Positions 1 to 64,000 of a stretch of DNA of 64,000 nt are shown in pieces. Source of the stretch: an uncultured Stenotrophomonas sp. (lineage in GTDB: Bacteria > Pseudomonadota > Gammaproteobacteria > Xanthomonadales > Xanthomonadaceae); assembly GCA_913775725.1 (NCBI GenBank), contig CAJYNG010000009.1, forward strand, positions 124,001 through 188,000. The letters run 5' to 3'. The notes below the pieces were generated by a model that was not told where the DNA came from, ran no database searches, and worked only from the letters and a program-made list of their open reading frames with translations. The first letter of the stretch is position 1. Every line of letters begins with the position of its first letter. A program made the translations under genes and the position numbers.

Positions 1-1986
1 CCACAGCATGCCTTCGCGGCGACGGCAGCCGAGCAGCACGCGACCGCGTTCGCTGTAGCGCAGCGCGTTGGACAGGAAGTTCTGCAGGATGCGGCGCAGC
101 AGTGCTTCGTCGCTGACCACCACCGCATCGGTATCTACCCAGTCGACCGCCAACCCGCGCGACTGTGCGGCGATGCCGAATTCGCGCGCCAGCGTCTGCA
201 GCAAAGGTCCGAGCCGGAATGCCTGCACACGGGTCGGCAAGCTGCCCGATTCCAGGCGCGCGATATCCAGCAGGCTGTTGAGAATCGCATCCTGCGCCGC
301 CAAGGCTGCATCGATATGGTCGCTGGTCTGCTGCTGTGCCGGGTCGCTCAGCTTGCCGCGCAGCACCGAGACGAACATGCGTGCGGCATTCAGCGGCTGC
401 AGCAGGTCGTGCACGGCCGAAGCGACGAATCGGGTCTTGTAGCGGTTGGCCTGCTCGGCTTCGCGGCGTGCTTCGTCCAGGTCGTGGGTGCGTTCGGCAA
501 TGCGGTGCTCCAGCGCATCGGCCAGCGAGCGCAGTTCGCGCGCGGCGTTCTTGTAGCTGGTGATGTCGGCGTAGCTGGTGACGAAGCCACCATCGGGCAG
601 GGGATTGCCGCGGATTTCCAGCACCGTACCGTCGTCCTTCTCGCTCTCGCGCATGTGCGGGCGGCCGCTGCGCAGGTGGTTCAGGCGGCGCTCGATGGCC
701 TCGTCCACCGGGCCGGGACCCAGCAGGCCACGGCGTGCGTTGAAGCGGAACAGTTCCTCGATCGGCCGGCCCACGCGCACCAGGTCCAGCGGAAATCGGA
801 ACAGCTCCAGGTAGCGCGAATTCCACGCGACCAGACGCAGTTCGCGGTCGATCACCACCACGCCCTGCGGCAGGTGTTCGAGGCTGCGGCTGAGTCCGCT
901 GTCGGCGTCGGTGGCCGCCTGCAGCAGTCCATCCTGCGCGGTGCGCAGTTCCTGTGCGTGCTGCTTGAGCAGGGTTTCCAGTTCGCGGCGGCTGCGCAGG
1001 CGGTGCTTGGCCAGGCGTCGGCGCTGCTGCACGAACAGCACCAGGAAGCCCAGCGCCAGCCACGCGGCACCGCCGGTGAGGGCGGCTGCGCGACCGGCGG
1101 CGGTGGCGGCACTGGCGTCGTGCAGCAGATGCAGGTTCCAGCCTTCGGCGGGCAAGGGCAGGCTCTGCCACAGCATCGGCTGCGGCAGTGCCGGATCCAG
1201 CAGGCGCACCATGCGGCCACCATCGGCCAGCACGTCTTCGGTACGCGCGCGCAATGGCTGCAACGCGCGGTCGGCGTATTGGCGGGCATCGAGCATTTCG
1301 CGGCGCTCATCGGCGCCCAGCGCGCGCAGCAGGCGGTAGCGCCAGCTGTCACGGTTGGCCAGGAACACCACGTCGTGGTCGTCGCTGGCCAGCACCACAT
1401 CGGGGCTGCTCAACCATTCCTGTTCCAGCGCCGACAGCTCGACCTTGATCACCACCACGCCGAGCCGCTTGCCGTCTTCCTCGATGGCCTGCGACAGGTA
1501 GTAGCCGGGCACGCCGGTGGTCATGCCGATGCCGTAGAAGCGGCCGCGGCCCTGCGCCAGTGCCTGGCGGTAGTAGGGGCGGTAGCTGTAGTTCTCGCCG
1601 ACATTGGTGGTCGGCTGGTCCCAGTTGCTGGCCGCCACCGCCACACCATCGTGGCCGACCAGGGTCAGGGTCGAGGCACGGGTGACTTCATTGGCGCGTT
1701 GCAGCTTGAGGTTCAGCCGCTGCTGTTCGGCAGGCGAGGGCGGCACACGCAGGGCGTGCAGTAGATCCGGATCCAGCGCCAGTACCTGCGGCAACGTGCC
1801 GAAGCGGTCGATGCGCTGCTGCAGGCCCTGTCCATACAACTGCAGCTGGCGTTGTACCTGGCTGCTTTCCTCGCCCAGAGCACGCCGCCAGGCGTAGTGG
1901 CCGGCGGCGACCGCACACATCACGGTGCCACCGACCATCACCAGGATGGTCAGCAACAGCATCCGGTGGCGGCTGAGCCAGTACAT
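1..1986 (-). CDS. Membrane-bound sensor histidine kinase with PAS domain (3' end cut by window edge)
   Basis: A two-component sensor kinase read from the ATG at 1986; the C-terminus lies beyond base 1. The N-terminus has a membrane segment (about residues 9-27), then a periplasmic sensor region of roughly 280 residues of the Cache type, a second membrane segment (ALTGGAAWLALGFLVLF), a linker, and a PAS domain ending LEIRGNPLPDGGFVTSYADIT. The phosphoacceptor box is ASAVHDLLQPLNAARMF, with His at about residue 526, followed by the ATPase N-box region (LQNFLSNALRYS). HDLLQPLNAAR boxes are typical of kinases that control carbon-source uptake and pair with LuxR-type regulators; that is family knowledge. 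Its position beside a porin and dctA suggests it senses an organic acid, which is inference. The partner response regulator is presumably further left. Confidence 0.85.
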   Translation of the reverse strand, partial: MYWLSRHRMLLLTILVMVGGTVMCAVAAGHYAWRRALGEESSQVQRQLQLYGQGLQQRIDRFGTLPQVLALDPDLLHALRVPPSPAEQQRLNLKLQRANEVTRASTLTLVGHDGVAVAASNWDQPTTNVGENYSYRPYYRQALAQGRGRFYGIGMTTGVPGYYLSQAIEEDGKRLGVVVIKVELSALEQEWLSSPDVVLASDDHDVVFLANRDSWRYRLLRALGADERREMLDARQYADRALQPLRARTEDVLADGGRMVRLLDPALPQPMLWQSLPLPAEGWNLHLLHDASAATAAGRAAALTGGAAWLALGFLVLFVQQRRRLAKHRLRSRRELETLLKQHAQELRTAQDGLLQAATDADSGLSRSLEHLPQGVVVIDRELRLVAWNSRYLELFRFPLDLVRVGRPIEELFRFNARRGLLGPGPVDEAIERRLNHLRSGRPHMRESEKDDGTVLEIRGNPLPDGGFVTSYADITSYKNAARELRSLADALEHRIAERTHDLDEARREAEQANRYKTRFVASAVHDLLQPLNAARMFVSVLRGKLSDPAQQQTSDHIDAALAAQDAILNSLLDIARLESGSLPTRVQAFRLGPLLQTLAREFGIAAQSRGLAVDWVDTDAVVVSDEALLRRILQNFLSNALRYSERGRVLLGCRRREGMLW

Positions 1987-2052
1987 GGCGGCAGTCTACG
2001 CAGGGCCGGCGGGCGTGGCGTGCACGCCCGCCGGGATCTGACGTGGAAGGGG

Positions 2053-3222
2053 TCAGAAGTGCATCTGCGCGCGCAGTTCGAAGATCTCCGGCGTGCTGTG
2101 CACACCGCGACGGCTGGCGTCGACCTTGACGTAGTTGGCCTGGAACTTGAAGTGGCTGGTCAGGTACCAGTTCGCACCCAGGGTGAGGTCGTGCTGGCGG
2201 CCACCGAGGATGCTGCCATCGTCGAGGTCCATGCGGCTGTAACGGGCCACCAGTTCCACCGCGCCATAGTCGTGCGCCGGCTTGATGTTGGCCACGGCAC
2301 CGGCGTTGTACGGGCGCGATTCGCCGGTCAACACCCAGCTGGCCATCGCGTACTGGCCGCTGCCGGTGTAGTCGGGCTTGCCGTCATGGCGGGTGACCGT
2401 GGCGCGCAGGGCTTCGGCCTGCAGCGAGAACGGGCCGCGGATCCAGATGCCTTCCAGGCCGGTGCGGCGGATCTGGTCAGCGGTGACCAGCGCGCCGGAA
2501 TCGACGTAGCGGATGTCGGTCAGGCCGGCTTCCGGACGTGCGCGCAGGCGCGCGCTGGCCTCATGGTGCACGTCGCGGCCATCGCTGTAGCCACGCGGAT
2601 TTTCCTGCGAGTAGGCCAGGCCCAGGTGGATTACATCACCCGGCGCCTTCACCGGGGTCCACACCGCACGCACCGCCTGGGTGGTGCCGGGGTTGTCACC
2701 CTGCAGGTCCTTGCCGCCATAGGCGCCGGCCTGCAGCAGGTACTGCGGGCGCTCCAGCACCCATTCCACACCCGTGCGGCGGCCGGCGTAGAAGGCCTGC
2801 ACGGGCAGTGCGGTTTCCAGGAAGCTGCCGGCGCGCGAAGACGTGTTCGCGTCCAGGCCGACCGGGGTCTTCATGTAGCCGAAGCGGAAGCGGCCGATGT
2901 CGCGGCCGAAGAAGGCCTTGCTTTCAAAGCGCACGAACACGTCCAGCCAGGTATCGGACTGGAAGTCGTAATAGACCATCGCGTCGTAGACGCCCTTCTT
3001 CTTCAGCGTCGCACCGAATTCCTTGCGGCGCACGGCATCGTCGTCCTCCAGGCCGCTGCCCGAGGAGAAATCGTTGTAGTCGTAGGCGATGTTGGCGGTG
3101 GCGGCCAACTCGGTGCCGTCGCCGAAGGCGTACTTGGTCGGCCAGTTGTCGAAATCGGCAGCCGAAGCGAAGGCGGGAAGGGCGGCCAGCGACAGGGCCA
3201 GCAAGGTGGGAATCGGGCGCAT
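2053..3222 (-). CDS. Outer-membrane porin, phosphate-selective porin O/P family
   Basis: A 389-residue beta-barrel porin. The ATG at 3222 starts a clear signal peptide (MRPIPTLLALSLAALPAFASA) with cleavage near AxA; longer in-frame starts upstream lack this. Features of the OprO/OprP-type family include the early DFDNWPTKYAFGDGTEL strand, the internal MKTPVGLDANTSS stretch, alternating aromatic/polar strands and a terminal Phe (LRAQMHF), the usual assembly signal of outer-membrane barrels. It lies 66 bases downstream of the sensor kinase on the same strand and is divergent from dctA, so it may carry organic anions across the outer membrane for that transporter. Substrate cannot be read from sequence; family members carry phosphate, pyrophosphate or other anions. 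Confidence 0.8.
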   Translation of the reverse strand: MRPIPTLLALSLAALPAFASAADFDNWPTKYAFGDGTELAATANIAYDYNDFSSGSGLEDDDAVRRKEFGATLKKKGVYDAMVYYDFQSDTWLDVFVRFESKAFFGRDIGRFRFGYMKTPVGLDANTSSRAGSFLETALPVQAFYAGRRTGVEWVLERPQYLLQAGAYGGKDLQGDNPGTTQAVRAVWTPVKAPGDVIHLGLAYSQENPRGYSDGRDVHHEASARLRARPEAGLTDIRYVDSGALVTADQIRRTGLEGIWIRGPFSLQAEALRATVTRHDGKPDYTGSGQYAMASWVLTGESRPYNAGAVANIKPAHDYGAVELVARYSRMDLDDGSILGGRQHDLTLGANWYLTSHFKFQANYVKVDASRRGVHSTPEIFELRAQMHF

Positions 3223-3554
3223 GTTGGGTGCGGCTCTCTCAGATTGCGTGTGGACAGGACAACAACGGCCGCAAGGGCCGGAACTTTCGCAATGACGCGC
3301 CCGGCCGTTCAGCTCGGGCCACCGGCCTCCCCGTGATCGGGCGGTGCGGCGCCAGTGTAGGCATCGCGGCCACCTGAACCGGGGGGCTAGTACCAATAGG
3401 TTATCTGCGCCAGCGTGCCCGGCGCGTACAAAGGCGTCCATTGGTCGCACCCCCTGCGCGTGCAGCACAGGGCCTGCGGTCAGTTTCCACGGTAACGGTT
3501 CCCGTGCAGTCCCGGGGCCGTACGTGCCTGAAAATGCCCCTTCCGGAGTCCGCC
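3223..3554. promoter_or_regulatory. Divergent control region between the porin gene and dctA
   Basis: This 332-base gap contains no convincing gene. It must hold the promoters for the leftward porin gene and for rightward dctA. The most distinctive stretch is an AT-rich island at 3386-3403 (ctagtaccaataggttat) in otherwise GC-rich DNA, roughly 150 bases before dctA. It is a reasonable place for an activator site or promoter, but I cannot match it to a known operator with confidence. Confidence 0.3.
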
Positions 3555-4898
3555 ATGCACATCCCGACCGCAGCACCGGTGCCTGCAAAGCCGTTGCCGA
3601 TCTATCGCCAGCTGTACTTCCAGGTGATCGTGGCGATCGTCCTGGGCGCCATCCTCGGCCACTACGAACCGTTGATCGGCGAGAAGATGAAGCCGCTCGG
3701 CGATGCCTTCATCAACCTGGTGAAGATGATCATCGCACCGGTGATCTTCCTGACCATCGTCACCGGCATCGCCGGCATGACCCACCTGCGCACGGTGGGC
3801 CGCGTGTTCGCCAAGGCAATGGCGTACTTCCTGTTCTTCTCCACGCTGGCACTGATCGTCGGCATGATCGTGGCGCACGTGGTGCAGCCGGGCGCCGGCA
3901 TGAACATCAACCCGGCCGAGCTGGACCAGACCGCGGTGCACAGCTACGTCGAGAAGTCGCATGACCTGACCCTGGTCGGCTTCCTGATGGACATCATCCC
4001 GAAGACGCTGCTCAGCGCGTTCGTGGATGGCAACATCCTGCAGGTGCTGTTCGTGGCCGTGCTGTTCGGCATCGCGCTGGCATCGGTGGGCGAGAAGGGC
4101 AAGCCGATCGTGAACTTCCTGGAGGCGCTGGTCGCTCCGGTGTTCAAGCTGGTGCACATCCTGATGAAGGCCGCTCCGATCGGCGCCTTCGGCGCAATCG
4201 CCTTCACCATCGGCAAGTACGGCGTCGGCTCGCTGATCAACCTGGCCTGGCTGGTGGGTTCGTTCTACCTCACCGCCTTCCTGTTCGTGGCGGTGATCCT
4301 GGGCCTGGTCTGCCGCCTGTGCGGCTTCTCGGTGTTCAAGCTGGCGCGCTACCTGAAGGCCGAACTGCTGCTGGTGCTGGGCACCTCTTCGTCGGAGTCG
4401 GCGCTGCCGTCGCTGATGGAGAAGATGGAACGCGCCGGCTGCAGCAAGTCGGTGGTCGGCCTGGTGGTCCCGACCGGCTACTCGTTCAACCTGGACGGCA
4501 CCAACATCTACATGACTCTGGCCGCGCTGTTCATCGCCCAGGCCACCAACACCGAACTGACCCTGGGCCACCAGATCGCCCTGCTGCTGGTCGCCATGCT
4601 CAGCTCCAAGGGCGCTGCCGGCGTCACCGGTGCCGGCTTCATCACCCTGGCCGCCACCCTGGCGGTGGTGCCGGAGGTGCCGGTGGCCGGCATGGCGCTG
4701 ATCCTGGGCGTGGACCGCTTCATGAGCGAATGCCGCTCGCTGACCAACTTCATCGGCAATGCGGTGGCCACCGTGGTGGTCTCGCGCTGGGAGGGTGCGC
4801 TGGACCGCAACCGCCTGCAGCTGGCGCTGGACGGTCGTGAAAGCGAACTGCCGCCGCTGATCGATGCCGTGCCCGAGGCGCTGCCGGCCAGGGGCTGA
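3555..4898 (+). CDS. dctA: C4-dicarboxylate:proton/cation symporter DctA
   Basis: An inner-membrane carrier of the dicarboxylate/amino acid:cation symporter family, 447 residues (family about 430-450). It imports succinate, fumarate and malate. Visible hallmarks are the N-terminal [18 protein letters not shown] helix, [19 protein letters not shown], the serine-rich re-entrant loop [17 protein letters not shown], and the substrate/cation-binding [18 protein letters not shown] and [21 protein letters not shown]. The ATG at 3555 is preceded by GGAG and gives the normal N-terminus; the frame is open further upstream but without family residues. Upstream neighbours are a divergent porin and a sensor kinase. 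Downstream, malic enzyme would channel imported malate to pyruvate. Confidence 0.95.
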
Positions 4899-4913
4899 TC
4901 CAGGTGTGTGGTA

Positions 4914-4950
4914 CCGCGGGGCCGGTCACGACAGTGGTACGGCCCCGCGG
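4914..4950 (+). terminator. Hairpin after dctA
   Basis: An 11-bp perfect stem (ccgcggggccg / cggccccgcgg) with a 15-base loop begins 16 bases after the dctA stop. It lacks a strong T-run, so it could be a weak terminator or an mRNA-stabilising hairpin. Confidence 0.5.
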
Positions 4951-5128
4951 CGTTTCAAAGCGTCCCATGGCTGTCATGGGAGGCACCGAAGCTGGTGTCG
5001 CGGTACCGTCGCATACGGCACGGAATTGTGCGGTCGCAGCATGCTTGCGACAGGATAGCGACAGGTCCAGACGCTCCAACGGGGGTATCATCCCCTGTCC
5101 CTTCTGCCCATTCATGTAACCCACATCG

Positions 5129-7420
5129 ATGTCCAACGAAGATTTCAAACAGGCCGCCCTCGATTACCACCGGATGTCCCCGCCGGGAAAGATCAAGGTT
5201 TCCGCTACCAAGCCCATGCTGACCCAGCGCGACCTGTCGCTGGCGTATTCGCCGGGCGTGGCGTACGCCTGTGAAGCGATCAAGGCCGACCCGCAGCAGG
5301 CCAGCGAGCTGACCGCCCGCGGCAACCTGGTGGCGGTGATCTCCAACGGCACCGCGGTGCTGGGCCTGGGCAACATCGGCGCACTGGCCGGCAAGCCGGT
5401 GATGGAAGGCAAGGGCGTGCTGTTCCAGAAGTTCGCCGGCATCGATGTGTTCGACATCGAAGTGGATGAAACCGACCCGGACAAGCTGGTCGACATCATC
5501 GCCTCGCTGGAGCCGACCTTCGGCGGCATCAACCTGGAAGACATCAAGGCGCCGGAATGCTTCGTGGTCGAGCGCAAGCTGCGCGAGCGCATGAAGATTC
5601 CGGTGTTCCATGACGACCAGCACGGTACGGCGATCATCGTCGGCGCGGCCGTGCTCAACGCCATGGCGATCACCGGCAAGAAGATCGAGGAAGTGAAGCT
5701 GGCGACCACGGGCATGGGCGCAGCCGGCATTTCCTGCGTGAACATGCTGGTGCAGCTGGGCCTGAAGCCGGAGAACATCCTGGCCTTCGACCGCGAGGGC
5801 GTGATCCACACCGGCCGTACCGACCTGGACCCGGAAAAGCAGCGCTATGCGCGCGACACCGACAAGCGCACCCTGGCCGAGATCGTCGACGGCGCGGACA
5901 TCTTCCTGGGCCTGTCGGCACCGGGCATCCTGACCGCGGACATGGTCAAGACGATGGCACCGGACCCGGTGATCTTCGCGCTGGCCAACCCGACCCCGGA
6001 AATCATGCCGGAACTGGCGCGCGCCGCCCGTCCGGACGCGATCATCGGCACCGGCCGTTCGGACTATCCGAACCAGGTCAACAACGTGCTGTGCTTCCCG
6101 TACCTGTTCCGTGGTGCGCTGGACGTGGGCGCGACCGCGATCAACGAGGAAATGAAGATCGCCTGCGTGCGCGCCATCGCCGCGCTGGCGCGCCGTGCGG
6201 CCACCGACATGGGCTCGGCCTATGGCGGCGAGACCCCGAGCTTTGGCCGTGAATACCTGATCCCGCGCCCGTTCGACCGCCGCCTGCTGGTGGAGCTGTC
6301 GGCTGCGGTGGCCCAGGCCGCGATGGACTCGGGCGTGGCTTCGCGCCCGATCGACGACATGGGCGCCTACCGCGACAAGCTGGCCCAGTTCGTCTACCGC
6401 ACCAGCCTGATGATGAAGCCGGTCTACGACCGCGCGCGCAGCGACAAGCAGCGCGTGGTGTACGCCGAAGGCGAAGAGGAAGTGGTGCTGCAGGCGGTGC
6501 AGAACGTGGTCGACGACGGCCTGGCGCACCCGATCCTGATCGGCCGCCCGGAAGTGATCGAGTCGCGCATCGAGCGCCTCGGCCTGCGCCTGAAGATCGG
6601 CGAGAACGTTGAAGTCACCAACATCAACGACGACCCGCGCTTCAACGAATACTGGCAGTACTACCACGGCCTGACCGGCCGTCGTGGCGTGACCGTGGCC
6701 GCGGCGAAGAACCTGATGCGTTCGCGCCCGACCCTGATCGCGGCAGTGATGGTGGCCCGTGGCGAAGCCGATGCGATGCTGACCGGCATCGTCGGCCGCT
6801 TCCACAAGAAGCTGGGCTACGTGCGCAGCGTGCTGCCGCTGGAGCCGAAGGTCACCTCTACCTCGGCCATGACCGGCGTGATCAACCAGCAGGGCGTGTT
6901 CTTCTTCGTCGATACCCACGTGCAGGAAGATCCGACCGCCGAGCAGCTGTGCGAAGCGACCCTGCAGGCGGCCTACCGCATGAAGCTGTTCGGCATCGAG
7001 CCGAAGGTGGCGCTGCTGTCGCACTCCAACTTCGGCAGCCATGATTCGAAGGATGCGCTGAAGATGCGCCAGGTGCGTGAGCTGCTGCTCAAGCGCAACC
7101 CGCGTCTGAACGTGGATGGCGAAATGCAGGGCGACACCGCATGGGATGAAGCGCTGCGCCAGAAGCTGCTGCCGGGCTCGACCCTGCAGGGCCGCGCCAA
7201 CCTGTTCGTGCTGCCGAACCTGGAAGCGGCCAACATCGCCTACAACCTGGTGCGTGTGTTCACCGACGGCGTGGCGATCGGCCCGATCCTGATGGGCGTG
7301 AACAAGCCGGTGCACATCCTGACCACCAGCGCGACCTCGCGCCGGATCCTGAACATGACCGCGATTGCGGCGGTCGATGCGCAGATCCGCAAGCAGCTGG
7401 AAGCGGAAAAGAAGGCATAA
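5129..7420 (+). CDS. maeB: NADP-type malic enzyme with C-terminal phosphotransacetylase-like domain (MaeB)
   Basis: Oxidative decarboxylation of malate to pyruvate. The 763-residue length matches the two-domain MaeB class. Residues 1 to about 430 form the malic enzyme, with substrate motif [32 protein letters not shown] and the nucleotide-binding GMGAAGISC. Residues about 431-763 resemble phosphotransacetylase ([51 protein letters not shown]). In studied MaeB proteins this second domain is regulatory (acetyl-CoA inhibition) rather than a working transacetylase. The ATG at 5129 fits the conserved [14 protein letters not shown] start. Together with dctA upstream it makes a sensible C4-acid utilisation pair, although each is transcribed from its own region. 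Confidence 0.95.
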
Positions 7421-7476
7421 GCCTCCTTTCCCACTTCCGCTGCCCACGCATTCTTCCTTAACCCCGCCTTCGGCGC

Positions 7477-7497
7477 GCCCCTTCAATAAGAAGGGGC
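7477..7497 (+). terminator. Hairpin downstream of maeB
   Basis: An 8-bp stem gccccttc/gaaggggc with loop aataa lies 56 bases after the maeB stop. There is no long T-run, so it is a weak terminator candidate. Confidence 0.4.
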
Positions 7498-7543
7498 TCC
7501 TGGTCGGAAGAATGATGGCGCTGGCGCGGTTGGACGTCTGCGC

Positions 7544-7580
7544 AAATGAAAACACCGGGCATTGCCCGGTGTTTTCATTT
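7544..7580. terminator. Strong symmetrical terminator after maeB
   Basis: A perfect 17-bp stem (aaatgaaaacaccgggc / gcccggtgttttcattt) with a 3-base loop. Its AT-rich outer arms give the tttt-type tail in both directions, so it is a good bidirectional rho-independent terminator. The surrounding gap 7421-7868 otherwise holds nothing I can call a gene. A 24-codon frame at 7740-7814 after a weak GAGG is noted but not supported. Confidence 0.75.
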
Positions 7581-7830
7581 GCCGCAACGGCCGCCGAACC
7601 TGCCACACGCGCTACGCAACCCGGTCATTTCCCTGCAACGCCATTGCGGCCCAATACGCCCACGCGGCCTGGCCGTGGGAAGGGACCGGACCGGCCTTCC
7701 CACCCTGGGCCCGACCAACTTTCCATGGGCGAGGGTGTCATGCGCAATCGAGTGACGCGGCGGTACTTCCAGCAGCTGTTCGCGCTCTACGCCGGCTTCG
7801 TGCAGTCGCGCTGAGGCAGCGATGCGGCAG

Positions 7831-7849
7831 CGCCGGGCAATGCCCGGCG
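7831..7849 (-). terminator. GC-rich hairpin downstream of the secreted protease gene
   Basis: cgccgggca/tgcccggcg is an almost loopless palindrome 20 bases beyond the stop of the leftward gene ending at 7869. It could be a terminator or a REP-type palindrome. Confidence 0.45.
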
Positions 7850-7868
7850 AACGTGAAGTGCGTGGGGT

Positions 7869-8612
7869 TCAGTGGCGCTTGCCGCGGCGCGCCGGCGCCG
7901 GCGGCGGTGCATCCGAACGCGGCTTGGCGTACTGCGTCCACAGCGCCGGCAGTGCCTTGCCGGTGTGCTTCTGCCACAGCGCAGGCGTATAGCGGCCGCT
8001 GCGCAGGGCGTTGTCCAGTGCCAGCACCAGGCCCGGATGTTCGGCGTCGGCCCATTTCAGGAACGCGCCGGTCACCCGGTAGCCGCTGTCGACGTTCTGC
8101 CCCTTCTCGACCTTGACCGGCAATGCCCAGCCGGCGGCGGCGTTGTCCATGCCATAGCGGTCGCGGGCGTAGTCGGCGATGCCTTCCACCAGCCAGCCCG
8201 GTACCCGTGCATCGCCGTAGCCGGGATACCCCTGCACGATATGCATCGCCTCATGGGTGACCAGGTCGATGTCGTTCGGGTGTTGCGCCAGCCAACCCGG
8301 ATTGATGGTGATCGTCGCTGCCTGCTCCTTGTCGCCAACGAAGGCGATGCCGGTGTAGGCCGGATCGATCACGATGCGCACCATCGACGGCGCCGCCGGA
8401 TGGAAGTCCGCGCGTTCGCGCAGATAGGCGAAGAAGAACGTATCGATCACCCGCTTGCGTTGCGGTGCGGCCAGCGCGCCACGGGCGTCCTGGTAGTTCA
8501 GCGTCACACCGTCGCGGGTCAGCTGCGTATCGAACGCCTGGGTCTGGCCGAAACTTGAGAAGGACAGGGCAGCAAGGGCCAGTGGCAGAAGACGGAAGCG
8601 CATGCCGCTCAT
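7869..8612 (-). CDS. Secreted basic secretory protease-like protein (HExxH-type metallopeptidase fold)
   Basis: A 247-residue exported protein resembling the plant/bacterial basic secretory protease family. The start at 8612 (MSGMRFRLLP) overlaps the upstream mannosidase stop as ATGA, implying translational coupling; an internal ATG at 8603 begins the signal peptide core (MRFRLLPLALAALSFSSFG). The putative zinc site is VTHEAMHIVQGYPG: HEAMH matches HExxH, followed by the PGWLVEGIADYARDRYG stretch that carries the family's further conserved Glu/Asp residues. It ends in a basic, proline-rich tail (PPPAPARRGKRH). Coupling to a GH92 mannosidase suggests joint action on secreted or host glycoproteins, which is inference; peptidase activity in this family is poorly proven. 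Confidence 0.75.
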   Translation of the reverse strand: MSGMRFRLLPLALAALSFSSFGQTQAFDTQLTRDGVTLNYQDARGALAAPQRKRVIDTFFFAYLRERADFHPAAPSMVRIVIDPAYTGIAFVGDKEQAATITINPGWLAQHPNDIDLVTHEAMHIVQGYPGYGDARVPGWLVEGIADYARDRYGMDNAAAGWALPVKVEKGQNVDSGYRVTGAFLKWADAEHPGLVLALDNALRSGRYTPALWQKHTGKALPALWTQYAKPRSDAPPPAPARRGKRH

Positions 8613-11600
8613 TGTACGGTGCCGGCCGCCAACAGTTCGATCTCCGCCAGCGGCAGCCGTGCCGGTGCCGCCAGGCGCAGGCGGTACTCGCTGTAACGAC
8701 CGGGTTTGGCGATGCGGAACGGACGGGTCTGGCGGGCGGATTCGAAGTCTTCGCCGCTGCGCTGGTCGAGCACGACCCAGCTGCCGCTGCCGTTGCGTGC
8801 TTCCAGCGTCCACTCACCGCCGAGGATGCGGCCGTCACCGCTGGTCAGCGTGTACATCGTCGGGGTGCCCTCGGCCAGGCCGGTCAGCGCGATGGTTGCG
8901 CCGCCGCCCACGCCCACCGTCGTGCCAGCGTCGTCATCAACCAGCGCGGGCAGGGCACGGCCATCGGCCAACGTCGCCTTCGCGCCGCTGCCGAGCAGGT
9001 CGTGCAGCAGCTGCGGGCGCTGACCGCGCGCGGTCAACGAGCGCGGCACGTCATCCACGCCGCTGCCCCAGCGCGACGGCTGCGGTCCCATCACGAAGTC
9101 CAGCGTCGCACCCTTGGCGATCAGGTCGTGCGGCACCCAGGTCTTCGTCCAGGGCTGGCCGTTGATCTTCAGCGACTGCACGTAGACGTTCTCACGCGAG
9201 TTGTTGGCCGCGTTCACGGTCAGCACCGCGCCGCCCTGCAGCTCCACCCGTGCGTGCTGGAAGGCCGGCGAGCCGATCACATACTCCGGGGCGCCCATGC
9301 GCAGCGGGTACAGGCCCAGTGAGGCCAGTACGTACCATGCCGAGGTCTCGCCGTTGTCCTCATCGCCCGGGTAGCCCTGGCCGATCTCGCTGCCGACGTA
9401 CAGCCGCGACAGGATCTCGCGCACATGCTGCTGGGTCTTCCACGGCTGCCCGGCGTACAGGTACATCCACGGGATGTGGTGCGCCGGCTGGTTGCTGTGC
9501 GCATACATGCCCATGCGCACGTCGCGTGCTTCGGTCATCTCATGGATGGTGCCGCCATAGGAACCGGCCAGTGCCGGGTCCGCGGTTTCCGGTGTGGCGA
9601 AGAAGGTATCCAGCTTCGCCGCCAGCTTCTCGCGGCCACCGTACAGCGCCGCCAGGCCCTCGCCATCGTGGGCGGCGGTGAAAGCGAAGGTCCAGCCATT
9701 GGATTCGGTGTAGTCGTGGCCCCACACGCGCGGGTCGTAGTCCTTGCTGTCCACGCGCCAGCGGCCATCGGCGGTGCGGCCCTGGAAGAAGCCGGCGGCC
9801 GGATCGAACATCGTCGCGTAGCTGGCCGCGCGGTGGCGGAAGTAGTCGGCCTCGGTGTTGTAGCGTTCGCGCAGCGCCGGCGTGGTCGCGCGCTTGGCCA
9901 GGGCATCGGCCATGTTGGCGATGCCGAAATCGTTGAGCGCGCCTTCCATCGTCCACGACATGCCTTCGTGCACGTCGGCGCTGGCGTAGCCACGGAAGGT
10001 CGAACGATCCATGCCCTTGCGGCCGACATGGCGGTCGGGCGGCACCACGGTCGCGTTCTTCAGGGCGGCGGCGTAGGCCTCGGCCGGATCGAAGCCGCTG
10101 ATGCCCTTCAGCCACGCATCGGCGAAGGCCACGTCCGAGCTGGTGCCGACCATCAGGTCGGCGTAACCCGGCGATGACCAGCGCGCGATCCAGCCGCCGG
10201 CGCGGTACTGCTCGATGAAGCCCTGCACCAGCTGGCCGGCATCGTCAGGCGTGAACAGCGCATAGGCCGGCCAGGTGGTGCGGAAAGTGTCCCAGAAGCC
10301 GTTGTTGACGAACACCTTGCCATCGCGCACGGCGGCGAAGCTGCGCTTCGCGCTGCCCTCGGTGTTGTCGTCGCTGGCGCTGGCCTGGTTGGCGTAGCGC
10401 CAGTCAGGCGCGGCCGCGGTTCCGGCATTCTCGTGGCCGGAATTGGGATACAGGAACAGCCGGTACAGGCTGGAATACAACGTGGTCTTCTGGTCGTCGC
10501 TGGCATCGCCGATGTCGAAGCGGGCCAGGCGTGCGTCCCATGCATCCTGCGCACGGCCGGCTACGCTTTCCAGCGTATCGGCCGCGGCGATTTCCAGTGC
10601 CAGGTTGTACCTTGCCTGCTCGACCGAGATCAGCGAGGTGGCGATGCGCATGGTCACCCTCCGGTCGCTGCCGGCATCGAACTTGATGTAGCCGGTCGGG
10701 CGGCCGGTGTCGAGGCGCCCACTGCTGCGCCACGGCTTGTCGAAGCGGGCCACCACGTACATGCGGCTGGCGCCGTTGGACAGGCCGCTGCGCGTGTCGG
10801 TGTAGCCGGACAGCGTCTGCGTGGCGGCGTCCAGGGTCAGGCCGCCACGCGCATCGACATTGTCGAACAGCAGGTTGGCGTCGCCGCCCTCGGGGAAATC
10901 GAAGCGGAACAGCGCCGCATGATCGGTCGGCGCGATCGATGCCGCGACGCCGTTGTCGAAGCGCACGTCGTATCGGTAGGGGCGCGCGCTTTCATGGCTG
11001 CGATCGAACGACAGCGCGCGCTTGCGGCGGTCGGCGTCCGGCACACCACGGCTGGCCGAGGGCATCACCTGGAAGGTCTGGCGGTCGCCCATCCATGGGC
11101 TGGGCTGATGGCTCAGCGCAAGCGCCTGCAGCTGCGGACGGTTCTGTGCGTCGTTCTGTTCGTTCCAGCGGTACAGCCAGTTCAGTGCGCCGGCATCGGT
11201 CACCGGGGTCCAGAAGTTGAAGCCGTGCGGCACTGCGGTGGCCGGGAAATTGTTGCCGCGCGAGAAGGTGCCGTTGGCCTGAGTGCCACGGGTGGTCAGC
11301 ACCCAGTCGGAGACGCGTGTTGGCTGCTGCCTCGGTACTGTGCCCAGGTGCACATCATCGATCCAGCCGGACACCGCTGCGCCGTCGGCACTGGCCACCT
11401 CCAGCTCGATCGCGACCACGCGGCGGCCCTTCAGCGCGGGCACGTCGCCCAGCCGCACTGCCTTGCGCGCCCACTGCTGCGGGTACAGCGTCTTCGACTC
11501 GCCCTGCGCGTGTGCACCGAGTGCCACTCCATGCTGGTCACGCGCGGCGCCGGCCGAAACGCGGCTGCCGTCGTCCAACAGCAGATCCAGCGACACATAG

Positions 11601-11953
11601 GTCGAGGCCACGGTGTCCTTGCCGACGATCTCCGGCAGCACCAGCCACGACAGCGTGGTATCGGCTTCGATGGTGATGTCCGCCTTGAACAGCTCGCGCC
11701 GCGCGCTGCCGCCTTCGCTGCTGTAGCGCAGTGCGTGCAGGCCGCTGTAGCCCGCATTGCGCTTGGCGGCGTAAGGCGCCGCAGGGCCGTTGCCGATCAT
11801 GACCTGCAGTGCACCCGCGGCCTGCGACGGGGCAGGTTCGCCGGGCTCGAACGAGGTCTGCAGTCCCTGTGCCAGCACCGGCATCGCGGTAGTCGCGCAG
11901 GCCAGGGCCAGGGCGAGCGGAAGCAGGGCGCGGCGTGGATCGGACAGGGTCAT
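8609..11953 (-). CDS. Secreted GH92 family alpha-mannosidase
   Basis: A 1114-residue exo-alpha-mannosidase of glycoside hydrolase family 92, a calcium-dependent inverting family that trims alpha-linked mannose from N-glycans. The ATG at 11953 follows GGGAGA and begins a signal peptide (LLPLALALACATTAMPVLAQG). Family signatures seen: GFNFWTPVTDAGALNWLYRW and SHQPSPWMGDRQTFQVMPS in the first half; the FWDTFRTTWPAYALF stretch; then YADVHEGMSWTMEGA-like (here SADVHEGMSWTMEGALNDFG) and GYPGDEDNGETSAWYVLASLG near residue 865. A C-terminal region of about 200 residues (from around residue 910) is beta-rich and resembles a carbohydrate-binding or F5/8-type module. It overlaps the next gene by four bases. 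Confidence 0.92.
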   Translation of the reverse strand: MTLSDPRRALLPLALALACATTAMPVLAQGLQTSFEPGEPAPSQAAGALQVMIGNGPAAPYAAKRNAGYSGLHALRYSSEGGSARRELFKADITIEADTTLSWLVLPEIVGKDTVASTYVSLDLLLDDGSRVSAGAARDQHGVALGAHAQGESKTLYPQQWARKAVRLGDVPALKGRRVVAIELEVASADGAAVSGWIDDVHLGTVPRQQPTRVSDWVLTTRGTQANGTFSRGNNFPATAVPHGFNFWTPVTDAGALNWLYRWNEQNDAQNRPQLQALALSHQPSPWMGDRQTFQVMPSASRGVPDADRRKRALSFDRSHESARPYRYDVRFDNGVAASIAPTDHAALFRFDFPEGGDANLLFDNVDARGGLTLDAATQTLSGYTDTRSGLSNGASRMYVVARFDKPWRSSGRLDTGRPTGYIKFDAGSDRRVTMRIATSLISVEQARYNLALEIAAADTLESVAGRAQDAWDARLARFDIGDASDDQKTTLYSSLYRLFLYPNSGHENAGTAAAPDWRYANQASASDDNTEGSAKRSFAAVRDGKVFVNNGFWDTFRTTWPAYALFTPDDAGQLVQGFIEQYRAGGWIARWSSPGYADLMVGTSSDVAFADAWLKGISGFDPAEAYAAALKNATVVPPDRHVGRKGMDRSTFRGYASADVHEGMSWTMEGALNDFGIANMADALAKRATTPALRERYNTEADYFRHRAASYATMFDPAAGFFQGRTADGRWRVDSKDYDPRVWGHDYTESNGWTFAFTAAHDGEGLAALYGGREKLAAKLDTFFATPETADPALAGSYGGTIHEMTEARDVRMGMYAHSNQPAHHIPWMYLYAGQPWKTQQHVREILSRLYVGSEIGQGYPGDEDNGETSAWYVLASLGLYPLRMGAPEYVIGSPAFQHARVELQGGAVLTVNAANNSRENVYVQSLKINGQPWTKTWVPHDLIAKGATLDFVMGPQPSRWGSGVDDVPRSLTARGQRPQLLHDLLGSGAKATLADGRALPALVDDDAGTTVGVGGGATIALTGLAEGTPTMYTLTSGDGRILGGEWTLEARNGSGSWVVLDQRSGEDFESARQTRPFRIAKPGRYSEYRLRLAAPARLPLAEIELLAAGTVQ

Positions 11954-12376
11954 GCAAGGGTCTCCCGGAAGGGCAGGCGGCGGGCAGAACCCGCATCGGC
12001 GGACACCACGGACAGCATCGCTCCGCCCGCCGGGATGGCAGTGGAAGAGGCGATGCCGGTCCGGTGGGGGCGGGCCATGCGATCGGGTCGGATTGAGGTG
12101 GGTCGGGGTGCGACCTGGCCCGATCCTGCAACAGCCGCAGCAGCCTGACAAGTGCCATTTAGTTCGATCCAAATGCGGGAAATTTCGCGGTCGGCGGGTT
12201 TCCGGCGTCAATCCGCTGGATCGATTGAAGGTTTTCCGCCAGTGCGCGGCCTTGGATCTGCCGTGCAAGCCCGCGAGGAAACGCCCCGCGGCGCGCAAAG
12301 ACCTGTTGTTGCGCAATGTCGGGGCGGCCCGGATGCTAGAATCACAGGCCTCGCAACCCGTTCATCGACATCCGCC
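11954..12376. other. Intergenic region between the mannosidase and the small zinc protein gene
   Basis: A 423-base divergent gap. It must carry the promoter for the leftward mannosidase and one for the rightward zf-CHCC gene. A locally AT-richer stretch lies at 12154-12193. I see no palindromic repeat, RNA or convincing small gene. Confidence 0.4.
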
Positions 12377-12574
12377 ATGAGCCATACCGCCACTGCGCCC
12401 GCCAACGCCGAGAAGCGCTACACCGTGCACCGCAGCGATCTGCCGCTGAGCTGCCCGACCCCGGAAATGGCGCTGTGGAACTCGCATCCGCGCGTGTACC
12501 TGCCGATCGAAGACGAGCCCAATGGCGAAGCGCAGTGCCCGTACTGCGGTTCCGTGTTCGTGCTGGCCGACTAA
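12377..12574 (+). CDS. Small zinc-finger protein, zf-CHCC family
   Basis: A 65-residue protein of the zf-CHCC family, related to the zinc-binding part of respiratory subunit NDUFS6. The putative metal ligands are the Cys of LPLSCPTP, the His of WNSHPRVYLPIED, and the pair in AQCPYCGSVF, which gives the C-H-C-C pattern. Bacterial members are short stand-alone proteins of unknown function. The ATG at 12377 is 15 bases before the end of the previous line of possible starts and gives the family's normal length. The glycosyltransferase gene starts only 15 bases after its stop, so they may be co-transcribed; a shared function is not implied by the families. Confidence 0.88.
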   Translation: MSHTATAPANAEKRYTVHRSDLPLSCPTPEMALWNSHPRVYLPIEDEPNGEAQCPYCGSVFVLAD

Positions 12575-12589
12575 GCGGCCGCCCCTTCG

Positions 12590-13705
12590 ATGCGCCGATT
12601 GACCGTGGTGCAGTTGCTGCCGGCGCTGCACTCCGGCGGTGTCGAGCGTTCGACCCTGGAAATCGCTGCGGCCCTCGTCGCTGCCGGCCATCGTGCGCTG
12701 GTGGTCTCCGCCGGTGGCCGCCTGGTGCAGCCGTTGCTCGATAGCGGTGCCGAGCACCTCACCCTCGACATCGGCCGCAAATCGCTGCTGACCCTGCGCC
12801 ACCTGCCGACCCTGCGCCGCCTGTTCGCCGAAGTGGGCGCGGATATCGTGCATGCCCGTTCGCGGCTGCCGGCCTGGCTGGGCCTGTACGCGATCCGCGC
12901 CATGCCCGCCGCACAGCGCCCGCACTGGGTGACCACCGTGCACGGGTTGAATTCGCCCAGTCGCTACAGCGCGGTGATGACCAGCGGCGAACGCGTGATC
13001 TGCGTGTCCAACAGCGTGCGCGACTACGTGCAGCGGCACTATCCGACGGTTCCCGAAGCGCGGCTGCAGGTGATTCCGCGCGGCGTCGATGTCGCACAGT
13101 TTCCGCGTGTGGCCCGCGCCGACCGCCGGCCACGACTGGCGCTGGCAGCCGATTACCCGTGGCTGGCGCAGGTTGAGGGCCCGCTGCTGCTGCTGCCGGG
13201 GCGGGGCACCCGGTTGAAGGGACATGTTCATGCGCTGCAGTTGCTGGCGGATGTACGCGCGGCCGGTGTGCCGGCACAGCTGTGGATGCTGGGCACCGAT
13301 GAACCGGGCCGTGAAGCCTACGTGGCCGACCTGCGCCGGCAGGCCGCTGCTTTGGGCGTGACCGACGCCGTGCAGATCAGCACGCCGACCGCGCGTATCG
13401 CCCAGGCCTATGCGGCCAGCGATCTGGTGCTGCAGCTGTCGGACAAGCCCGAAGCATTCGGCCGTACCGTGGTCGAGGCGCTGTCGGTCGGCCGTCCGGT
13501 GCTGGGCTGGGATCATGGTGGCGTCGGCGAACTGCTTCGGCAGCTGCAGCCCACTGGCGCGGTGCCGCTGGGTGATGCACGCGCGCTGGGTGAACGTGCG
13601 CTGGCCCTGCTGGCGCAGTCGCCGTCCTTGCCGACCCGCATCCCGTTTACCCTGCAGGCCATGCAGCGCGATACCCTCCGCCTCTATGCCGACCTCGCCG
13701 GCTGA
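12590..13705 (+). CDS. GT4-type glycosyltransferase
   Basis: A 371-residue retaining GT-B glycosyltransferase. The N-terminal domain opens with VVQLLPALHSGGVERSTLEIA, the usual acceptor-side glycine loop of family 4 enzymes. A short bridging segment with WVTTVHGLNSPSRYS and VICVSNSVRDYV is followed by the C-terminal nucleotide-sugar domain (LLLPGRGTRLKGH) and the EX7E-type motif region DKPEAFGRTVVEALSVGRPVLGWDHGG. The next gene, an O-antigen-ligase-like protein, starts inside its last 20 bases, so the two are co-translated. It is likely involved in cell-surface glycan or LPS core assembly; the sugar donor cannot be predicted. Confidence 0.88.
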   Translation: MRRLTVVQLLPALHSGGVERSTLEIAAALVAAGHRALVVSAGGRLVQPLLDSGAEHLTLDIGRKSLLTLRHLPTLRRLFAEVGADIVHARSRLPAWLGLYAIRAMPAAQRPHWVTTVHGLNSPSRYSAVMTSGERVICVSNSVRDYVQRHYPTVPEARLQVIPRGVDVAQFPRVARADRRPRLALAADYPWLAQVEGPLLLLPGRGTRLKGHVHALQLLADVRAAGVPAQLWMLGTDEPGREAYVADLRRQAAALGVTDAVQISTPTARIAQAYAASDLVLQLSDKPEAFGRTVVEALSVGRPVLGWDHGGVGELLRQLQPTGAVPLGDARALGERALALLAQSPSLPTRIPFTLQAMQRDTLRLYADLAG

Positions 13706-15017
13706 CCCCGCCGTCACCGTGCGCGACGACCGCGCCGGGCGCTGGGCGCCCTGGTGGGTGCTGGCGTACGTGGCGCTGTGGCCGTTGCCGGGCATCGCTG
13801 AAACCGTGCTCGGTCTTGGCGCGGTCTACGCCGCCGCGCGCATGGTCATGCGCCGCCTGCAGCGCCGCCCGCACCTATTGAGCACGGCAGCCTGGGCGCT
13901 GACCTCGATCCTGTTCCTCGGCTATTGGCTGCCGCAGGCATTTTCGGCGTTTGATGCGATCGATCCGGCAGCGTCGTGGACGAAGGCGGCCGCTGGCCTG
14001 CGCTACCTGCCCTTCATGTGGCTGGTGGCGATCGCGGTGGCCACGCCGGAACGGAGGCGGCTGACCTTCGGTGGCCTCGCATTGATCACCGCTGCGTGGA
14101 CGCTGGATGCGCTGGTGCAGGCGGTAGTGGGTATCAGCCCGTGGTTCTGGTCACTGGAGCAGCTGAAGCTGGCGGTGAGCGGCCATGCGCTGTGCCCGGC
14201 AGATGAGGCTGCCGTGGCCGACCGGCTCAGTGGCGCCCTGGGGCCGTGCAACCTGAAATTCGGCCAGGTGTTGGCCAGCCTGTCGCCGTTCCTGTTGCTG
14301 CCGATGGCGCGCCGCTTCGGCAATGCGGGCTGGGTGCTGGCGGCCGCCGCGCTGGGCAGTGTGCTGCTGCTGGCCGGCTCGCGTGCCTCGTGGATCACCT
14401 TTGCACTGGTGCTGGCCTACAGCGGCGTACGCCAGTTCGGCTGGAAGCGGCTGGCGATGCTGTCGCTGGTTGCTGTTCTCGGGGCAGGGGTGCTGACCGC
14501 CAGCGTGCCGCAGCTGCGCGATCGCTTCGCACGTACGGCGATGGCCTGGGATGGAGGCGAACGGGGTGTCGACGAAGCGCTGTCCGGTCGCGCGCGGATC
14601 TGGGAAGCCGCCGTCTGCATGATTGAAGAGCACCCGGTCAACGGGGTCGGCGCGCGCGGTTTCCGCGATGCCTATCCGGCCTGCGTGGCCGACGAAGGAC
14701 CGGCGGTGTGGGGTAATGCCCCCGCGTTGCACGCCCATCAGATCGTGCTGGAAATCCTGGCAGAAACCGGCGTGCTGGGCCTGCTGTTGTGGCTGGCGGC
14801 GGTGGCCCAGGCCTGGCGGGCATGGCGTTATGCGCCGGCCGCCGCCCGTGAGCGTGCGCGGCCGGCGATGCTGGCGCTGGCGGTCACGGTGTTCCCGCTC
14901 AATACCCACCTGGCGTTCTATTCAGCGTTCTGGGGGGGGCTGACCGTGCTGCTGGCAGCGCTGTTCGCCGGCAGCCTGCTGGCGCGCGAATCGGATGAGT
15001 CTTCGCCGATGCAGTAG
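13686..15017 (+). CDS. O-antigen ligase family integral membrane protein (WaaL-like)
   Basis: A 443-residue polytopic inner-membrane protein of the Wzy_C/O-antigen ligase family, which joins undecaprenyl-linked glycans to lipid A-core or to other acceptors. The ATG at 13686 lies inside the end of the glycosyltransferase gene (20-base overlap). There are about ten hydrophobic helices, a basic LLAGSRASWITFAL segment and the large periplasmic loop with LSGRARIWEAAVCMIEEHPVNGVGARGFRDAYPAC, then APALHAHQIVLEILAETGVLGLLLWLAA. The RxxxW and H-containing periplasmic motifs are characteristic. Its TAG stop falls inside a GTAG-type palindromic repeat. Neighbouring LPS genes support a surface-glycan role. 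Confidence 0.85.
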   Translation: MPTSPADPAVTVRDDRAGRWAPWWVLAYVALWPLPGIAETVLGLGAVYAAARMVMRRLQRRPHLLSTAAWALTSILFLGYWLPQAFSAFDAIDPAASWTKAAAGLRYLPFMWLVAIAVATPERRRLTFGGLALITAAWTLDALVQAVVGISPWFWSLEQLKLAVSGHALCPADEAAVADRLSGALGPCNLKFGQVLASLSPFLLLPMARRFGNAGWVLAAAALGSVLLLAGSRASWITFALVLAYSGVRQFGWKRLAMLSLVAVLGAGVLTASVPQLRDRFARTAMAWDGGERGVDEALSGRARIWEAAVCMIEEHPVNGVGARGFRDAYPACVADEGPAVWGNAPALHAHQIVLEILAETGVLGLLLWLAAVAQAWRAWRYAPAAARERARPAMLALAVTVFPLNTHLAFYSAFWGGLTVLLAALFAGSLLARESDESSPMQ

Positions 15018-15083
15018 TTGCCAACCTTGGTTGGCTCCTCGGGACCAGCCTCGGTTCATCGGCGCCAAGCAAGGTTGGCGACT
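15014..15083. repeat. GTAG-type (SMAG-like) palindromic repeat dimer overlapping the waaL-like stop codon
   Basis: gtagttgccaaccttggttggc begins with GTAG at 15014, and the stop TAG (15015-15017) of the preceding gene is part of it. An inverted partner, gccaagcaaggttggcgact, ends at about 15083. The arms can fold as two small hairpins or one larger one. This matches the general form of the SMAG palindromes known from S. maltophilia. Confidence 0.7.
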
Positions 15084-15117
15084 GCCATGAGCACGCCGGC
15101 TCTTCCACCGCATCCGG

Positions 15118-16035
15118 TTACTTGTAGAAGTCGCTCCGCCCACCCGGCTGGCGCTTGAAACGACGGTGGATCCACAGGTACTGGTCGGGCGCCTCGCGCA
15201 CCATCTCTTCGATGGCCTGGTTGACCCGCGTGGTATCGGCTTCCACATCCTCGCTGGGGAAATTCTCCAGCGGCGCACCGATCTTCAGGAAGTAGCTGCC
15301 GCCTTCGCGGCGGTGGAAATACGGAATCACCGCGCAGCCGGTCATCCGTGCCAGCTGGTGGGTGGCGGTGATGGTGGACGCGGTGTGGCCGAAGAACGGC
15401 ACGAACACGGTGTCCTTGCCACGCATGTCCTGGTCCGGTGCATACCAGAGGAAGCCACCCTTCTTCAGGTGCCGCACGGTGGCGCGGATGTCCTCGTTGG
15501 CGAACATCGCCTTGGCATAGCGCAGGCGACCGAACTTCACCGCCCATTCGTATACCGGGTTCTTGTGCTTCCGGTACATGCCCGAAAGATCAACGTAGTC
15601 GCACAGCAGGCGCCCGCACATTTCCAGGGTCATGAAGTGGCCGGAGACCAGCAGCACGCCACGGCCTTCGGCCTGCATCTGCCGCAGGTGCTCCAGGCCT
15701 TCGATCTGCACCTGCGGGCGGATGCGGTCGATACTGCCCCACCAGGCACGGATGCACTCGAACACGCCCACGCCCAGCGCATCGAAGCTGTCGCGTACCA
15801 GGCGTTGCCGCCAGGCTTCATCCTTTTCGGGGAAGCACAGCTGCAGATTGACCTCGGCGGCGCGACGGCGGCTGCCGAGCAGGCGCCAGGTGATCCAGCC
15901 GACGCCCCGGCCCAGCGCACGCTGCAGCATCCACGGCAGGCGGGCGATGGCGAAGGCGCCGAACATGGCGGCGAACATCGGCCAGTTGCGCGGATCGCGC
16001 AGCGACGGGCGGACGGCGGTGGAGGCATCGGACAT
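15118..16035 (-). CDS. lpxL: Lipid A biosynthesis lauroyl-type acyltransferase (LpxL/HtrB family)
   Basis: A 305-residue inner-membrane acyltransferase that adds a secondary acyl chain to Kdo-lipid A. The family's catalytic HX4E is seen as HFMTLE in VLLVSGHFMTLEMCGRLL. Downstream are the expected MYRKHKNPVYEW, the LWYAPDQDMRGKDTVFVPFFG stretch and the C-terminal QYLWIHRRFKRQP. A short hydrophobic anchor is near the N-terminus. It is divergent from waaA with only 60 bases between starts, which supports its placement in lipid A-Kdo assembly. Whether it transfers laurate, myristate or a branched chain cannot be told from sequence. Confidence 0.9.
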   Translation of the reverse strand: MSDASTAVRPSLRDPRNWPMFAAMFGAFAIARLPWMLQRALGRGVGWITWRLLGSRRRAAEVNLQLCFPEKDEAWRQRLVRDSFDALGVGVFECIRAWWGSIDRIRPQVQIEGLEHLRQMQAEGRGVLLVSGHFMTLEMCGRLLCDYVDLSGMYRKHKNPVYEWAVKFGRLRYAKAMFANEDIRATVRHLKKGGFLWYAPDQDMRGKDTVFVPFFGHTASTITATHQLARMTGCAVIPYFHRREGGSYFLKIGAPLENFPSEDVEADTTRVNQAIEEMVREAPDQYLWIHRRFKRQPGGRSDFYK

Positions 16036-16095
16036 GGGTCCATTCTACCAAGGCGGCCGCGTGTCTTTCCCGGGGGGCTCCCGTATCCTTGCCGC

Positions 16096-17394
16096 ATGCG
16101 TAAAGACCCTGTCGAATGGATCCTGCGCGGCCTGTATTCGGTCGTGCTCTACATCCTGCTGCCGATCACCGTGTATCACCTGGTCTGGCGCGGTTTCCGG
16201 GTCCGTGAGTACTTCCGGCGCTGGGACGAGCGCTACGCCTCCTATCCACAGCCGACCGGCCAGCCACGGGTCTGGCTGCACGCGGTGTCGGTGGGCGAGG
16301 TCAATGCCGCCGCGCCGCTGGTGAACGCTCTGCGCGAGCAGCGCCCGGACATCCGCTGGGTCATCACCACCATCACCCCGACCGGTTCGGAGCGCGTGCG
16401 AGCGCTGTGGGGCGATGCGCTGGACCACGTCTACCTGCCGTACGACGTGCCCGGCAGCGTCAACCGCTTCCTCGGTCACTTCCAGCCCAGCCTTGCGCTG
16501 ATCCTGGAAACCGAACTCTGGCCGAACATGCTGTTCGGCTGCCGTGACCGGGGCGTTCCGGTCTACATCCTCAATGCGCGCCTGTCTGCGCGCTCGTTGC
16601 GCGGTTACCGGCTGCTGGCGGCGCTGATCCGGCGCGCCCTGCGTACGGTCACCTGCGTGGCCGCGCAGTCGCAGGACGACGCGGACCGCTTCGTGCAGCT
16701 GGGCGCTGCCCCGGAGCAGGTCCAGGCGCTGGGCAACCTGAAGTTCGACATCACCACTCCGGACGTGCAGGGCTTTGTCGAGCAGTTCCACGCCCGCGTG
16801 CCGGCCGGGCGTCCGGTGTGGATCGCCGCCAGTACCCACGATGGCGAAGAACAGGCGGTGGTCGACCTGCACCGTCGCCTGCGCCAGCAGCATCCCGACC
16901 TGCTGCTGCTGTGGGCGCCACGGCATCCCGAGCGCTTCCCGAAGGTAGAGGCGCTGGCGCGCGAACAGGGCTGGAACGTGGCCACCCGGCGCGCGAAGCA
17001 GTGGCCCGAGGCCGACACCGACGTGTTCGTCATCGACACCCTGGGCGAGCTGATGCCGTTCTATGCCTGCGCGCAGGTGGCATTTGTCGGCGGCAGCCTG
17101 CAGCCGATTGGTGGCCACAATCTGCTGGAGCCGGCAGCGATGGGCACCGCTGCCGTGACCGGCCCGCACCTGCACAATTTCGCCGAGATCTCGCGCCGCA
17201 TGCGTGAGGCCGGCGCACTGCTGATCGGCGAGGACGTGCAGGCGGTCGGCGACCTGTTGCAGCACCTGCTCGATGATGTACAGGCGTGCCAGGACATGGC
17301 GCGCGCTGGCTGCACGCTGGTCAGCAATGGCCGAGGCGCCCTGCAGCGCACGCTGGCGCTGGTCGCGCCGCATCTGCCACCACCGCGGAGCTGA
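16096..17394 (+). CDS. waaA: 3-deoxy-D-manno-octulosonic acid (Kdo) transferase WaaA
   Basis: A 432-residue GT30 enzyme that transfers Kdo from CMP-Kdo to lipid IVA. An N-terminal anchor (GLYSVVLYILLPITVYHLV) is followed by RVWLHAVSVGEVNAAAPLV with the conserved acidic residue, then ALILETELWPNML and LNARLSARSLRGY. The C-terminal CMP-Kdo domain shows VWIAASTHDGEEQAV, LLLWAPRHPERF and FVGGSLQPIGGHNLLEPAAMG. The ATG at 16096 gives the family N-terminus; the frame upstream overlaps the divergent lpxL gene and is not used. Whether it adds one or two Kdo residues is not readable. Confidence 0.95.
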   Translation: MRKDPVEWILRGLYSVVLYILLPITVYHLVWRGFRVREYFRRWDERYASYPQPTGQPRVWLHAVSVGEVNAAAPLVNALREQRPDIRWVITTITPTGSERVRALWGDALDHVYLPYDVPGSVNRFLGHFQPSLALILETELWPNMLFGCRDRGVPVYILNARLSARSLRGYRLLAALIRRALRTVTCVAAQSQDDADRFVQLGAAPEQVQALGNLKFDITTPDVQGFVEQFHARVPAGRPVWIAASTHDGEEQAVVDLHRRLRQQHPDLLLLWAPRHPERFPKVEALAREQGWNVATRRAKQWPEADTDVFVIDTLGELMPFYACAQVAFVGGSLQPIGGHNLLEPAAMGTAAVTGPHLHNFAEISRRMREAGALLIGEDVQAVGDLLQHLLDDVQACQDMARAGCTLVSNGRGALQRTLALVAPHLPPPRS

Positions 17395-17609
17395 GGCGGA
17401 TACCGGCGGCAGGCGGGTCGGCTGACGTGATCGACTGCATCAATTCTGCTTAGCGACCGGAATCCTGTCGCAGCAGGACCGGTTACGGGCCTTCCATCGT
17501 GTCTGCGGTCACATCACCGAGCCCCCGGTACAGATTCTGATACCGCCCCTTGGCGCAGGCTGCCAGCCTGCTGCCGACCGCACCTGGGCGGATATCAAGG
17601 GGACTTGCG

Positions 17610-18827
17610 ATGGACAGCGACAACAGCTGCGACCGGGATGCCTGCCTCGGCAGGGATCACGTCGCGACGGTGGCACTGACGCTGCTGCTGGGGGGCAGCG
17701 TGATCGCTCTGGTCGGTCAGCACACCGCCGCGCAGGCGGGACCGGCCATCGTACTGAGCCTGCTGGTGGCCGCGCTGGGCACCGTGCCCCTGCTGTGCTG
17801 TCTGCACGTCCTGAACCAGCAACTGTCCGTCGATGGCCTGCAGGGTCTGCTGCGCGCGGGTTGGGGCAGGGTATCCGCCGCCCTGCTGGGTGGCATGTTG
17901 CTGCTGGAGCTGGTGGCGACCAGTGCCGGCGCGGCGCAATCCATGGCCAGTCATCTGCGCGTGTTCCTGCTCCGCTGCAGCATCGATGCCGGCAACGCGA
18001 TGCCGGATCAGCTGGCGGCGGTCTTCGGCCTGCTTCTGCTGGGCGTGGTCGGGTTGCTGCCGCCACGTCGTTTGGTGTTGGTTGCCTGTGCGCTGCTGAC
18101 GATGAAGATCGGCATCGGCCTGCTCCTGCTGGCCCTGGCGGCGCGTTACGTGCACTACGCACTTTGGATTCCATGGTTGCCGGAAGCAACGGCGCCTTAT
18201 CGTTTCGGACTGGGTGGGGTGCTGGCGGCAAGCGTACCGCTGCTCGGTGTGTTCGCCAGTGTTGGCCTTGCACTGGGGTTTCCCGGCATGGGCCGGCAGG
18301 AGAGGGCACGACAGCCGCTGCTGCTGGCGGGGATGCTGCTGCTGGCCATGCTGCTGCTCATCGTGCTGGCCGCGCTGCAGGCAGGCCTGGTGGAGTTCCC
18401 TGCATTGGCCAGTACGCGACCGTTGTCGGTGGCGCTGCAGCAGCACCCGCAGCTGCACTGGATGATGCCGTTGCTGCCACTGGCCGGTGCGGCAGGGTTG
18501 GCTGCGTTGCTGCTGGTCTTGTTGAGGGTGGCCGTGCGCCTGGCGATGCAGCTGTGGCCTGCGGCCAGCCATGCAGCGCCAGGATTGCGGGCGCGACTGG
18601 CGTGCGCCGCTGTGGTGTTGTCGGCGGCGATGCTGGCGCTGGTGCTGCCCGTCGGTGCGCTGCCGGTGCTGCCTGGCCCGGCAACCCTGCTGGTGATGGC
18701 GGCCTTGTGCCTGGCCGTGCTTCGCGTGCAGGCGTCACCCTCTCGCGTCTTGCCGGTGCTTGCGCCCGTGGCTGCGGCGCTGTGCGTGTTGGCCGCCGTG
18801 GAGCGGATGCGCGTCTGGCCCGGCTGA
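17610..18827 (+). CDS. Divergent APC-superfamily permease-like membrane protein
   Basis: A 405-residue, very hydrophobic protein with about twelve predicted membrane helices. The opening helix region GGSVIALVGQHTAAQAGPAIVLSLLVAALGTVP resembles the first helices of cationic amino-acid transporters of the APC superfamily, but much of the rest is degenerate and Leu/Ala rich. The ATG at 17610 is preceded by AAGGGGA seven bases away; an earlier in-frame start at 17550 adds a non-membrane stretch and is less likely. It sits between waaA and the convergent tolC gene, with a shared terminator after it. Substrate is unknown, and it could be a transporter that has lost typical binding residues. Confidence 0.6.
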   Translation: MDSDNSCDRDACLGRDHVATVALTLLLGGSVIALVGQHTAAQAGPAIVLSLLVAALGTVPLLCCLHVLNQQLSVDGLQGLLRAGWGRVSAALLGGMLLLELVATSAGAAQSMASHLRVFLLRCSIDAGNAMPDQLAAVFGLLLLGVVGLLPPRRLVLVACALLTMKIGIGLLLLALAARYVHYALWIPWLPEATAPYRFGLGGVLAASVPLLGVFASVGLALGFPGMGRQERARQPLLLAGMLLLAMLLLIVLAALQAGLVEFPALASTRPLSVALQQHPQLHWMMPLLPLAGAAGLAALLLVLLRVAVRLAMQLWPAASHAAPGLRARLACAAVVLSAAMLALVLPVGALPVLPGPATLLVMAALCLAVLRVQASPSRVLPVLAPVAAALCVLAAVERMRVWPG

Positions 18828-18844
18828 TCGCCGTGCAGCGCCCA

Positions 18845-18875
18845 CAAAAAAGCCACCCTCGCGGGTGGCTTCTTC
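18845..18875. terminator. Bidirectional terminator between the permease and tolC genes
   Basis: aagccaccc-tcgc-gggtggctt forms a 9-bp stem (18850-18871) with a stable tetraloop. A run of A residues lies on the left (T-run for the leftward tolC transcript) and ttctt on the right, so it serves both convergent genes. Confidence 0.85.
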
Positions 18876-18895
18876 GTTGCCGGCGCGGCGACGAC

Positions 18896-20254
18896 TCAGT
18901 GCGTGGTCGTTGCCGGGTTGCCTGCGTCCTGGGTCAGCAGGCGGTTCACGTCCTGCAGCTCGGCCACATCCAGCGCACCCAGCGACTGGCTCAGCAGCAG
19001 ACGGTTCTGCAGGAAGGTGTAGCGAGCGTTGGCGTAATCCAGCTGCGCCGAGAACAGGATGCGCTGGTTCTGGATCACGTCCAGCACGGTGCGGGTACCG
19101 ACTTCCAGGCCGACCTGCGAGGCGTCGTAGGCGCTCTGTGCCGAGACCACTGCCAGGCGACGGGCTTCCACTTCGCTGATGCCCTGCACCAGGGTCTGGT
19201 AGGCATTGCGGGTGTTGCGGTCCAGGGCGCGCTTCTGCTGCTCGTAGCCGTCCTGTGCGATGTCACGCTGGGCCAGCGCCTGGCGCACGCGGGACTGGGT
19301 GGCACCGCCAGCGAAGATCGGCACGCTCAGGGTCAGGCCGATGCTGTTGGTGCGTGCATCCGGCGACAACGAACCGGCACCGGTGCTGTCACCCCAGGTC
19401 GCGCTCTTGCCCCAGCTGCCGCCCAGCGACAGGGTGGGGTAGTGACCACCACGGGCCGCCTGCACGCCGGCTTCTGCGGCGCTCACCTTCAGTTCCTGCG
19501 CCTTCAGCGCCGGATTCTGGGTGCTGGCCTGGTGCACCAGCTCGTCGATGTTGCCGCGGTTGGCCGGCACTTCCGGACGGAAGTCCGCCGGCAGGCCACG
19601 CAGGTTGACCACCGGCTGGCCGGTCAGTTCGGTCAGGGCCTGGTAGTTATCGGCCAGGGTGTTCTGCGCAACGATGGTGTTGGCGCGCGCCTGGTCGTAC
19701 TGGGCGCGGGCTTCGTGCACGTCGGTGATCGGCGCCAGGCCCACTTCCAGGCGCTTGTCGGCGAAGTCGAACTGCTTCTTCGCGGCCGCTTCATTGGTCT
19801 GTGCGGCATTCAGCGATTCGATCGCCACCAGCACGTTGAAGTAGGCCGCCGAGGTGCGCACGATCAGGCTGTCGTTGGCCGAATCGAGGGTGAAGTCCGC
19901 TGCCTTGCTCAGTTCGCGCTGCGAACGCAGGTTGTTGATCTGGGTCCAGTTGAACAGCGTCTGGCTGCCATCGATCGTGTACGTGCGGCGCTTGCTGGTG
20001 AACGAGCCGGAATTGGCGTCGGCGTTCGGCTCGCTGCGCGAGCGGTTCAGCGTGGCCTGGCCGTTGATCTGCGGCAGCAGGGCGGCGCGCGCCTGCACGG
20101 CGCCTTCCTTGTCGACCAGCCGGGTCGATTCGGCGGCGGACAGCTGCGGATCGCCGTTGCGCGCCATCTCGTAGACCTGCAGCAGGTCGGCGGCATGGGC
20201 GGACAACGGCAGCAGGGCAGTGGCCAGCGCAACAGCGAGGGATCGGCGGATCAT
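18896..20254 (-). CDS. tolC: TolC-type outer-membrane efflux channel
   Basis: A 452-residue outer-membrane factor forming the exit duct of tripartite efflux pumps and type I secretion. The ATG at 20254 starts a signal peptide (RRSLAVALATALLPLSAHAADL), and the mature protein opens DLLQVYEMARNGDPQLSAAES, as in TolC. Coiled-coil helical repeats follow, with the TolC-typical NGQATLNRSRSE, DSLIVRTSAAYFNVLVA and second-half LSLSVPIFAGGATQSRVRQA. It is the first-position partner of the pcm and TetR genes on the same strand, divergent from an MFP-RND pair. This is the published tolC-pcm-smeRo / smeO-smeP order of S. maltophilia, so I call it TolCSm. Confidence 0.93.
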   Translation of the reverse strand: MIRRSLAVALATALLPLSAHAADLLQVYEMARNGDPQLSAAESTRLVDKEGAVQARAALLPQINGQATLNRSRSEPNADANSGSFTSKRRTYTIDGSQTLFNWTQINNLRSQRELSKAADFTLDSANDSLIVRTSAAYFNVLVAIESLNAAQTNEAAAKKQFDFADKRLEVGLAPITDVHEARAQYDQARANTIVAQNTLADNYQALTELTGQPVVNLRGLPADFRPEVPANRGNIDELVHQASTQNPALKAQELKVSAAEAGVQAARGGHYPTLSLGGSWGKSATWGDSTGAGSLSPDARTNSIGLTLSVPIFAGGATQSRVRQALAQRDIAQDGYEQQKRALDRNTRNAYQTLVQGISEVEARRLAVVSAQSAYDASQVGLEVGTRTVLDVIQNQRILFSAQLDYANARYTFLQNRLLLSQSLGALDVAELQDVNRLLTQDAGNPATTTH

Positions 20255-20270
20255 TGCGGCTTCCTTGGAC

Positions 20271-20918
20271 TCAGAGGTGGAACTGGGGTGCCGGGGCGGC
20301 ACCGCGCAGGTAATCAATATCGGTCTCGAACAGGGACTCGGTGCTGCCGTCGGCCTTGACCAGCAGGGCCTCCATCGCCGGCGAGCGGCCGTGGATCACG
20401 AACAGGCGGCCACCCGGACGCAGCCACGAGGCAAACTGTGACGGCACCACGTCGACCGCACCAGTGACACAGATCACGTCAAAGCGGCGTTCGGTCTGCC
20501 AGGACAGGGCGTCAGCCACTTCCACGCGGACGTTGGTGCCCAGGCCGGAAGCGTCCAGGCGGGCACGCGCGGCGGCGGCCAGTTCCGGGTCGATCTCCAG
20601 GCTCAGCACGTCGCGCGCCAGCGCGCCGATGCAGGCTGCCAGGAAGCCGCTGCCGGTGCCGATTTCCAGCACTTCGTCACCCGGCTGCAGATCCAGTGCC
20701 TGCAGGGTACGGCCCTCGATGACCGGCTTCATCATCTTCTGGCCATGGCCGATCGGCAGTTCGACATCGGCATAGGCCAGCGCCCGGTGCGCGTCGGCGA
20801 CGAAGGCCTCGCGCGGCAGGCGGGCCAGGACGTCGAGCACCTTGATGTCCAGCACGTCCCAGGGACGGATCTGCTGTTCCACCATCAGTTCGCGGGCGTG
20901 GGCGTAATCAATCGTCAT
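20271..20918 (-). CDS. pcm: Protein-L-isoaspartate O-methyltransferase-like protein
   Basis: A 215-residue SAM-dependent methyltransferase of the PCMT family, which repairs isoaspartyl residues in damaged proteins. Visible are the N-terminal MVEQQIRPWDVLD, the active region AYADVELPIGHGQKMMKPVI, the SAM motif I VLEIGTGSGFLAACIG and LRPGGRLFVIHG. I use the ATG at 20918; an in-frame TTG three codons upstream is the alternative. It lies 16 bases before tolC. The VELPIGHGQKMMKP motif differs slightly from the IxxGQTIS found in classical Pcm, so substrate specificity may differ; this is a subfamily commonly found next to tolC. Confidence 0.87.
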   Translation of the reverse strand: MTIDYAHARELMVEQQIRPWDVLDIKVLDVLARLPREAFVADAHRALAYADVELPIGHGQKMMKPVIEGRTLQALDLQPGDEVLEIGTGSGFLAACIGALARDVLSLEIDPELAAAARARLDASGLGTNVRVEVADALSWQTERRFDVICVTGAVDVVPSQFASWLRPGGRLFVIHGRSPAMEALLVKADGSTESLFETDIDYLRGAAPAPQFHL

Positions 20919-21054
20919 GAGGTTCAAATCCAGCGCAGTGGGCCGGCCATTTTACCGGTGCCGGAGGCCGGCGGCGCGCCCAGAGCATCAGCTGCCGGGT
21001 GGCCGGGGTCGCAGTGCCGGAAGTCATCGCGACCTCCGGTTCGTTCAGTTTTGG

Positions 21055-21735
21055 TTATCCGGCGGTTCCTGCCTCTCGCGGGCCGTAGGCACGCAGGAAG
21101 AAATCCACGCTGGCGGCCACATGGATCGCAGCATCGGTCTCGACGGGTGACAGTGGCATGCCGCACATCATATGCATGTGCACTTCGCCCTTCACCAGGG
21201 TCAGGAACTGCTGGCCGGCGATGTAGCAGTCGGGGATGTCCAGTTCGCCGCGCTCGGCACGCAAGCGCATGAAGTCGGCCAGCGCCTCGCAGGTGCGTTG
21301 CGGGCCTGCCTGCCAGAACAGTTCGCGCAGGCGCTCGTCGGTCTCCGGGGCCATCATCACCCGCTGGATCGACAGGGCCGCGTCGGAGGTGATCATCTCG
21401 AAGAACGCCATGCCGATGCCCAGCAGCTGGTCGCGCAGGGGGCCTTCCACGTCGGCCACGAACAGTGCGTCGGGCAGCATTTCGGTGCACTTGGACTGCA
21501 CAGCTTCGGAGAACAGGGTCTCTTTGTCGCCGAAATGGCTGTATACGGTCAGTTTCGAGACGCCAGCCTGGGCAGCGATGCTGTCCATGCTCACACCGCT
21601 GTAGCCCTGTTCGATGAACAGTGTCTTGGCTGCCTCGAGTATCGCCGCGCGCTTGCCCAGGTCCTTGGGGCGCCCGGGACCGGCAGCCTTGGCAGCGGGC
21701 TTGGCCGACGGCTTTCGGGAAGTGGGAGAACTCAT
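21055..21735 (-). CDS. smeRo: TetR-family repressor of the adjacent efflux operon (SmeRo-like)
   Basis: A 226-residue regulator. An unusual basic Ala/Lys/Pro leader (about residues 1-25) precedes the TetR helix-turn-helix: RAAILEAAKTLFIEQGYSGVSMDSIAAQAGVSKLTVYSHFGDKE (split here by the family pattern). The C-terminal ligand domain is of the AefR-like type, with WQAGPQRTCEALADF. It is divergent from the MFP-RND genes. Two repeated ACCN4GGTTC sequences in the short gap are good operator candidates for it. By position it corresponds to SmeRo of the smeOP-TolC locus; the operon on its own strand would be smeRo-pcm-tolC. Confidence 0.88.
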   Translation of the reverse strand: MSSPTSRKPSAKPAAKAAGPGRPKDLGKRAAILEAAKTLFIEQGYSGVSMDSIAAQAGVSKLTVYSHFGDKETLFSEAVQSKCTEMLPDALFVADVEGPLRDQLLGIGMAFFEMITSDAALSIQRVMMAPETDERLRELFWQAGPQRTCEALADFMRLRAERGELDIPDCYIAGQQFLTLVKGEVHMHMMCGMPLSPVETDAAIHVAASVDFFLRAYGPREAGTAG

Positions 21736-21749
21736 CCTGCTAATACTAG

Positions 21750-21788
21750 ACCAAGCGGTTCGATATTTATACTATACCGGCTGGTTCA
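21750..21788. promoter_or_regulatory. Candidate twin TetR operator between smeRo and smeO
   Basis: Two copies of ACC-N4-GGTTC occur as direct repeats 26 bases apart: ACCAAGCGGTTC at 21750-21761 and ACCGGCTGGTTC at 21776-21787. Each core (ACCN4GGT) is itself a short palindrome. They flank an AT-rich stretch (cgatatttatactata) that looks like promoter -10 sequence for one or both divergent operons. Binding of the neighbouring TetR protein is inferred from position and symmetry only. Confidence 0.5.
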
Positions 21789-21858
21789 CTAATGTCCGCG
21801 TTGCAACAGTATGTTGTCGGCGCGTTCCCCCGGATTTCTTTTTCAGGTCCTGTACCTC

Positions 21859-22995
21859 ATGAAAAACATGCGTTGGTTGGGCGTAGGCGTACTGGTGGTG
21901 GTGTTGGCAGCGTGCGGCAAGCAGGCCGCCGAGCCGGTGGCGGCCATCCCGGTGCTGGTGGTGCATCCCACCACGCAGGATGGACAGGCTGCGGCCGCCT
22001 ACCCCGGCGAGGTGCGTGCCCGCCAAGAAAGCCCGCTGTCGTTCCGGGTTGGCGGCAATCTGGTCAAGCGCCACGTCGACGCTGGCGAGCGGGTGAAGAA
22101 GGGCCAGCTGCTGGCCGAGCTGGATGCGGCCGACTACGCCTCGCAGGCGGCGGCGTCGCAGGCGCAGCTGGCGGCGGCGGAAGCAGACCTGGTGCGCGCC
22201 CGCGATGACCAGAAGCGCTACGCGAAGCTGGCCGAAGACCAACTGGTCAGCCGCTCGGCACTGGACCAGCAGACGGCGGCGTTCAAGGCCGCACAGGGCC
22301 AGGCCAATGCCGCCCGGGCCAACCTTGCCGTGGCCCGCAACCAGGCCGAATACGCGCAGCTGCGCGCGCCCGCCGATGGCGTGATCGCCAGCCGCCAGGC
22401 CGAAGCCGGGCAGGTCGTGAGCGCGGGGCAGACGGTGTTCACCCTGGCCGCCGACGGTGGCCGTGAGGTACTGATCGCGCTGCCGGAAAGCAGCATCCGC
22501 GACTACAAGGTCGGCCAGTCGGTACAGGTGGAACTGTGGAACCGCCCGGGCCAGCTGCTGCCCGGCACCCTGCGCGAGATCGCCCCGGCCGCCGATGCGC
22601 AGGCCCGCACGTATGCCACGCGGGTCAGTCTGGCGCCGGAAGCCTTGAGCGAAGTGGAACTGGGCCAGAGTGCGCGGGTGTTCGCCAGCGCCGGGCGCAG
22701 TGGCGCGTTGCAGCTGCCGCTGGCCGCCGTGCTGCGTGGCAGTGATGGCAAAGCCCGCGTGTGGGTGGTCAATCCGTCCAGTGGTGCGTTGAAGGCAACC
22801 CCGGTACAGGTGGGTGCCTATGGCGCGCAGGCCGTGCCGGTGGTGTCCGGCGTGGGCGCGACGGACTGGGTGGTCGCTGCCGGCGGCCACCTGCTGCGCG
22901 AAGGGCAGGTGGTGACGCCGGTCGATCGCCAGAACCGCCCGGTGCTGGCGCCGTCGGCCGCCAAGCCGGCGCCGGCCGCAGGCAAGGGGCACTGA
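21859..22995 (+). CDS. smeO: RND efflux periplasmic adaptor lipoprotein (SmeO-like)
   Basis: A 378-residue membrane-fusion protein linking an RND pump to TolC. The ATG at 21859 starts a lipoprotein signal with lipobox VLAAC. The HlyD/AcrA fold is visible: the first lipoyl half QESPLSFRVGGNLVKRHVDAGERVKKGQLLAELD, a helical hairpin rich in Ala/Gln, the second half YAQLRAPADGVIASRQAEAGQVVSAGQTVF, then the beta-barrel (LIALPESSIRDYKVGQSVQVEL) and the membrane-proximal domain. Three bases separate its stop from the pump gene, so they are co-translated. By locus order this is smeO. Reported SmeOP-TolC substrates include several antibiotics and detergents (knowledge, not read here). Confidence 0.92.
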   Translation: MKNMRWLGVGVLVVVLAACGKQAAEPVAAIPVLVVHPTTQDGQAAAAYPGEVRARQESPLSFRVGGNLVKRHVDAGERVKKGQLLAELDAADYASQAAASQAQLAAAEADLVRARDDQKRYAKLAEDQLVSRSALDQQTAAFKAAQGQANAARANLAVARNQAEYAQLRAPADGVIASRQAEAGQVVSAGQTVFTLAADGGREVLIALPESSIRDYKVGQSVQVELWNRPGQLLPGTLREIAPAADAQARTYATRVSLAPEALSEVELGQSARVFASAGRSGALQLPLAAVLRGSDGKARVWVVNPSSGALKATPVQVGAYGAQAVPVVSGVGATDWVVAAGGHLLREGQVVTPVDRQNRPVLAPSAAKPAPAAGKGH

Positions 22996-22998
22996 CCC

Positions 22999-25900
22999 GT
23001 GCGCCGCTTCAATCTCTCCGAATGGGCGCTGGGCAATCGCCCGCTGGTGTTGTTCGCGATGCTGGCGTTCGCCGTCATCGGTGCCTGGTCGTACAAGCAC
23101 CTGGGCCAGTCCGAAGATCCGCCGTTCACCTTCAAGGCGATGGTGGTGCGCACGATGTGGCCGGGCGCCACCGCCGAGCAGGTCTCGCGGCAGGTGACCG
23201 AGCCGATCGAAAAGGCGTTGATGAACACCGGCGAGTACGAATTCATCCGCTCGTACTCGCGGCCGGGCGAATCGCAGGTGATCTTCATGGCCCGCGACAG
23301 CCTGCGCTCCAAGCAGATCCCGGACCTGTGGTACCAGGTGCGCAAGCGCGTGGGCGATATCCGCGCCACGCTGCCACGTGAGATCGTCGGCCCGTTCTAC
23401 AACGATGAGTTCGGCGACACGTTCGGCAACATCTATGCGTTGACCGGCGAAGGCTTCGACTACGCAGTGATGCGTGACTACGCCGACCGCATCCAGCTGG
23501 AGCTGCAGCGCGTGCCCGACGTCGGCAAGATCGACCTGGTCGGCCTGCAGGACGAGAAGGTGTGGATCGAGCTGTCCAACACCAAACTGGCCACCCTTGG
23601 TGTGTCGCTGCAGCAGGTGCAGCAGGCCTTGGCCGATCAGAACGCGGTGTCCGCCACCAGCTTCTTCGAGACCCCGACCGACCGCGTGCAGCTGCGCGTG
23701 ACCGGTCAGTTCGATTCGATCGAGGACATCCGCAAATTCCCGATCCAGGCCGGCGAACGCACGCTGCACCTGGGTGACATTGCCGAGGTCAAGCGCGGCT
23801 TTGCCGACCCCTCTTCGCCGAAGATGCGTTTCATGGGCCAGGATGCGATCGGCCTGGCGGTGGCGATGAAGGACGGCGGTGACATCCTCAAGCTGGGTGC
23901 CACTCTGGATGCCGAGTTCGAACGCCTGCAGAAGACCCTGCCGGCCGGCATGCAGCTGCGCAAGGTGTCCGACCAGCCACATGCGGTGGAAGAGTCGGTG
24001 GGCGAGTTCGTGCAGGTGCTGACCGAAGCGGTGGTGATCGTGCTGCTGGTCAGCTTCTTCTCGCTGGGCCTGCGCACCGGCCTGGTGGTGGGCGTGACCA
24101 TTCCGCTGGTGCTGGCGATGACCTTCTTCGTCATGCACTACTTCGACATCGGCCTGCACAAGATCTCGCTGGGTGCGCTGGTGCTGGCACTGGGGTTGCT
24201 GGTGGACGACGCGATCATCGCGGTGGAAATGATGGCCACCAAGATGGAGCAGGGCTACGACCGCCTGCGCGCGGCCAGTTTCGCCTGGGAGTCGACCGCG
24301 TTCCCGATGCTGACCGGTACCCTGATCACCGCGGCCGGCTTCCTGCCCATCGCCACCGCTGCATCGAGCACCGGTGAGTACACCCGCTCGCTGTTCCAAG
24401 TGGTGACCATTGCGCTGGTGGTGTCATGGATTGCCGCTGTGCTGTTCATCCCGTACCTGGGCGACAAGATGCTGCCGGACCTGTTCAATCCGCAGCTGCC
24501 CAAGCCGGACAGCCTGGCCGGTCGCTGGCGCGCCAAGCGCCTGCAGTGGGCCGACCGCCATCCGGCGCTCGCGCGCTGGATCGCACCGAAGGAGCATGCG
24601 CACGACCATGATCCGTACCAGCGGCCGTTCTATACCCGTTTCCGGGCGTTCCTGGATACCTGCCTGCGCCATCGCTGGTGGGTGATCGGCGCGACCATCG
24701 CGCTGTTCATCGGTTCGCTGATGCTGTTCCGCTTCGTGCCACAGCAGTTCTTCCCCGACTCGACCCGCCCGGAACTGATGGTGGACATCGAACTGGCCGA
24801 AGGTGCGTCGCTGGCCGCGACCCAGGCACAGGCCGACAAGCTGGAGAAGCTGTTGAAGGGCCGCGACGGCATCAGCAACTACGTGGCCTACGTCGGCACC
24901 GGTTCGCCGCGCTTCTACCTGCCGCTGGACCAGCAATTGCCGGCGACCAACTTCGCCCAGTTCGTGGTGCTTACCGAAGACGCCAAGGCCCGCGAGTCGA
25001 CCCGCGACTGGATGCTGAAAGAGGTGATCAGGCAGTTCCCGGATGTGCAGATGCGCGTGACGCGCTTGGAAAACGGGCCGCCGGTCGGCTATCCGGTGCA
25101 GATGCGCGTGTCCGGCGAGCACATCGCACAGGTGCAGGCGATCGCGCGCCAGGTCGAGGCCAAGGTGCGCGAAAACCCGCACGTGATGAACGTCAATCTG
25201 GACTGGAGCGAGCCGAGCAAGGTGGTGCGGCTGGTGATCGACCAGGATCGTGCCCGCGCGCTGGGTGTGAGCAGTGCGCAGGTCAGCCAGTTCCTCAGCA
25301 GCTCGTTGTCGGGCATGAGCGTGAGCACCTACCGCGAAGGCAACCGCCAGATCGAGATGCTGCTGCGGGGGCCCGACAACGAGCGTGCGCAGCTGGACCT
25401 GCTGGGCAGCCTGGCCATTCCGACCAGTACCGGTACAGCGGTGACGCTGTCTCAGGTGGCGCGCCTGGAATACGCCTTCGAGGACGGCATCATCTGGCAC
25501 CGCAACCGCCTGCCGACGGTGACCGTGCGTGCCGACATCAGCGATGGCATGCAGCCGCTGGACGTGGTGCAGCAGATCGTGCCGACGCTGGATGGCATCC
25601 GTGCCGAACTGCCCAGCGGCTACCTGCTGGAAACCGGCGGCTCGGTGGAGGATTCGGCACGCGGGCAGAACTCGATCAAGGCTGGCATGCCGCTGTTCCT
25701 GATCGTGGTGGCCACGTTGCTGATGCTGCAGCTGCGCAGCTTCTCGCGTGCCGCCATGGTGCTGGTGACCGCGCCGCTGGGCATCATCGGTGCGACGTTG
25801 TTCCTGCTGCTGTTCCGCGCGCCGTTCGGCTTCGTGGCGCTGCTGGGCACGATCGCACTGGCGGGCATGATCATGCGCAACTCGGTGATCCTGATCGACC

Positions 25901-26160
25901 AGATCCAGCAGGATATCGATGCCGGGCATGACCGCTGGCATTCGATCATCGATGCCACGGTGCGCCGTTTCCGCCCGATCGTGCTGACCGCGCTGGCGGC
26001 GGTGCTGGCGATGATTCCGCTGTCGCGCAGTGCGTTCTATGGCTCGATGGCGATTTCGATCATGGGTGGCCTGATCGTGGGCACGGTGCTGACCCTGGTG
26101 TTCCTGCCGGCGCTGTACGCGGCGTGGTTCCGGGTGAAGCCGGACGAATCCGGGGCATAA
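22999..26160 (+). CDS. smeP: RND-family multidrug efflux transporter (SmeP-like)
   Basis: A 1053-residue proton-driven inner-membrane pump. It starts at GTG 22999, three bases after smeO, since the family's N-terminus (RRFNLSEWALGNRPLVLFAMLAF) begins right there. Twelve membrane helices and two large periplasmic loops are present. The proton-relay Asp pair is in helix 4 (GLLVDDAIIAVEMM), with RND motifs such as GATLFLLLFRAPFGFVALLGTIALAGMIMRNSVILIDQI in the second half. The sequence is closer to the HME/HAE-like MexK/TriC branch, whose N-termini lack the long AcrB-type leader. It ends a two-gene operon; a repeat field follows. Confidence 0.93.
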   Translation: MRRFNLSEWALGNRPLVLFAMLAFAVIGAWSYKHLGQSEDPPFTFKAMVVRTMWPGATAEQVSRQVTEPIEKALMNTGEYEFIRSYSRPGESQVIFMARDSLRSKQIPDLWYQVRKRVGDIRATLPREIVGPFYNDEFGDTFGNIYALTGEGFDYAVMRDYADRIQLELQRVPDVGKIDLVGLQDEKVWIELSNTKLATLGVSLQQVQQALADQNAVSATSFFETPTDRVQLRVTGQFDSIEDIRKFPIQAGERTLHLGDIAEVKRGFADPSSPKMRFMGQDAIGLAVAMKDGGDILKLGATLDAEFERLQKTLPAGMQLRKVSDQPHAVEESVGEFVQVLTEAVVIVLLVSFFSLGLRTGLVVGVTIPLVLAMTFFVMHYFDIGLHKISLGALVLALGLLVDDAIIAVEMMATKMEQGYDRLRAASFAWESTAFPMLTGTLITAAGFLPIATAASSTGEYTRSLFQVVTIALVVSWIAAVLFIPYLGDKMLPDLFNPQLPKPDSLAGRWRAKRLQWADRHPALARWIAPKEHAHDHDPYQRPFYTRFRAFLDTCLRHRWWVIGATIALFIGSLMLFRFVPQQFFPDSTRPELMVDIELAEGASLAATQAQADKLEKLLKGRDGISNYVAYVGTGSPRFYLPLDQQLPATNFAQFVVLTEDAKARESTRDWMLKEVIRQFPDVQMRVTRLENGPPVGYPVQMRVSGEHIAQVQAIARQVEAKVRENPHVMNVNLDWSEPSKVVRLVIDQDRARALGVSSAQVSQFLSSSLSGMSVSTYREGNRQIEMLLRGPDNERAQLDLLGSLAIPTSTGTAVTLSQVARLEYAFEDGIIWHRNRLPTVTVRADISDGMQPLDVVQQIVPTLDGIRAELPSGYLLETGGSVEDSARGQNSIKAGMPLFLIVVATLLMLQLRSFSRAAMVLVTAPLGIIGATLFLLLFRAPFGFVALLGTIALAGMIMRNSVILIDQIQQDIDAGHDRWHSIIDATVRRFRPIVLTALAAVLAMIPLSRSAFYGSMAISIMGGLIVGTVLTLVFLPALYAAWFRVKPDESGA

Positions 26161-26482
26161 CGCCCCGGATTCTACGGCCACCGCCTCTGGTAGGTGCCAA
26201 CCTTGGTTGGCACTGACGCATGCATCCACGCATGGCGCGGATTGATCTGCTCGCGGGACCTGCTTTCTGTAGAGCCGAGCCATGCTCGGCTGCTCTTCGC
26301 GCGATGATGGGGTGAGTCGAGCATGGCTCGACGCTACAGAAGCATCCACGCATGGCGTGGACTGATCTGCTCGCGGGACCTGCTTTCTGTAGAGCCGAGC
26401 CATGCTCGGCTGCTCTTCGCGCGATGATGGGATGAGTCGAGCATGGCTCGACGCTACAGAAGCATTCACGCAGGGCCTGGAT
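26161..26482. repeat. Array of GTAG-type palindromes with a 120-base tandem duplication
   Basis: This 322-base gap between smeP and the LysR gene is filled with palindromes. ggtaggtgccaaccttggttggcact is at 26190-26214. Then a unit starting gcatccacgcatggcg is present at 26222-26341 and again at 26342-26461, with a partial third copy at 26462, giving an exact 120-base period. Each unit contains gtagagccgagccatgctcggct and an inverted gagtcgagcatggctcgacgctac. The two copies differ at only a few bases, so the duplication is recent. Confidence 0.85.
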
Positions 26483-27388
26483 CTACTGCAGCTGCAGGCC
26501 GCTCCGCAGCACTGGCAGCAGCCATTCGATGAACACCTGCACGCGCAGCGCACGGTGGTGCCGATGCGGTTGCAACAGCGTCACCGGCAAGGGCTGCGCC
26601 ACGTACTGCGGCATCACCTCCACCAATGCGCCTGATTGCAGTTCGGCCTGCACGTCGTAGCGCGGAATCTGCAGCAGCCCCAACCCCGCCACGCAGCACG
26701 CGATCGACGCCTCGGCGCTGTTCACCCGCACCCAGCCGGGCATCGGCAGTGTGCGCAGCTGGCCGCCGTCCTGCCACTCCCACGGTTCCACCCGTGCCGT
26801 GGTCGGCGACGCATAGTTCACCGCGCGGTGCTGCTGCAGGTCGGCAGGATGCAGTGGGACACCGTGCTCGCGCAGGTAAGCCGGCGCCGCAACGTTGACG
26901 AAATCCAGTTGGCCCAGTGTGCGCGCCACCAGGCTGGAGTCACCCAGCTGACCAACCCGCAATACGGCATCGCAGCCGTCTTCGATCAGGTTCACCGCGC
27001 GGTCGGTCATGCCCAGGTCGACTTCCACCTTCGGATGGCGCGCGAAGAAATCGGGCAGCGCCGGGGCGATGATGCGACGGCCGATGCGGCTGGGCACGTC
27101 GATCTTCAGCAGGCCTGCCGGCTGCGCGTCGTCCTGCCGGAACAGCGATTCGGCGTCTTCAACCTCGGCGATCAGGCGCAGGCAGCGGGCATGGAACACG
27201 TCGCCGTCATGGGTGGTGGACACCCGTCGGGTCGAGCGCTGCAGCAGGCGGGTGCCAAGCCGCTGCTCCAGCTCCGCAATGGCTGCCGAGACGGTGGAGC
27301 GGGGTAGGCCGAGCTGGTCGGCGGCGCGGGTGAAGCTGGCGCACTCCACGACCCGGGTGAAGATGCGGAAGCGATCGATCCGGTCCAT
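26483..27388 (-). CDS. LysR-family transcriptional regulator
   Basis: A 301-residue LysR regulator. The N-terminal winged helix-turn-helix is plain (FRIFTRVVECASFTRAADQLGLPRSTVSAAIAELEQRLG), followed by the periplasmic-binding-protein-like effector domain from about residue 90 (GLLKIDVPSRIGRRIIAPALPDFFARHPKVEVDL). The sequence matches the large CrgA/AaeR-like subgroup. The gene is divergent from the short-chain dehydrogenase gene at 27506 with a 117-base gap, the usual arrangement of a LysR protein with its target. The effector is unknown. Confidence 0.9.
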   Translation of the reverse strand: MDRIDRFRIFTRVVECASFTRAADQLGLPRSTVSAAIAELEQRLGTRLLQRSTRRVSTTHDGDVFHARCLRLIAEVEDAESLFRQDDAQPAGLLKIDVPSRIGRRIIAPALPDFFARHPKVEVDLGMTDRAVNLIEDGCDAVLRVGQLGDSSLVARTLGQLDFVNVAAPAYLREHGVPLHPADLQQHRAVNYASPTTARVEPWEWQDGGQLRTLPMPGWVRVNSAEASIACCVAGLGLLQIPRYDVQAELQSGALVEVMPQYVAQPLPVTLLQPHRHHRALRVQVFIEWLLPVLRSGLQLQ

Positions 27389-27505
27389 TGTTCGCTGGCT
27401 CTGGAAAGTTAAGTCAATGTGGCGGGCTTTATCCGCATTTTCTGCACGATATCGTCGTCAGGGCAGGGTTGCCACCCCGGGCAGCCCCCTCCCGAGACCG
27501 AAGCC

Positions 27506-28279
27506 ATGACCGACCATTCCCTCAAGGGCAAGACCGTGCTGATTGCCGGTGGCGCCAAGAACCTGGGCGGACTGATCGCCCGCGACTTCGCCGCACAGGG
27601 CGCCAAAGCCATCGTCATCCACTACAACAGCGCCGCTACCCAGGCCGATGCAGAGGCGACCGTCGCCGCCGTGCAGGCCGCCGGCAGCAAGGCGGTGGCC
27701 CTGCAGGGCGACCTGACCTCGGCGGCAGCGATGGAGCGCTTGTTCGCCGATGCCGTGGCCGCAGTCGGCCGTCCCGACATCGCCATCAACACGGTCGGCA
27801 AGGTATTGAAGAAGCCGCTGCTGGACATCAGCGAAGCGGAGTACGACGAGATGAGCGCGGTCAACGCCAAGGCCGCGTTCTTCTTCCTCAAGGAGGCTGG
27901 GTGCCACGTCAATGACGGTGGGCGCATCTGCACCCTGGTCACGTCACTGCTGGGCGCGTTCACGCCGTTCTATTCCAGCTATGCCGGTACCAAGGCGCCG
28001 GTCGAGCACTTCACCCGCGCGGCGTCGAAGGAGTTCGGTGAGCGCGGCATTTCGGTGACCGCGATCGGCCCCGGCCCGATGGACACGCCATTCTTCTACC
28101 CGGCCGAGAGTGCCGATGCGCAGGCGTACCACAAGACCGCGGCGGCGCTGTCCGCATTCACCCGCACCGGCCTGACCGACATCGCCGACATCGTGCCGTG
28201 GATCCGCTTCCTGGTCACCGATGGTTGGTGGATGACCGGCCAGACCATCCTGGTCAATGGTGGCTATACCACCAAGTAA
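27506..28279 (+). CDS. Short-chain dehydrogenase/reductase (SDR)
   Basis: A 257-residue classical SDR oxidoreductase. The N-terminal cofactor motif is LIAGGAKNLGGLIARDFA, a variant of TGxxxGxG. NTVGK stands in the place of NNAG, and the catalytic Tyr-Lys pair is in FYSSYAGTKAPVEHFTRA (YxxxK). The C-terminus has GPGPMDTPFFYP and the closing GQTILVNGGYTTK. The ATG at 27506 gives the family start; the longer in-frame reading upstream overlaps the LysR promoter. It is probably regulated by the divergent LysR protein. Substrate is unknown. Confidence 0.9.
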   Translation: MTDHSLKGKTVLIAGGAKNLGGLIARDFAAQGAKAIVIHYNSAATQADAEATVAAVQAAGSKAVALQGDLTSAAAMERLFADAVAAVGRPDIAINTVGKVLKKPLLDISEAEYDEMSAVNAKAAFFFLKEAGCHVNDGGRICTLVTSLLGAFTPFYSSYAGTKAPVEHFTRAASKEFGERGISVTAIGPGPMDTPFFYPAESADAQAYHKTAAALSAFTRTGLTDIADIVPWIRFLVTDGWWMTGQTILVNGGYTTK

Positions 28280-28280
28280 A

Positions 28281-28303
28281 GCAGCCACGCATGGCGTGGC
28301 TGC
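28281..28303 (+). terminator. Perfect hairpin just after the SDR gene
   Basis: gcagccacgc-atg-gcgtggctgc is a perfect 10-bp stem with a 3-base loop that begins two bases after the stop codon. There is no T-run; it matches the cacgcatggcgtg palindrome seen elsewhere in the window, so it may be a repeat acting as terminator. Confidence 0.5.
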
Positions 28304-28312
28304 CTGCTACCT

Positions 28313-28371
28313 GTAGAGTCGAGCCATGCTCGACTGCTGTTGAATGAGCCGAGCATGGCTCGGCTCTACAG
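28313..28371. repeat. SMAG-type palindrome pair
   Basis: gtagagtcgagccatgctcgac and an inverted gagccgagcatggctcggctctac lie head to head between the SDR gene and leuB. Both arms begin or end with GTAG/CTAC and fold into hairpins. Confidence 0.8.
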
Positions 28372-28386
28372 GTGTTGCCCGATGGG

Positions 28387-29448
28387 TCAGCGCAGCTTGG
28401 CGAGCACGGCGTCGGTGGCAGCGGCAGTACTCACCGCCTGGCCCTTCGCGGCCAGATCGGCAGTGAATACGCCGTCGTCCAGCACGGCGTGCACTGCAGC
28501 TTCCACCGCCGCAGCCTCGGCTTCAAGACCCAGCGAATGGCGCAGCAGCATCGCCGCGCTGAAGATCGTCGCGTACGGATTGGCGATGCCCTTGCCGGCG
28601 ATATCCGGAGCCGAACCGTGGATGGGCTCGTAGATGCCGACTGCACCAGGTTCGCCCAGCGAGGCCGACGGCAGCAGGCCCAGCGAACCGGCCAGCATCG
28701 AAGCTTCGTCGGTGAGGATGTCGCCGAACATGTTCTCGGTGACGATCACGTCGTACTCGCGAGGCTTGGCCAGCAGGTGCATCGCCATCGAATCAACCAG
28801 CTGGTGCTCCAGCGCCACGTCCGGGAACTCTTCGCGGCCGATGCGCGCGGCCACGTCACGCCACAGGCGCGAGGTTTCCAGCACGTTGGCCTTGTCCACC
28901 GAGGTGACCTTGCCGCGACGCTGCTGCGCCAGGCGGAAGGCACTGCGCAGCACGCGTTCGATCTCGGCCACGGTATACCGGCACAGGTCGCTGGCGCTGT
29001 CGGCGTCGCGGGTCTTGTCGCCGAAGTAGATGCCGCCGGTCAGCTCGCGCACCACCACGAAGTCCACGCCCTGCAGCAGCTCGGCCTTGATCGGCGACGC
29101 GTGCAGCGCGGCTTCATGGGTACGCACCGGACGCAGGTTTGCATACAGGCCCAGCGCCTTGCGGATCGCCAGCAGGCCTTGTTCCGGGCGCACCTTGGCG
29201 TTCGGGTCAGACCACTTGGGGCCGCCGACCGCACCCAGCAGCACCGCGTTGGCGGCCTTGCAGGCAGTCAACGTAGAGGCGGGCAGCGGTTCGCCATGGC
29301 GGTCGATGGCGATGCCACCGATGTCGTGCTCGCTGAAGGTAAAGCTGTGGTTGAAGCGTTCGGCGACGGCCTTCAGGACGGCGACTGCGGCGGCGGCGAC
29401 TTCCGGGCCGATGCCATCACCGGGCAGGACAACAATTTCAGCGTGCAT
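28387..29448 (-). CDS. leuB: 3-isopropylmalate dehydrogenase
   Basis: Leucine pathway enzyme, 353 residues, oxidising 3-isopropylmalate with NAD. Motifs: [20 protein letters not shown] at the start, ANLRPVRT, the Asp/Lys-containing [17 protein letters not shown], and the metal-binding [33 protein letters not shown], followed by [18 protein letters not shown]. The ATG at 29448 lies inside the end of leuD (11-base overlap), so translation is coupled. This is the last gene of the ilv-leu operon. Confidence 0.97.
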
Positions 29449-30016
29449 GCTCACTCTCGTAGCGTTCGATTTCAGGGACACGGCCCAACAGATACCCCAA
29501 CTGGTCGACACCTTCCAGCAGGCAGGTCTGCGAGAAGCCATCCAGCGGGAAGGAATAGACGCGGCCATCCGGAGTGCGCAGTTCGCGCGCAGCCACGTCG
29601 ATGGTCAGCTCGTCGTCCGGGCGCTGCATCAGCGCCTGCACGTCGGCCTCGTCCAGCACGATCGGCAGCAGGCCGTTCTTCAGCGAGTTGCCGCGGAAGA
29701 TATCGGCGATCTCGCTGCTGACGATGGCGCGCAGACCGAGGTCGGTCAGCGCCCACGGTGCATGCTCGCGCGAGGAGCCGCAGCCGAAGTTGCGACCCGC
29801 CAGCAGGATGCTGCGGCCGGCGTTGTGTGGCTGGTTGAAGGCGAAGTCGGCCACCGGCGAACCGTCGGCCTGCCAGCGCCAGTCATTGAAGGCGTTGCGC
29901 CCCAGGCCGGCGCGTTCGGTGGTGGACAGGAACCGCGCCGGAATGATCTGGTCGGTATCGATGTTGGTCTGCGCCAGCACCACGCTGGACGAGGTCAGGG
30001 TACGGAAACCGGCCAT
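29438..30016 (-). CDS. leuD: 3-isopropylmalate dehydratase small subunit
   Basis: Small subunit of isopropylmalate isomerase, 192 residues. It shows the family's N-terminal [19 protein letters not shown], the swivel-domain loop [21 protein letters not shown], and [22 protein letters not shown]. Its ATG overlaps the leuC stop as ATGA and its own end overlaps leuB, which gives strict co-translation of leuC-leuD-leuB. It assembles with LeuC to interconvert 2- and 3-isopropylmalate. Confidence 0.97.
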
Positions 30017-31434
30017 CACGCCACCGCCTGTGCGAACAGCTCGCGGGTATCGGCGACATGCCCATTCACTGCGGCCCACGCCGCGCTCATCGGCGAGGCC
30101 AGCAGCGTGCGCGAACCGGGGCCCTGGCGGCCTTCGAAGTTGCGGTTGCTGGTGCTCACGGCCAGCTGGCCGGGAGCGACCAGATCGCCGTTCATCGCGA
30201 TGCACATCGAACAGCCTGGCTCGCGCCACTCCGCTCCGGCCGCGCGCACGATCTCATGGATGCCCTCTGCCTCGGCCTCGCGCTTGACGATCTCCGAGCC
30301 CGGCACCACCAGCATGCGCACCCGGTCGGCGACGCGACGACCGCGCAGCACCTGCGCCACTTCGCGCATGTCACTCAGCCGGCCGTTGGTGCACGATCCG
30401 ACGAATACCACGTCCACCGGTGTGCCGGCCAGCGCCTTGCCGGCCTGGAAATGCATGTAGTCCAGGCCCTTCTGTGCGGCCGCATCGTTGGCTGCGGGAA
30501 TCGGTGCATCCACCGCGATGGCGGTGCCCGGATGGGTGCCCCAGGTCAGGGTCGGGCGGATGTCGGCGGCGTCGATGTGGACTTCGCTGTCGAAACGCGC
30601 GCCCTCATCGCTGCGCAGCTGCTGCCAGCGTGCGACGGCGGCGTCGAAATCGGCGCCCTTCGGCCCGCGCGGCGTAGCGGCGACGAAGTCGAAGGTGACC
30701 TGGTCCGGCGCCACCATGCCGGCACGCGCACCGGCTTCGATCGACATGTTGCACAGGGTCATGCGCTGTTCCATGTCCATCGCTTCGATGGTGCTGCCAC
30801 GGAACTCGATCACGTGGCCGGTGCCGCCATTGACGCCGATCACGCCGATGATATGCAGGACCACGTCCTTGGCGCCGACGCCAGGAGCCAATGGGCCGTC
30901 AACGGTGATGGCAAAGGTCTTCGCCTTGCGCTGCAGCAGGCACTGCGTGGCCAGCACGTGGCCGACTTCGCTGGTGCCGATGCCGAACGCCAGCGAGCCG
31001 AAAGCACCGTGGGTAGAGGTGTGGCTGTCGCCGCAGACGATGGTCATGCCCGGCTGGGTGAAGCCCTGCTCGGGCGCGATCACGTGGACGATGCCGCGGT
31101 TGTCCGAGGCCATGTCGAACAGCTCGATGCCGTGCTCGGCGCAGTTGCGCGCCAGCGTGGCGACCTGTGCTTCGGAGGCGGCGCTGGCATAGGGCAGCGT
31201 GCCGTCAGCGGCGGCCGGCAGGGTCGGCGTGGAGTGGTCCATCGTCGCCTTGGTGCGGTCCGGGCGGCGCGGCGATAGGCCGCGCTCGCGCAGCTCGGTG
31301 AACGCCTGCGGCGAGGTCACCTCGTGGATCAGGTGCAGGTCGATGTACAGCACGGCGGGGGCGCTGTCGGATTCGGGAACCACCACGTGGGCGTCCCACA
31401 GTTTGTCGTACAGGGTGCGGGGTGCGGAAGTCAT
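30016..31434 (-). CDS. leuC: 3-isopropylmalate dehydratase large subunit
   Basis: Aconitase-family large subunit, 472 residues, carrying the 4Fe-4S cluster. Visible are the N-terminal [38 protein letters not shown], and the three cluster cysteines: one in [13 protein letters not shown] and two in [14 protein letters not shown]. The C-terminal [22 protein letters not shown] is also conserved. The start at 31434 gives the expected length. A 60-base gap separates it from the methyltransferase gene upstream, so an extra promoter is possible here. Confidence 0.97.
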
Positions 31435-31494
31435 GCGTATGCCTGGCAGAAGTACGAAATAGCGAACATCATTAAAGAAAGCGGAACGGTCAAG
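31435..31494 (-). promoter_or_regulatory. Candidate internal promoter before leuCDB
   Basis: This 60-base gap is clearly richer in A/T than its surroundings. On the minus strand it reads ttgacc, then 17 bases, then gatgtt, resembling -35 and -10 boxes. It is the only sizeable non-coding gap between leuA and leuB. No experimental support. Confidence 0.3.
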
Positions 31495-32274
31495 TCAGTG
31501 ACGGCGGGCGAGCACGCGCAGTCGCACGTAGTCGGCCAACGGCTGGCCGGCGGCATTGCGCGGCAGCTCGGCCAGCAGCGCGGTGGCGGCTTCGCGCACG
31601 GTGGCGCGTGCCTCGGCGGGCAGGTCGTCCAGCAGCGGTGCGGCGAATACCCGCAGCCAGCCGGCCACACCGGTCGGCAGCGCGGTCGGGCGCGGCGTGC
31701 ACTCGATCAGTTGCACCTGGAAGCCATGCTGGCGCAGGCGGTCGGCATAGGCATCGGCCGTTGGGAAGTACCACTGGAAGGCGCTGGCGCCGTGGCCGTG
31801 AGCCACGCGTGCGGCCTGCACGGCGGCAATGATGGTGGCGACGTTGCCATGGCCGCCGAACTCGGCGACGAAGCGGCCACCGGGGCGCAGCGCGCGGCGC
31901 ACGCCTTCCAGCACGCGGTCCGGCGTGCCCATCCAATGCAGTGCCGCGTTGCTGAACACCGCATCGAACTCGCTGTCGAACGACAGTGCGTGGCCGTCCA
32001 TCACCTGGGCATCGACACCGCGCGCGCGGGCGGCGATCACCAGTTCCGGCGAGGCATCCACGCCGTGGATGCGCGCACCGCTCAGGGCCAGTTCGGTGCT
32101 GAGTACGCCATCGCCACAGCCCAGGTCGAGGATGCGTTCACCGGCGCGCGGGTCGAGCAGGCGCGATACTGCGCCGCCGAGCAAGGGCACAAAGCCGGCA
32201 TCGATCGCATAGTCCTGGGCATTCCACTGCTGGCCAGCGGCGCTGGCCGGGGTGGGGGTGTCGAAGGCGCTCAT
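31495..32274 (-). CDS. SAM-dependent methyltransferase, trans-aconitate 2-methyltransferase-like, inside the leu operon
   Basis: A 259-residue class I methyltransferase. The SAM-binding motif is ERILDLGCGDGVLSTELA, followed by the acidic VDASPELVIAARAR, then DAVFSNAALHWMGTPDRVLEGVRRALRPGGRFVAEFGGHGNVA. The NAALHWM and FGGHGN motifs match Tam/trans-aconitate-type enzymes acting on small carboxylic acids. The start ATG at 32274 is 10 bases after the leuA stop, and leuC follows. It is therefore embedded between the enzymes making and isomerising isopropylmalate. The yeast relative Tmt1 methylates 3-isopropylmalate; a similar substrate here is an attractive inference. Confidence 0.85.
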   Translation of the reverse strand: MSAFDTPTPASAAGQQWNAQDYAIDAGFVPLLGGAVSRLLDPRAGERILDLGCGDGVLSTELALSGARIHGVDASPELVIAARARGVDAQVMDGHALSFDSEFDAVFSNAALHWMGTPDRVLEGVRRALRPGGRFVAEFGGHGNVATIIAAVQAARVAHGHGASAFQWYFPTADAYADRLRQHGFQVQLIECTPRPTALPTGVAGWLRVFAAPLLDDLPAEARATVREAATALLAELPRNAAGQPLADYVRLRVLARRH

Positions 32275-32284
32275 GGCAGGTTCC

Positions 32285-33867
<1,583 letters not shown>

Positions 33868-33871
<4 letters not shown>

Positions 33872-34959
33872 AGGGAAATCTCCTCGACAGCGGGTGCGAC
33901 GGCTTGCAGGGGGGAAGGGGAAGAGGTGGGAGAAACGATGGCGCTGGCCTTGCCGGGCGAGCGCGGTGTTTCGCTGCGCCGTCGCCGCGGTTTGCGTGGC
34001 GGGCGCGGGCGGATGTCGGTCAGCAGGCCGGCCAGGACACCGGCATCGATATTCCCGCCGGACACCACCGCGCATTTGCGGCGGCCGGAAACGCGGCGGC
34101 CGGCGGCCAATGCCAGCGCACCGGCGCCCTCGGCGATGATGTGTTCTTCCAATGCCAGCCGCACCAGGGTTTCGCGCAGCTCGGCTTCGCGCACGATCAC
34201 CACATCGTCCAGCAGCGAGGTGCACAGGCGGCGGGTCAGGAAGCCGGGGATCTTCACCCGCACGCCATCGGCCAGCGAGGCCGCAGGTGCGATCTCGCGG
34301 ACATCGCCGCGGATCGCGCGCGCCATCGAGTCAACGCCTTCCACCTGTGCACCCACCACGCGCACGCCCTGTGATTTCAGCGCCAGGGCCACGCCGGAGG
34401 CCAGGCCACCGCCGCCGATCGGCACGATCACCACGTCAGGGGCATGCGCGGCCAGTTCGATGCCGACCGTGCCCTGGCCGGCGATCACGTCGGCATCATC
34501 GAACGCGGACAGGAAGCGGTAGCCGTGGCGCTGCGCCAGTTCGACCGCGAAGGCGTAGGCCTCGTCGTAGCTGTTGCCGTGCTGGCGCACGGTGGCGCCC
34601 CAGTGGGCGACGCCGGCGATCTTGGTGGCGGGTGCGCCATGCGGCATCACCGTGATGGCCGGTACGTCCAGCCGATAGGCCGCCCAGGCCACGCCCTGGG
34701 CATGGTTGCCTGCCGAAGCGCAGATCACCGGCCGGGTATCGCCACGTTCACGGCCGGCGAGCAGGGCGTTCAAGGCGCCGCGCACTTTGTAGGAACCGGT
34801 GCGCTGCAGGTTTTCCAGCTTCAGCCAGGTGCCGAAGCGCTCAGCATGGTGCAGCGGGGTAGGCGGCAGGAAGCGGCGCAGTCGGGCCTGCGCCGCCAGT
34901 ACGTCGGCGACGCTTACGTCGCCGACATCGCTTTCCTGGCTGGCATCAGCGGCCGGCAT
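33868..34959 (-). CDS. ilvA: Threonine dehydratase (deaminase), short form without ACT-like regulatory domain
   Basis: PLP enzyme making 2-oxobutanoate from threonine for isoleucine, here 363 residues. Catalytic core: [15 protein letters not shown], the PLP lysine in [27 protein letters not shown], the phosphate-binding [14 protein letters not shown], and EGAGALALA. The roughly 150-200 residue C-terminal regulatory region of E. coli-type IlvA is absent. In its place is a basic, Pro/Ser-rich tail ([12 protein letters not shown]...). I use ATG 34959; ATG 34992 is the alternative. Translation appears linked to an upstream coupled small frame and to leuA downstream by overlap. Confidence 0.9.
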
Positions 34960-35059
34960 GGGCCACCAGCGGGGGGCAGGCGACCACCGCATGCGGGCAC
35001 GGGCGGCGAAGAAGACGCCTCCGTACCGGCACCGTGGTCACTACGGTACGGGTGTTCAT
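34946..35059 (-). CDS. Coupled 37-codon small frame between ilvM and ilvA, Thr/Val-rich
   Basis: An ATG at 35059 overlaps the ilvM stop as ATGA and has a strong AAGGAG seven bases upstream, inside ilvM. The frame reads MNTRTVVTTVPVRRRLLRR and continues to a TGA at 34948-34946, thus covering the whole ilvM-ilvA gap and overlapping the ilvA start. Four Thr and four Val fall in the first twelve residues. Inside it an inverted repeat CCGTACCG/CGGTACGG can form an 8-bp stem. It could be a translational relay to ilvA or an intra-operon leader peptide. It is not a known protein family, so it may simply be a chance frame. Confidence 0.45.
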   Translation of the reverse strand: MNTRTVVTTVPVRRRLLRRPCPHAVVACPPLVAHAGR

Positions 35060-35307
35060 ACGGATGCTCCTTCCACGGCGGTGACCTGCACGGACACGCA
35101 GTCGTAGATCTTCTCGATCTGCCGGCACAGCGTTTCCGCCGGGCGCTGGCCATCCACCACCAGCTGCAGGTGCCAGCGGCCATCGTCGGCGTCCACCGGC
35201 GCACCGCTGATCGCACGCGGCGCGAAGCCACGACGCTCGGCCATGCCGATCACGCGCAGCAGCGCGCCTTCGGCCGGGTGCAGCACCAGGTCAAGCCGGT
35301 ATTGCAT
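35056..35307 (-). CDS. ilvM: Acetolactate synthase II small (regulatory) subunit
   Basis: An 83-residue ACT-domain protein of the IlvM type: MQYRLDLVLHPAEGALLRVIGMAERRGF, then a second half RWHLQLVVDGQRPAETLCRQIEKIYDCVSVQV. It binds and activates the catalytic subunit IlvG. The ATG at 35307 lies inside the end of ilvG (17-base overlap), and its stop overlaps the next small frame. The short length matches IlvM rather than the two-domain IlvH. Confidence 0.92.
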   Translation of the reverse strand: MQYRLDLVLHPAEGALLRVIGMAERRGFAPRAISGAPVDADDGRWHLQLVVDGQRPAETLCRQIEKIYDCVSVQVTAVEGASV

Positions 35308-37027
35308 TGGGGGTCTCCTGGCGGGCGTGGGCGGGATTGCTTTCCAGCATCGTGCTGTTGGCGGTGTTCGGCGGCACCAGTGGCCACACGTTGGCGCGTG
35401 CATCGATGGCCACGTGCAGCAGGGCCGGGCCCGGCTCGGCCAGCAGCGCGGCCAGGCCGCCTTCCACGTCGTCGCGGTTGTCGATGCGGGTGGCGGCGAT
35501 GCCGAACACCTGCGCCAGTGCCACGAAGTCCGGGTTGTCGGACAGGTCGATCTCGCTGTAACGCTCGGCGAAGAACAGTTCCTGCCACTGCCGCACCATG
35601 CCCAGCGAACTGTTGTCCAGCAGCACGATCTTCACCGGCAGGCGGCAGCGGGCGATGGTCGCCAGCTCCTGCACGTTCATCATGAAGCTGCCGTCGCCGG
35701 ACACCAGCACCACGGTGCGCTCCGGGCAGGCGAACTGCGCACCCATCGCCGCGGGCAGACCGAAGCCCATGGTGCCCAGCGCGCCACTGGTCAGGTGGTT
35801 GCGCGGGTGGTTGAAGCGGCAGTGCTGGGCCACCCACATCTGGTGCTGGCCGACATCGCAGGCGATCACCGCATCGGCCGGGGCCAGCTCGCTCAGGCGC
35901 TTCAGCAACGCCGGTGCGTAGATGTGCTGGCCCGGTGCATCGTAGCGTGCAGCGAAGCGATCGCGGTGCTGCGCGCAACGCTTGCGCCATGCGTCCTGGT
36001 GGGCCCTGGGGGAGGGGAAGGCCGCACGCAGGGCGCGGATGGCGTGACCGACATTGCCAGGCACGGCGACGTCGGCACTGCGCAGCTTTGAGATCTCGTA
36101 GGCGTCCGCATCGATGTGGACGACGCGGGCGAACGGTGCGAACTCGGCCAGCTTGCCGGTGGCACGGTCGTCGAAGCGTGCACCCAGCACCAGCAGCAGG
36201 TCGCTTTCCTGCACGGCCATGTTGGCCGCGCGGGTGCCGTGCATGCCCAGCATGCCCAGCGACTGCGGATGACTGGCCGGCAGTGCACCCAGGCCGCGCA
36301 GGGTCATCACGGTGGGGATGGCACTGGCCTCGACGAAGTCACGCAGGTCCTGTACCGCATCACCCAGCGCGATGCCGCCACCGGCGTAGACCACCGGCTT
36401 CTCGGCCGCCGCCAGTGCGGCAATGGCCTCGGCGATGGCGGCCTCGGCCGGCGCCGGCGGCGGTTCGACGCTGCTGGGCACATGGGCCGGCAGATGGCTG
36501 GCATCGGCCAGCTGCACATCCTTGGGCAGGTCGATCAGCACCGGGCCGGGACGGCCCTCGCGGGCGATGCGGAACGCATCGGCGACCACGCGCGGCAGGT
36601 CATCGACGCTGCGCACCAGCCAGCTGTGCTTGACGATCGGCATCGTCAGGCCGAACACATCCAGCTCCTGGAAGGCGTCGGTGCCCAGCAGCGGCGTGCC
36701 GACCTGGCCGGTGATGCAGACCATCGGTACCGAATCCAGCATCGCATCGGCAATGCCGGTGACCAGGTTCGAGGCGCCCGGGCCGGAGGTGGCCACGCAG
36801 ACGCCCACCTGGTTGCTGGCGCGGGCGAAACCATTGGCGGCCAGCGCCGCGCCCTGCTCATGGCGTACCAGGATGTGCTTCAGCGACGAATCCACCAGCG
36901 CGTCGTAGAACGGCATGATGGTGCCACCGGGATAGCCGAACAGCGTACGGACGCCTTCGGCCTCCAGCGCCTGGGTCAGCCAGCGCGCGCCGTTGGGCGG
37001 CGCGCTGCGATGTGTCGAAGAGTTCAT
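35291..37027 (-). CDS. ilvG: Acetolactate synthase large subunit (IlvG)
   Basis: ThDP- and FAD-dependent acetohydroxyacid synthase, 578 residues, condensing pyruvate with pyruvate or 2-oxobutanoate. Visible: the catalytic Glu region GVRTLFGYPGGTIMPFYDAL...RHEQGAALAANGFARA, VCVATSGPGASNLVTGIADAM, the FAD domain LVLGARFDDRATGKL, and the ThDP-magnesium motif GDGSFMMNVQELATIARCRLPVKIVLLDNSSLGMVRQWQ. The ATG at 37027 is preferred; a frame 5 codons longer exists. It follows ilvC after 38 bases in the attenuated ilv-leu operon and pairs with IlvM. Confidence 0.96.
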   Translation of the reverse strand: MNSSTHRSAPPNGARWLTQALEAEGVRTLFGYPGGTIMPFYDALVDSSLKHILVRHEQGAALAANGFARASNQVGVCVATSGPGASNLVTGIADAMLDSVPMVCITGQVGTPLLGTDAFQELDVFGLTMPIVKHSWLVRSVDDLPRVVADAFRIAREGRPGPVLIDLPKDVQLADASHLPAHVPSSVEPPPAPAEAAIAEAIAALAAAEKPVVYAGGGIALGDAVQDLRDFVEASAIPTVMTLRGLGALPASHPQSLGMLGMHGTRAANMAVQESDLLLVLGARFDDRATGKLAEFAPFARVVHIDADAYEISKLRSADVAVPGNVGHAIRALRAAFPSPRAHQDAWRKRCAQHRDRFAARYDAPGQHIYAPALLKRLSELAPADAVIACDVGQHQMWVAQHCRFNHPRNHLTSGALGTMGFGLPAAMGAQFACPERTVVLVSGDGSFMMNVQELATIARCRLPVKIVLLDNSSLGMVRQWQELFFAERYSEIDLSDNPDFVALAQVFGIAATRIDNRDDVEGGLAALLAEPGPALLHVAIDARANVWPLVPPNTANSTMLESNPAHARQETPNAIPA

Positions 37028-37065
37028 GGGGGAACCTTGCAAAGCGGGTGGGGGAGGCCGCGTGG

Positions 37066-38040
37066 TTACGCGGCCTGTCCTTGCAACCAGACCATCTTGG
37101 CGCGCAGTTCCTTGCCCACCTTTTCTATCGGGTGCTCCAGGTCGGCCTGCTTGAACCTGTTGTAGTTCGGCAGACCCGCTTCGTACTCGGCCACCCAGTT
37201 CTTGGTGAAGGTGCCGTCCTGTATGTCCTTCAGCACCTCCTTCATACGCGCCTTGGTGCCGGCGTCGATCACGCGCGGGCCGCTGACGTAGTCGCCGTAC
37301 TGCGCGGTCTCGGAGATGAACTCCAACATGCGCGAGATACCGCCTTCATAGAACAGGTCGACGATCAGCTTCAGTTCGTGCAGCACTTCGTAATAGGCGA
37401 TCTCCGGCTGGTAGCCGGCTTCGACCAGGGTCTCGAAACCGGCCTGCACCAGCGCCGAGGCACCGCCGCACAGCACCGCCTGCTCGCCGAACAGATCGGT
37501 CTCGGTCTCTTCCTTGAACGTGGTCTGGATCAGGTTGGCGCGGGCGCCGCCGAGGCCGGCTGCATAGGCCAGGGCGTACTCGGCCGCCTTGCCGCTCTTG
37601 TCCTGGTAGACCGCCCAGATGCACGGCACGCCACGGCCGATTTCATACTCGCGACGCACCAGCGCGCCGGGGCCCTTGGGTGCGACCAGCACGACATCGA
37701 GGTCCTCGCGCGGCTTGATCATGTCGAAGTGCACGTTCAGGCCGTGCGCGAACAACAGCACCGCACCCTGTTTCATGTTCGCAGCCAGCACGTCGTCGTA
37801 GAGCTTCTTCTGCACCATGTCCGGCGTCAGCACGGCAACCAGGTCCGCATCCTTCACCGCATCGGCCGGTGCTTTCACGGTGAAGCCATCGGCCTGTGCC
37901 TTGACCTCGGTCGGGCCACCCGGACGCAGGCCTACCACCACGTCGAAGCCGGATTCGCGCAGGTTCAGTGCGTGGGCGCGGCCCTGGCTGCCGTAGCCGA
38001 TGACGGCGATCTTGGTCTGGGGCAGGTCGTTGGTGCTCAT
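37066..38040 (-). CDS. ilvC: Ketol-acid reductoisomerase
   Basis: Class I acetohydroxyacid isomeroreductase, 324 residues, NADPH- and Mg-dependent. Motifs: [22 protein letters not shown] (dinucleotide fold), [37 protein letters not shown], and the C-terminal KARI knotted domain with [47 protein letters not shown]. It is the first gene of the operon. The strong aaggaacc segment precedes ATG 38040, and the terminator arm of the second attenuator lies only 26 bases before the start. Confidence 0.97.
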
Positions 38041-38065
38041 GGGGGAGGTTCCTTGCGGTGGGAAG

Positions 38066-38104
38066 AAAAAAGAACGGCCGGTCGTCGAGGTGACGTGCCG
38101 GCCG
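38066..38104 (-). terminator. Second ilv attenuator: terminator hairpin directly before ilvC
   Basis: On the minus strand a CGGCCGG..CCGGCCG stem (38098-38104 with 38075-38081) is continued by an inner CGTC/GACG pairing and followed by TTCTTTTTT (38066-38074). The 5' arm overlaps the last codons and stop of the Thr-rich leader frame. The segment GGCACGTCACC (38089-38099 on plus as ggtgacgtgcc) can instead pair with GGTGGCTGTGCC upstream (38145-38156), which would break the terminator. This is the expected antiterminator switch. Confidence 0.8.
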
Positions 38105-38105
38105 G

Positions 38106-38207
38106 TCAGGGGAAAGCGGTGGGGGAGGCGCCATACGTCGCACAGGCACAGCCACCACGAGGCGTTGTGGTGGTGCTGGTCCAGGTTTTGAAGTTGGCGT
38201 TGCTCAT
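38106..38207 (-). CDS. Thr-rich 33-codon leader peptide frame before ilvC
   Basis: Reads [19 protein letters not shown] and ends at TGA 38108-38106. Six Thr codons fall between codons 8 and 15, with four consecutive. These codons (ACC ACC ACA ACG) sit in and next to the 5' arm of a perfect hairpin CCACCAC-aacgcctc-GTGGTGG (38152-38158 with 38167-38173 on plus), the layout of a pause hairpin. A terminator follows at once. No strong ribosome-binding site is visible before the ATG. Read as a leader, it would sense charged tRNA-Thr, the substrate branch of IlvA in the same operon. This is inference; it is the second of two leaders. Confidence 0.65.
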
Positions 38208-38239
38208 GGTGGTTGCGTCTGAAACCAGGTCCTGAAATG

Positions 38240-38271
38240 AAAAAACCCGCACCTGGGCGGGTGCGGGTTTT
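38240..38271 (-). terminator. First ilv attenuator: rho-independent terminator
   Basis: On the minus strand CCCGCACC (38260-38267) pairs with GGTGCGGG (38246-38253) over a 6-base loop and is followed by TTTTTT (38240-38245). The same GGTGCGGG also occurs within the upstream leader peptide frame (plus 38312-38319 as cccgcacc), so CCCGCACC has two exclusive partners: antiterminator or terminator. Confidence 0.88.
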
Positions 38272-38295
38272 GATGAGTTCCGGTGTGTTTGTTGC

Positions 38296-38424
38296 TTACA
38301 CGCTGGCTCGTCCCGCACCTGTTGGTTGGGTAATAAGTACGAGCACAAGAATCGAACGCAGCGAGGCGGCGCCGGTGTCGGCGGCTTCGATGTGGGTTCG
38401 CGGTGGCGTGTTGTGATGCAACAT
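38296..38424 (-). CDS. ilvL: Branched-chain leader peptide IlvL (42 codons)
   Basis: Minus-strand frame from ATG 38424 to TAA 38298-38296. The end of the peptide reads SLRSILVLVLITQPTGAG: codons 25-31 are Ile-Leu-Val-Leu-Val-Leu-Ile, followed by Thr. This is the signature of an attenuation leader sensing Ile, Leu and Val tRNA charging. Region 1 (GCTCGT over codons 27-29; plus 38339-38344) pairs with ACGAGC (plus 38306-38311), which belongs to region 2 together with GGTGCGGG; region 2 can pair with the terminator's 5' arm. All four classical attenuator segments can be placed. There is no Shine-Dalgarno before the ATG, and the candidate promoter places transcription start only a few bases upstream. 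Confidence 0.8.
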   Translation of the reverse strand: MLHHNTPPRTHIEAADTGAASLRSILVLVLITQPTGAGRASV

Positions 38425-38432
38425 GTGATCGA

Positions 38433-38461
38433 GAGAAACACAGCCGTTTCGGAGATGTCAA
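38433..38461 (-). promoter_or_regulatory. Candidate ilv operon promoter
   Basis: On the minus strand a perfect -35 box TTGACA (plus 38456-38461) is followed after 17 bases by TTTCTC (plus 38433-38438), a weak -10. Transcription would start near 38426, only two to three bases before the IlvL ATG at 38424. This predicts a nearly leaderless start. Confidence 0.5.
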
Positions 38462-38710
38462 CCCTGGCAGCAGATATTTTTTTGGTTTCCGTTGCATCCG
38501 GCGCAATCGCTTGTGGCACAAGGATGGTTTCCAGCGAAAGTGTTTCGGTGAACCCGAATTCACTCTTTTCGGTGGGTTTTTTGCGCGGGAATGAGGGGCT
38601 GTTGTGTCCGCTCCCGCCGGGATCTCAAGGCGCCCATGACCTCTGCCCGATACCGCGTGAAGGCCGCAGCGGCGAAGATCGGGGAACCACCCTTCCATCG
38701 GAACCCGACC

Positions 38711-40429
38711 GTGTCCCGACGCCTTGCCCGTTCCCTGCTTGCCGCCGCCGTGCTGGCCACCGTGCCCGCACAGTCCTTCGCCGCCGACCGAATTACCGGC
38801 CATACCTTCGCCACCCGTTCGGAGGTGATCGCCCCGCATGCGATGGCCGCCACCTCGCAGCCGCTGGCCACCCAGATCGCGCTGGACGTGATGAAGGGCG
38901 GTGGCTCGGCGGTGGACGCGGCGATTGCCGCCAATGCCGCGCTTGGCCTGATGGAGCCCACCGGCAACGGCATCGGCGGGGACCTGTTCGCCATCGTCTG
39001 GGACCCGAAGACGCAGAAGCTCTATGGCTACAACGGCTCGGGCCGCTCGCCGAAGTCGCTCACCCTGGCCGAGTTCCAGCGCCGTGGCCTGAAGGACATC
39101 CCGGCCACCGGCCCGCTGCCGGTCTCCGTGCCTGGCGCGGTCGACGGCTGGTTCGCACTGCACGACCGCTTCGGTCGCAAGCCGATGGCCGACAACCTGG
39201 CGCCGGCCATCCGCTACGCCCGCGAGGGCCACCCGGTGGCCGAAGTGATCGCCTACTACTGGGACCGCTCGGTGCCCAAGCTGTCGCAGTACCCGGGCTT
39301 CAAGGAGCAGTTCACGATCAACGGCCACGCCCCGCGCAAGGGTGAAATGTGGAAGAACCCGAACCTGGCCAGCACGCTGCAGAAGATCGCCGATGGCGGC
39401 CGCGACGCCTTCTACAAGGGAGACATCGCCCGCACCATCGGCGACTACTTCAAGGCCAATGGTGGCTACCTGAGCTACCAGGACATGGCCGATCACCATG
39501 GCGAATGGGTCGAGCCGGTCAGCAGCAACTACCGCGGCTACGACGTGTGGGAGCTGCCGCCGAACAGCCAGGGTATCGCCGCGCTGCAGATACTCAACGT
39601 GCTGGAAGGCTACGACTTCACGAAGATCCCGTTCGGTTCACCGGAGCATGTGCACCTGTTCGTTGAAGCGAAGAAGCTGGCCTTCGCCGACCGTGCACGC
39701 TTCTACGCCGACATGGCGTTCCAGCCGGCACCGGTGCAGAAGCTGATCTCCAAGGAATACGCCGCGCAGCGCCGCGCGCTGATCTCGATGGACAAGGCGT
39801 TGAAGGAAGTGCAGCCGGGTACGCCGAAGCAGCTGGAAGAGGGCGACACGATCTACATGACCGTGGCCGACGCCGACGGCATGATGGTGTCGCTGATCCA
39901 GTCCAACTACCGTGGCATGGGCAGCGGCATGGCACCTCCCGGGTTGGGCTTCATCCTGCAGGATCGTGGCGAGATGTTCGTGCTGCAGAAGAACCATCCC
40001 AACGGCTACGCACCGGGCAAGCGTCCGTTCCAGACCATCATTCCGGCGTTCATCACCAAGGGCGGTAAGCCGTATGCCAGCTTCGGCGTGATGGGCGGCG
40101 CGATGCAGCCGCAGGGTCACGCGCAGATCGTGATGAACCTGGTGGACTTCGGCATGAACCTGCAGGAAGCCGGTGATGCACCGCGCATCCAGCACGAAGG
40201 CTCGACCGAACCGACCGGGCAGGCCACGGCGATGACCGACGGTGGTGAAGTGAATCTTGAAACCGGCTTCCCGTATGAAACGGTGCGTGCGCTGATGCGC
40301 AAGGGGCATCGCATCGTGTTTGCCGACGGCCCGTATGGCGGGTACCAGGCGATCATGCGCGATCCGGAGACCGGGGTGTATTACGGTGCGTCGGAGAGCC
40401 GCAAGGACGGGCAGGCGGCGGGGTATTGA
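38711..40429 (+). CDS. ggt: Gamma-glutamyltransferase (periplasmic, glutathione hydrolase)
   Basis: Ntn-hydrolase that cleaves gamma-glutamyl bonds of glutathione and related amides, 572 residues as a proenzyme. A signal peptide (SRRLARSLLAAAVLATVPAQSFAAD) begins right after the GTG at 38711, my preferred start; ATG 38636 is an in-frame alternative that would add a non-signal stretch. Family motifs: HAMAATSQPLATQIALDVMKGGGSAVDAAIAANA, NGIGGDLFAIVWD, and the autoprocessing/nucleophile Thr at about residue 380 in EEGDTIYMTVADADGMMVS. GGMGSG-type (here RGMGSGMAPPGLGFILQDRG) and GVMGGAMQPQGHAQ follow. It is divergent from the ilv operon. Confidence 0.93.
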   Translation: MSRRLARSLLAAAVLATVPAQSFAADRITGHTFATRSEVIAPHAMAATSQPLATQIALDVMKGGGSAVDAAIAANAALGLMEPTGNGIGGDLFAIVWDPKTQKLYGYNGSGRSPKSLTLAEFQRRGLKDIPATGPLPVSVPGAVDGWFALHDRFGRKPMADNLAPAIRYAREGHPVAEVIAYYWDRSVPKLSQYPGFKEQFTINGHAPRKGEMWKNPNLASTLQKIADGGRDAFYKGDIARTIGDYFKANGGYLSYQDMADHHGEWVEPVSSNYRGYDVWELPPNSQGIAALQILNVLEGYDFTKIPFGSPEHVHLFVEAKKLAFADRARFYADMAFQPAPVQKLISKEYAAQRRALISMDKALKEVQPGTPKQLEEGDTIYMTVADADGMMVSLIQSNYRGMGSGMAPPGLGFILQDRGEMFVLQKNHPNGYAPGKRPFQTIIPAFITKGGKPYASFGVMGGAMQPQGHAQIVMNLVDFGMNLQEAGDAPRIQHEGSTEPTGQATAMTDGGEVNLETGFPYETVRALMRKGHRIVFADGPYGGYQAIMRDPETGVYYGASESRKDGQAAGY

Positions 40430-40458
40430 GGTTTCCCGGCCACCGGGCTGAGCCCCCT

Positions 40459-40699
40459 CTGCGGTGGTGGCAGTGATACGGGGCTTGGCCGGGCGGGTGG
40501 GCTGGTCGGGGGACGCCGTGAATCCGTCCCTGGAGGCTTGGCAGCCGCTTGCTCGTGTGCGCTGTCCTGCGCACACGGCAAGACCGGGGTTGGGCATCCG
40601 GCCCAACCCGCCCGAGGCATGCCTCGGGCACATGCGGCTGACACCCCCGCCCAGCCCACCCGCCCGGCCTCTGACAGTTTTCTGCGGCCGCCACCGCAG
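40459..40699. repeat. Long nested inverted repeat downstream of ggt
   Basis: Outer arms ctgcggtgg (40459-40467) and ccaccgcag (40691-40699), and inner perfect 18-bp arms ggccgggcgggtgggctg (40487-40504) and cagcccacccgcccggcc (40653-40670). Between them are smaller palindromes such as gttgggcatccggcccaac and gaggcatgcctc. The transcript of either strand could fold into one large branched structure. Confidence 0.7.
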
Positions 40700-40755
40700 G
40701 AAGAAAAAAGAAGATCAAAAGCAACAGCAACAGCAACGCCCGCGTGCTGATGGTT

Positions 40756-40796
40756 GGGGTCGGATCCGTTTTCCGCAGGAAAACGGATCCGACCCC
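40756..40796. repeat. GGGGTC-type palindromic repeat, copy 1
   Basis: ggggtcggatccgttttcc and ggaaaacggatccgacccc form a perfect 19-bp stem around gca. Three related copies occur at 42815, 59880 and 63339. Confidence 0.85.
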
Positions 40797-40863
40797 TTCT
40801 TGTTTTCCGATACACCTCATCCACGCATGGCGTGGAAAACCCACCGTCACACGGAAACTGTCG

Positions 40864-40974
40864 GGGGTGGGGCGGCGTGGGCTGGCAGGACCGTTGGCGC
40901 CATGGATGGCGCCATCGAGCCCCCAAGGATGGGTTTACGGCGTGACCTGCCAGCCCACACCGCCCCGCCAAACC
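40864..40974. repeat. Imperfect long hairpin repeat
   Basis: Arms ggggtggggcggcgtgggctggcagg (split: 40864-40889) and cctgccagcccacaccgccccgcc (40946-40969) pair with few mismatches. Inside is a perfect small palindrome ggcgccat/atggcgcc (40896-40913). It shares the GGGCTGG/CCAGCCC core with the neighbouring long inverted repeat. Confidence 0.65.
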
Positions 40975-41055
40975 AGCAGCAACCCAGAGCCGCTTTTGAA
41001 GTTGCCGTTGCCGTTGCTTGAGAAAAGCGGTGCAGCCGCAGGCTGCAAAACCCCC

Positions 41056-42633
41056 TCAATCCTGATCGTGCGCGCGCGCTGCCTCCGCCTGGGTCTCCTC
41101 CTGCGCCGCCATCTCGCGTGCGATCCACGCATCGATCATGTGCCGCTGGCGCTGCGCCTGCCGCCGCTCCCGCGTGTACTCCTGGTCCAGTACCCGATAC
41201 AGCGACACCATCACCAGCACCATCAGCAGCGCGAACGGCAACGCCGCTATCGTGATCATCCCCTGCAGCGCATCCAGACCGCCGGCCAGCAGCAATGCAC
41301 CAGCAATCAGCGCCACGCCCACGCCCCAGGCCAGCTTGCGCTTGGGGGGCGGATCGCCGGCTTCATCGGTGGACATGCTGGCCAGCACCAGCACCGCCGA
41401 GTCGGCCGAGGTCACGAAGAAGATCATCAGCAGCACCAGCGCGATGCACGACAGCAGCAACGGTAGCGGCATGCTGTCGAACATGGTGAACAGCACCGTC
41501 TCATAGCCATTGCCCAGTGCCTGCAGCAGGTCGGCCTGACCGAAGATCTGCATCCAGATCGCGGTGCCACCGAATACCGAGAACCAGAAGAAGCCCAGCA
41601 GCGTCGGTGCCAGCACCACGCCGATCACGAACTCGCGCACGCTGCGCCCGCGCGAGATGCGCGCGATGAACGAACCCACGAACGGTGCCCAGGAGATCCA
41701 CCACGCCCAGTAGAAGATCGTCCAGTCGGCCACCCAGGTGCTGGACGAGAACGGCGACATGCGCAGGCTCATCGTCACCAGCTGGTTGAGATAGGAGCCC
41801 AGCGTGGTGGTGAACGTGTTGAAGATCGCACCGGTCGGGCCGAGCACGAGGACCAGCAGCAACAGCACGGCGGCCAACGCCAGATTGAAATTGGACAGCC
41901 ATTTGACGCCACGGTCGACGCCGCTGAGCGTGGAGGCCATGTACAACACGAACGCCACCGCAATGATCACCAGCTGCAGCGGAGCACCTGCGTGCAGGCC
42001 GAACACGCGCTCCATGCCGGCGGCGATCTGGATGGTGCCGAAGCCCAGCGTGGTGGCCACGCCAATGGCAGTGGCAACGACTGCGGCAATGTTGACCACA
42101 CGGCCGATCCAGCCACGATGGTGGCGGCCGATGATTGGCTGCAGCATGTCGCTGACCAGGCCACGGCCGTTGCGGTTGAACTGAAACCAGGCCATTGCCA
42201 GGCCGATCAGCGCATAGATGGCCCAGGGGTGCAGGCCCCAATGGAAGAACACGTAGCGCATGGCGGCACGCGCAGCGTCCATGCTTTCAGGTGCCAGCCC
42301 TTCCGGTGGCTTGCTGAAGTGCGAAATGGGCTCGGCGGCGCCCCAGAACACCAGGCCGATACCCATGCCAGCGGCGAACAGCATCGACATCCAGCTGGCC
42401 CGCGAGAACTCCGGTTCGGCGTCTTCGCCACCGATGCGCAGGTTGCCGAAGCGGCCGAAGGCCAGGTACATCAGGAATACCAGAGCCAGGAACACGACCA
42501 GCAGGTACAGCCAGCCGATGCCGCGGATGAGTTCACCGAGGATGCTCTGCACCACGGTATTGAAGGGGCCGGGTGCAACACCGGCGAGCAGCACCAGCAG
42601 CAGAACCAGTGCAATGGAAACGCGAAACACCAT
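41056..42633 (-). CDS. BCCT-family transporter (betaine/choline/carnitine type)
   Basis: A 525-residue inner-membrane carrier of the betaine-carnitine-choline transporter family, which imports quaternary ammonium compounds by sodium or proton symport. Twelve helices are readable. Hallmarks: MLFAAGMGIGLVFWGAAEPISHF near residue 90, FHWGLHPWAIYALIGLAMAWF, and the signature WWISWAPFVGSFIARISRGRSVREF. A charged cytosolic tail of about 45 residues (REMAAQEETQAEAARAHDQD) could be an osmosensing or regulatory extension. The ATG at 42633 gives the family N-terminus. Substrate cannot be assigned; glycine-betaine and choline are usual. Confidence 0.92.
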   Translation of the reverse strand: MVFRVSIALVLLLVLLAGVAPGPFNTVVQSILGELIRGIGWLYLLVVFLALVFLMYLAFGRFGNLRIGGEDAEPEFSRASWMSMLFAAGMGIGLVFWGAAEPISHFSKPPEGLAPESMDAARAAMRYVFFHWGLHPWAIYALIGLAMAWFQFNRNGRGLVSDMLQPIIGRHHRGWIGRVVNIAAVVATAIGVATTLGFGTIQIAAGMERVFGLHAGAPLQLVIIAVAFVLYMASTLSGVDRGVKWLSNFNLALAAVLLLLVLVLGPTGAIFNTFTTTLGSYLNQLVTMSLRMSPFSSSTWVADWTIFYWAWWISWAPFVGSFIARISRGRSVREFVIGVVLAPTLLGFFWFSVFGGTAIWMQIFGQADLLQALGNGYETVLFTMFDSMPLPLLLSCIALVLLMIFFVTSADSAVLVLASMSTDEAGDPPPKRKLAWGVGVALIAGALLLAGGLDALQGMITIAALPFALLMVLVMVSLYRVLDQEYTRERRQAQRQRHMIDAWIAREMAAQEETQAEAARAHDQD

Positions 42634-42814
42634 GAAGGGGCTTCTCCGATCAAGGGATTGAGGGGAGCGAGCAGAGCTTGCTGCGAGGGGCCGGCGCCAT
42701 GCACACAGACCGGGCAGGGGCCGCGAAGGCGGCGAGGAAACACCGGCCGCAGCGGCACGATGCGCGTGCACGTTACTGAATGCGATGTCACGGTTCTGTT
42801 AACGAATAGCGATT

Positions 42815-42855
42815 GGGGTCAGATCCGCTTTCCGCAGGAAAGCGGATCTGACCCC
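42815..42855. repeat. GGGGTC-type palindromic repeat, copy 2
   Basis: ggggtcagatccgctttcc/ggaaagcggatctgacccc forms a perfect stem, immediately upstream of the region that should contain the thiC promoter. Confidence 0.85.
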
Positions 42856-42903
42856 CGGGGGCAACTCCGGAGGCGGGCGGTCTATGCTCTAATGCACACC
42901 AAG

Positions 42904-44926
<2,023 letters not shown>

Positions 44927-44933
44927 TGCGGAA

Positions 44934-44966
44934 ACGGTAGGGCCGGCCAGCCGCCGGCACTACCGT
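44934..44966. repeat. GTAG-type palindrome after thiC
   Basis: acggtag-ggccggccagccgccggc-actaccgt: outer 7-bp arms and an inner GCCGG/CCGGC pairing, 8 bases after the thiC stop. It fits the SMAG general form and may act as terminator. Confidence 0.65.
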
Positions 44967-45019
44967 TCATCACGCCGCGCCCGGCTATCCTCCGCGCATC
45001 GCCCAGGGGAAAGGACGCC

Positions 45020-45691
45020 ATGCCCGTTGCCATGACCACCCGCTGGCTGGCCATCGCCCGCCGCCATCCTTCGGCCTGGCTGTTGGCCGCCCAGTTGATC
45101 GCGGTGCTGCTGTATCCCGCCCTCGATGACACCGCCGGTGGCCGGGCTGCGCTGGGCATGTTCGGCATGGCGGTACTCGGCCTGGCGCTATGGGTGGTCC
45201 AGCGCAGTCCGCTGGGCACGTGGCTGGCGTTGCTGCTGGCCATTCCCTCGGTGGTGTTCTCGCTGGCTGGCGCGCTGTTGGACCGCACCGGCCTGCTCAC
45301 CACGGCGCAGCTGCTGGAGAGCCTGCTGTACTTCTATACGGCGGGGGCGTTGATCGCCTACATGCTGCAGGACCATAAAGTCACCCGGGACGAACTGTTC
45401 GCTGCGGGTGCAACCTTCACCTTGTTGGCCTGGGCCTTCGCATTTGCTTTCGCCGTGTGCCAGCAGTGGTATCCGGGCAGTTTCCATGGCACTGGCGGTG
45501 GCGATCAGCGCAGTTGGATGGAGCTGCTTTATCTGAGCTTCAGCTTGCTGTCCGGGGTGGGATTAAGCGATGTCGTACCGCTGCACCCGCAAGCGCGGGC
45601 TTTGGTAATGCTGGAACAGTTCGCAGGCGTGATGTACGTCGCGCTTGTGGTGTCGAGGCTGGTCGGATTGACGATGCTGCGGCGCATGTGA
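45020..45691 (+). CDS. K+-channel-like membrane protein with atypical filter
   Basis: A 223-residue inner-membrane protein with five to six hydrophobic helices. The last 45 residues match the pore region of the two-transmembrane ion channel family (Ion_trans_2): a pore helix YLSFSLLSGVGLSDVVPLHPQ, followed by a long inner helix ARALVMLEQFAGVMYVALVVSRLVGL. In true potassium channels the filter is TVGYGD; here it is SGVGLSD (residues 178-184), so ion selectivity is doubtful. The ATG at 45020 follows GGGGAAAGGACGCC. It is transcribed in the thiC direction but a palindrome separates them. Function is unknown. Confidence 0.65.
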   Translation: MPVAMTTRWLAIARRHPSAWLLAAQLIAVLLYPALDDTAGGRAALGMFGMAVLGLALWVVQRSPLGTWLALLLAIPSVVFSLAGALLDRTGLLTTAQLLESLLYFYTAGALIAYMLQDHKVTRDELFAAGATFTLLAWAFAFAFAVCQQWYPGSFHGTGGGDQRSWMELLYLSFSLLSGVGLSDVVPLHPQARALVMLEQFAGVMYVALVVSRLVGLTMLRRM

Positions 45692-45714
45692 AAATGAACG
45701 CCAGATAAAAATAT

Positions 45715-45732
45715 CGCGCCCAGAAGGGCGCG
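45715..45732. terminator. Hairpin after the channel-like gene
   Basis: cgcgccc-agaa-gggcgcg is a 7-bp GC stem 23 bases past the stop. The T-run lies on the minus-strand side, so it is only a weak terminator for the rightward gene. Confidence 0.4.
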
Positions 45733-45950
45733 AATGGTGATGCAGATTATGTGAATGCGTCGGCGAGAGAGAGCCTGAGTGTCGACCCCGTCATAGGCGG
45801 GGTAACCGGCTTAGGCTAATATCCGTATGCGTAATTGTTTTTGCGGTATGCGCCGATGCTTTGTGCGGAATCTGGCTTTTTGTTGTCCCCGCAGGGGGAC
45901 GGTATCGCTGGTGAAACCTGCCCAGGCCCGTCCCTACTGTATATCGGAAA

Positions 45951-48278
45951 ATGAACAGCAGCGAAATCCAGCCGCCCGACGCTGACCGAATCCAGGTTGG
46001 CGAATGCGTCGTCACCTTGTCCTCGCGAGAGGTCGAGGTTGCGGGTGCGCGTCGTCCACGCCGGCTCACGCCAAAGGCACTGGGTGTACTGCGGGTGTTG
46101 CTGCGGCAGCCGGGGCGGGTAGTTACCCGCGAGGAGCTGTTTGCCGAGGTGTGGCCCGACACGCTGCCCACCAACGACGTGCTGACCCAGGCGGTCACCC
46201 AGTTGCGCAAGGCGTTTGCCAACGACGAAGACAACGGGCAGGCCTACATCGAGACCATCGCCAAGAGCGGCTACCGCTTGTTGGTGCCGGTGCAGGTGCT
46301 GGACACGCCCGAGCCTGTCGTGGACACCGTCGAGTTGGCCGATCCATCCTTGCCATTGGCAGGCGCCGTGGTTGCAGCCCCGGCCGGTGCTGCATCGCCT
46401 GTGCCGGGTCTGCGCCGGACATGGCGGCAGGTGCGGCGCCAGGTATTGCTGGCCACCGGCATTTTGATGCTCGTGACGGTGATCGTGCTGACGATGCTGT
46501 TGCTGCGGCGCGCCCCGGCGGCAAGTTCACCGGTCGACGAGGCCGTCGAGAACGGTGTCCGTGTGATCGGCAGCCCGCAGCGGCCGTACCGGCTGATCAC
46601 CGCGACCAGTGGGTTCGAGACATATCCCACGCTTTCGCCGGATGGCTCCCAGGTTGCCTACGAAGGTGCCAATGAGGACGGCAACGGCGGCGGAGCGATC
46701 AAGGTGCAGACGTCCGGCAATGCGCCCGCCCGCCAGTTGTTGGTGCCCCCGGCCGGTGCCAGTGATCGTTTCCCGAGCTGGTCGCCGGATGGGCGCGAGA
46801 TCGCGTTCGCACGGTTCAGTGCCGATGGCGGCTGCCAGGTGCTGATCGCCAGTGCCACGGGCGGTGCCCTGCGCCAGGCCACACGCTGTGATGGCACCGA
46901 ACTGCTCAGCTTCGACTGGACCCCGGACGGCCGCGGACTGGTGTTTGGCAGCATGGTCGGGCGCTACGCGCATCGCGGCATCCGCGTGCTCGACCTGGCC
47001 AGTGGCCAATGGCGCGACCTGGACTACAGCGTCGATGCCGATGACTTCGACTATGCGCCGCGTTACTCGCCCGACGGCAAGTGGCTGGTGTTCGTGCGCA
47101 ATCCACAGATGGGTGATCTGTGGCGGATGCCCGCCAGTGGCGGTACTCCGGAGCAGCTGACCAACGAAGCGGCGGAACAGCGGGGCTGGGCCTGGTTGGG
47201 GGATGGCCGCACCATCGTATTCGGCCGTCGCGTCGACAGCGAAGTGCGCCTGTATTACCTCGACGTTGAGCGGCGTACGCTGCGCGACGCGGGTCTGGAC
47301 GATGCGCAGTGGCCCGCGGTCTCGCGGCATGGCGGTGTATTGGCGTTCGTTCACCGGCGTGCACAGTTCGGGGTGTTCAAGGTGCCCACCGAGGGAGGCC
47401 ACGCGGAGCGCCTGTTTGCCTCCAGTGGCCGTGACGGCCAGCCGATGGCCGCGCCCGATGGTCGGCAGCTGGTTTTCACCTCCGATCGTTCCGGCAGTTT
47501 CGCCCTGTGGTGGGCGGACATGCAGCGTCCGGATTCGCTGCGGCCGATCGAGGGCCTGCGGCCTGAGGGACGGCAGGCACCGGACTGGTCCGCCGACAGC
47601 CGCCATCTGCTGGTGGTGGGGCGTGATGAACACGGGCGCACGGTGGTCTATGAGATCTCACCACGCGATGAGCGCCTGCAGCCATTGCCGGTGCCCGTGG
47701 AACAACCGTTGCAGGCACTGTACGCGGCAGCCGAGAACCAGCTGCTGGTGGTCGAGCGCGACGCGGACCAGCGCACCCGCTTGAGCCTGTTTGATCGCAG
47801 CACACAACCGTGGCGTCGGTTGGCCAGCATCGATGGGGTGTCGCAGGCGCGTTTCGATCGCGGCAGCGGACGGGTCCTGTTCACGCGCCTTGCCGCCGGT
47901 GGGCTGTGGTCGGTCGATCCTGCGTTGTCGCCGGCCAGCGTGCGCCAGATCAGTGAGGACCGGCCGAGCCGCTGGCGCTATCGCACCTGGACCGTCGCCG
48001 GCAGTGGTGGCGTCGGTTACCTCGGAACCTCCACCCAGTGCGGCACGACCCTGGTCAGGATCGAGGCGGGAACCGAGACGCCGGAGCGCTGCCTCGACCC
48101 GCAGCGGCTCAGTGCAGGCAATGGAATCAGTGCCAGCGCCGATGGGCGCGACCTGTATGTGGCCCTGGCGGTCAGTGACGGTGCAGACATCGGCGTCATG
48201 CGTCTGCCCGAGCAAGCTCCGACGCTGTTCCCGGCGTTCTCCAGGGTGCTGATTTTCAAGAAGAATTTTTCTTCGTAA
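45951..48278 (+). CDS. CadC-type membrane transcriptional regulator with periplasmic beta-propeller
   Basis: A 775-residue one-component regulator. Residues about 12-105 form an OmpR/CadC-type winged helix (RRLTPKALGVLRVLLRQPGRVVTREELFAEVWPD...AVTQLRKAFANDE...YIETIAKSGYRLL). A Pro/Ala-rich linker is followed by one membrane helix (VLLATGILMLVTVIVLTMLLL, near residues 165-187), then a large periplasmic region of WD40-like/TolB repeats, each with an SPDG-type turn: LSPDGSQVAYEG, WSPDGREIAFA, WTPDGRGLVFG, YSPDGKWLVFV, LGDGRTIVFG. Such propellers bind proteins or ligands. It lies just upstream of an AraC regulator and a TonB receptor gene; whether it controls them is inference. Confidence 0.88.
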   Translation: MNSSEIQPPDADRIQVGECVVTLSSREVEVAGARRPRRLTPKALGVLRVLLRQPGRVVTREELFAEVWPDTLPTNDVLTQAVTQLRKAFANDEDNGQAYIETIAKSGYRLLVPVQVLDTPEPVVDTVELADPSLPLAGAVVAAPAGAASPVPGLRRTWRQVRRQVLLATGILMLVTVIVLTMLLLRRAPAASSPVDEAVENGVRVIGSPQRPYRLITATSGFETYPTLSPDGSQVAYEGANEDGNGGGAIKVQTSGNAPARQLLVPPAGASDRFPSWSPDGREIAFARFSADGGCQVLIASATGGALRQATRCDGTELLSFDWTPDGRGLVFGSMVGRYAHRGIRVLDLASGQWRDLDYSVDADDFDYAPRYSPDGKWLVFVRNPQMGDLWRMPASGGTPEQLTNEAAEQRGWAWLGDGRTIVFGRRVDSEVRLYYLDVERRTLRDAGLDDAQWPAVSRHGGVLAFVHRRAQFGVFKVPTEGGHAERLFASSGRDGQPMAAPDGRQLVFTSDRSGSFALWWADMQRPDSLRPIEGLRPEGRQAPDWSADSRHLLVVGRDEHGRTVVYEISPRDERLQPLPVPVEQPLQALYAAAENQLLVVERDADQRTRLSLFDRSTQPWRRLASIDGVSQARFDRGSGRVLFTRLAAGGLWSVDPALSPASVRQISEDRPSRWRYRTWTVAGSGGVGYLGTSTQCGTTLVRIEAGTETPERCLDPQRLSAGNGISASADGRDLYVALAVSDGADIGVMRLPEQAPTLFPAFSRVLIFKKNFSS

Positions 48279-48393
48279 TTCTTTCGTGTGGTTCTCGTCG
48301 CGAATTCGTGGCGATCTCGGTTGTCTTTCCTGACACGCTGCCGCCCGATTGGGCAAAACGGAGGCCTGTACTTGGCAAATCCGTGGTGCCCCC

Positions 48394-49293
48394 ATGCGTC
48401 AACTCTCACTGGCCGATCGTGGCCAAACCGTTTCCCTCGACAAGGCCCTTGATGACGTGGCGCCCACCTGCCTGGGGGTTGCCCGGCTGGGCAGCCTGCA
48501 GACCGCGGGGAACAACTTCACGGTCTGGATGCAGGTTCGTGGCAGTTCCTGGGTGGAGGCCAAGGAAGGTCGCTTCCGGTTGCGTCAGGGCGAGTGGATC
48601 GCCTTCGAGAAGGAATCCCGGCCGTTGGTACAGGCGGGCCGCAACGGGCTCTGTGTGGGATTGAACCTGAATGTCGAAGCGCTGCGGGTGCTGACCGAGA
48701 TGGCCGACTGTGGCCTGTATGCCGGCCGTGGCCGGATGGGTCGCAGTGATGCGCGGGTCGGCCTGCGGCTGTGGCGCGATGCGTTGGCCAATGGCCAGCC
48801 CGCCCAGGCTTTGCGGCCCTTGCTGCTGCACCTGGCCAGCCTCCAGCGGGGCCTGGCCGAGAACGTGCAGCGCTGCCCGGGGCGTTCGCGCAGCCGCAAG
48901 CGTCAGGTGTTCGGGCGCATGCAGCGCGCGCGGCTCTACCTGGAGGGCAACAGCCACCGCGTGGTGCGGATCGGCGAGCTGGCCGAGCTGACCAACTTCT
49001 CCAGCTGGTACCTCTCCAAGACCTTCCAGAGCCTGTATGAGGAAAGCCCGCAGTCGCTTTCGGCCCGGTTGCGCCTTGAGCGTGCGGCTGACCTGCTGCG
49101 TGATACCGACATGATGGTGGGCGAAGTGGCCGCTGCCAGCGGTTTCGACAACTGCTGCAGCTTCGCGCGTGCCTTCCGCGCCCGCTATGGCCAGTCGGCT
49201 TCGCGGTTCCGCGAGAACGGCGGTCTCCTGCCGCCACATTCTGCAAAGTCTCCGGTTGGGTCGCGCAAATACAGCGTCGCAACGCAATCGTAA
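48394..49293 (+). CDS. AraC-family transcriptional regulator
   Basis: A 299-residue regulator. The N-terminal half is a cupin-like sensor with no close match I recognise (NNFTVWMQVRGSSWVEAKEGRFRLRQGEWIAF). The C-terminal half (about residues 185-285) has the two AraC helix-turn-helix motifs: IGELAELTNFSSWYLSKTFQSLYEESPQSLSARLRLERAADLL and VGEVAAASGFDNCCSFARAFRARYGQSASRFR. The ATG at 48394 is favoured over a frame 15 codons longer. Its stop is only 49 bases from the TonB receptor ATG, and repeats in that gap suggest it controls the receptor. Confidence 0.88.
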   Translation: MRQLSLADRGQTVSLDKALDDVAPTCLGVARLGSLQTAGNNFTVWMQVRGSSWVEAKEGRFRLRQGEWIAFEKESRPLVQAGRNGLCVGLNLNVEALRVLTEMADCGLYAGRGRMGRSDARVGLRLWRDALANGQPAQALRPLLLHLASLQRGLAENVQRCPGRSRSRKRQVFGRMQRARLYLEGNSHRVVRIGELAELTNFSSWYLSKTFQSLYEESPQSLSARLRLERAADLLRDTDMMVGEVAAASGFDNCCSFARAFRARYGQSASRFRENGGLLPPHSAKSPVGSRKYSVATQS

Positions 49294-49302
49294 CGTGCTG
49301 GG

Positions 49303-49325
49303 GTGTTTTAACACACTGCTAACAC
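49303..49325 (+). promoter_or_regulatory. Candidate operator before the TonB receptor gene
   Basis: In the 49-base gap, TAACAC occurs twice as a direct repeat at 49309-49314 and 49320-49325, starts 11 bases apart, about one helical turn. The first copy is the right half of a palindrome GTGTTTTAACAC (49303-49314). Direct repeats one turn apart are typical AraC-family sites. A GGAGAG ribosome site and ATG 49343 follow. Confidence 0.4.
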
Positions 49326-49342
49326 GTACCTTGGAGAGATAG

Positions 49343-52225
49343 ATGAACGTTTGTAATCCCGCAGTGCGGCTCGGCCTGCTGCCCGCCGGCATCGCGCTGG
49401 CGCTGGCGCCGGCCTTTGCTTCCGCTCAGGAAGCAAAGGCTACGACCGACCTGGACCGCATTTCGGTCACCGGCTCGCGCATCCGCCAGGCGAGCATGGA
49501 AACCGCGCAGCCCGTGATCGCGCTGCAGCGTGCCGACATCGAGAAGCAGGGCTTCACCAGCGTCGGCGACATCGTGCAGAACCTGTCGGCGACCGGTTCG
49601 CCGGCCATCAGCCGTGCCGATGCCCTGACCTCGGGCGAAGAAGTGGGCGGCCAGTACGTCGACCTGCGTGGCCTGGGCCCGGAGCGCACCCTGGTGCTGC
49701 TGGACGGCAAGCGCATGGGCGTCAGCACCGGTGGCTACACCGACCTGGCCTCCATCCCGACCTCGGTGGTCGAGCGCATTGAAGTGCTGACCGACGGCGC
49801 TTCGGCGATCTACGGCTCCGACGCCATCGCCGGCGTGATCAACATCATCACCCGCAAGAACTTCGACGGTCTGGAAGCCAGCGTCTACGGCGGCCAGTAC
49901 AGCAAGGGCGACGGCGAGAAGCAGGTCTACAACTTCGTCTACGGCCAGACCGGTGAGCGTGGTTCGATCACCTTCGGTGCCGAATACAGCAAGGAAGATC
50001 CGGTCCGCGCGATCGATCGTGCCTTCAGCCGCTACCCGAACGGTCGCTTCCACCCGAACCCGACGGATGCGGATGCAAACGGCTGGTCGCCGGCATCCAA
50101 CCATGGCGTGCTGATCGATGACATGGGCACCCCGAAGGACGCGAACGACGACATCTGGTACACCCGCGGCAACAATGGCTCGGGCAACACCATGGCGGAC
50201 TATCGCGAGTTCGGCACGGCTGACTACACCAACGCCAGCCAGGAAATGTGGCTGCAGAACAAGCTGACCCGTCGTTCGGTGTTCGCCAACGGCAACTACG
50301 ACTTCACCGACAACATCCGCGGTACCGCGAATGTGCTGTACACCAAGCGTACGGCGACCCAGCAGATCGCTGGCTATCCGTACCAGTCCGAAGTCTATGG
50401 CACCCCGCTGTCGGCCGACAGCATCTACAACCCGCTGGGCAAGGACGCGAACTTCATCCGTCGTACGTCCGAAGTGCCGCGCCAGACCGAATCCGAGCAG
50501 GAAACCTTCCGCTTCTCGGCCGGCCTGGAAGGTTCGTTCGAGTTCGGCGACAAGTTCTGGGATTGGGACGTGGGCTACGTCTACAACCAGAACAAGGGCG
50601 TGAAGACCGGCACCGGCAACCTGTTCATTCCGAACGTGCAGAACGCGGTCGGCCCGTCCTTCATGGATGGCGACGTTGCCCGTTGCGGCACCCCGGGCCA
50701 TGTCATCGCAGGCTGCACCCCGTGGAACCCGCTGGCACCGTACGGCTCGACCGGCAACGGCTCGCTGGCCGATCCGGCCCTGCAGGCCTACCTGTACCTG
50801 CCGAGCCACGATACCTACACCAACACCACCAAGGCGTACAGCGCCAACATCGGTGGCTCGCTGTTCTCGCTGCCGGCCGGTGAGCTGGCCATCGCCGCCG
50901 GTTACGAGCACCGTGAAGAAAGTGGTGAGTACAACCCGGATGCGCTGCTGCAGTCCGGCCTGAGCACCGATCTGGCTGGCAAGCCGACCAAGGGCAGCTA
51001 CAAGCTCGACGAGTTCTACGTCGAACTGAACGTGCCGGTGCTGGCCGACATGCCGTTCGCCAAGGAGCTGTCGCTCGACATGGCGGGCCGTTACTCGGAC
51101 TACAACACCTTCGGCGATACCATCAACAGCAAGTTCGGCCTGAAGTGGAAGCCGATCGACGACCTGCTGGTGCGTGCAACCTACTCGACCGGCTTCCGCG
51201 CCCCGAGCATCTCCAACATGTACGGTGGCACGTCGCAGACCTTCGACGCCTACACCGATCCGTGTGACAGCAGCTTCGGCTCGGCCGCGCGCAACGCCTC
51301 GGTGGCGGCAGCCTGCCAGGCGCACGGCGTTCCGGCCAACTTCCGCCAGATCACCTCGGGCGGTGCGCAGTCGACCGGCCCGGGCACCCAGTCCTACAGT
51401 GCTTTCGAGTCGGGCTCCAACCCGGAACTGAAGCCGGAAACCTCCAAGACCTGGACCGCCGGCCTGGTCTACAGCCCGAACTTCGTGCAGGGCCTGGACG
51501 TCAGCCTCGACTGGTGGAAGATCCGCATCAACAACGTGATCGCCGCCGAGTCGGTGACCTCGATCCTCAACCAGTGCTACGTGCTGGGCGTGGCATCGGC
51601 GTGTGAGCGTTTCGATCGCGGCACCGACGGCCGTACCGTCAACCAGGTGGTCGACGTCACCCGTACCCTGATCAACGGTGGTTACCAGGAAACCGCAGGT
51701 TACGACCTGGGCGTCAAGTACCGCCTGCCGGAGTTCTCCTTCGGCAAGTTCGTCATCGACTGGAAGACCACCTACGTCGATTACCTCGAGTACAAGCGTG
51801 ACAACGAAGCCGAAACCCCGGTCGAGCAGCACAACAGCTGGGCGACCGGCGATTGGGGTGCCAACTTCCGCGTCCGTTCGAACCTCAACGTCGACTGGAC
51901 CCTGGGCAACCTGGGCGTGAACTGGGGCGTGCGTTACTACTCGGGCATGAAGGAGCCGTGCTCCTACGATACCGAGTGCAACCTGCCTGACTTCACCTCG
52001 GCCTACACCCTGGGTCAGCCGAGCCGCAAGGTGGGTTCGAACACCTTCCACGACGTGCAGGTGCGTTACAACCTGCCGTGGGAAGCCACTGTCTCGCTGG
52101 GCGCCAACAACGTGTTCAACCACGAAGGCCCGGTCATGTACAGCCAGCCGAACTCGAGCTTCTCCTACTACGGTGGCTTCGATATCGGTCGCTTCTACTA
52201 CATGAAGTACACCCAGCGCTTCTGA
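49343..52225 (+). CDS. TonB-dependent outer-membrane receptor
   Basis: A 960-residue receptor. The signal peptide (LGLLPAGIALALAPAFASAQ) is followed by the TonB box region LDRISVTGSRIRQ, the plug domain with FTSVGDIVQNLSATGSPA, GQYVDLRGLGPERTLVLLDGKRM and VERIEVLTDGASAIYGSDAIAGVINIITRKNF, then a long barrel ending FYYMKYTQRF. It belongs to the large Xanthomonadaceae group related to carbohydrate and peptide receptors rather than siderophore receptors, judging by the plug. An AraC regulator precedes it. There is no partner enzyme nearby, so the substrate is unknown. Confidence 0.93.
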   Translation: MNVCNPAVRLGLLPAGIALALAPAFASAQEAKATTDLDRISVTGSRIRQASMETAQPVIALQRADIEKQGFTSVGDIVQNLSATGSPAISRADALTSGEEVGGQYVDLRGLGPERTLVLLDGKRMGVSTGGYTDLASIPTSVVERIEVLTDGASAIYGSDAIAGVINIITRKNFDGLEASVYGGQYSKGDGEKQVYNFVYGQTGERGSITFGAEYSKEDPVRAIDRAFSRYPNGRFHPNPTDADANGWSPASNHGVLIDDMGTPKDANDDIWYTRGNNGSGNTMADYREFGTADYTNASQEMWLQNKLTRRSVFANGNYDFTDNIRGTANVLYTKRTATQQIAGYPYQSEVYGTPLSADSIYNPLGKDANFIRRTSEVPRQTESEQETFRFSAGLEGSFEFGDKFWDWDVGYVYNQNKGVKTGTGNLFIPNVQNAVGPSFMDGDVARCGTPGHVIAGCTPWNPLAPYGSTGNGSLADPALQAYLYLPSHDTYTNTTKAYSANIGGSLFSLPAGELAIAAGYEHREESGEYNPDALLQSGLSTDLAGKPTKGSYKLDEFYVELNVPVLADMPFAKELSLDMAGRYSDYNTFGDTINSKFGLKWKPIDDLLVRATYSTGFRAPSISNMYGGTSQTFDAYTDPCDSSFGSAARNASVAAACQAHGVPANFRQITSGGAQSTGPGTQSYSAFESGSNPELKPETSKTWTAGLVYSPNFVQGLDVSLDWWKIRINNVIAAESVTSILNQCYVLGVASACERFDRGTDGRTVNQVVDVTRTLINGGYQETAGYDLGVKYRLPEFSFGKFVIDWKTTYVDYLEYKRDNEAETPVEQHNSWATGDWGANFRVRSNLNVDWTLGNLGVNWGVRYYSGMKEPCSYDTECNLPDFTSAYTLGQPSRKVGSNTFHDVQVRYNLPWEATVSLGANNVFNHEGPVMYSQPNSSFSYYGGFDIGRFYYMKYTQRF

Positions 52226-52253
52226 TTGTTCGAAGTGCGATAGCAGTACCGGG

Positions 52254-52285
52254 AGGGCGGACCGCAAGGTCCGCCCTCTTTTTTT
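52254..52285 (+). terminator. Rho-independent terminator of the TonB receptor gene
   Basis: agggcggacc-gcaa-ggtccgccct (10-bp perfect stem, tetraloop) is followed by ctttttttg. Confidence 0.93.
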
Positions 52286-52395
52286 GTAAGGGAATTCCGA
52301 AATTTCTTGGAAGGTGAGCGGAGTCACGTTCCTGTCGTGTCGCGATCAACACAGTTGCTGGGTCCACTTGCGGACACTTGCACATGGAGAGAGCG

Positions 52396-52605
52396 ATGAA
52401 GAGCACGCTGTTGCACAAACTGTCTGCTGCTGCACTGATCTATGCAACATTGGTGGGTGCGGTGTTCGCCCAGACCGGTGGCGTCTGTGGGGGCGGGCTG
52501 TACTGCGAGGAACTGCGTCAGGAATGCCTGGCTGCAGGCAAGTCGAAGGTCCTGTGCGATCTGCAGTATCGCCACTGCGTGCAGGATGCCTGCGGCGCGC
52601 GCTGA
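52396..52605 (+). CDS. Small secreted six-cysteine protein
   Basis: A 69-residue protein. The ATG at 52396 follows GGAGAGA with good spacing. A signal peptide (LHKLSAAALIYATLVGAVFA) ends at AFA-Q; the mature part is about 43 residues and holds six cysteines in the pattern C-x5-C-x6-C-x9-C-x6-C-x4-C, followed by GAR. With six Cys in so short a peptide, three disulfides are likely in the periplasm or outside the cell. I do not recognise the family. A strong terminator follows directly, and a weak gap separates it from the receptor gene, so it is a gene of its own. Confidence 0.75.
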   Translation: MKSTLLHKLSAAALIYATLVGAVFAQTGGVCGGGLYCEELRQECLAAGKSKVLCDLQYRHCVQDACGAR

Positions 52606-52610
52606 TGCAA

Positions 52611-52640
52611 AAAAAAGGCGCGCCCTTGGGCGCGCCTTCG
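52611..52640. terminator. Strong bidirectional terminator
   Basis: aaggcgcgccc-tt-gggcgcgcctt: an 11-bp perfect stem (52615-52625 and 52628-52638) preceded by an A-run and followed by tcg. It serves the convergent small secreted protein and HDOD genes. Confidence 0.88.
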
Positions 52641-52662
52641 AGGTTCTTCCTGCGTTGACGGC

Positions 52663-53784
52663 TCAGACCGCGCTGGGTACCAGTCCCATCAACGCATTGG
52701 CATGCTCGCGCCACTGCGGCAGCTTGTTGAGTACACCCGCGCGTTGCAGGTAGTCCTCGTCCACCGGATCGCCATTGACCAGTGCCAGTGCCACGTGCAC
52801 CGCGCCGGTCACCCAGAAGCTGCGCGTATTGGCACGCTGCGGCTGCAGGTGGAAGGCAACCGCTTCGATGATCGGCATCGGCAGGCCCCACAGGCCGAGC
52901 AGGTAGGCGCCGGCTTCGGCATGGCCCGGGCGGGTGTCACCGGCAAGCGACGGTTCGCTGCGCTCGTTGCGCACGCCGGGCAGCAGCAGGCCGATGTCGG
53001 CCAGCAGGGCGGCGGTCGCGCCCAGCTCGGCGCTGGATTCGGGCAGCAGGCGTGCCGCCAGGCGCGAGGCAAGCAGGGCGCGCTGCTGTAGTGAATTACG
53101 CTCGGCCGTGGACAGTGTCGGTGCCGAGAACACTTCGCTGGCCAGTACCAGATCGCGCAGCGTCGACAGGCCGAGGCGGGTCACGGCGGTGCGCAGGTCG
53201 GCAATGGTGCGGCCCTGGCTGAAGAACGCCGAGTTCGACAGCTGCAGCACCTTCGCGGCGATGGCCGGATCGGCCGCCACCAGCTTGGCGACGTCGGCGC
53301 TGTCGGCGTCATCGTCATGTTCCAGTGCCTGGGTCAGGCTCAGGTACAGGTGTGGCGGCGAGGGCAGCTTCTCGATACGGCCGATGGCATCGCGCAGGCG
53401 TGGGCTGTCCAGCACTTCGCGCAGCTCTTCCAGGCTGGTCAGCGCTTCCAGCAGCACTTCCGGTGCCAATGGCAGCGGCAGGAAGCGATGGGCCACGCCG
53501 ATCAGGCGTGCCGGCGGCGGCCGGTTGCCATGTTGGGCGTCCACCAGCGCAATGCGGATGGTTTCCGGGCGCAAGGTCCGGATCTGGCCCAGCAGCGTGG
53601 TGGCATTGAGGTCCGGCAGCTGCGGGCAGACGATCACCGCATCCACGCCCTGCGTGGCCACCGCGGTCATCGCGGTCTGGCCATCTGCGGCGGTCAGCGG
53701 CTGCCAGTCTTCCCCAAGATCGGCAATGAATTCGGTCAGCTCAGCCGGCAGGCTGGCTGCATCCCCAACAAGCAGAATACGCAC
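52663..53784 (-). CDS. HDOD-domain protein with degenerate receiver domain
   Basis: A 373-residue protein starting at GTG 53784, which follows AGGGGAATGTGTC. Residues 1 to about 115 have the fold pattern of a response-regulator receiver (MRILLVGDAAS...VDAVIVCPQLPDLNATTLLGQI), but the phosphoacceptor Asp is replaced by Cys53 and the acidic pair and Lys are not intact, so it is probably not phosphorylated. Residues about 145-350 are an HDOD domain (SPPHLYLSLTQALE...AKLVAADPAIAAKVLQLSNSAFFSQG), a metal-free HD-like module found in signalling proteins. Role unknown; such proteins often act in motility or biofilm signalling. Confidence 0.82.
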   Translation of the reverse strand: MRILLVGDAASLPAELTEFIADLGEDWQPLTAADGQTAMTAVATQGVDAVIVCPQLPDLNATTLLGQIRTLRPETIRIALVDAQHGNRPPPARLIGVAHRFLPLPLAPEVLLEALTSLEELREVLDSPRLRDAIGRIEKLPSPPHLYLSLTQALEHDDDADSADVAKLVAADPAIAAKVLQLSNSAFFSQGRTIADLRTAVTRLGLSTLRDLVLASEVFSAPTLSTAERNSLQQRALLASRLAARLLPESSAELGATAALLADIGLLLPGVRNERSEPSLAGDTRPGHAEAGAYLLGLWGLPMPIIEAVAFHLQPQRANTRSFWVTGAVHVALALVNGDPVDEDYLQRAGVLNKLPQWREHANALMGLVPSAV

Positions 53785-53895
53785 GACACATTCCCCTGGC
53801 TGTCTCGACGATGGATGTCGATGACGTGTGAAGTGACGCAATTTACCTAATACGGCGCCACGTGTGATGTGCCGTCGTCGTGAAACGTGACCCGC

Positions 53896-53924
53896 ATCGC
53901 TCCGGCAGGGCCTGCCGGAGCGAT
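53896..53924. terminator. Hairpin between ppa and the HDOD gene
   Basis: atcgctccggcagg/cctgccggagcgat is a 13- to 14-bp inverted repeat with almost no loop, 12 bases beyond the ppa stop. It is terminator-like but lacks a long T-run. Confidence 0.6.
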
Positions 53925-53935
53925 CCGGTTCAGGC

Positions 53936-54472
53936 TCAGGCCTTGCTGTCGAGATGGCGCTGGTGCGCCTCGATCAGGATCTGCTTGGCCTCAGCGGCGC
54001 CGCCCCAACCGTCCAGCTTGACCCACTTGCCCTTCTCCAGGTCCTTGTAGTGCTCGAAGAAGTGGCCGATGCGCTCCAGCCAGTGGCTGGACACCTGCGC
54101 GATGTCTTCGACGTGGGCGTAGCCACTGAAGATCTTCGAGACCGGCACGGCCAGGATCTTCTCGTCGCTGCCTGCCTCATCGCTCATCTTCAGCACGCCG
54201 ACCGGACGGCAGCGCACGACCGAGCCCGGCACCAGCGGCAGCGGCAGCACCACCAGCACGTCGGCCGGGTCGCCGTCGCCGCACAGGGTGCTCGGCACGT
54301 AGCCGTAGTTGCAGGGGTAGCGCATCGGGGTGGACAGGATGCGGTCGACGAAGATCGCGCCGGTTTCCTTGTCCACTTCGTACTTCACCGGCTCCGAGTC
54401 CTTCGGGATCTCGATGATGACGTTGATTTCTTCCGGCGGGTTCTTGCCGGGCGAGACGAGTTCCAGACCCAT
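53936..54472 (-). CDS. ppa: Inorganic pyrophosphatase (soluble, family I)
   Basis: A 178-residue Mg-dependent enzyme that hydrolyses pyrophosphate from biosynthesis. Typical motifs are YEVDKETGAIFVDRIL, MRYPCNYGYVPSTL and the metal-binding DGDPADVLV, followed by KWVKLDGWGGAAEAKQI. The ATG at 54472 gives the usual MGLELVSPGKNPPEEINV start. It is monocistronic by its hairpin downstream. The membrane pyrophosphatase fragment at the right edge of the window shows the organism has both forms. Confidence 0.96.
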   Translation of the reverse strand: MGLELVSPGKNPPEEINVIIEIPKDSEPVKYEVDKETGAIFVDRILSTPMRYPCNYGYVPSTLCGDGDPADVLVVLPLPLVPGSVVRCRPVGVLKMSDEAGSDEKILAVPVSKIFSGYAHVEDIAQVSSHWLERIGHFFEHYKDLEKGKWVKLDGWGGAAEAKQILIEAHQRHLDSKA

Positions 54473-54655
54473 GGTGTGCTCCAGGTGGGGGATATAGACG
54501 GATAGCTCCCCATTTTATGCCTTTGCCGGGCGCTGTGCAGGGGAGGAGGCCGACAGTACGGCACGGCGGCCGCCCACACGTGCTGGTGGGGTTGCCCGAT
54601 GGGGACGTCGGGACGCCGGGTGCAGGCTGGAACCCTCATCCCAAGGAGCTCCCGC

Positions 54656-55129
54656 ATGAAAGCATCTGCCCTGTCGATCGGCCTGACCTGCGCGCTGCTG
54701 ATGGTGCCGCCGGTACAGGCGTTTCCCTATGTCGACCTGATCGACTTCCCGCACCAGGAGGCCAACTGGGACCGCTTCTTTGCTCTGGAAGGCCGTTTGC
54801 AGCATGGCTTCGATGCCATCTGTGGCGACACCTTCTGCGAGGGCGAATACAGCGACATCCGTGCCCTGCGCCTGCGCTGCTCGGTGGATGCGGTGCGCGG
54901 CACGGTGCACGAGTGCCTGTGGGCATTTGCCGCCAGTGACCTGGCCGTATCGCGGAATGACGGTGCGATCGTGGCCCGGCAGCCGACCTGGTTGTGCCGG
55001 CTGCCGCTCATGCCGGGCACGGGGGTGGAGGACTTCCATGCCGCCCTGGCGGCTCGCAATCCGCTGCACGACCCGCTGCCAGGCACGTCGCAAAGCGCCT
55101 ATGACGGGCTGACCGAGTGCATTCACTGA
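54656..55129 (+). CDS. Exported protein of unknown function with six cysteines
   Basis: A 157-residue protein starting at ATG 54656, which follows a perfect AAGGAG. The signal peptide (KASALSIGLTCALLMVPPVQA) is followed by FPYVDLIDFPHQEANWDRFFALEGRLQHGFDAICGDTFCEG, then RCSV, HECLWAFAAS, WLCRLP and the terminal TECIH. Six cysteines in the mature part are likely paired. I do not recognise a named family; it has no catalytic motif I can point to. It lies upstream of the sigma factor gene on the same strand, with 72 bases between. Confidence 0.75.
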   Translation: MKASALSIGLTCALLMVPPVQAFPYVDLIDFPHQEANWDRFFALEGRLQHGFDAICGDTFCEGEYSDIRALRLRCSVDAVRGTVHECLWAFAASDLAVSRNDGAIVARQPTWLCRLPLMPGTGVEDFHAALAARNPLHDPLPGTSQSAYDGLTECIH

Positions 55130-55153
55130 TGAGAACGTGACTGATTCGTATTT
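55128..55153 (+). promoter_or_regulatory. Possible Fur box before the ECF sigma gene
   Basis: gatgagaacgtgactgattcgtattt resembles two or three loosely conserved GATAAT-type hexamers of a Fur-binding site, about 50 bases before the sigma factor start. The match is weak, and the call rests largely on the iron/heme context. Confidence 0.3.
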
Positions 55154-55201
55154 ACGGAGTAGCATGCGCGGCGCCTTCTGCCTGTCGTCCCGGTTCCGCG
55201 C

Positions 55202-55702
55202 ATGTCCTCCAATGCCGCCTCCCTTACCGAACTGCTGATCCGCGAGCGGCCTGCGCTGCTGCGCCGGGTGCAGCGCATCCTCGGCGGCGACAACGGTGCC
55301 GAGGACGTGATCCAGGCCGTGTGGTTCAAGGCCCGCGGGGTTGACGACAGTCAGTCCATCGACAATCCGCGCGCCTATCTGTACCGGTTGGCCGCGAACC
55401 TGGCCACCGACCACGGCCGCGAATCGACCCGGCGCAGCCGCCTGTTGGCCGATCACTACCTGTGGGGGCCGGACGAGGTGATCTCGACCGAGGAGCAGGC
55501 GATGGCACAGGACGAGCTGCAGCGGGTGCTCGACGCGGCAGGACACCTGCCGGAGCCGACCCGCACCATCTTCCGGCTCAACCGCCTGCAGGGCCTGACC
55601 CAGGCCGAGATCGCCCGCCGTCTCGGCGTGTCGGTGACCACCGTCGAGAACCATGTGCGCACCGCACTGCAACGCCTGGCCTGGGCGCGCAGCGGCCGAT
55701 GA
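55202..55702 (+). CDS. FecI-type ECF RNA polymerase sigma factor
   Basis: A 166-residue extracytoplasmic-function sigma factor. Region 2 holds LGGDNGAEDVIQAVWFKARG and NPRAYLYRLAANLATDHGRE; region 4 holds LPEPTRTIFRLNRLQGLTQAEIARRLGVSVTTVENHVRTALQRL. It matches the iron-starvation FecI/FpvI group. It is followed by a FecR-like gene and a TonB receptor carrying the STN signalling domain, the standard cell-surface signalling trio: ligand binding at the receptor signals through FecR to free this sigma factor, which transcribes the receptor gene. Confidence 0.93.
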   Translation: MSSNAASLTELLIRERPALLRRVQRILGGDNGAEDVIQAVWFKARGVDDSQSIDNPRAYLYRLAANLATDHGRESTRRSRLLADHYLWGPDEVISTEEQAMAQDELQRVLDAAGHLPEPTRTIFRLNRLQGLTQAEIARRLGVSVTTVENHVRTALQRLAWARSGR

Positions 55703-55806
55703 TCGCCCCGGCTTGGGGCTGGCTCTCGATGAAACGTCTTGATCACTGGACCGTGGATGCGGTCTAGTTCCTCCGCCCGCGCTTGAATGCGCCTGTCCGC
55801 CAGCCG

Positions 55807-56742
55807 ATGAGCCCGCCGAACACGCTGCCCGCCGCCAATGACGATGCCCTGGCCGAACAGGCTCGGGGCTGGATCGCGTGGCTGGCTTCGGGTGACATCG
55901 GCGAGGGGCGCATGCACGAGTTCGAGTGCTGGCTGGCACAACCGGGGCACCGACGTGCCTTCGAACAGGAGCGTGCGCTGTGGCGCAGTGTCGGGCCGCG
56001 CCCGCAGGCCACGCCGGTCGAATGCCGGCGCCCGCATGGAATGCGCTGGGCAATGGCCGCGGCGGCGGCACTGGCGATGCTGGTCGCCTGGCCCGAGGCC
56101 TGGTTGCGTCTGCAGGCTGACCATCGCAGCACGCATGTCGTGCAGAACGTGCAACTGCCCGATGGCAGTCGCGCCGTGCTGGATGCGGACAGCGCGATTG
56201 CCGTGCGCTTCGATGCACATGCACGCGAGATCGAGCTGTTGCGTGGGCGTGCCTGGTTTGACGTCACTGCCGATGCACAGCGGCGTTTCAGCGTGCGTGC
56301 GGGCAATGGCGTGGTCGAGGACATCTCGACCGCGTTCACCGTCGCACGCAGCGATGACCGGGTCGAAACCCAGGTCGGGCAGGGCAGGGTACGCGTGGCC
56401 AGCCCTGCCGACGGTGGTTGGACCTATCTGCAGGTGGGGCAACGTGCAGTCTATGGCGAGCGCAGCGGCGTGACGCGCCTGCAGGATGTGGCGGCCGACA
56501 GTGTCGGTGCATGGCGCCAGGGCGAACTGCTGCTGGAGCAGGCCAGCGTCGCCGATGCCGTGCAATGGGTGGGGCGTTACCGCGCCGGCCCGACCTTCGT
56601 GCGCGGTGACCTGTCGCGACTGCCCGCAGTGAGTGCCGCATTGCGCATCGATCGCCCGGAGCAGGCGCTCGATGCACTGGCGGCAACAGCAGGTTTGCAG
56701 GTCACCCGCCTGCCGCTCGGCGTCGCCATCATCCATCAGTAG
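55807..56742 (+). CDS. FecR-family anti-sigma/signal transducer
   Basis: A 311-residue single-pass inner-membrane protein. The N-terminal cytosolic part (DUF4880-like: ALAEQARGWIAWLASGDIGEGRMHEFECWLAQPGHRRAFEQERALW) binds the sigma factor. One membrane helix (MRWAMAAAAALAMLVAW, near residue 85) leads to the periplasmic FecR domain (VQLPDGSRAVLDADSAIAVRFD...LRGRAWFDV) and a C-terminal STN-interacting domain. I use ATG 55807; an upstream in-frame TTG (55783) is possible. Its TAG stop lies inside a GTAG-type palindrome (gtagatccacgccatgcgtggat). Confidence 0.9.
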   Translation: MSPPNTLPAANDDALAEQARGWIAWLASGDIGEGRMHEFECWLAQPGHRRAFEQERALWRSVGPRPQATPVECRRPHGMRWAMAAAAALAMLVAWPEAWLRLQADHRSTHVVQNVQLPDGSRAVLDADSAIAVRFDAHAREIELLRGRAWFDVTADAQRRFSVRAGNGVVEDISTAFTVARSDDRVETQVGQGRVRVASPADGGWTYLQVGQRAVYGERSGVTRLQDVAADSVGAWRQGELLLEQASVADAVQWVGRYRAGPTFVRGDLSRLPAVSAALRIDRPEQALDALAATAGLQVTRLPLGVAIIHQ

Positions 56743-56761
56743 ATCCACGCCATGCGTGGAT
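56739..56761. repeat. GTAG-type palindrome overlapping the fecR-like stop codon
   Basis: gtagatccacgccatgcgtggat: GTAG at 56739 includes the stop TAG 56740-56742, then atccacg/cgtggat forms a hairpin. A second small palindrome gtgccgacc-aac-ggtcggcac lies at 56772-56792. Confidence 0.7.
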
Positions 56762-56814
56762 GATCGTCCCTGTGCCGACCAACGGTCGGCACCCACCGCG
56801 ACCGCAAATCGCTC

Positions 56815-56845
56815 TTGGGGTTGCCACGCTTTCATCCGTCTTACT
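56815..56845 (+). promoter_or_regulatory. Candidate ECF sigma promoter of the receptor gene
   Basis: ttggggttgccacgctttcatccgtctta contains CGTC(TTA) at 56837-56843, a motif typical of ECF -10 boxes, with a GGTTGCC-like -35 spaced before it, about 100 bases upstream of the receptor ATG. Weak evidence. Confidence 0.3.
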
Positions 56846-56941
56846 CCGCGAACGTACCCGCCGCCGCCAGTACGTCGCCGTGTCCGCCCGTGTTGCGGAT
56901 GACGCCGCGCCCGCGGCACTGATTACCTGACAGGTTTCCCC

Positions 56942-59860
56942 ATGTTCGATTTCCATCGTCCGGGCCGCATGCCGCGCCCGTCCCGCCTGTGCATCGCCCT
57001 GCTGGCGGCCGGCCTGGCCAGCGCCGCACCATCGGTTCTGGCGCAGAACGCCAGCGGTGATCACGCTGCCGTGCAGCGCTTCGATATTCCCGCGCAGCCG
57101 CTGGATGAAGCGCTGCGCAGTTATATGCGCCAGTCCGGCGTGCAGGTCGTGTATCCGGCTACCCTGGCCCGGGGTGTGACCTCGCGTGCGGTCAGCGGCA
57201 GCCTGTCGGCCAGCGAGGCGCTGCAGCATCTGCTGCAGGGCAGTGGCCTGGCGGTGCGCCGGGTCAGCGCCGATGCGGTGACCCTGGAAGTGGCAGCGTC
57301 GGCGCAGGCCGACAGCGGTGTGATCGTCACCGATACGCTGAGTGTGGCCGGTGACCGCGTCGACAGCAGCGCGAACAGCGACGAGGCGCGCCTGCTCGAC
57401 AGCTATCGCAGCGTCGGCTCCACCACCACGCTCAACCGCACGCAGCTGGAACGTTTCCGCGGCACCTCCAACGGCGACATCGTCAAGGGCGTGGCCGGCG
57501 TCACCGCAGGTGATCCGCGCGTGGGCAACGGCTTCGACGTCAACATCCGCGGCATCCAGGGCCAGGGTCGCGTGCCGGTGATCATCGATGGCGGCCAGTC
57601 CAGCATGGATACCTACCGCGGCTATGCCGGCCAGTCACAGCGCACCTACCTCGACCCGGACCTGATCTCCAGCCTGACCATCACCAAGGGCCCGAGCCTG
57701 CAGGCCAACGCCTCTGGTGGTATCGGCGGCGTGGTCGAGATGGAAACGCTGAAGATCGGCGACGTGCTGCGCGAAGGCCGTGACTTCGGCGTACGCGTGC
57801 GTGGCGGCCTGGCCAACAACAGCGCCAACAATCTGCCTTCCTACAGTGCCGCGCCGCGCAACGATCGCAGCGCCACCGGCAGCCAGTTCTTCAACGTGGC
57901 CGCTGCGGGGCACTGGGATCGCTTCGATCTGGTTGCTGCCTACGCCTACCGCAACAATGGAAACTACTTCTCCGGCAAGCACGGCTACGACGACTTCCCG
58001 CAGACCCGGCGCACGCTGGCACCGCTGAACCCGCCGCACACCGAGGTCTTCAACACCTCGGCGCGCTCGAAGTCGGCGCTGCTCAAGGGCACCTGGCGCA
58101 TCGACGATGCACAGACGCTGGAAGCCGGCTATCGCCGCTACGAAGGCACCGCCGGCGAGATCATGGCCTCGCAGATCATCCGTGTGGATCGTGACCGCAT
58201 CCCGCAGTGGGACCCGGGCCACGTCGACATGGACAGCTACACCCTGCGCTATCGCTTCAATCCGGACAGCGAGCTGATCGACCTGCGCGTCAATGCCGCG
58301 TACACCGATACCGACAGCGTGATGTACAACAGCCTGACCGGCATCACGCCCTGGTATTTCGATCGACGCACCGAGTGGTACGACGCGCCCAGCTTCAGTG
58401 GCGACCCCGGCTACAAGGATGCCTACCGCAATCCGCTGCGACAGAAGCGCTTCGGCCTGGATGCCAGCAACACGTCCAGGTTCGATACGCGTGCCGGTGC
58501 GTTCACCCTCGACTACGGCCTGTCCTACAGCGACGAAGACATCGCGCCGGGCAGTTCGGGGCCGGTCATGCACGACGATCTGGTCAACAACCGTTTCCTG
58601 CGCAACGCCGAGCGCAAGGAATACAGTGCTGTGGCCTCCCTGAAGTGGCAGCCCGATGAACATTGGGAACTGCTGGCCGGCGGCCGCTGGAACCGCGTGG
58701 ATGTGCATGACCGCAACCGCCTGGCCACGCCCGATGCCTATGAGGTGCAGGGTCAGTACCGCTACACCGAATTGCTCAATGGCAACCCGGCGCTGCCGTC
58801 GTGGCGGGCCAAGCGCATCGCGCTGCTGAACTGGTACCCGGATGCCAACGGCAACTTCACCCAGGAGTCGCTGCTGGCCTCACCGTACAAGAAGGGCACG
58901 GTGGGCGACATCGGTGGCTGGAACTTCTACGACGCCGGCAAGGCGCAGGACCTGGAGGTGCCGGTCAGCTGGACCTGGTCGCAGCCGATCCGCCGTCGTG
59001 ACACCGCGTTCTCGCCGACCGCCAGCGTGGCCTACCGCTTCAGCGAAGACACCATGGTCTACGTGAAGTACGCCGAAGGCACCAAGCTGCCGAGCCTGTT
59101 CGAGACCACGCTGGGCCTGTTCACCGCCGCCAAGCCGGTGGGTGAGCTGAAACCGGAGCGCGCGCGCAGCTGGGAGATCGGCGCCAGCACCATCCGCTAC
59201 GACCTGTTCACCGCCGGTGACCGCCTGGCGCTGAAGCTGGCCTACTTCGATACCCGCATCGACGACCTGATCACCCGTGACTACCGCACGCTGTCGGCGG
59301 GCCTGATCCGCAACGTCGACCAGTTCAAGGTCTCGGGCATGGAGTTCCAGTCCAGCTATGACAGCGGCAAGATATTTGCCGATCTGTCCGCGCACTATTA
59401 CTTCAAGGCCAAGACCTGCGCGCCGGACATTGCCGCCGAGCGCCGCGCCTATGGTGCACAGCGCAAGAACGGCGAGCTGGCCAACACGCCCGACTGCGTG
59501 GATGGCGGCTTCGAGGGCTCGTACACCAATACCCAGAACCCGCCGCGCTACATGGTCAACCTGACCCTGGGCTCGCGCCTGTTCGACGAGCGCCTGACCT
59601 TCGGCACCCGCGTGGTCCACAACGCCGGCCCGATCAGCAAGCTGGACAAGGACTGGAATGTGGGCCTGTCGGCGATCCAGCAGCTGTACCGGCCGAACAC
59701 CCTGGTGGATCTGTTCGCCAGCTGGAGCTTCAACGAGCAGCTGTCGGTGGAAGCCGGCGTGGACAACCTGACCGACCGCTATTACCTGGACCCGCTTGCC
59801 CTGGGCGTGATGCCGGCCCCGGGCCGCACCGCGCGGCTGGCGTTGACCTGGAAGTACTGA
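56942..59860 (+). CDS. TonB-dependent heme/iron receptor with N-terminal STN signalling domain
   Basis: A 972-residue outer-membrane receptor. After the signal peptide (LCIALLAAGLASAAPSVLAQ) comes the STN/secretin-like signalling domain (QRFDIPAQPLDEALRSYMRQSGVQVVYPATLARGVTSRAVSG...EALQHLLQGSGLAVRRV), which talks to FecR. The plug has VTAGDPRVGNGFDVNIRGIQGQGRVPVIIDGGQS and ISSLTITKGPSLQANASGGIGGVVEM, and the barrel ends RTARLALTWKY. The IRGIQGQGRVPV and tail YLDPLALGVMPAPGRTARL patterns match HasR/HemR-like heme or hemophore receptors, and heme oxygenase downstream fits that. The exact ligand (heme, hemoglobin, hemophore) is inferred. Confidence 0.9.
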   Translation: MFDFHRPGRMPRPSRLCIALLAAGLASAAPSVLAQNASGDHAAVQRFDIPAQPLDEALRSYMRQSGVQVVYPATLARGVTSRAVSGSLSASEALQHLLQGSGLAVRRVSADAVTLEVAASAQADSGVIVTDTLSVAGDRVDSSANSDEARLLDSYRSVGSTTTLNRTQLERFRGTSNGDIVKGVAGVTAGDPRVGNGFDVNIRGIQGQGRVPVIIDGGQSSMDTYRGYAGQSQRTYLDPDLISSLTITKGPSLQANASGGIGGVVEMETLKIGDVLREGRDFGVRVRGGLANNSANNLPSYSAAPRNDRSATGSQFFNVAAAGHWDRFDLVAAYAYRNNGNYFSGKHGYDDFPQTRRTLAPLNPPHTEVFNTSARSKSALLKGTWRIDDAQTLEAGYRRYEGTAGEIMASQIIRVDRDRIPQWDPGHVDMDSYTLRYRFNPDSELIDLRVNAAYTDTDSVMYNSLTGITPWYFDRRTEWYDAPSFSGDPGYKDAYRNPLRQKRFGLDASNTSRFDTRAGAFTLDYGLSYSDEDIAPGSSGPVMHDDLVNNRFLRNAERKEYSAVASLKWQPDEHWELLAGGRWNRVDVHDRNRLATPDAYEVQGQYRYTELLNGNPALPSWRAKRIALLNWYPDANGNFTQESLLASPYKKGTVGDIGGWNFYDAGKAQDLEVPVSWTWSQPIRRRDTAFSPTASVAYRFSEDTMVYVKYAEGTKLPSLFETTLGLFTAAKPVGELKPERARSWEIGASTIRYDLFTAGDRLALKLAYFDTRIDDLITRDYRTLSAGLIRNVDQFKVSGMEFQSSYDSGKIFADLSAHYYFKAKTCAPDIAAERRAYGAQRKNGELANTPDCVDGGFEGSYTNTQNPPRYMVNLTLGSRLFDERLTFGTRVVHNAGPISKLDKDWNVGLSAIQQLYRPNTLVDLFASWSFNEQLSVEAGVDNLTDRYYLDPLALGVMPAPGRTARLALTWKY

Positions 59861-59879
59861 TCGGTCGCGGATGAGCGGT

Positions 59880-59918
59880 GGGGTCGGGTCCCTTTCCTGC
59901 GGAAAGGGCTCTGACCCC
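59880..59918. repeat. GGGGTC-type palindromic repeat, copy 3
   Basis: ggggtcgggtccctttcc / ggaaagggctctgacccc, imperfect in the middle, begins 19 bases after the receptor stop. A separate palindrome ggtgcggacc-tt-ggtccgcacc lies at 59943-59964. Confidence 0.8.
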
Positions 59919-60010
59919 AGCGAGCCCCGACCGCCCTCGGTGGGTGCGGACCTTGGTCCGCACCACTTCTGCCGCGCAATCGCCAGCGCCGGGCCACGCC
60001 CGGCGTCTGC

Positions 60011-60268
60011 TTACAGCCCGGTCGAAGCCTTCACCGCATCTTCGTGCAGGGACTCGTTCAGCTCATCCACCACCGTGCTCCATGCCGCATCGGCCTGCAG
60101 CGATTCAGACAGGAACTGGCGCTGGGCATCGTTCCAGTACGGTGCTTCGACCACTTCCACATCGGTGGCCAGCTGGTGTTCGCGGATGAAGCGGGCGATG
60201 CCCTCGGCGCTGGCGTCCAGGCCCAGCTGCAGGAACAGGTTGGTCATGCGTGGTTCGGTGGTGATCAT
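60011..60268 (-). CDS. DUF2789 family small protein
   Basis: An 85-residue soluble protein that matches the DUF2789 pattern: NLFLQLGLDASAEGIARFIREHQLA, then VVEAPYWNDAQRQFLSESLQADAAWSTVVDELNESL. ATG 60268 is used; ATG 60247 would give 78 residues. It is read on the opposite strand to the heme genes and is divergent from heme oxygenase, sharing a 109-base promoter gap with it. The family is uncharacterised. A role in the heme response is only suggested by position. Confidence 0.82.
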   Translation of the reverse strand: MITTEPRMTNLFLQLGLDASAEGIARFIREHQLATDVEVVEAPYWNDAQRQFLSESLQADAAWSTVVDELNESLHEDAVKASTGL

Positions 60269-60377
60269 CGTCGGTTCCGGGTGGAAAATGGGGGATGGTC
60301 CATTATCGGTGTACACAGGCTTGGGGAAACCCCTGCGGCGAACGTCTACAGCAGGACGACCCCCTTGGCATTCCCCC

Positions 60378-60965
60378 ATGAACGCACACATCGCTCCTGA
60401 AGACAGCCGCAGCCTGCGGCTCAAGGCCGCCACCCGCGACAGCCACGGTGCCCTGGACAAGCGCATCATGGCCGGCGACATCTTCGCCGACCGCAGCAAC
60501 TTCGCTCGCTTCCTGCGCGTGCAGTATCGCTTCCACCGCAGCATCGATGCGCTGTATGCCAACCCTGCGCTGGACGCACTGCTGCCCGATCTCGATGAGC
60601 GCCGTCGCCTGGCACAGATCGCACGCGACCTGCAGGACCTGGAGCAGACCTTGCCAGGTGCGGACATCGACGCGCTGCCCTCGGACCTGGCGCTGCCGGC
60701 TGCGTTGGGTTGGCTGTACGTGGCTGAAGGCTCCAACCTGGGCGGCACCATCCTGTACAAGATGGCTGCCAAGCTCGGCCTGGACCGTGACTTCGGCGCC
60801 CGCCACCTGGCCGCGCATCCGGATGGCGCGGCGCGCCACTGGCGTGAGTTCACTGCTGCGCTGGACGCGGTACCGCTGAGTGCGGAGCAGGAGCAGCAGG
60901 TGATCGACGCGGCCGACGCCGCGTTCCGCAGCGTGCACGGCCACGTCGAAGTGGAATTCGCCTGA
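60378..60965 (+). CDS. hemO: Biliverdin-producing heme oxygenase
   Basis: A 195-residue heme oxygenase that opens heme to biliverdin, CO and iron. The proximal His lies in LRLKAATRDSHGALDKRIM, and the distal helix glycine motif is LGWLYVAEGSNLGGTILYKMAAKLG. Its size is typical of bacterial HemO/BphO proteins. The ATG at 60378 gives the family start. Gene context (STN receptor upstream; YbaN, ExbB, ExbD and TonB downstream) indicates it releases iron from heme imported through that receptor. No phytochrome gene is nearby, so a chromophore role is less likely. Confidence 0.9.
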   Translation: MNAHIAPEDSRSLRLKAATRDSHGALDKRIMAGDIFADRSNFARFLRVQYRFHRSIDALYANPALDALLPDLDERRRLAQIARDLQDLEQTLPGADIDALPSDLALPAALGWLYVAEGSNLGGTILYKMAAKLGLDRDFGARHLAAHPDGAARHWREFTAALDAVPLSAEQEQQVIDAADAAFRSVHGHVEVEFA

Positions 60966-60996
60966 TGCACGGCGCGCGCCCACAGGTGCAGCGCTG

Positions 60997-61464
60997 ATGC
61001 GCTGGCTCTGGTTCGCGCTGGGGTGGCTGATGGTCGGCCTCGGGGTGATCGGCGCGTTGCTGCCGGTGATGCCGACCACCATCTTCCTGATCCTGGCCGT
61101 GGGCTGCTTCGCGCGCAGCTCGCCGAAGTTCGAGCAGCGCCTGCTGGCGCATCCGCGCTACGGCCCGTCACTGCGGCTGTGGCGTGAGCAGGGTGCGGTG
61201 TCGCGCAAGGGCAAGGCGTTCGCCAGTGCCGGCATGGCGGTGGGCTTTGCCCTGTTCTGCTGGGGTGCGCACCCGTCGTGGCGCCTGCTGCTGGGCGTGG
61301 GCCTGTTCTTCGCGGTCAGCGCCGGCTACGTGCTCAGTCGACCCGCACCGCGGCTGGAGCCCAACCCGGTCGTGGAAGTGGACGACGCCAATGATCCGCG
61401 TGCGACCCGTCGTCGCGCAGCGACCCCTGATGCTGATGGAAACCGAGACGATGCTGCCTGCTGA
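60997..61464 (+). CDS. YbaN family (DUF454) inner-membrane protein
   Basis: A 155-residue membrane protein with about four helices. The N-terminus RWLWFALGWLMVGLGVIGALLPVMPTTIFLILAVGCFARSSPKFEQRLLAHPRYGP is diagnostic for the YbaN/DUF454 family, followed by a hydrophilic tail. Its function is unknown. It lies between heme oxygenase and exbB, overlapping the exbB start, in what looks like one transcription unit; YbaN relatives are found near heme genes in several proteobacteria. Confidence 0.9.
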   Translation: MRWLWFALGWLMVGLGVIGALLPVMPTTIFLILAVGCFARSSPKFEQRLLAHPRYGPSLRLWREQGAVSRKGKAFASAGMAVGFALFCWGAHPSWRLLLGVGLFFAVSAGYVLSRPAPRLEPNPVVEVDDANDPRATRRRAATPDADGNRDDAAC

Positions 61465-62179
61465 ACTGGCCCCCGTGGCCGCCCCTGCATTGACCCCGTG
61501 GGGCATGTACCTGGCCGCCGACGTGGTGGTGAAAGCCGTGATGATCGCGCTGGCACTGGCGTCGCTGGCCACCTGGACGGTGCTGCTGGCCAAGGGCTGG
61601 GAGCTGGCCCGCCAGGCCCGGCAGCTGCGGGCGGCGCGCGCACTGTTGCTGCAGGCGCCGAGCCTGCCCGGTGAGAGCGCCGATGCCAGTGTGCAGCAGG
61701 GCACTGCGCTGGCGATGTTGGATGCGGCCCGCACCGAACTGCGCCTGTCGCAGGATCTGGAAGGGCGCGACGGCATCAAGGAGCGCATTGCATCGCGCCT
61801 GGACCGTATCGAGCTGGAGACCGCGCGCGTGCAGCGGCGCGGCATCGGTGTGCTCGCAAGCATCGGCGCGGTGGCGCCCTTCGTCGGCCTGTTCGGCACG
61901 GTGTGGGGCATCATGAACAGTTTCATCGGTATCGCGCACAGCAACACCACCAACCTGGCGGTGGTCGCGCCCGGCATCGCCGAGGCCCTGCTGGCGACCG
62001 CGCTGGGCCTGGTTGCAGCGATTCCCGCAGTGCTGGTCTACAACCACTTCAGCCGTGTGCTGGCCGGCCTGCGGGGTCTGCTCGGCGACCTGTCGGCGGC
62101 TGTGCAGCAGCTCGTTTCGCGCGATCTCGATCGCACCGTGCTGCGTACCGCAGCGGCGCCGCTGCGTGCGGTGCACTGA
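61451..62179 (+). CDS. exbB: ExbB-type proton-channel subunit of a TonB energy complex
   Basis: A 242-residue MotA/TolQ/ExbB protein. The first helix is MYLAADVVVKAVMIALALASLATWTVLLAKGWEL; the conserved core ARVQRRGIGVLASIGAVAPFVGLFGTVWGIMNSFIGIA and APGIAEALLATALGLVAAIPAVLVYNHF covers helices two and three. It forms the proton channel that drives TonB. I use ATG 61451; 61430 and 61436 are in-frame alternatives. It overlaps the YbaN gene by 14 bases. Confidence 0.93.
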   Translation: MLPAELAPVAAPALTPWGMYLAADVVVKAVMIALALASLATWTVLLAKGWELARQARQLRAARALLLQAPSLPGESADASVQQGTALAMLDAARTELRLSQDLEGRDGIKERIASRLDRIELETARVQRRGIGVLASIGAVAPFVGLFGTVWGIMNSFIGIAHSNTTNLAVVAPGIAEALLATALGLVAAIPAVLVYNHFSRVLAGLRGLLGDLSAAVQQLVSRDLDRTVLRTAAAPLRAVH

Positions 62180-62188
62180 GGCACGACG

Positions 62189-62614
62189 ATGGCGATCAGG
62201 ACCGCCTCCGACCGCGACGACACGCCGGAAGAAGCGCACGAGATCAATGTCACGCCCTTCATCGACGTGATGCTGGTGCTGTTGATCATCTTCATGGTGG
62301 CCGCACCGCTGGCGACCGTGTCGGTGCCGGTGCAGCTGCCAGCCAGCAGCGCCAGTGCCACGCCGCCCGAACAGGCGCCGGTGTATGTGACCGTGCAGGC
62401 CGATCTGTCGCTGCGCGTTGGCGAACAGGCCGTAGCGCGCGATGGGCTGGCGGCTGCATTGCAGGCGGCCACCCACAGTGATACCGCGCAGCGTATCTTC
62501 CTGCGCGCCGATACCCACGTGCCCTACGGCGAACTGATGGCCACGCTGGATGCATTGCGTGCGGCCGGTTACCTGAAGGTGGCGCTGGTCGGCCTGGAGC
62601 AGGGTGCACGATGA
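62189..62614 (+). CDS. exbD: ExbD-type biopolymer transport subunit
   Basis: A 141-residue single-helix protein with the essential Asp in the membrane helix: EINVTPFIDVMLVLLIIFMVAAPL, followed by the periplasmic ferredoxin-like domain (VYVTVQADLSLRVGEQAV...YGELMATLDALRAAGYLKVALVGLE). It works with ExbB and TonB to energise outer-membrane receptors. The tonB ATG overlaps its stop as ATGA. Confidence 0.94.
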   Translation: MAIRTASDRDDTPEEAHEINVTPFIDVMLVLLIIFMVAAPLATVSVPVQLPASSASATPPEQAPVYVTVQADLSLRVGEQAVARDGLAAALQAATHSDTAQRIFLRADTHVPYGELMATLDALRAAGYLKVALVGLEQGAR

Positions 62615-63330
62615 GTGGACTGCGGCGCTGGGCGACCAGCCTGGCGATCGTGCTGCTGGTGCACGCGCTGTTGATCGGCGCGGCCTGCTGGTGGGCGGCG
62701 CGCGCACCGGTGCTGGCTGCGACGGCGCCGCCCGCCGCGCTGATGCTGGAACTTGCGCCGATGGCACAGGCACCGCCGGTGCCGCCGCGCGAGGTTGCGA
62801 CCGGTCCGCTGCAGCAGCAACAGCAGCAGCAGGCGCCGAAGCCGGCCCTGCGCGAGCAACCGAAGGCGCCGGCGCAGCCGCAGGGTGATCTGCCACCGAC
62901 GCGTACGCCGGAGCCGACGCCCTCGCCGGACACCGCTGATGCCAACGTTGCGCAGACCAGCGCACCGCCGCAGGTGGCGGCCGACGCGGCCGCACGCTAC
63001 ACCGCACCGCAGACCACGGCCGGCGAACGCAGTCGCGCCGAGGCAACCTGGGAAGGGCGCCTGCTCGGGCATCTGCAGAAGCATCGGCGCTATCCGCGCC
63101 AGGCCGAGCGGCTGCGTCAGCAGGGTGTGGTCTACGTGCGCTTCGCAGTAGCCCGCGATGGCGCGGTCTCAGGTTTGAAACTGGGCCGCAGCAGTGGCTT
63201 CGCGCTGCTCGACCAGGAGACGCTGGACACCGTGCAGCGGGCCAGCCCGGTACCGGCGCCGCCGGCCGAAGTGGCCGGCGACCCGGTGGAAGTGATGGTG
63301 CCGGTGTCCTTCTTCCTGCGCGGGCGGTGA
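62611..63330 (+). CDS. tonB: TonB energy-transducing protein
   Basis: A 239-residue TonB protein. The N-terminal signal-anchor helix SLAIVLLVHALLIGAACWW contains the SxxxH motif (S10...H18 region), followed by a Pro/Gln-rich spacer with a polyglutamine run and the C-terminal domain GRLLGHLQKHRRYPRQAERLRQQGVVYVRFAVARDGAVSGLKLGRSSGFALLDQETLDTVQRASPVPAPP. It is the last gene of the heme uptake cluster, so this receptor seems to have a dedicated TonB system. A GGGGTC palindrome follows its stop. Confidence 0.94.
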   Translation: MSGLRRWATSLAIVLLVHALLIGAACWWAARAPVLAATAPPAALMLELAPMAQAPPVPPREVATGPLQQQQQQQAPKPALREQPKAPAQPQGDLPPTRTPEPTPSPDTADANVAQTSAPPQVAADAAARYTAPQTTAGERSRAEATWEGRLLGHLQKHRRYPRQAERLRQQGVVYVRFAVARDGAVSGLKLGRSSGFALLDQETLDTVQRASPVPAPPAEVAGDPVEVMVPVSFFLRGR

Positions 63331-63338
63331 CCGACCCC

Positions 63339-63377
63339 GGGGTCGGATTCCTTTCCGCAGGAAAGGGCTCTGACCCC
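63339..63377. repeat. GGGGTC-type palindromic repeat, copy 4
   Basis: ggggtcggattcctttccgcaggaaagggctctgacccc, 8 bases past the tonB stop. Its right arm is nearly identical to copy 3. Confidence 0.8.
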
Positions 63378-63447
63378 AACCGGAATTCAAGGCAGCGCGC
63401 AGGCGTTATGCTCGTGCGCGACCGGCAATGGAAGCGCAGAGGTTGGC

Positions 63448-63753
63448 ATGACGACACGGGCGTTACGGGTGCTGGCCTGGTGCAGTGTGTTCCTGGCTGC
63501 ATGCGTGGCCGTTCTTTCGCTGGCACCGTTCACGCCGGCGGTCATCCTGGCGTTGCCCTTGCTGGTATTCGCGGCCTTCTGCATCTGGCGTGGCACGTGG
63601 CTGCCCGGCGTACTCTGCGCGTGGCTGGGCTCGCTCGCCTTCATCGGCAGCCCGCTCAGCCTCTTCGATGGCTGGGACCGGCCGATCTACGCCTGCTGGA
63701 TGATTGTCGTCGTGCTGCTTGTCATCCGGTGGATGAGGCGGTCGCGGCCGTAG
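63448..63753 (+). CDS. Small hydrophobic protein of unknown function
   Basis: A 101-residue protein with three hydrophobic stretches (LAWCSVFLAACVAVLSLAPF, AVILALPLLVFAAFCIW, and the C-terminal ACWMIVVVLLVIRWM). The ATG at 63448 follows AGAGG. I do not recognise it. Its TAG stop is part of a GTAG-type palindrome (gtagcgtcgagcttgctcgacgctac). Confidence 0.6.
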   Translation: MTTRALRVLAWCSVFLAACVAVLSLAPFTPAVILALPLLVFAAFCIWRGTWLPGVLCAWLGSLAFIGSPLSLFDGWDRPIYACWMIVVVLLVIRWMRRSRP

Positions 63754-63775
63754 CGTCGAGCTTGCTCGACGCTAC
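63750..63775. repeat. GTAG-type palindrome overlapping a stop codon
   Basis: gtagcgtcgagc-tt-gctcgacgctac is a perfect 12-bp stem whose GTAG contains the TAG stop (63751-63753) of the preceding gene. Confidence 0.8.
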
Positions 63776-63796
63776 AGGTTCACGCACGGCGTGGAT

Positions 63797-64000
<204 letters not shown>

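Follow-up and report, generated by a model that had tools for sequence, protein, structure and literature searches.

Proposed serial checkpoints in the leader of a Stenotrophomonas ilvC operon: a branched-chain attenuator and a terminator that translation may relieve

The leader of the ilvC operon in an uncultured Stenotrophomonas sp. contains two units in series, each composed of a short ORF and a terminator. In our preferred reading, to which we assign a probability of roughly 55%, the units form two successive checkpoints: an attenuator governed by the branched-chain amino acids (unit 1) and a terminator that would act unless its own leader frame, ORF2, is translated (unit 2). Both lie on the minus strand of the window, the 64,000-nt stretch of DNA that was analyzed, upstream of ilvC (37066–38040), the first gene of an ilvC-ilvG-ilvM-ilvA-leuA operon that was annotated with NCBIfam and Pfam (the ilvM match falls under the NCBIfam cut-off and over the Pfam ACT cut-off). 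A preliminary description of this DNA had proposed two serial attenuators, one for Ile/Leu/Val and one for Thr. The existence of two serial units is borne out by their folds, with a z-score of −4.5 for unit 1, equaled by none of 200 shuffles, and of −2.5 for unit 2, equaled or bettered by 2 of 200.

The comparison covered relatives at three taxonomic scopes, with IlvC found in 91/91 same-genus genomes, 177/247 family genomes and 35/35 genomes of genus g18, which was taken as Xanthomonas. We fetched 160 stretches upstream of ilvC, among which 88 of the 90 remaining genomes of the genus are represented, and also used 24 of 80 named loci; the final set comprised 178 loci, the window counted in and seven duplicates dropped. 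The pattern for the Ile/Leu/Val (ILV)-rich core of leader 1 matched 145 of the 178, and four further leaders (L059, L075, L088 and L225) were recognized by eye. In several of the pattern-less loci that were read, another gene apparently ends just 5′ of ilvC, with no leader between them. The ORF2-bearing loci were divided into five groups under names of our own, based on peptide endings and loci: maltophilia (which holds the window), MTR (to which L207 and L213 were reassigned), nit, Xanthomonas, and others.

Unit 1 fits a real, ordinary ribosome-mediated branched-chain attenuator, judging from its sequence and from modeled folding. The leader 1 ORF (38296–38424; MLHHNTPPRTHIEAADTGAASLRSILVLVLITQPTGAGRASV, then the stop) contains, as the preliminary description had stated, seven consecutive Ile/Leu/Val codons (38332–38352) followed by Thr (ATT CTT GTG CTC GTA CTT ATT ACC; ILVLVLI-T), and an antiterminator arm, GGTGCGGG (38312–38319); terminator 1 lies at 38240–38271 (−20.0 kcal/mol). 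A simple terminator scan gave two sites, compared with a mean of 1.1 in shuffles, and both listings correspond to terminator 1. A ribosome stalled on the Ile/Leu/Val codons would free GGTGCGGG to capture CCCGCACC, allowing the polymerase to pass terminator 1; without such a stall, the polymerase would halt there. Unit 1 occurs in related genera too.

These alternatives were evaluated with a footprint model, in which a ribosome is placed at each codon in turn, the RNA that it does not cover is folded, and the capture of the terminator arm is scored. Capture was compared with that in dinucleotide shuffles at 107 loci (3 of them duplicates), with ranks given out of 60, and per-codon profiles were read for 21 loci. 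In the model, a ribosome that has not yet moved past the Ile/Leu/Val codons leaves the 5′ arm of terminator 1 captured; at the next codon, capture drops from its plateau in all 21 profiles. For the 43 maltophilia-group loci, capture was 0.63 as compared with 0.35 in shuffles, with a median rank of 1; the excess was also seen for MTR (0.66 and 0.47), nit (0.57 and 0.51), Xanthomonas (0.71 and 0.58) and others (0.62 and 0.47), with the median ranks in these four groups being weaker (5, 17, 12 and 10). The modeled profile is less clean than that of a textbook attenuator: some loci (e.g. L014, L206 and L050) regain part of the capture farther downstream, and ribosome-free capture is at least 0.5 in 15 of the 21 loci, the window scoring 0.01.

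The geometry of unit 1 is likewise familiar. Measured to the first G-C pair of the terminator, which is 3′ of it, the spacing from the leader 1 stop is 26–29 nt in 124 of 144 loci, and A-U pairs can shorten it by a few nucleotides. Unit 1 thus shares with attenuators of the ilvL/leuL type the run of Ile/Leu/Val codons, the alternative hairpins and a terminator mostly 26–29 nt past the leader stop, and differs from them in that the leader 1 ORF apparently has no 5′ untranslated stretch. The −35-like TTGACA hexamer named in the preliminary description is in place (38456–38461, minus strand), and a simple promoter scan found no promoter-like site. In 139 of 144 loci, the leader 1 ATG is 30–31 nt 3′ of a TTGACN hexamer, so that leader 1 may begin at the first transcribed base, that is, the message may be leaderless, with transcription starting at or beside the ATG.

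As regards unit 2, the spacing between the leader 1 stop and ilvC is bimodal, being either 98–171 nt or 238–350 nt. After deduplication, 38 of 145 leaders are short and 107 are long; none of the 38 short leaders contains a second hairpin below −9 kcal/mol, and an ATG-started ORF follows terminator 1 in 105 of the 107 long ones. ORF2 and the second hairpin, whose absence from relatives had been named beforehand as grounds for rejecting the two-unit proposal, are therefore conserved. In the window, ORF2 occupies 38106–38207 (33 residues) and has no Pfam match. The 89 Stenotrophomonas leaders comprise 75 long and 14 short ones; in genus g18, all 23 pattern-bearing leaders are long, as are L075 and L225 by eye. 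Being present in many leaders and missing from others, unit 2 is widespread yet dispensable. That it is a repeated element was ruled out, the closest match to it elsewhere in the genome having an E-value of 0.23. The 14 short Stenotrophomonas leaders (e.g. L023 and L012), in which ORF2 and terminator 2 are jointly missing and unit 1 stands directly before ilvC, provide natural controls for studying what unit 2 does. TTG-started equivalents of ORF2 were recognized by eye in L061 and L062. The L062 frame stops at the hairpin base; the L061 frame reads through a hairpin that has a U tract and ends in overlap with the ilvC ATG, an arrangement that suggests translational coupling.

In the long leaders, ORF2 spans 32–44 codons, the exception being L224 (X. 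bromi) with a stop at codon 24. The maltophilia-group frames are 99, 102, 108 or 114 nt long, and their flanks vary by any number of nucleotides; since the length of any ORF is bound to be divisible by three, the informative part is that the frame keeps ending at the same hairpin. The base bias per codon position is alike across the five groups. Heterozygosity in the maltophilia group is 0.218, 0.160 and 0.109 at codon positions 1, 2 and 3, respectively, and this heavier load of substitutions at the first two positions indicates a hypervariable peptide rather than a conserved one; a conserved ORF2 peptide was ruled out on this basis. Between groups, the peptides differ strongly. These patterns bear on a reading in which ORF2 encodes a functional small protein and terminator 2 is a back-up for a leaky terminator 1. 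Such a reading would agree with conservation of the ORF and needs no additional mechanism, but the excess of variation at codon positions 1 and 2 and the great differences between group peptides argue against it, and it leaves the placement of the stop at the terminator unexplained; we consider it very improbable. The ORF2 Shine-Dalgarno sequences are weak or absent, with group means from −2.6 to +0.3 kcal/mol as compared with −5.2 to −5.7 for ilvC; one locus of the last group reaches −5.1. A two-codon frame, ATGACATGA (ATG ACA TGA), overlaps the ORF2 start in 23/23 Xanthomonas-group loci (e.g. L077 and L223–L242) and in 3/7 other loci.

Terminator 2 (38066–38107), which overlaps the ORF2 stop, consists of a hairpin at 38107–38072 (−19.8 kcal/mol) and six T at 38071–38066. 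The gap from it to the ilvC ATG (at 38040) is 25 nt. The simple terminator scan, which has a loop limit of 8 nt, misses it. A search made independently of ORF2 required a hairpin below −10 kcal/mol with 5 or more T among the 8 nt that follow; it avoids the bias of the other stop-to-hairpin offsets, obtained from a hairpin search centered on the stop. This search found a U-tract terminator in 88 of 104 ORF2 loci (maltophilia 43/43, MTR 14/14, nit 17/18, Xanthomonas 8/22 and others 6/7), leaving 14 of the 22 Xanthomonas-group loci without a good U tract. In 88 of these 88 loci, the ORF2 stop is at the hairpin, either overlapping it or no more than 3 nt away. The register differs between groups, with the stop at the 5′ base of the hairpin in maltophilia, in the loop in MTR and nit, and at the 3′ end in Xanthomonas and others. 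The registers (hairpin base, loop, past the hairpin) provide a natural series for testing the relationship between stop codon and terminator.

A translation-gated terminator is favored by the retained frame and placement of its stop, and by the joint absence of ORF2 and hairpin 2 from the short leaders. Terminator 2 would fold by default, and a ribosome translating ORF2 to its stop, at or inside the hairpin, would cover the hairpin and let the polymerase reach ilvC; the act of translating ORF2 would count and the sequence of the peptide would not. We infer that ORF2 may be translated, that terminator 2 may work in the cell and that the control may have this sign. One study in E. coli (PMC4824070) reports that termination efficiency fell from ~90% to <10% when a stop codon was brought closer to a terminator, from 28 to 5 bp upstream of it, that uncoupling of translation abolished this repression of terminators by stop codons, and that maximal termination needs roughly 27–30 nt between stop and terminator. 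Terminator 1 is near this distance from its stop and terminator 2 is well inside it, from which we infer that translation of ORF2 would relieve terminator 2.

Several observations stand against the gated terminator. According to the same study (PMC4824070), a terminator can be efficient even within the first 100 bp of a coding region; since terminator 2 starts 86–112 nt past the ORF2 start (21 loci), the ribosome may often arrive too late, barring a polymerase pause or fast initiation. The weak ORF2 Shine-Dalgarno sequences, the loss of the U tract in the Xanthomonas group and the early stop of X. bromi also count against it, as do the two points in favor of Thr stalling considered below, a formable helix and a slight excess of capture in the MTR group.

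The retention of ORF2 by the Xanthomonas group despite its weak U tract would be accounted for if unit 2 were mainly Rho-dependent, with untranslated C-rich RNA loading Rho, translation of ORF2 shielding it and hairpin 2 being secondary. The ORF2 region is indeed C-rich and G-poor (C 0.36–0.48, G 0.23–0.26). However, the C and G contents of leader 1 are similar, and all but one of the 75 Stenotrophomonas ORF2 loci retain a U-tract terminator (43/43, 14/14 and 17/18), which makes a mainly Rho-dependent unit 2 unlikely in our estimation.

The preliminary description had interpreted unit 2 as an attenuator of the classic type: the stalling of a ribosome on the Thr codons would make an antiterminator available, and terminator 2 would thereby be blocked. 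Its sequence elements are present in the window: Thr codons 12–15 of ORF2 (ACC ACC ACA ACG; 38163–38174), the CCACCAC/GTGGTGG match, and the proposed pause/antiterminator arm GTGGTGG..GTGCC (38145–38158), which can pair with 38099–38089 in most of the 36 distinct maltophilia-group sequences. The covariation check that had been suggested yielded one probable compensatory event, with GTGCC:GGCAC replaced by GTACC:GGTAC in four of the 36. Thr is enriched in ORF2 over stop-free shuffles in all five groups (22.6 vs 10.8% in maltophilia, 9.4 vs 6.9% in Xanthomonas), as is Ala, and the operon encodes a threonine dehydratase. Yet the run of Thr codons is not kept in relatives: among the 36 sequences, the longest run is one in 3, two in 17, three in 5 and four in 11, and it is mostly one or two in the other groups. 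Thr columns are as variable as the rest (mean heterozygosity 0.32 vs 0.35).

The footprint model also argues against Thr stalling in the maltophilia group, where capture of the terminator 2 arm with the ribosome at codons 8, 12 and 15 (0.54, 0.38 and 0.54) is below that in shuffles (0.66, 0.65 and 0.63), even though the antiterminator helix itself can form. MTR-group capture slightly exceeds that in shuffles with the ribosome at codon 8 (0.78 vs 0.69; median rank 15 of 60) or 12 (0.74 vs 0.69; median rank 10 of 60) and is comparable to the unit 1 scores in some groups; in nit, Xanthomonas and others, it is about the same as in shuffles. As unit 1 itself ranks only 5–17 of 60 outside the maltophilia group, the test has low power there. 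Finally, the ORF2 stop abuts or lies inside terminator 2, unlike the stop of leader 1, and this position predicts the opposite sign of control, with translation relieving termination and Thr stalling permitting it: a ribosome stalled at codons 12–15 would remain >50 nt short of terminator 2 and would not keep it from folding. The classic Thr attenuator is accordingly not supported for unit 2, and we regard it as improbable.

If unit 2 is a translation-gated terminator, the two units could jointly operate as an AND gate, with ilvC reached only when the end products are scarce and ORF2 is smoothly translated, Thr being required above all; we advance this extension tentatively and consider it doubtful. 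By avoiding Ile, Leu and Val, the ORF2 of most Stenotrophomonas would remain translatable when branched-chain amino acids are scarce; a shortage of Thr, the substrate of the dehydratase, would shut the operon through the Thr-rich stretch. The leader would then contain two ribosome sensors in series with opposite signs, the first gate opening on a stall and the second on smooth translation. Cells could thereby tell whether the products in particular are short or starvation is general, which a single attenuator does not reveal. The combined Ile, Leu and Val content of ORF2 is 1.2, 1.0, 6.4, 13.6 and 3.9% in the maltophilia, MTR, nit, Xanthomonas and others groups, respectively, as compared with 13.9, 11.0, 10.8, 14.3 and 7.5% in stop-free shuffles and 16.5–22.8% in five genes of the window; because the ORF2 sequences are related, the codon-depletion ranks are non-independent tests. 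This depletion, the Thr enrichment and the condition of the dehydratase are in favor of the AND gate. The operon threonine dehydratase (33868–34992, minus strand) has a PALP domain only by Pfam, and Thr_dehydrat_C has no match anywhere in the genome of the window, with matches in 5 of 14 control genomes. Against it are the enrichment of Ala, the lack of Ile/Leu/Val depletion in Xanthomonas, and the absence of Thr_dehydrat_C from 106 of 119 family genomes, some of which are without unit 2; a tie between unit 2 and the missing regulatory domain of IlvA was checked across the family genomes and not found.

Avoidance of Ile, Leu and Val among single-step codon variants looked supportive with kappa 3 in frame 0 alone. 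At kappa 2, frame 0 of the maltophilia group has 5 such variants vs 11.2 expected, and frame 1 has 3 vs 9.2; in nit, frame 0 has 3 vs 10.8, the deficit being smaller in frames 1 and 2; the MTR 120-nt set (6 sequences) has 2 vs 2.3 and Xanthomonas 11 vs 15.8. With the frame controls, this mutation-based evidence is equivocal. By the same logic of avoidance, the Xanthomonas ORF2, where the U tract is often missing too, would not be translatable under branched-chain starvation.

The preferred arrangement, an attenuator in series with a translation-gated terminator, has known counterparts in serial leader ORFs (mgtCBR) and in translation-relieved terminators (pyrBI). The signal for pyrBI of E. coli is UTP, sensed via polymerase pausing. 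Its leader ORF extends into or past the terminator, and a close ribosome blocks the hairpin (PMC4824070, in part); an ORF ending at, in or past the hairpin is likewise what all 88 U-tract loci display. Unit 2 differs from pyrBI in that it is located behind an amino-acid-specific attenuator and encodes a hypervariable peptide. The mgtCBR leader of Salmonella likewise contains two short serial ORFs, mgtM and mgtP, that read different signals, and here too each of two serial leader ORFs is associated with a control structure. According to PMC3641672, the tandem mgtCBR attenuators are a singular example; they serve other genes and signals and act independently and additively, whereas unit 2 is predicted to be a serial gate.

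Searches for earlier accounts found no paper on attenuators or leader peptides in Stenotrophomonas, and none on this leader was noticed among the matches listed. The part of PMC2965389 that was available has a single mention of Xanthomonas (rpsL) and none of ilv. An Rfam search of window positions 30000–42000 yielded no match at gathering thresholds. Proteobacterial attenuators were reportedly surveyed by Vitreschak and colleagues in 2004. Farther along the minus strand, between leuA and leuC, an ORF at 31495–32364 resembles SAM-dependent methyltransferases by eye.
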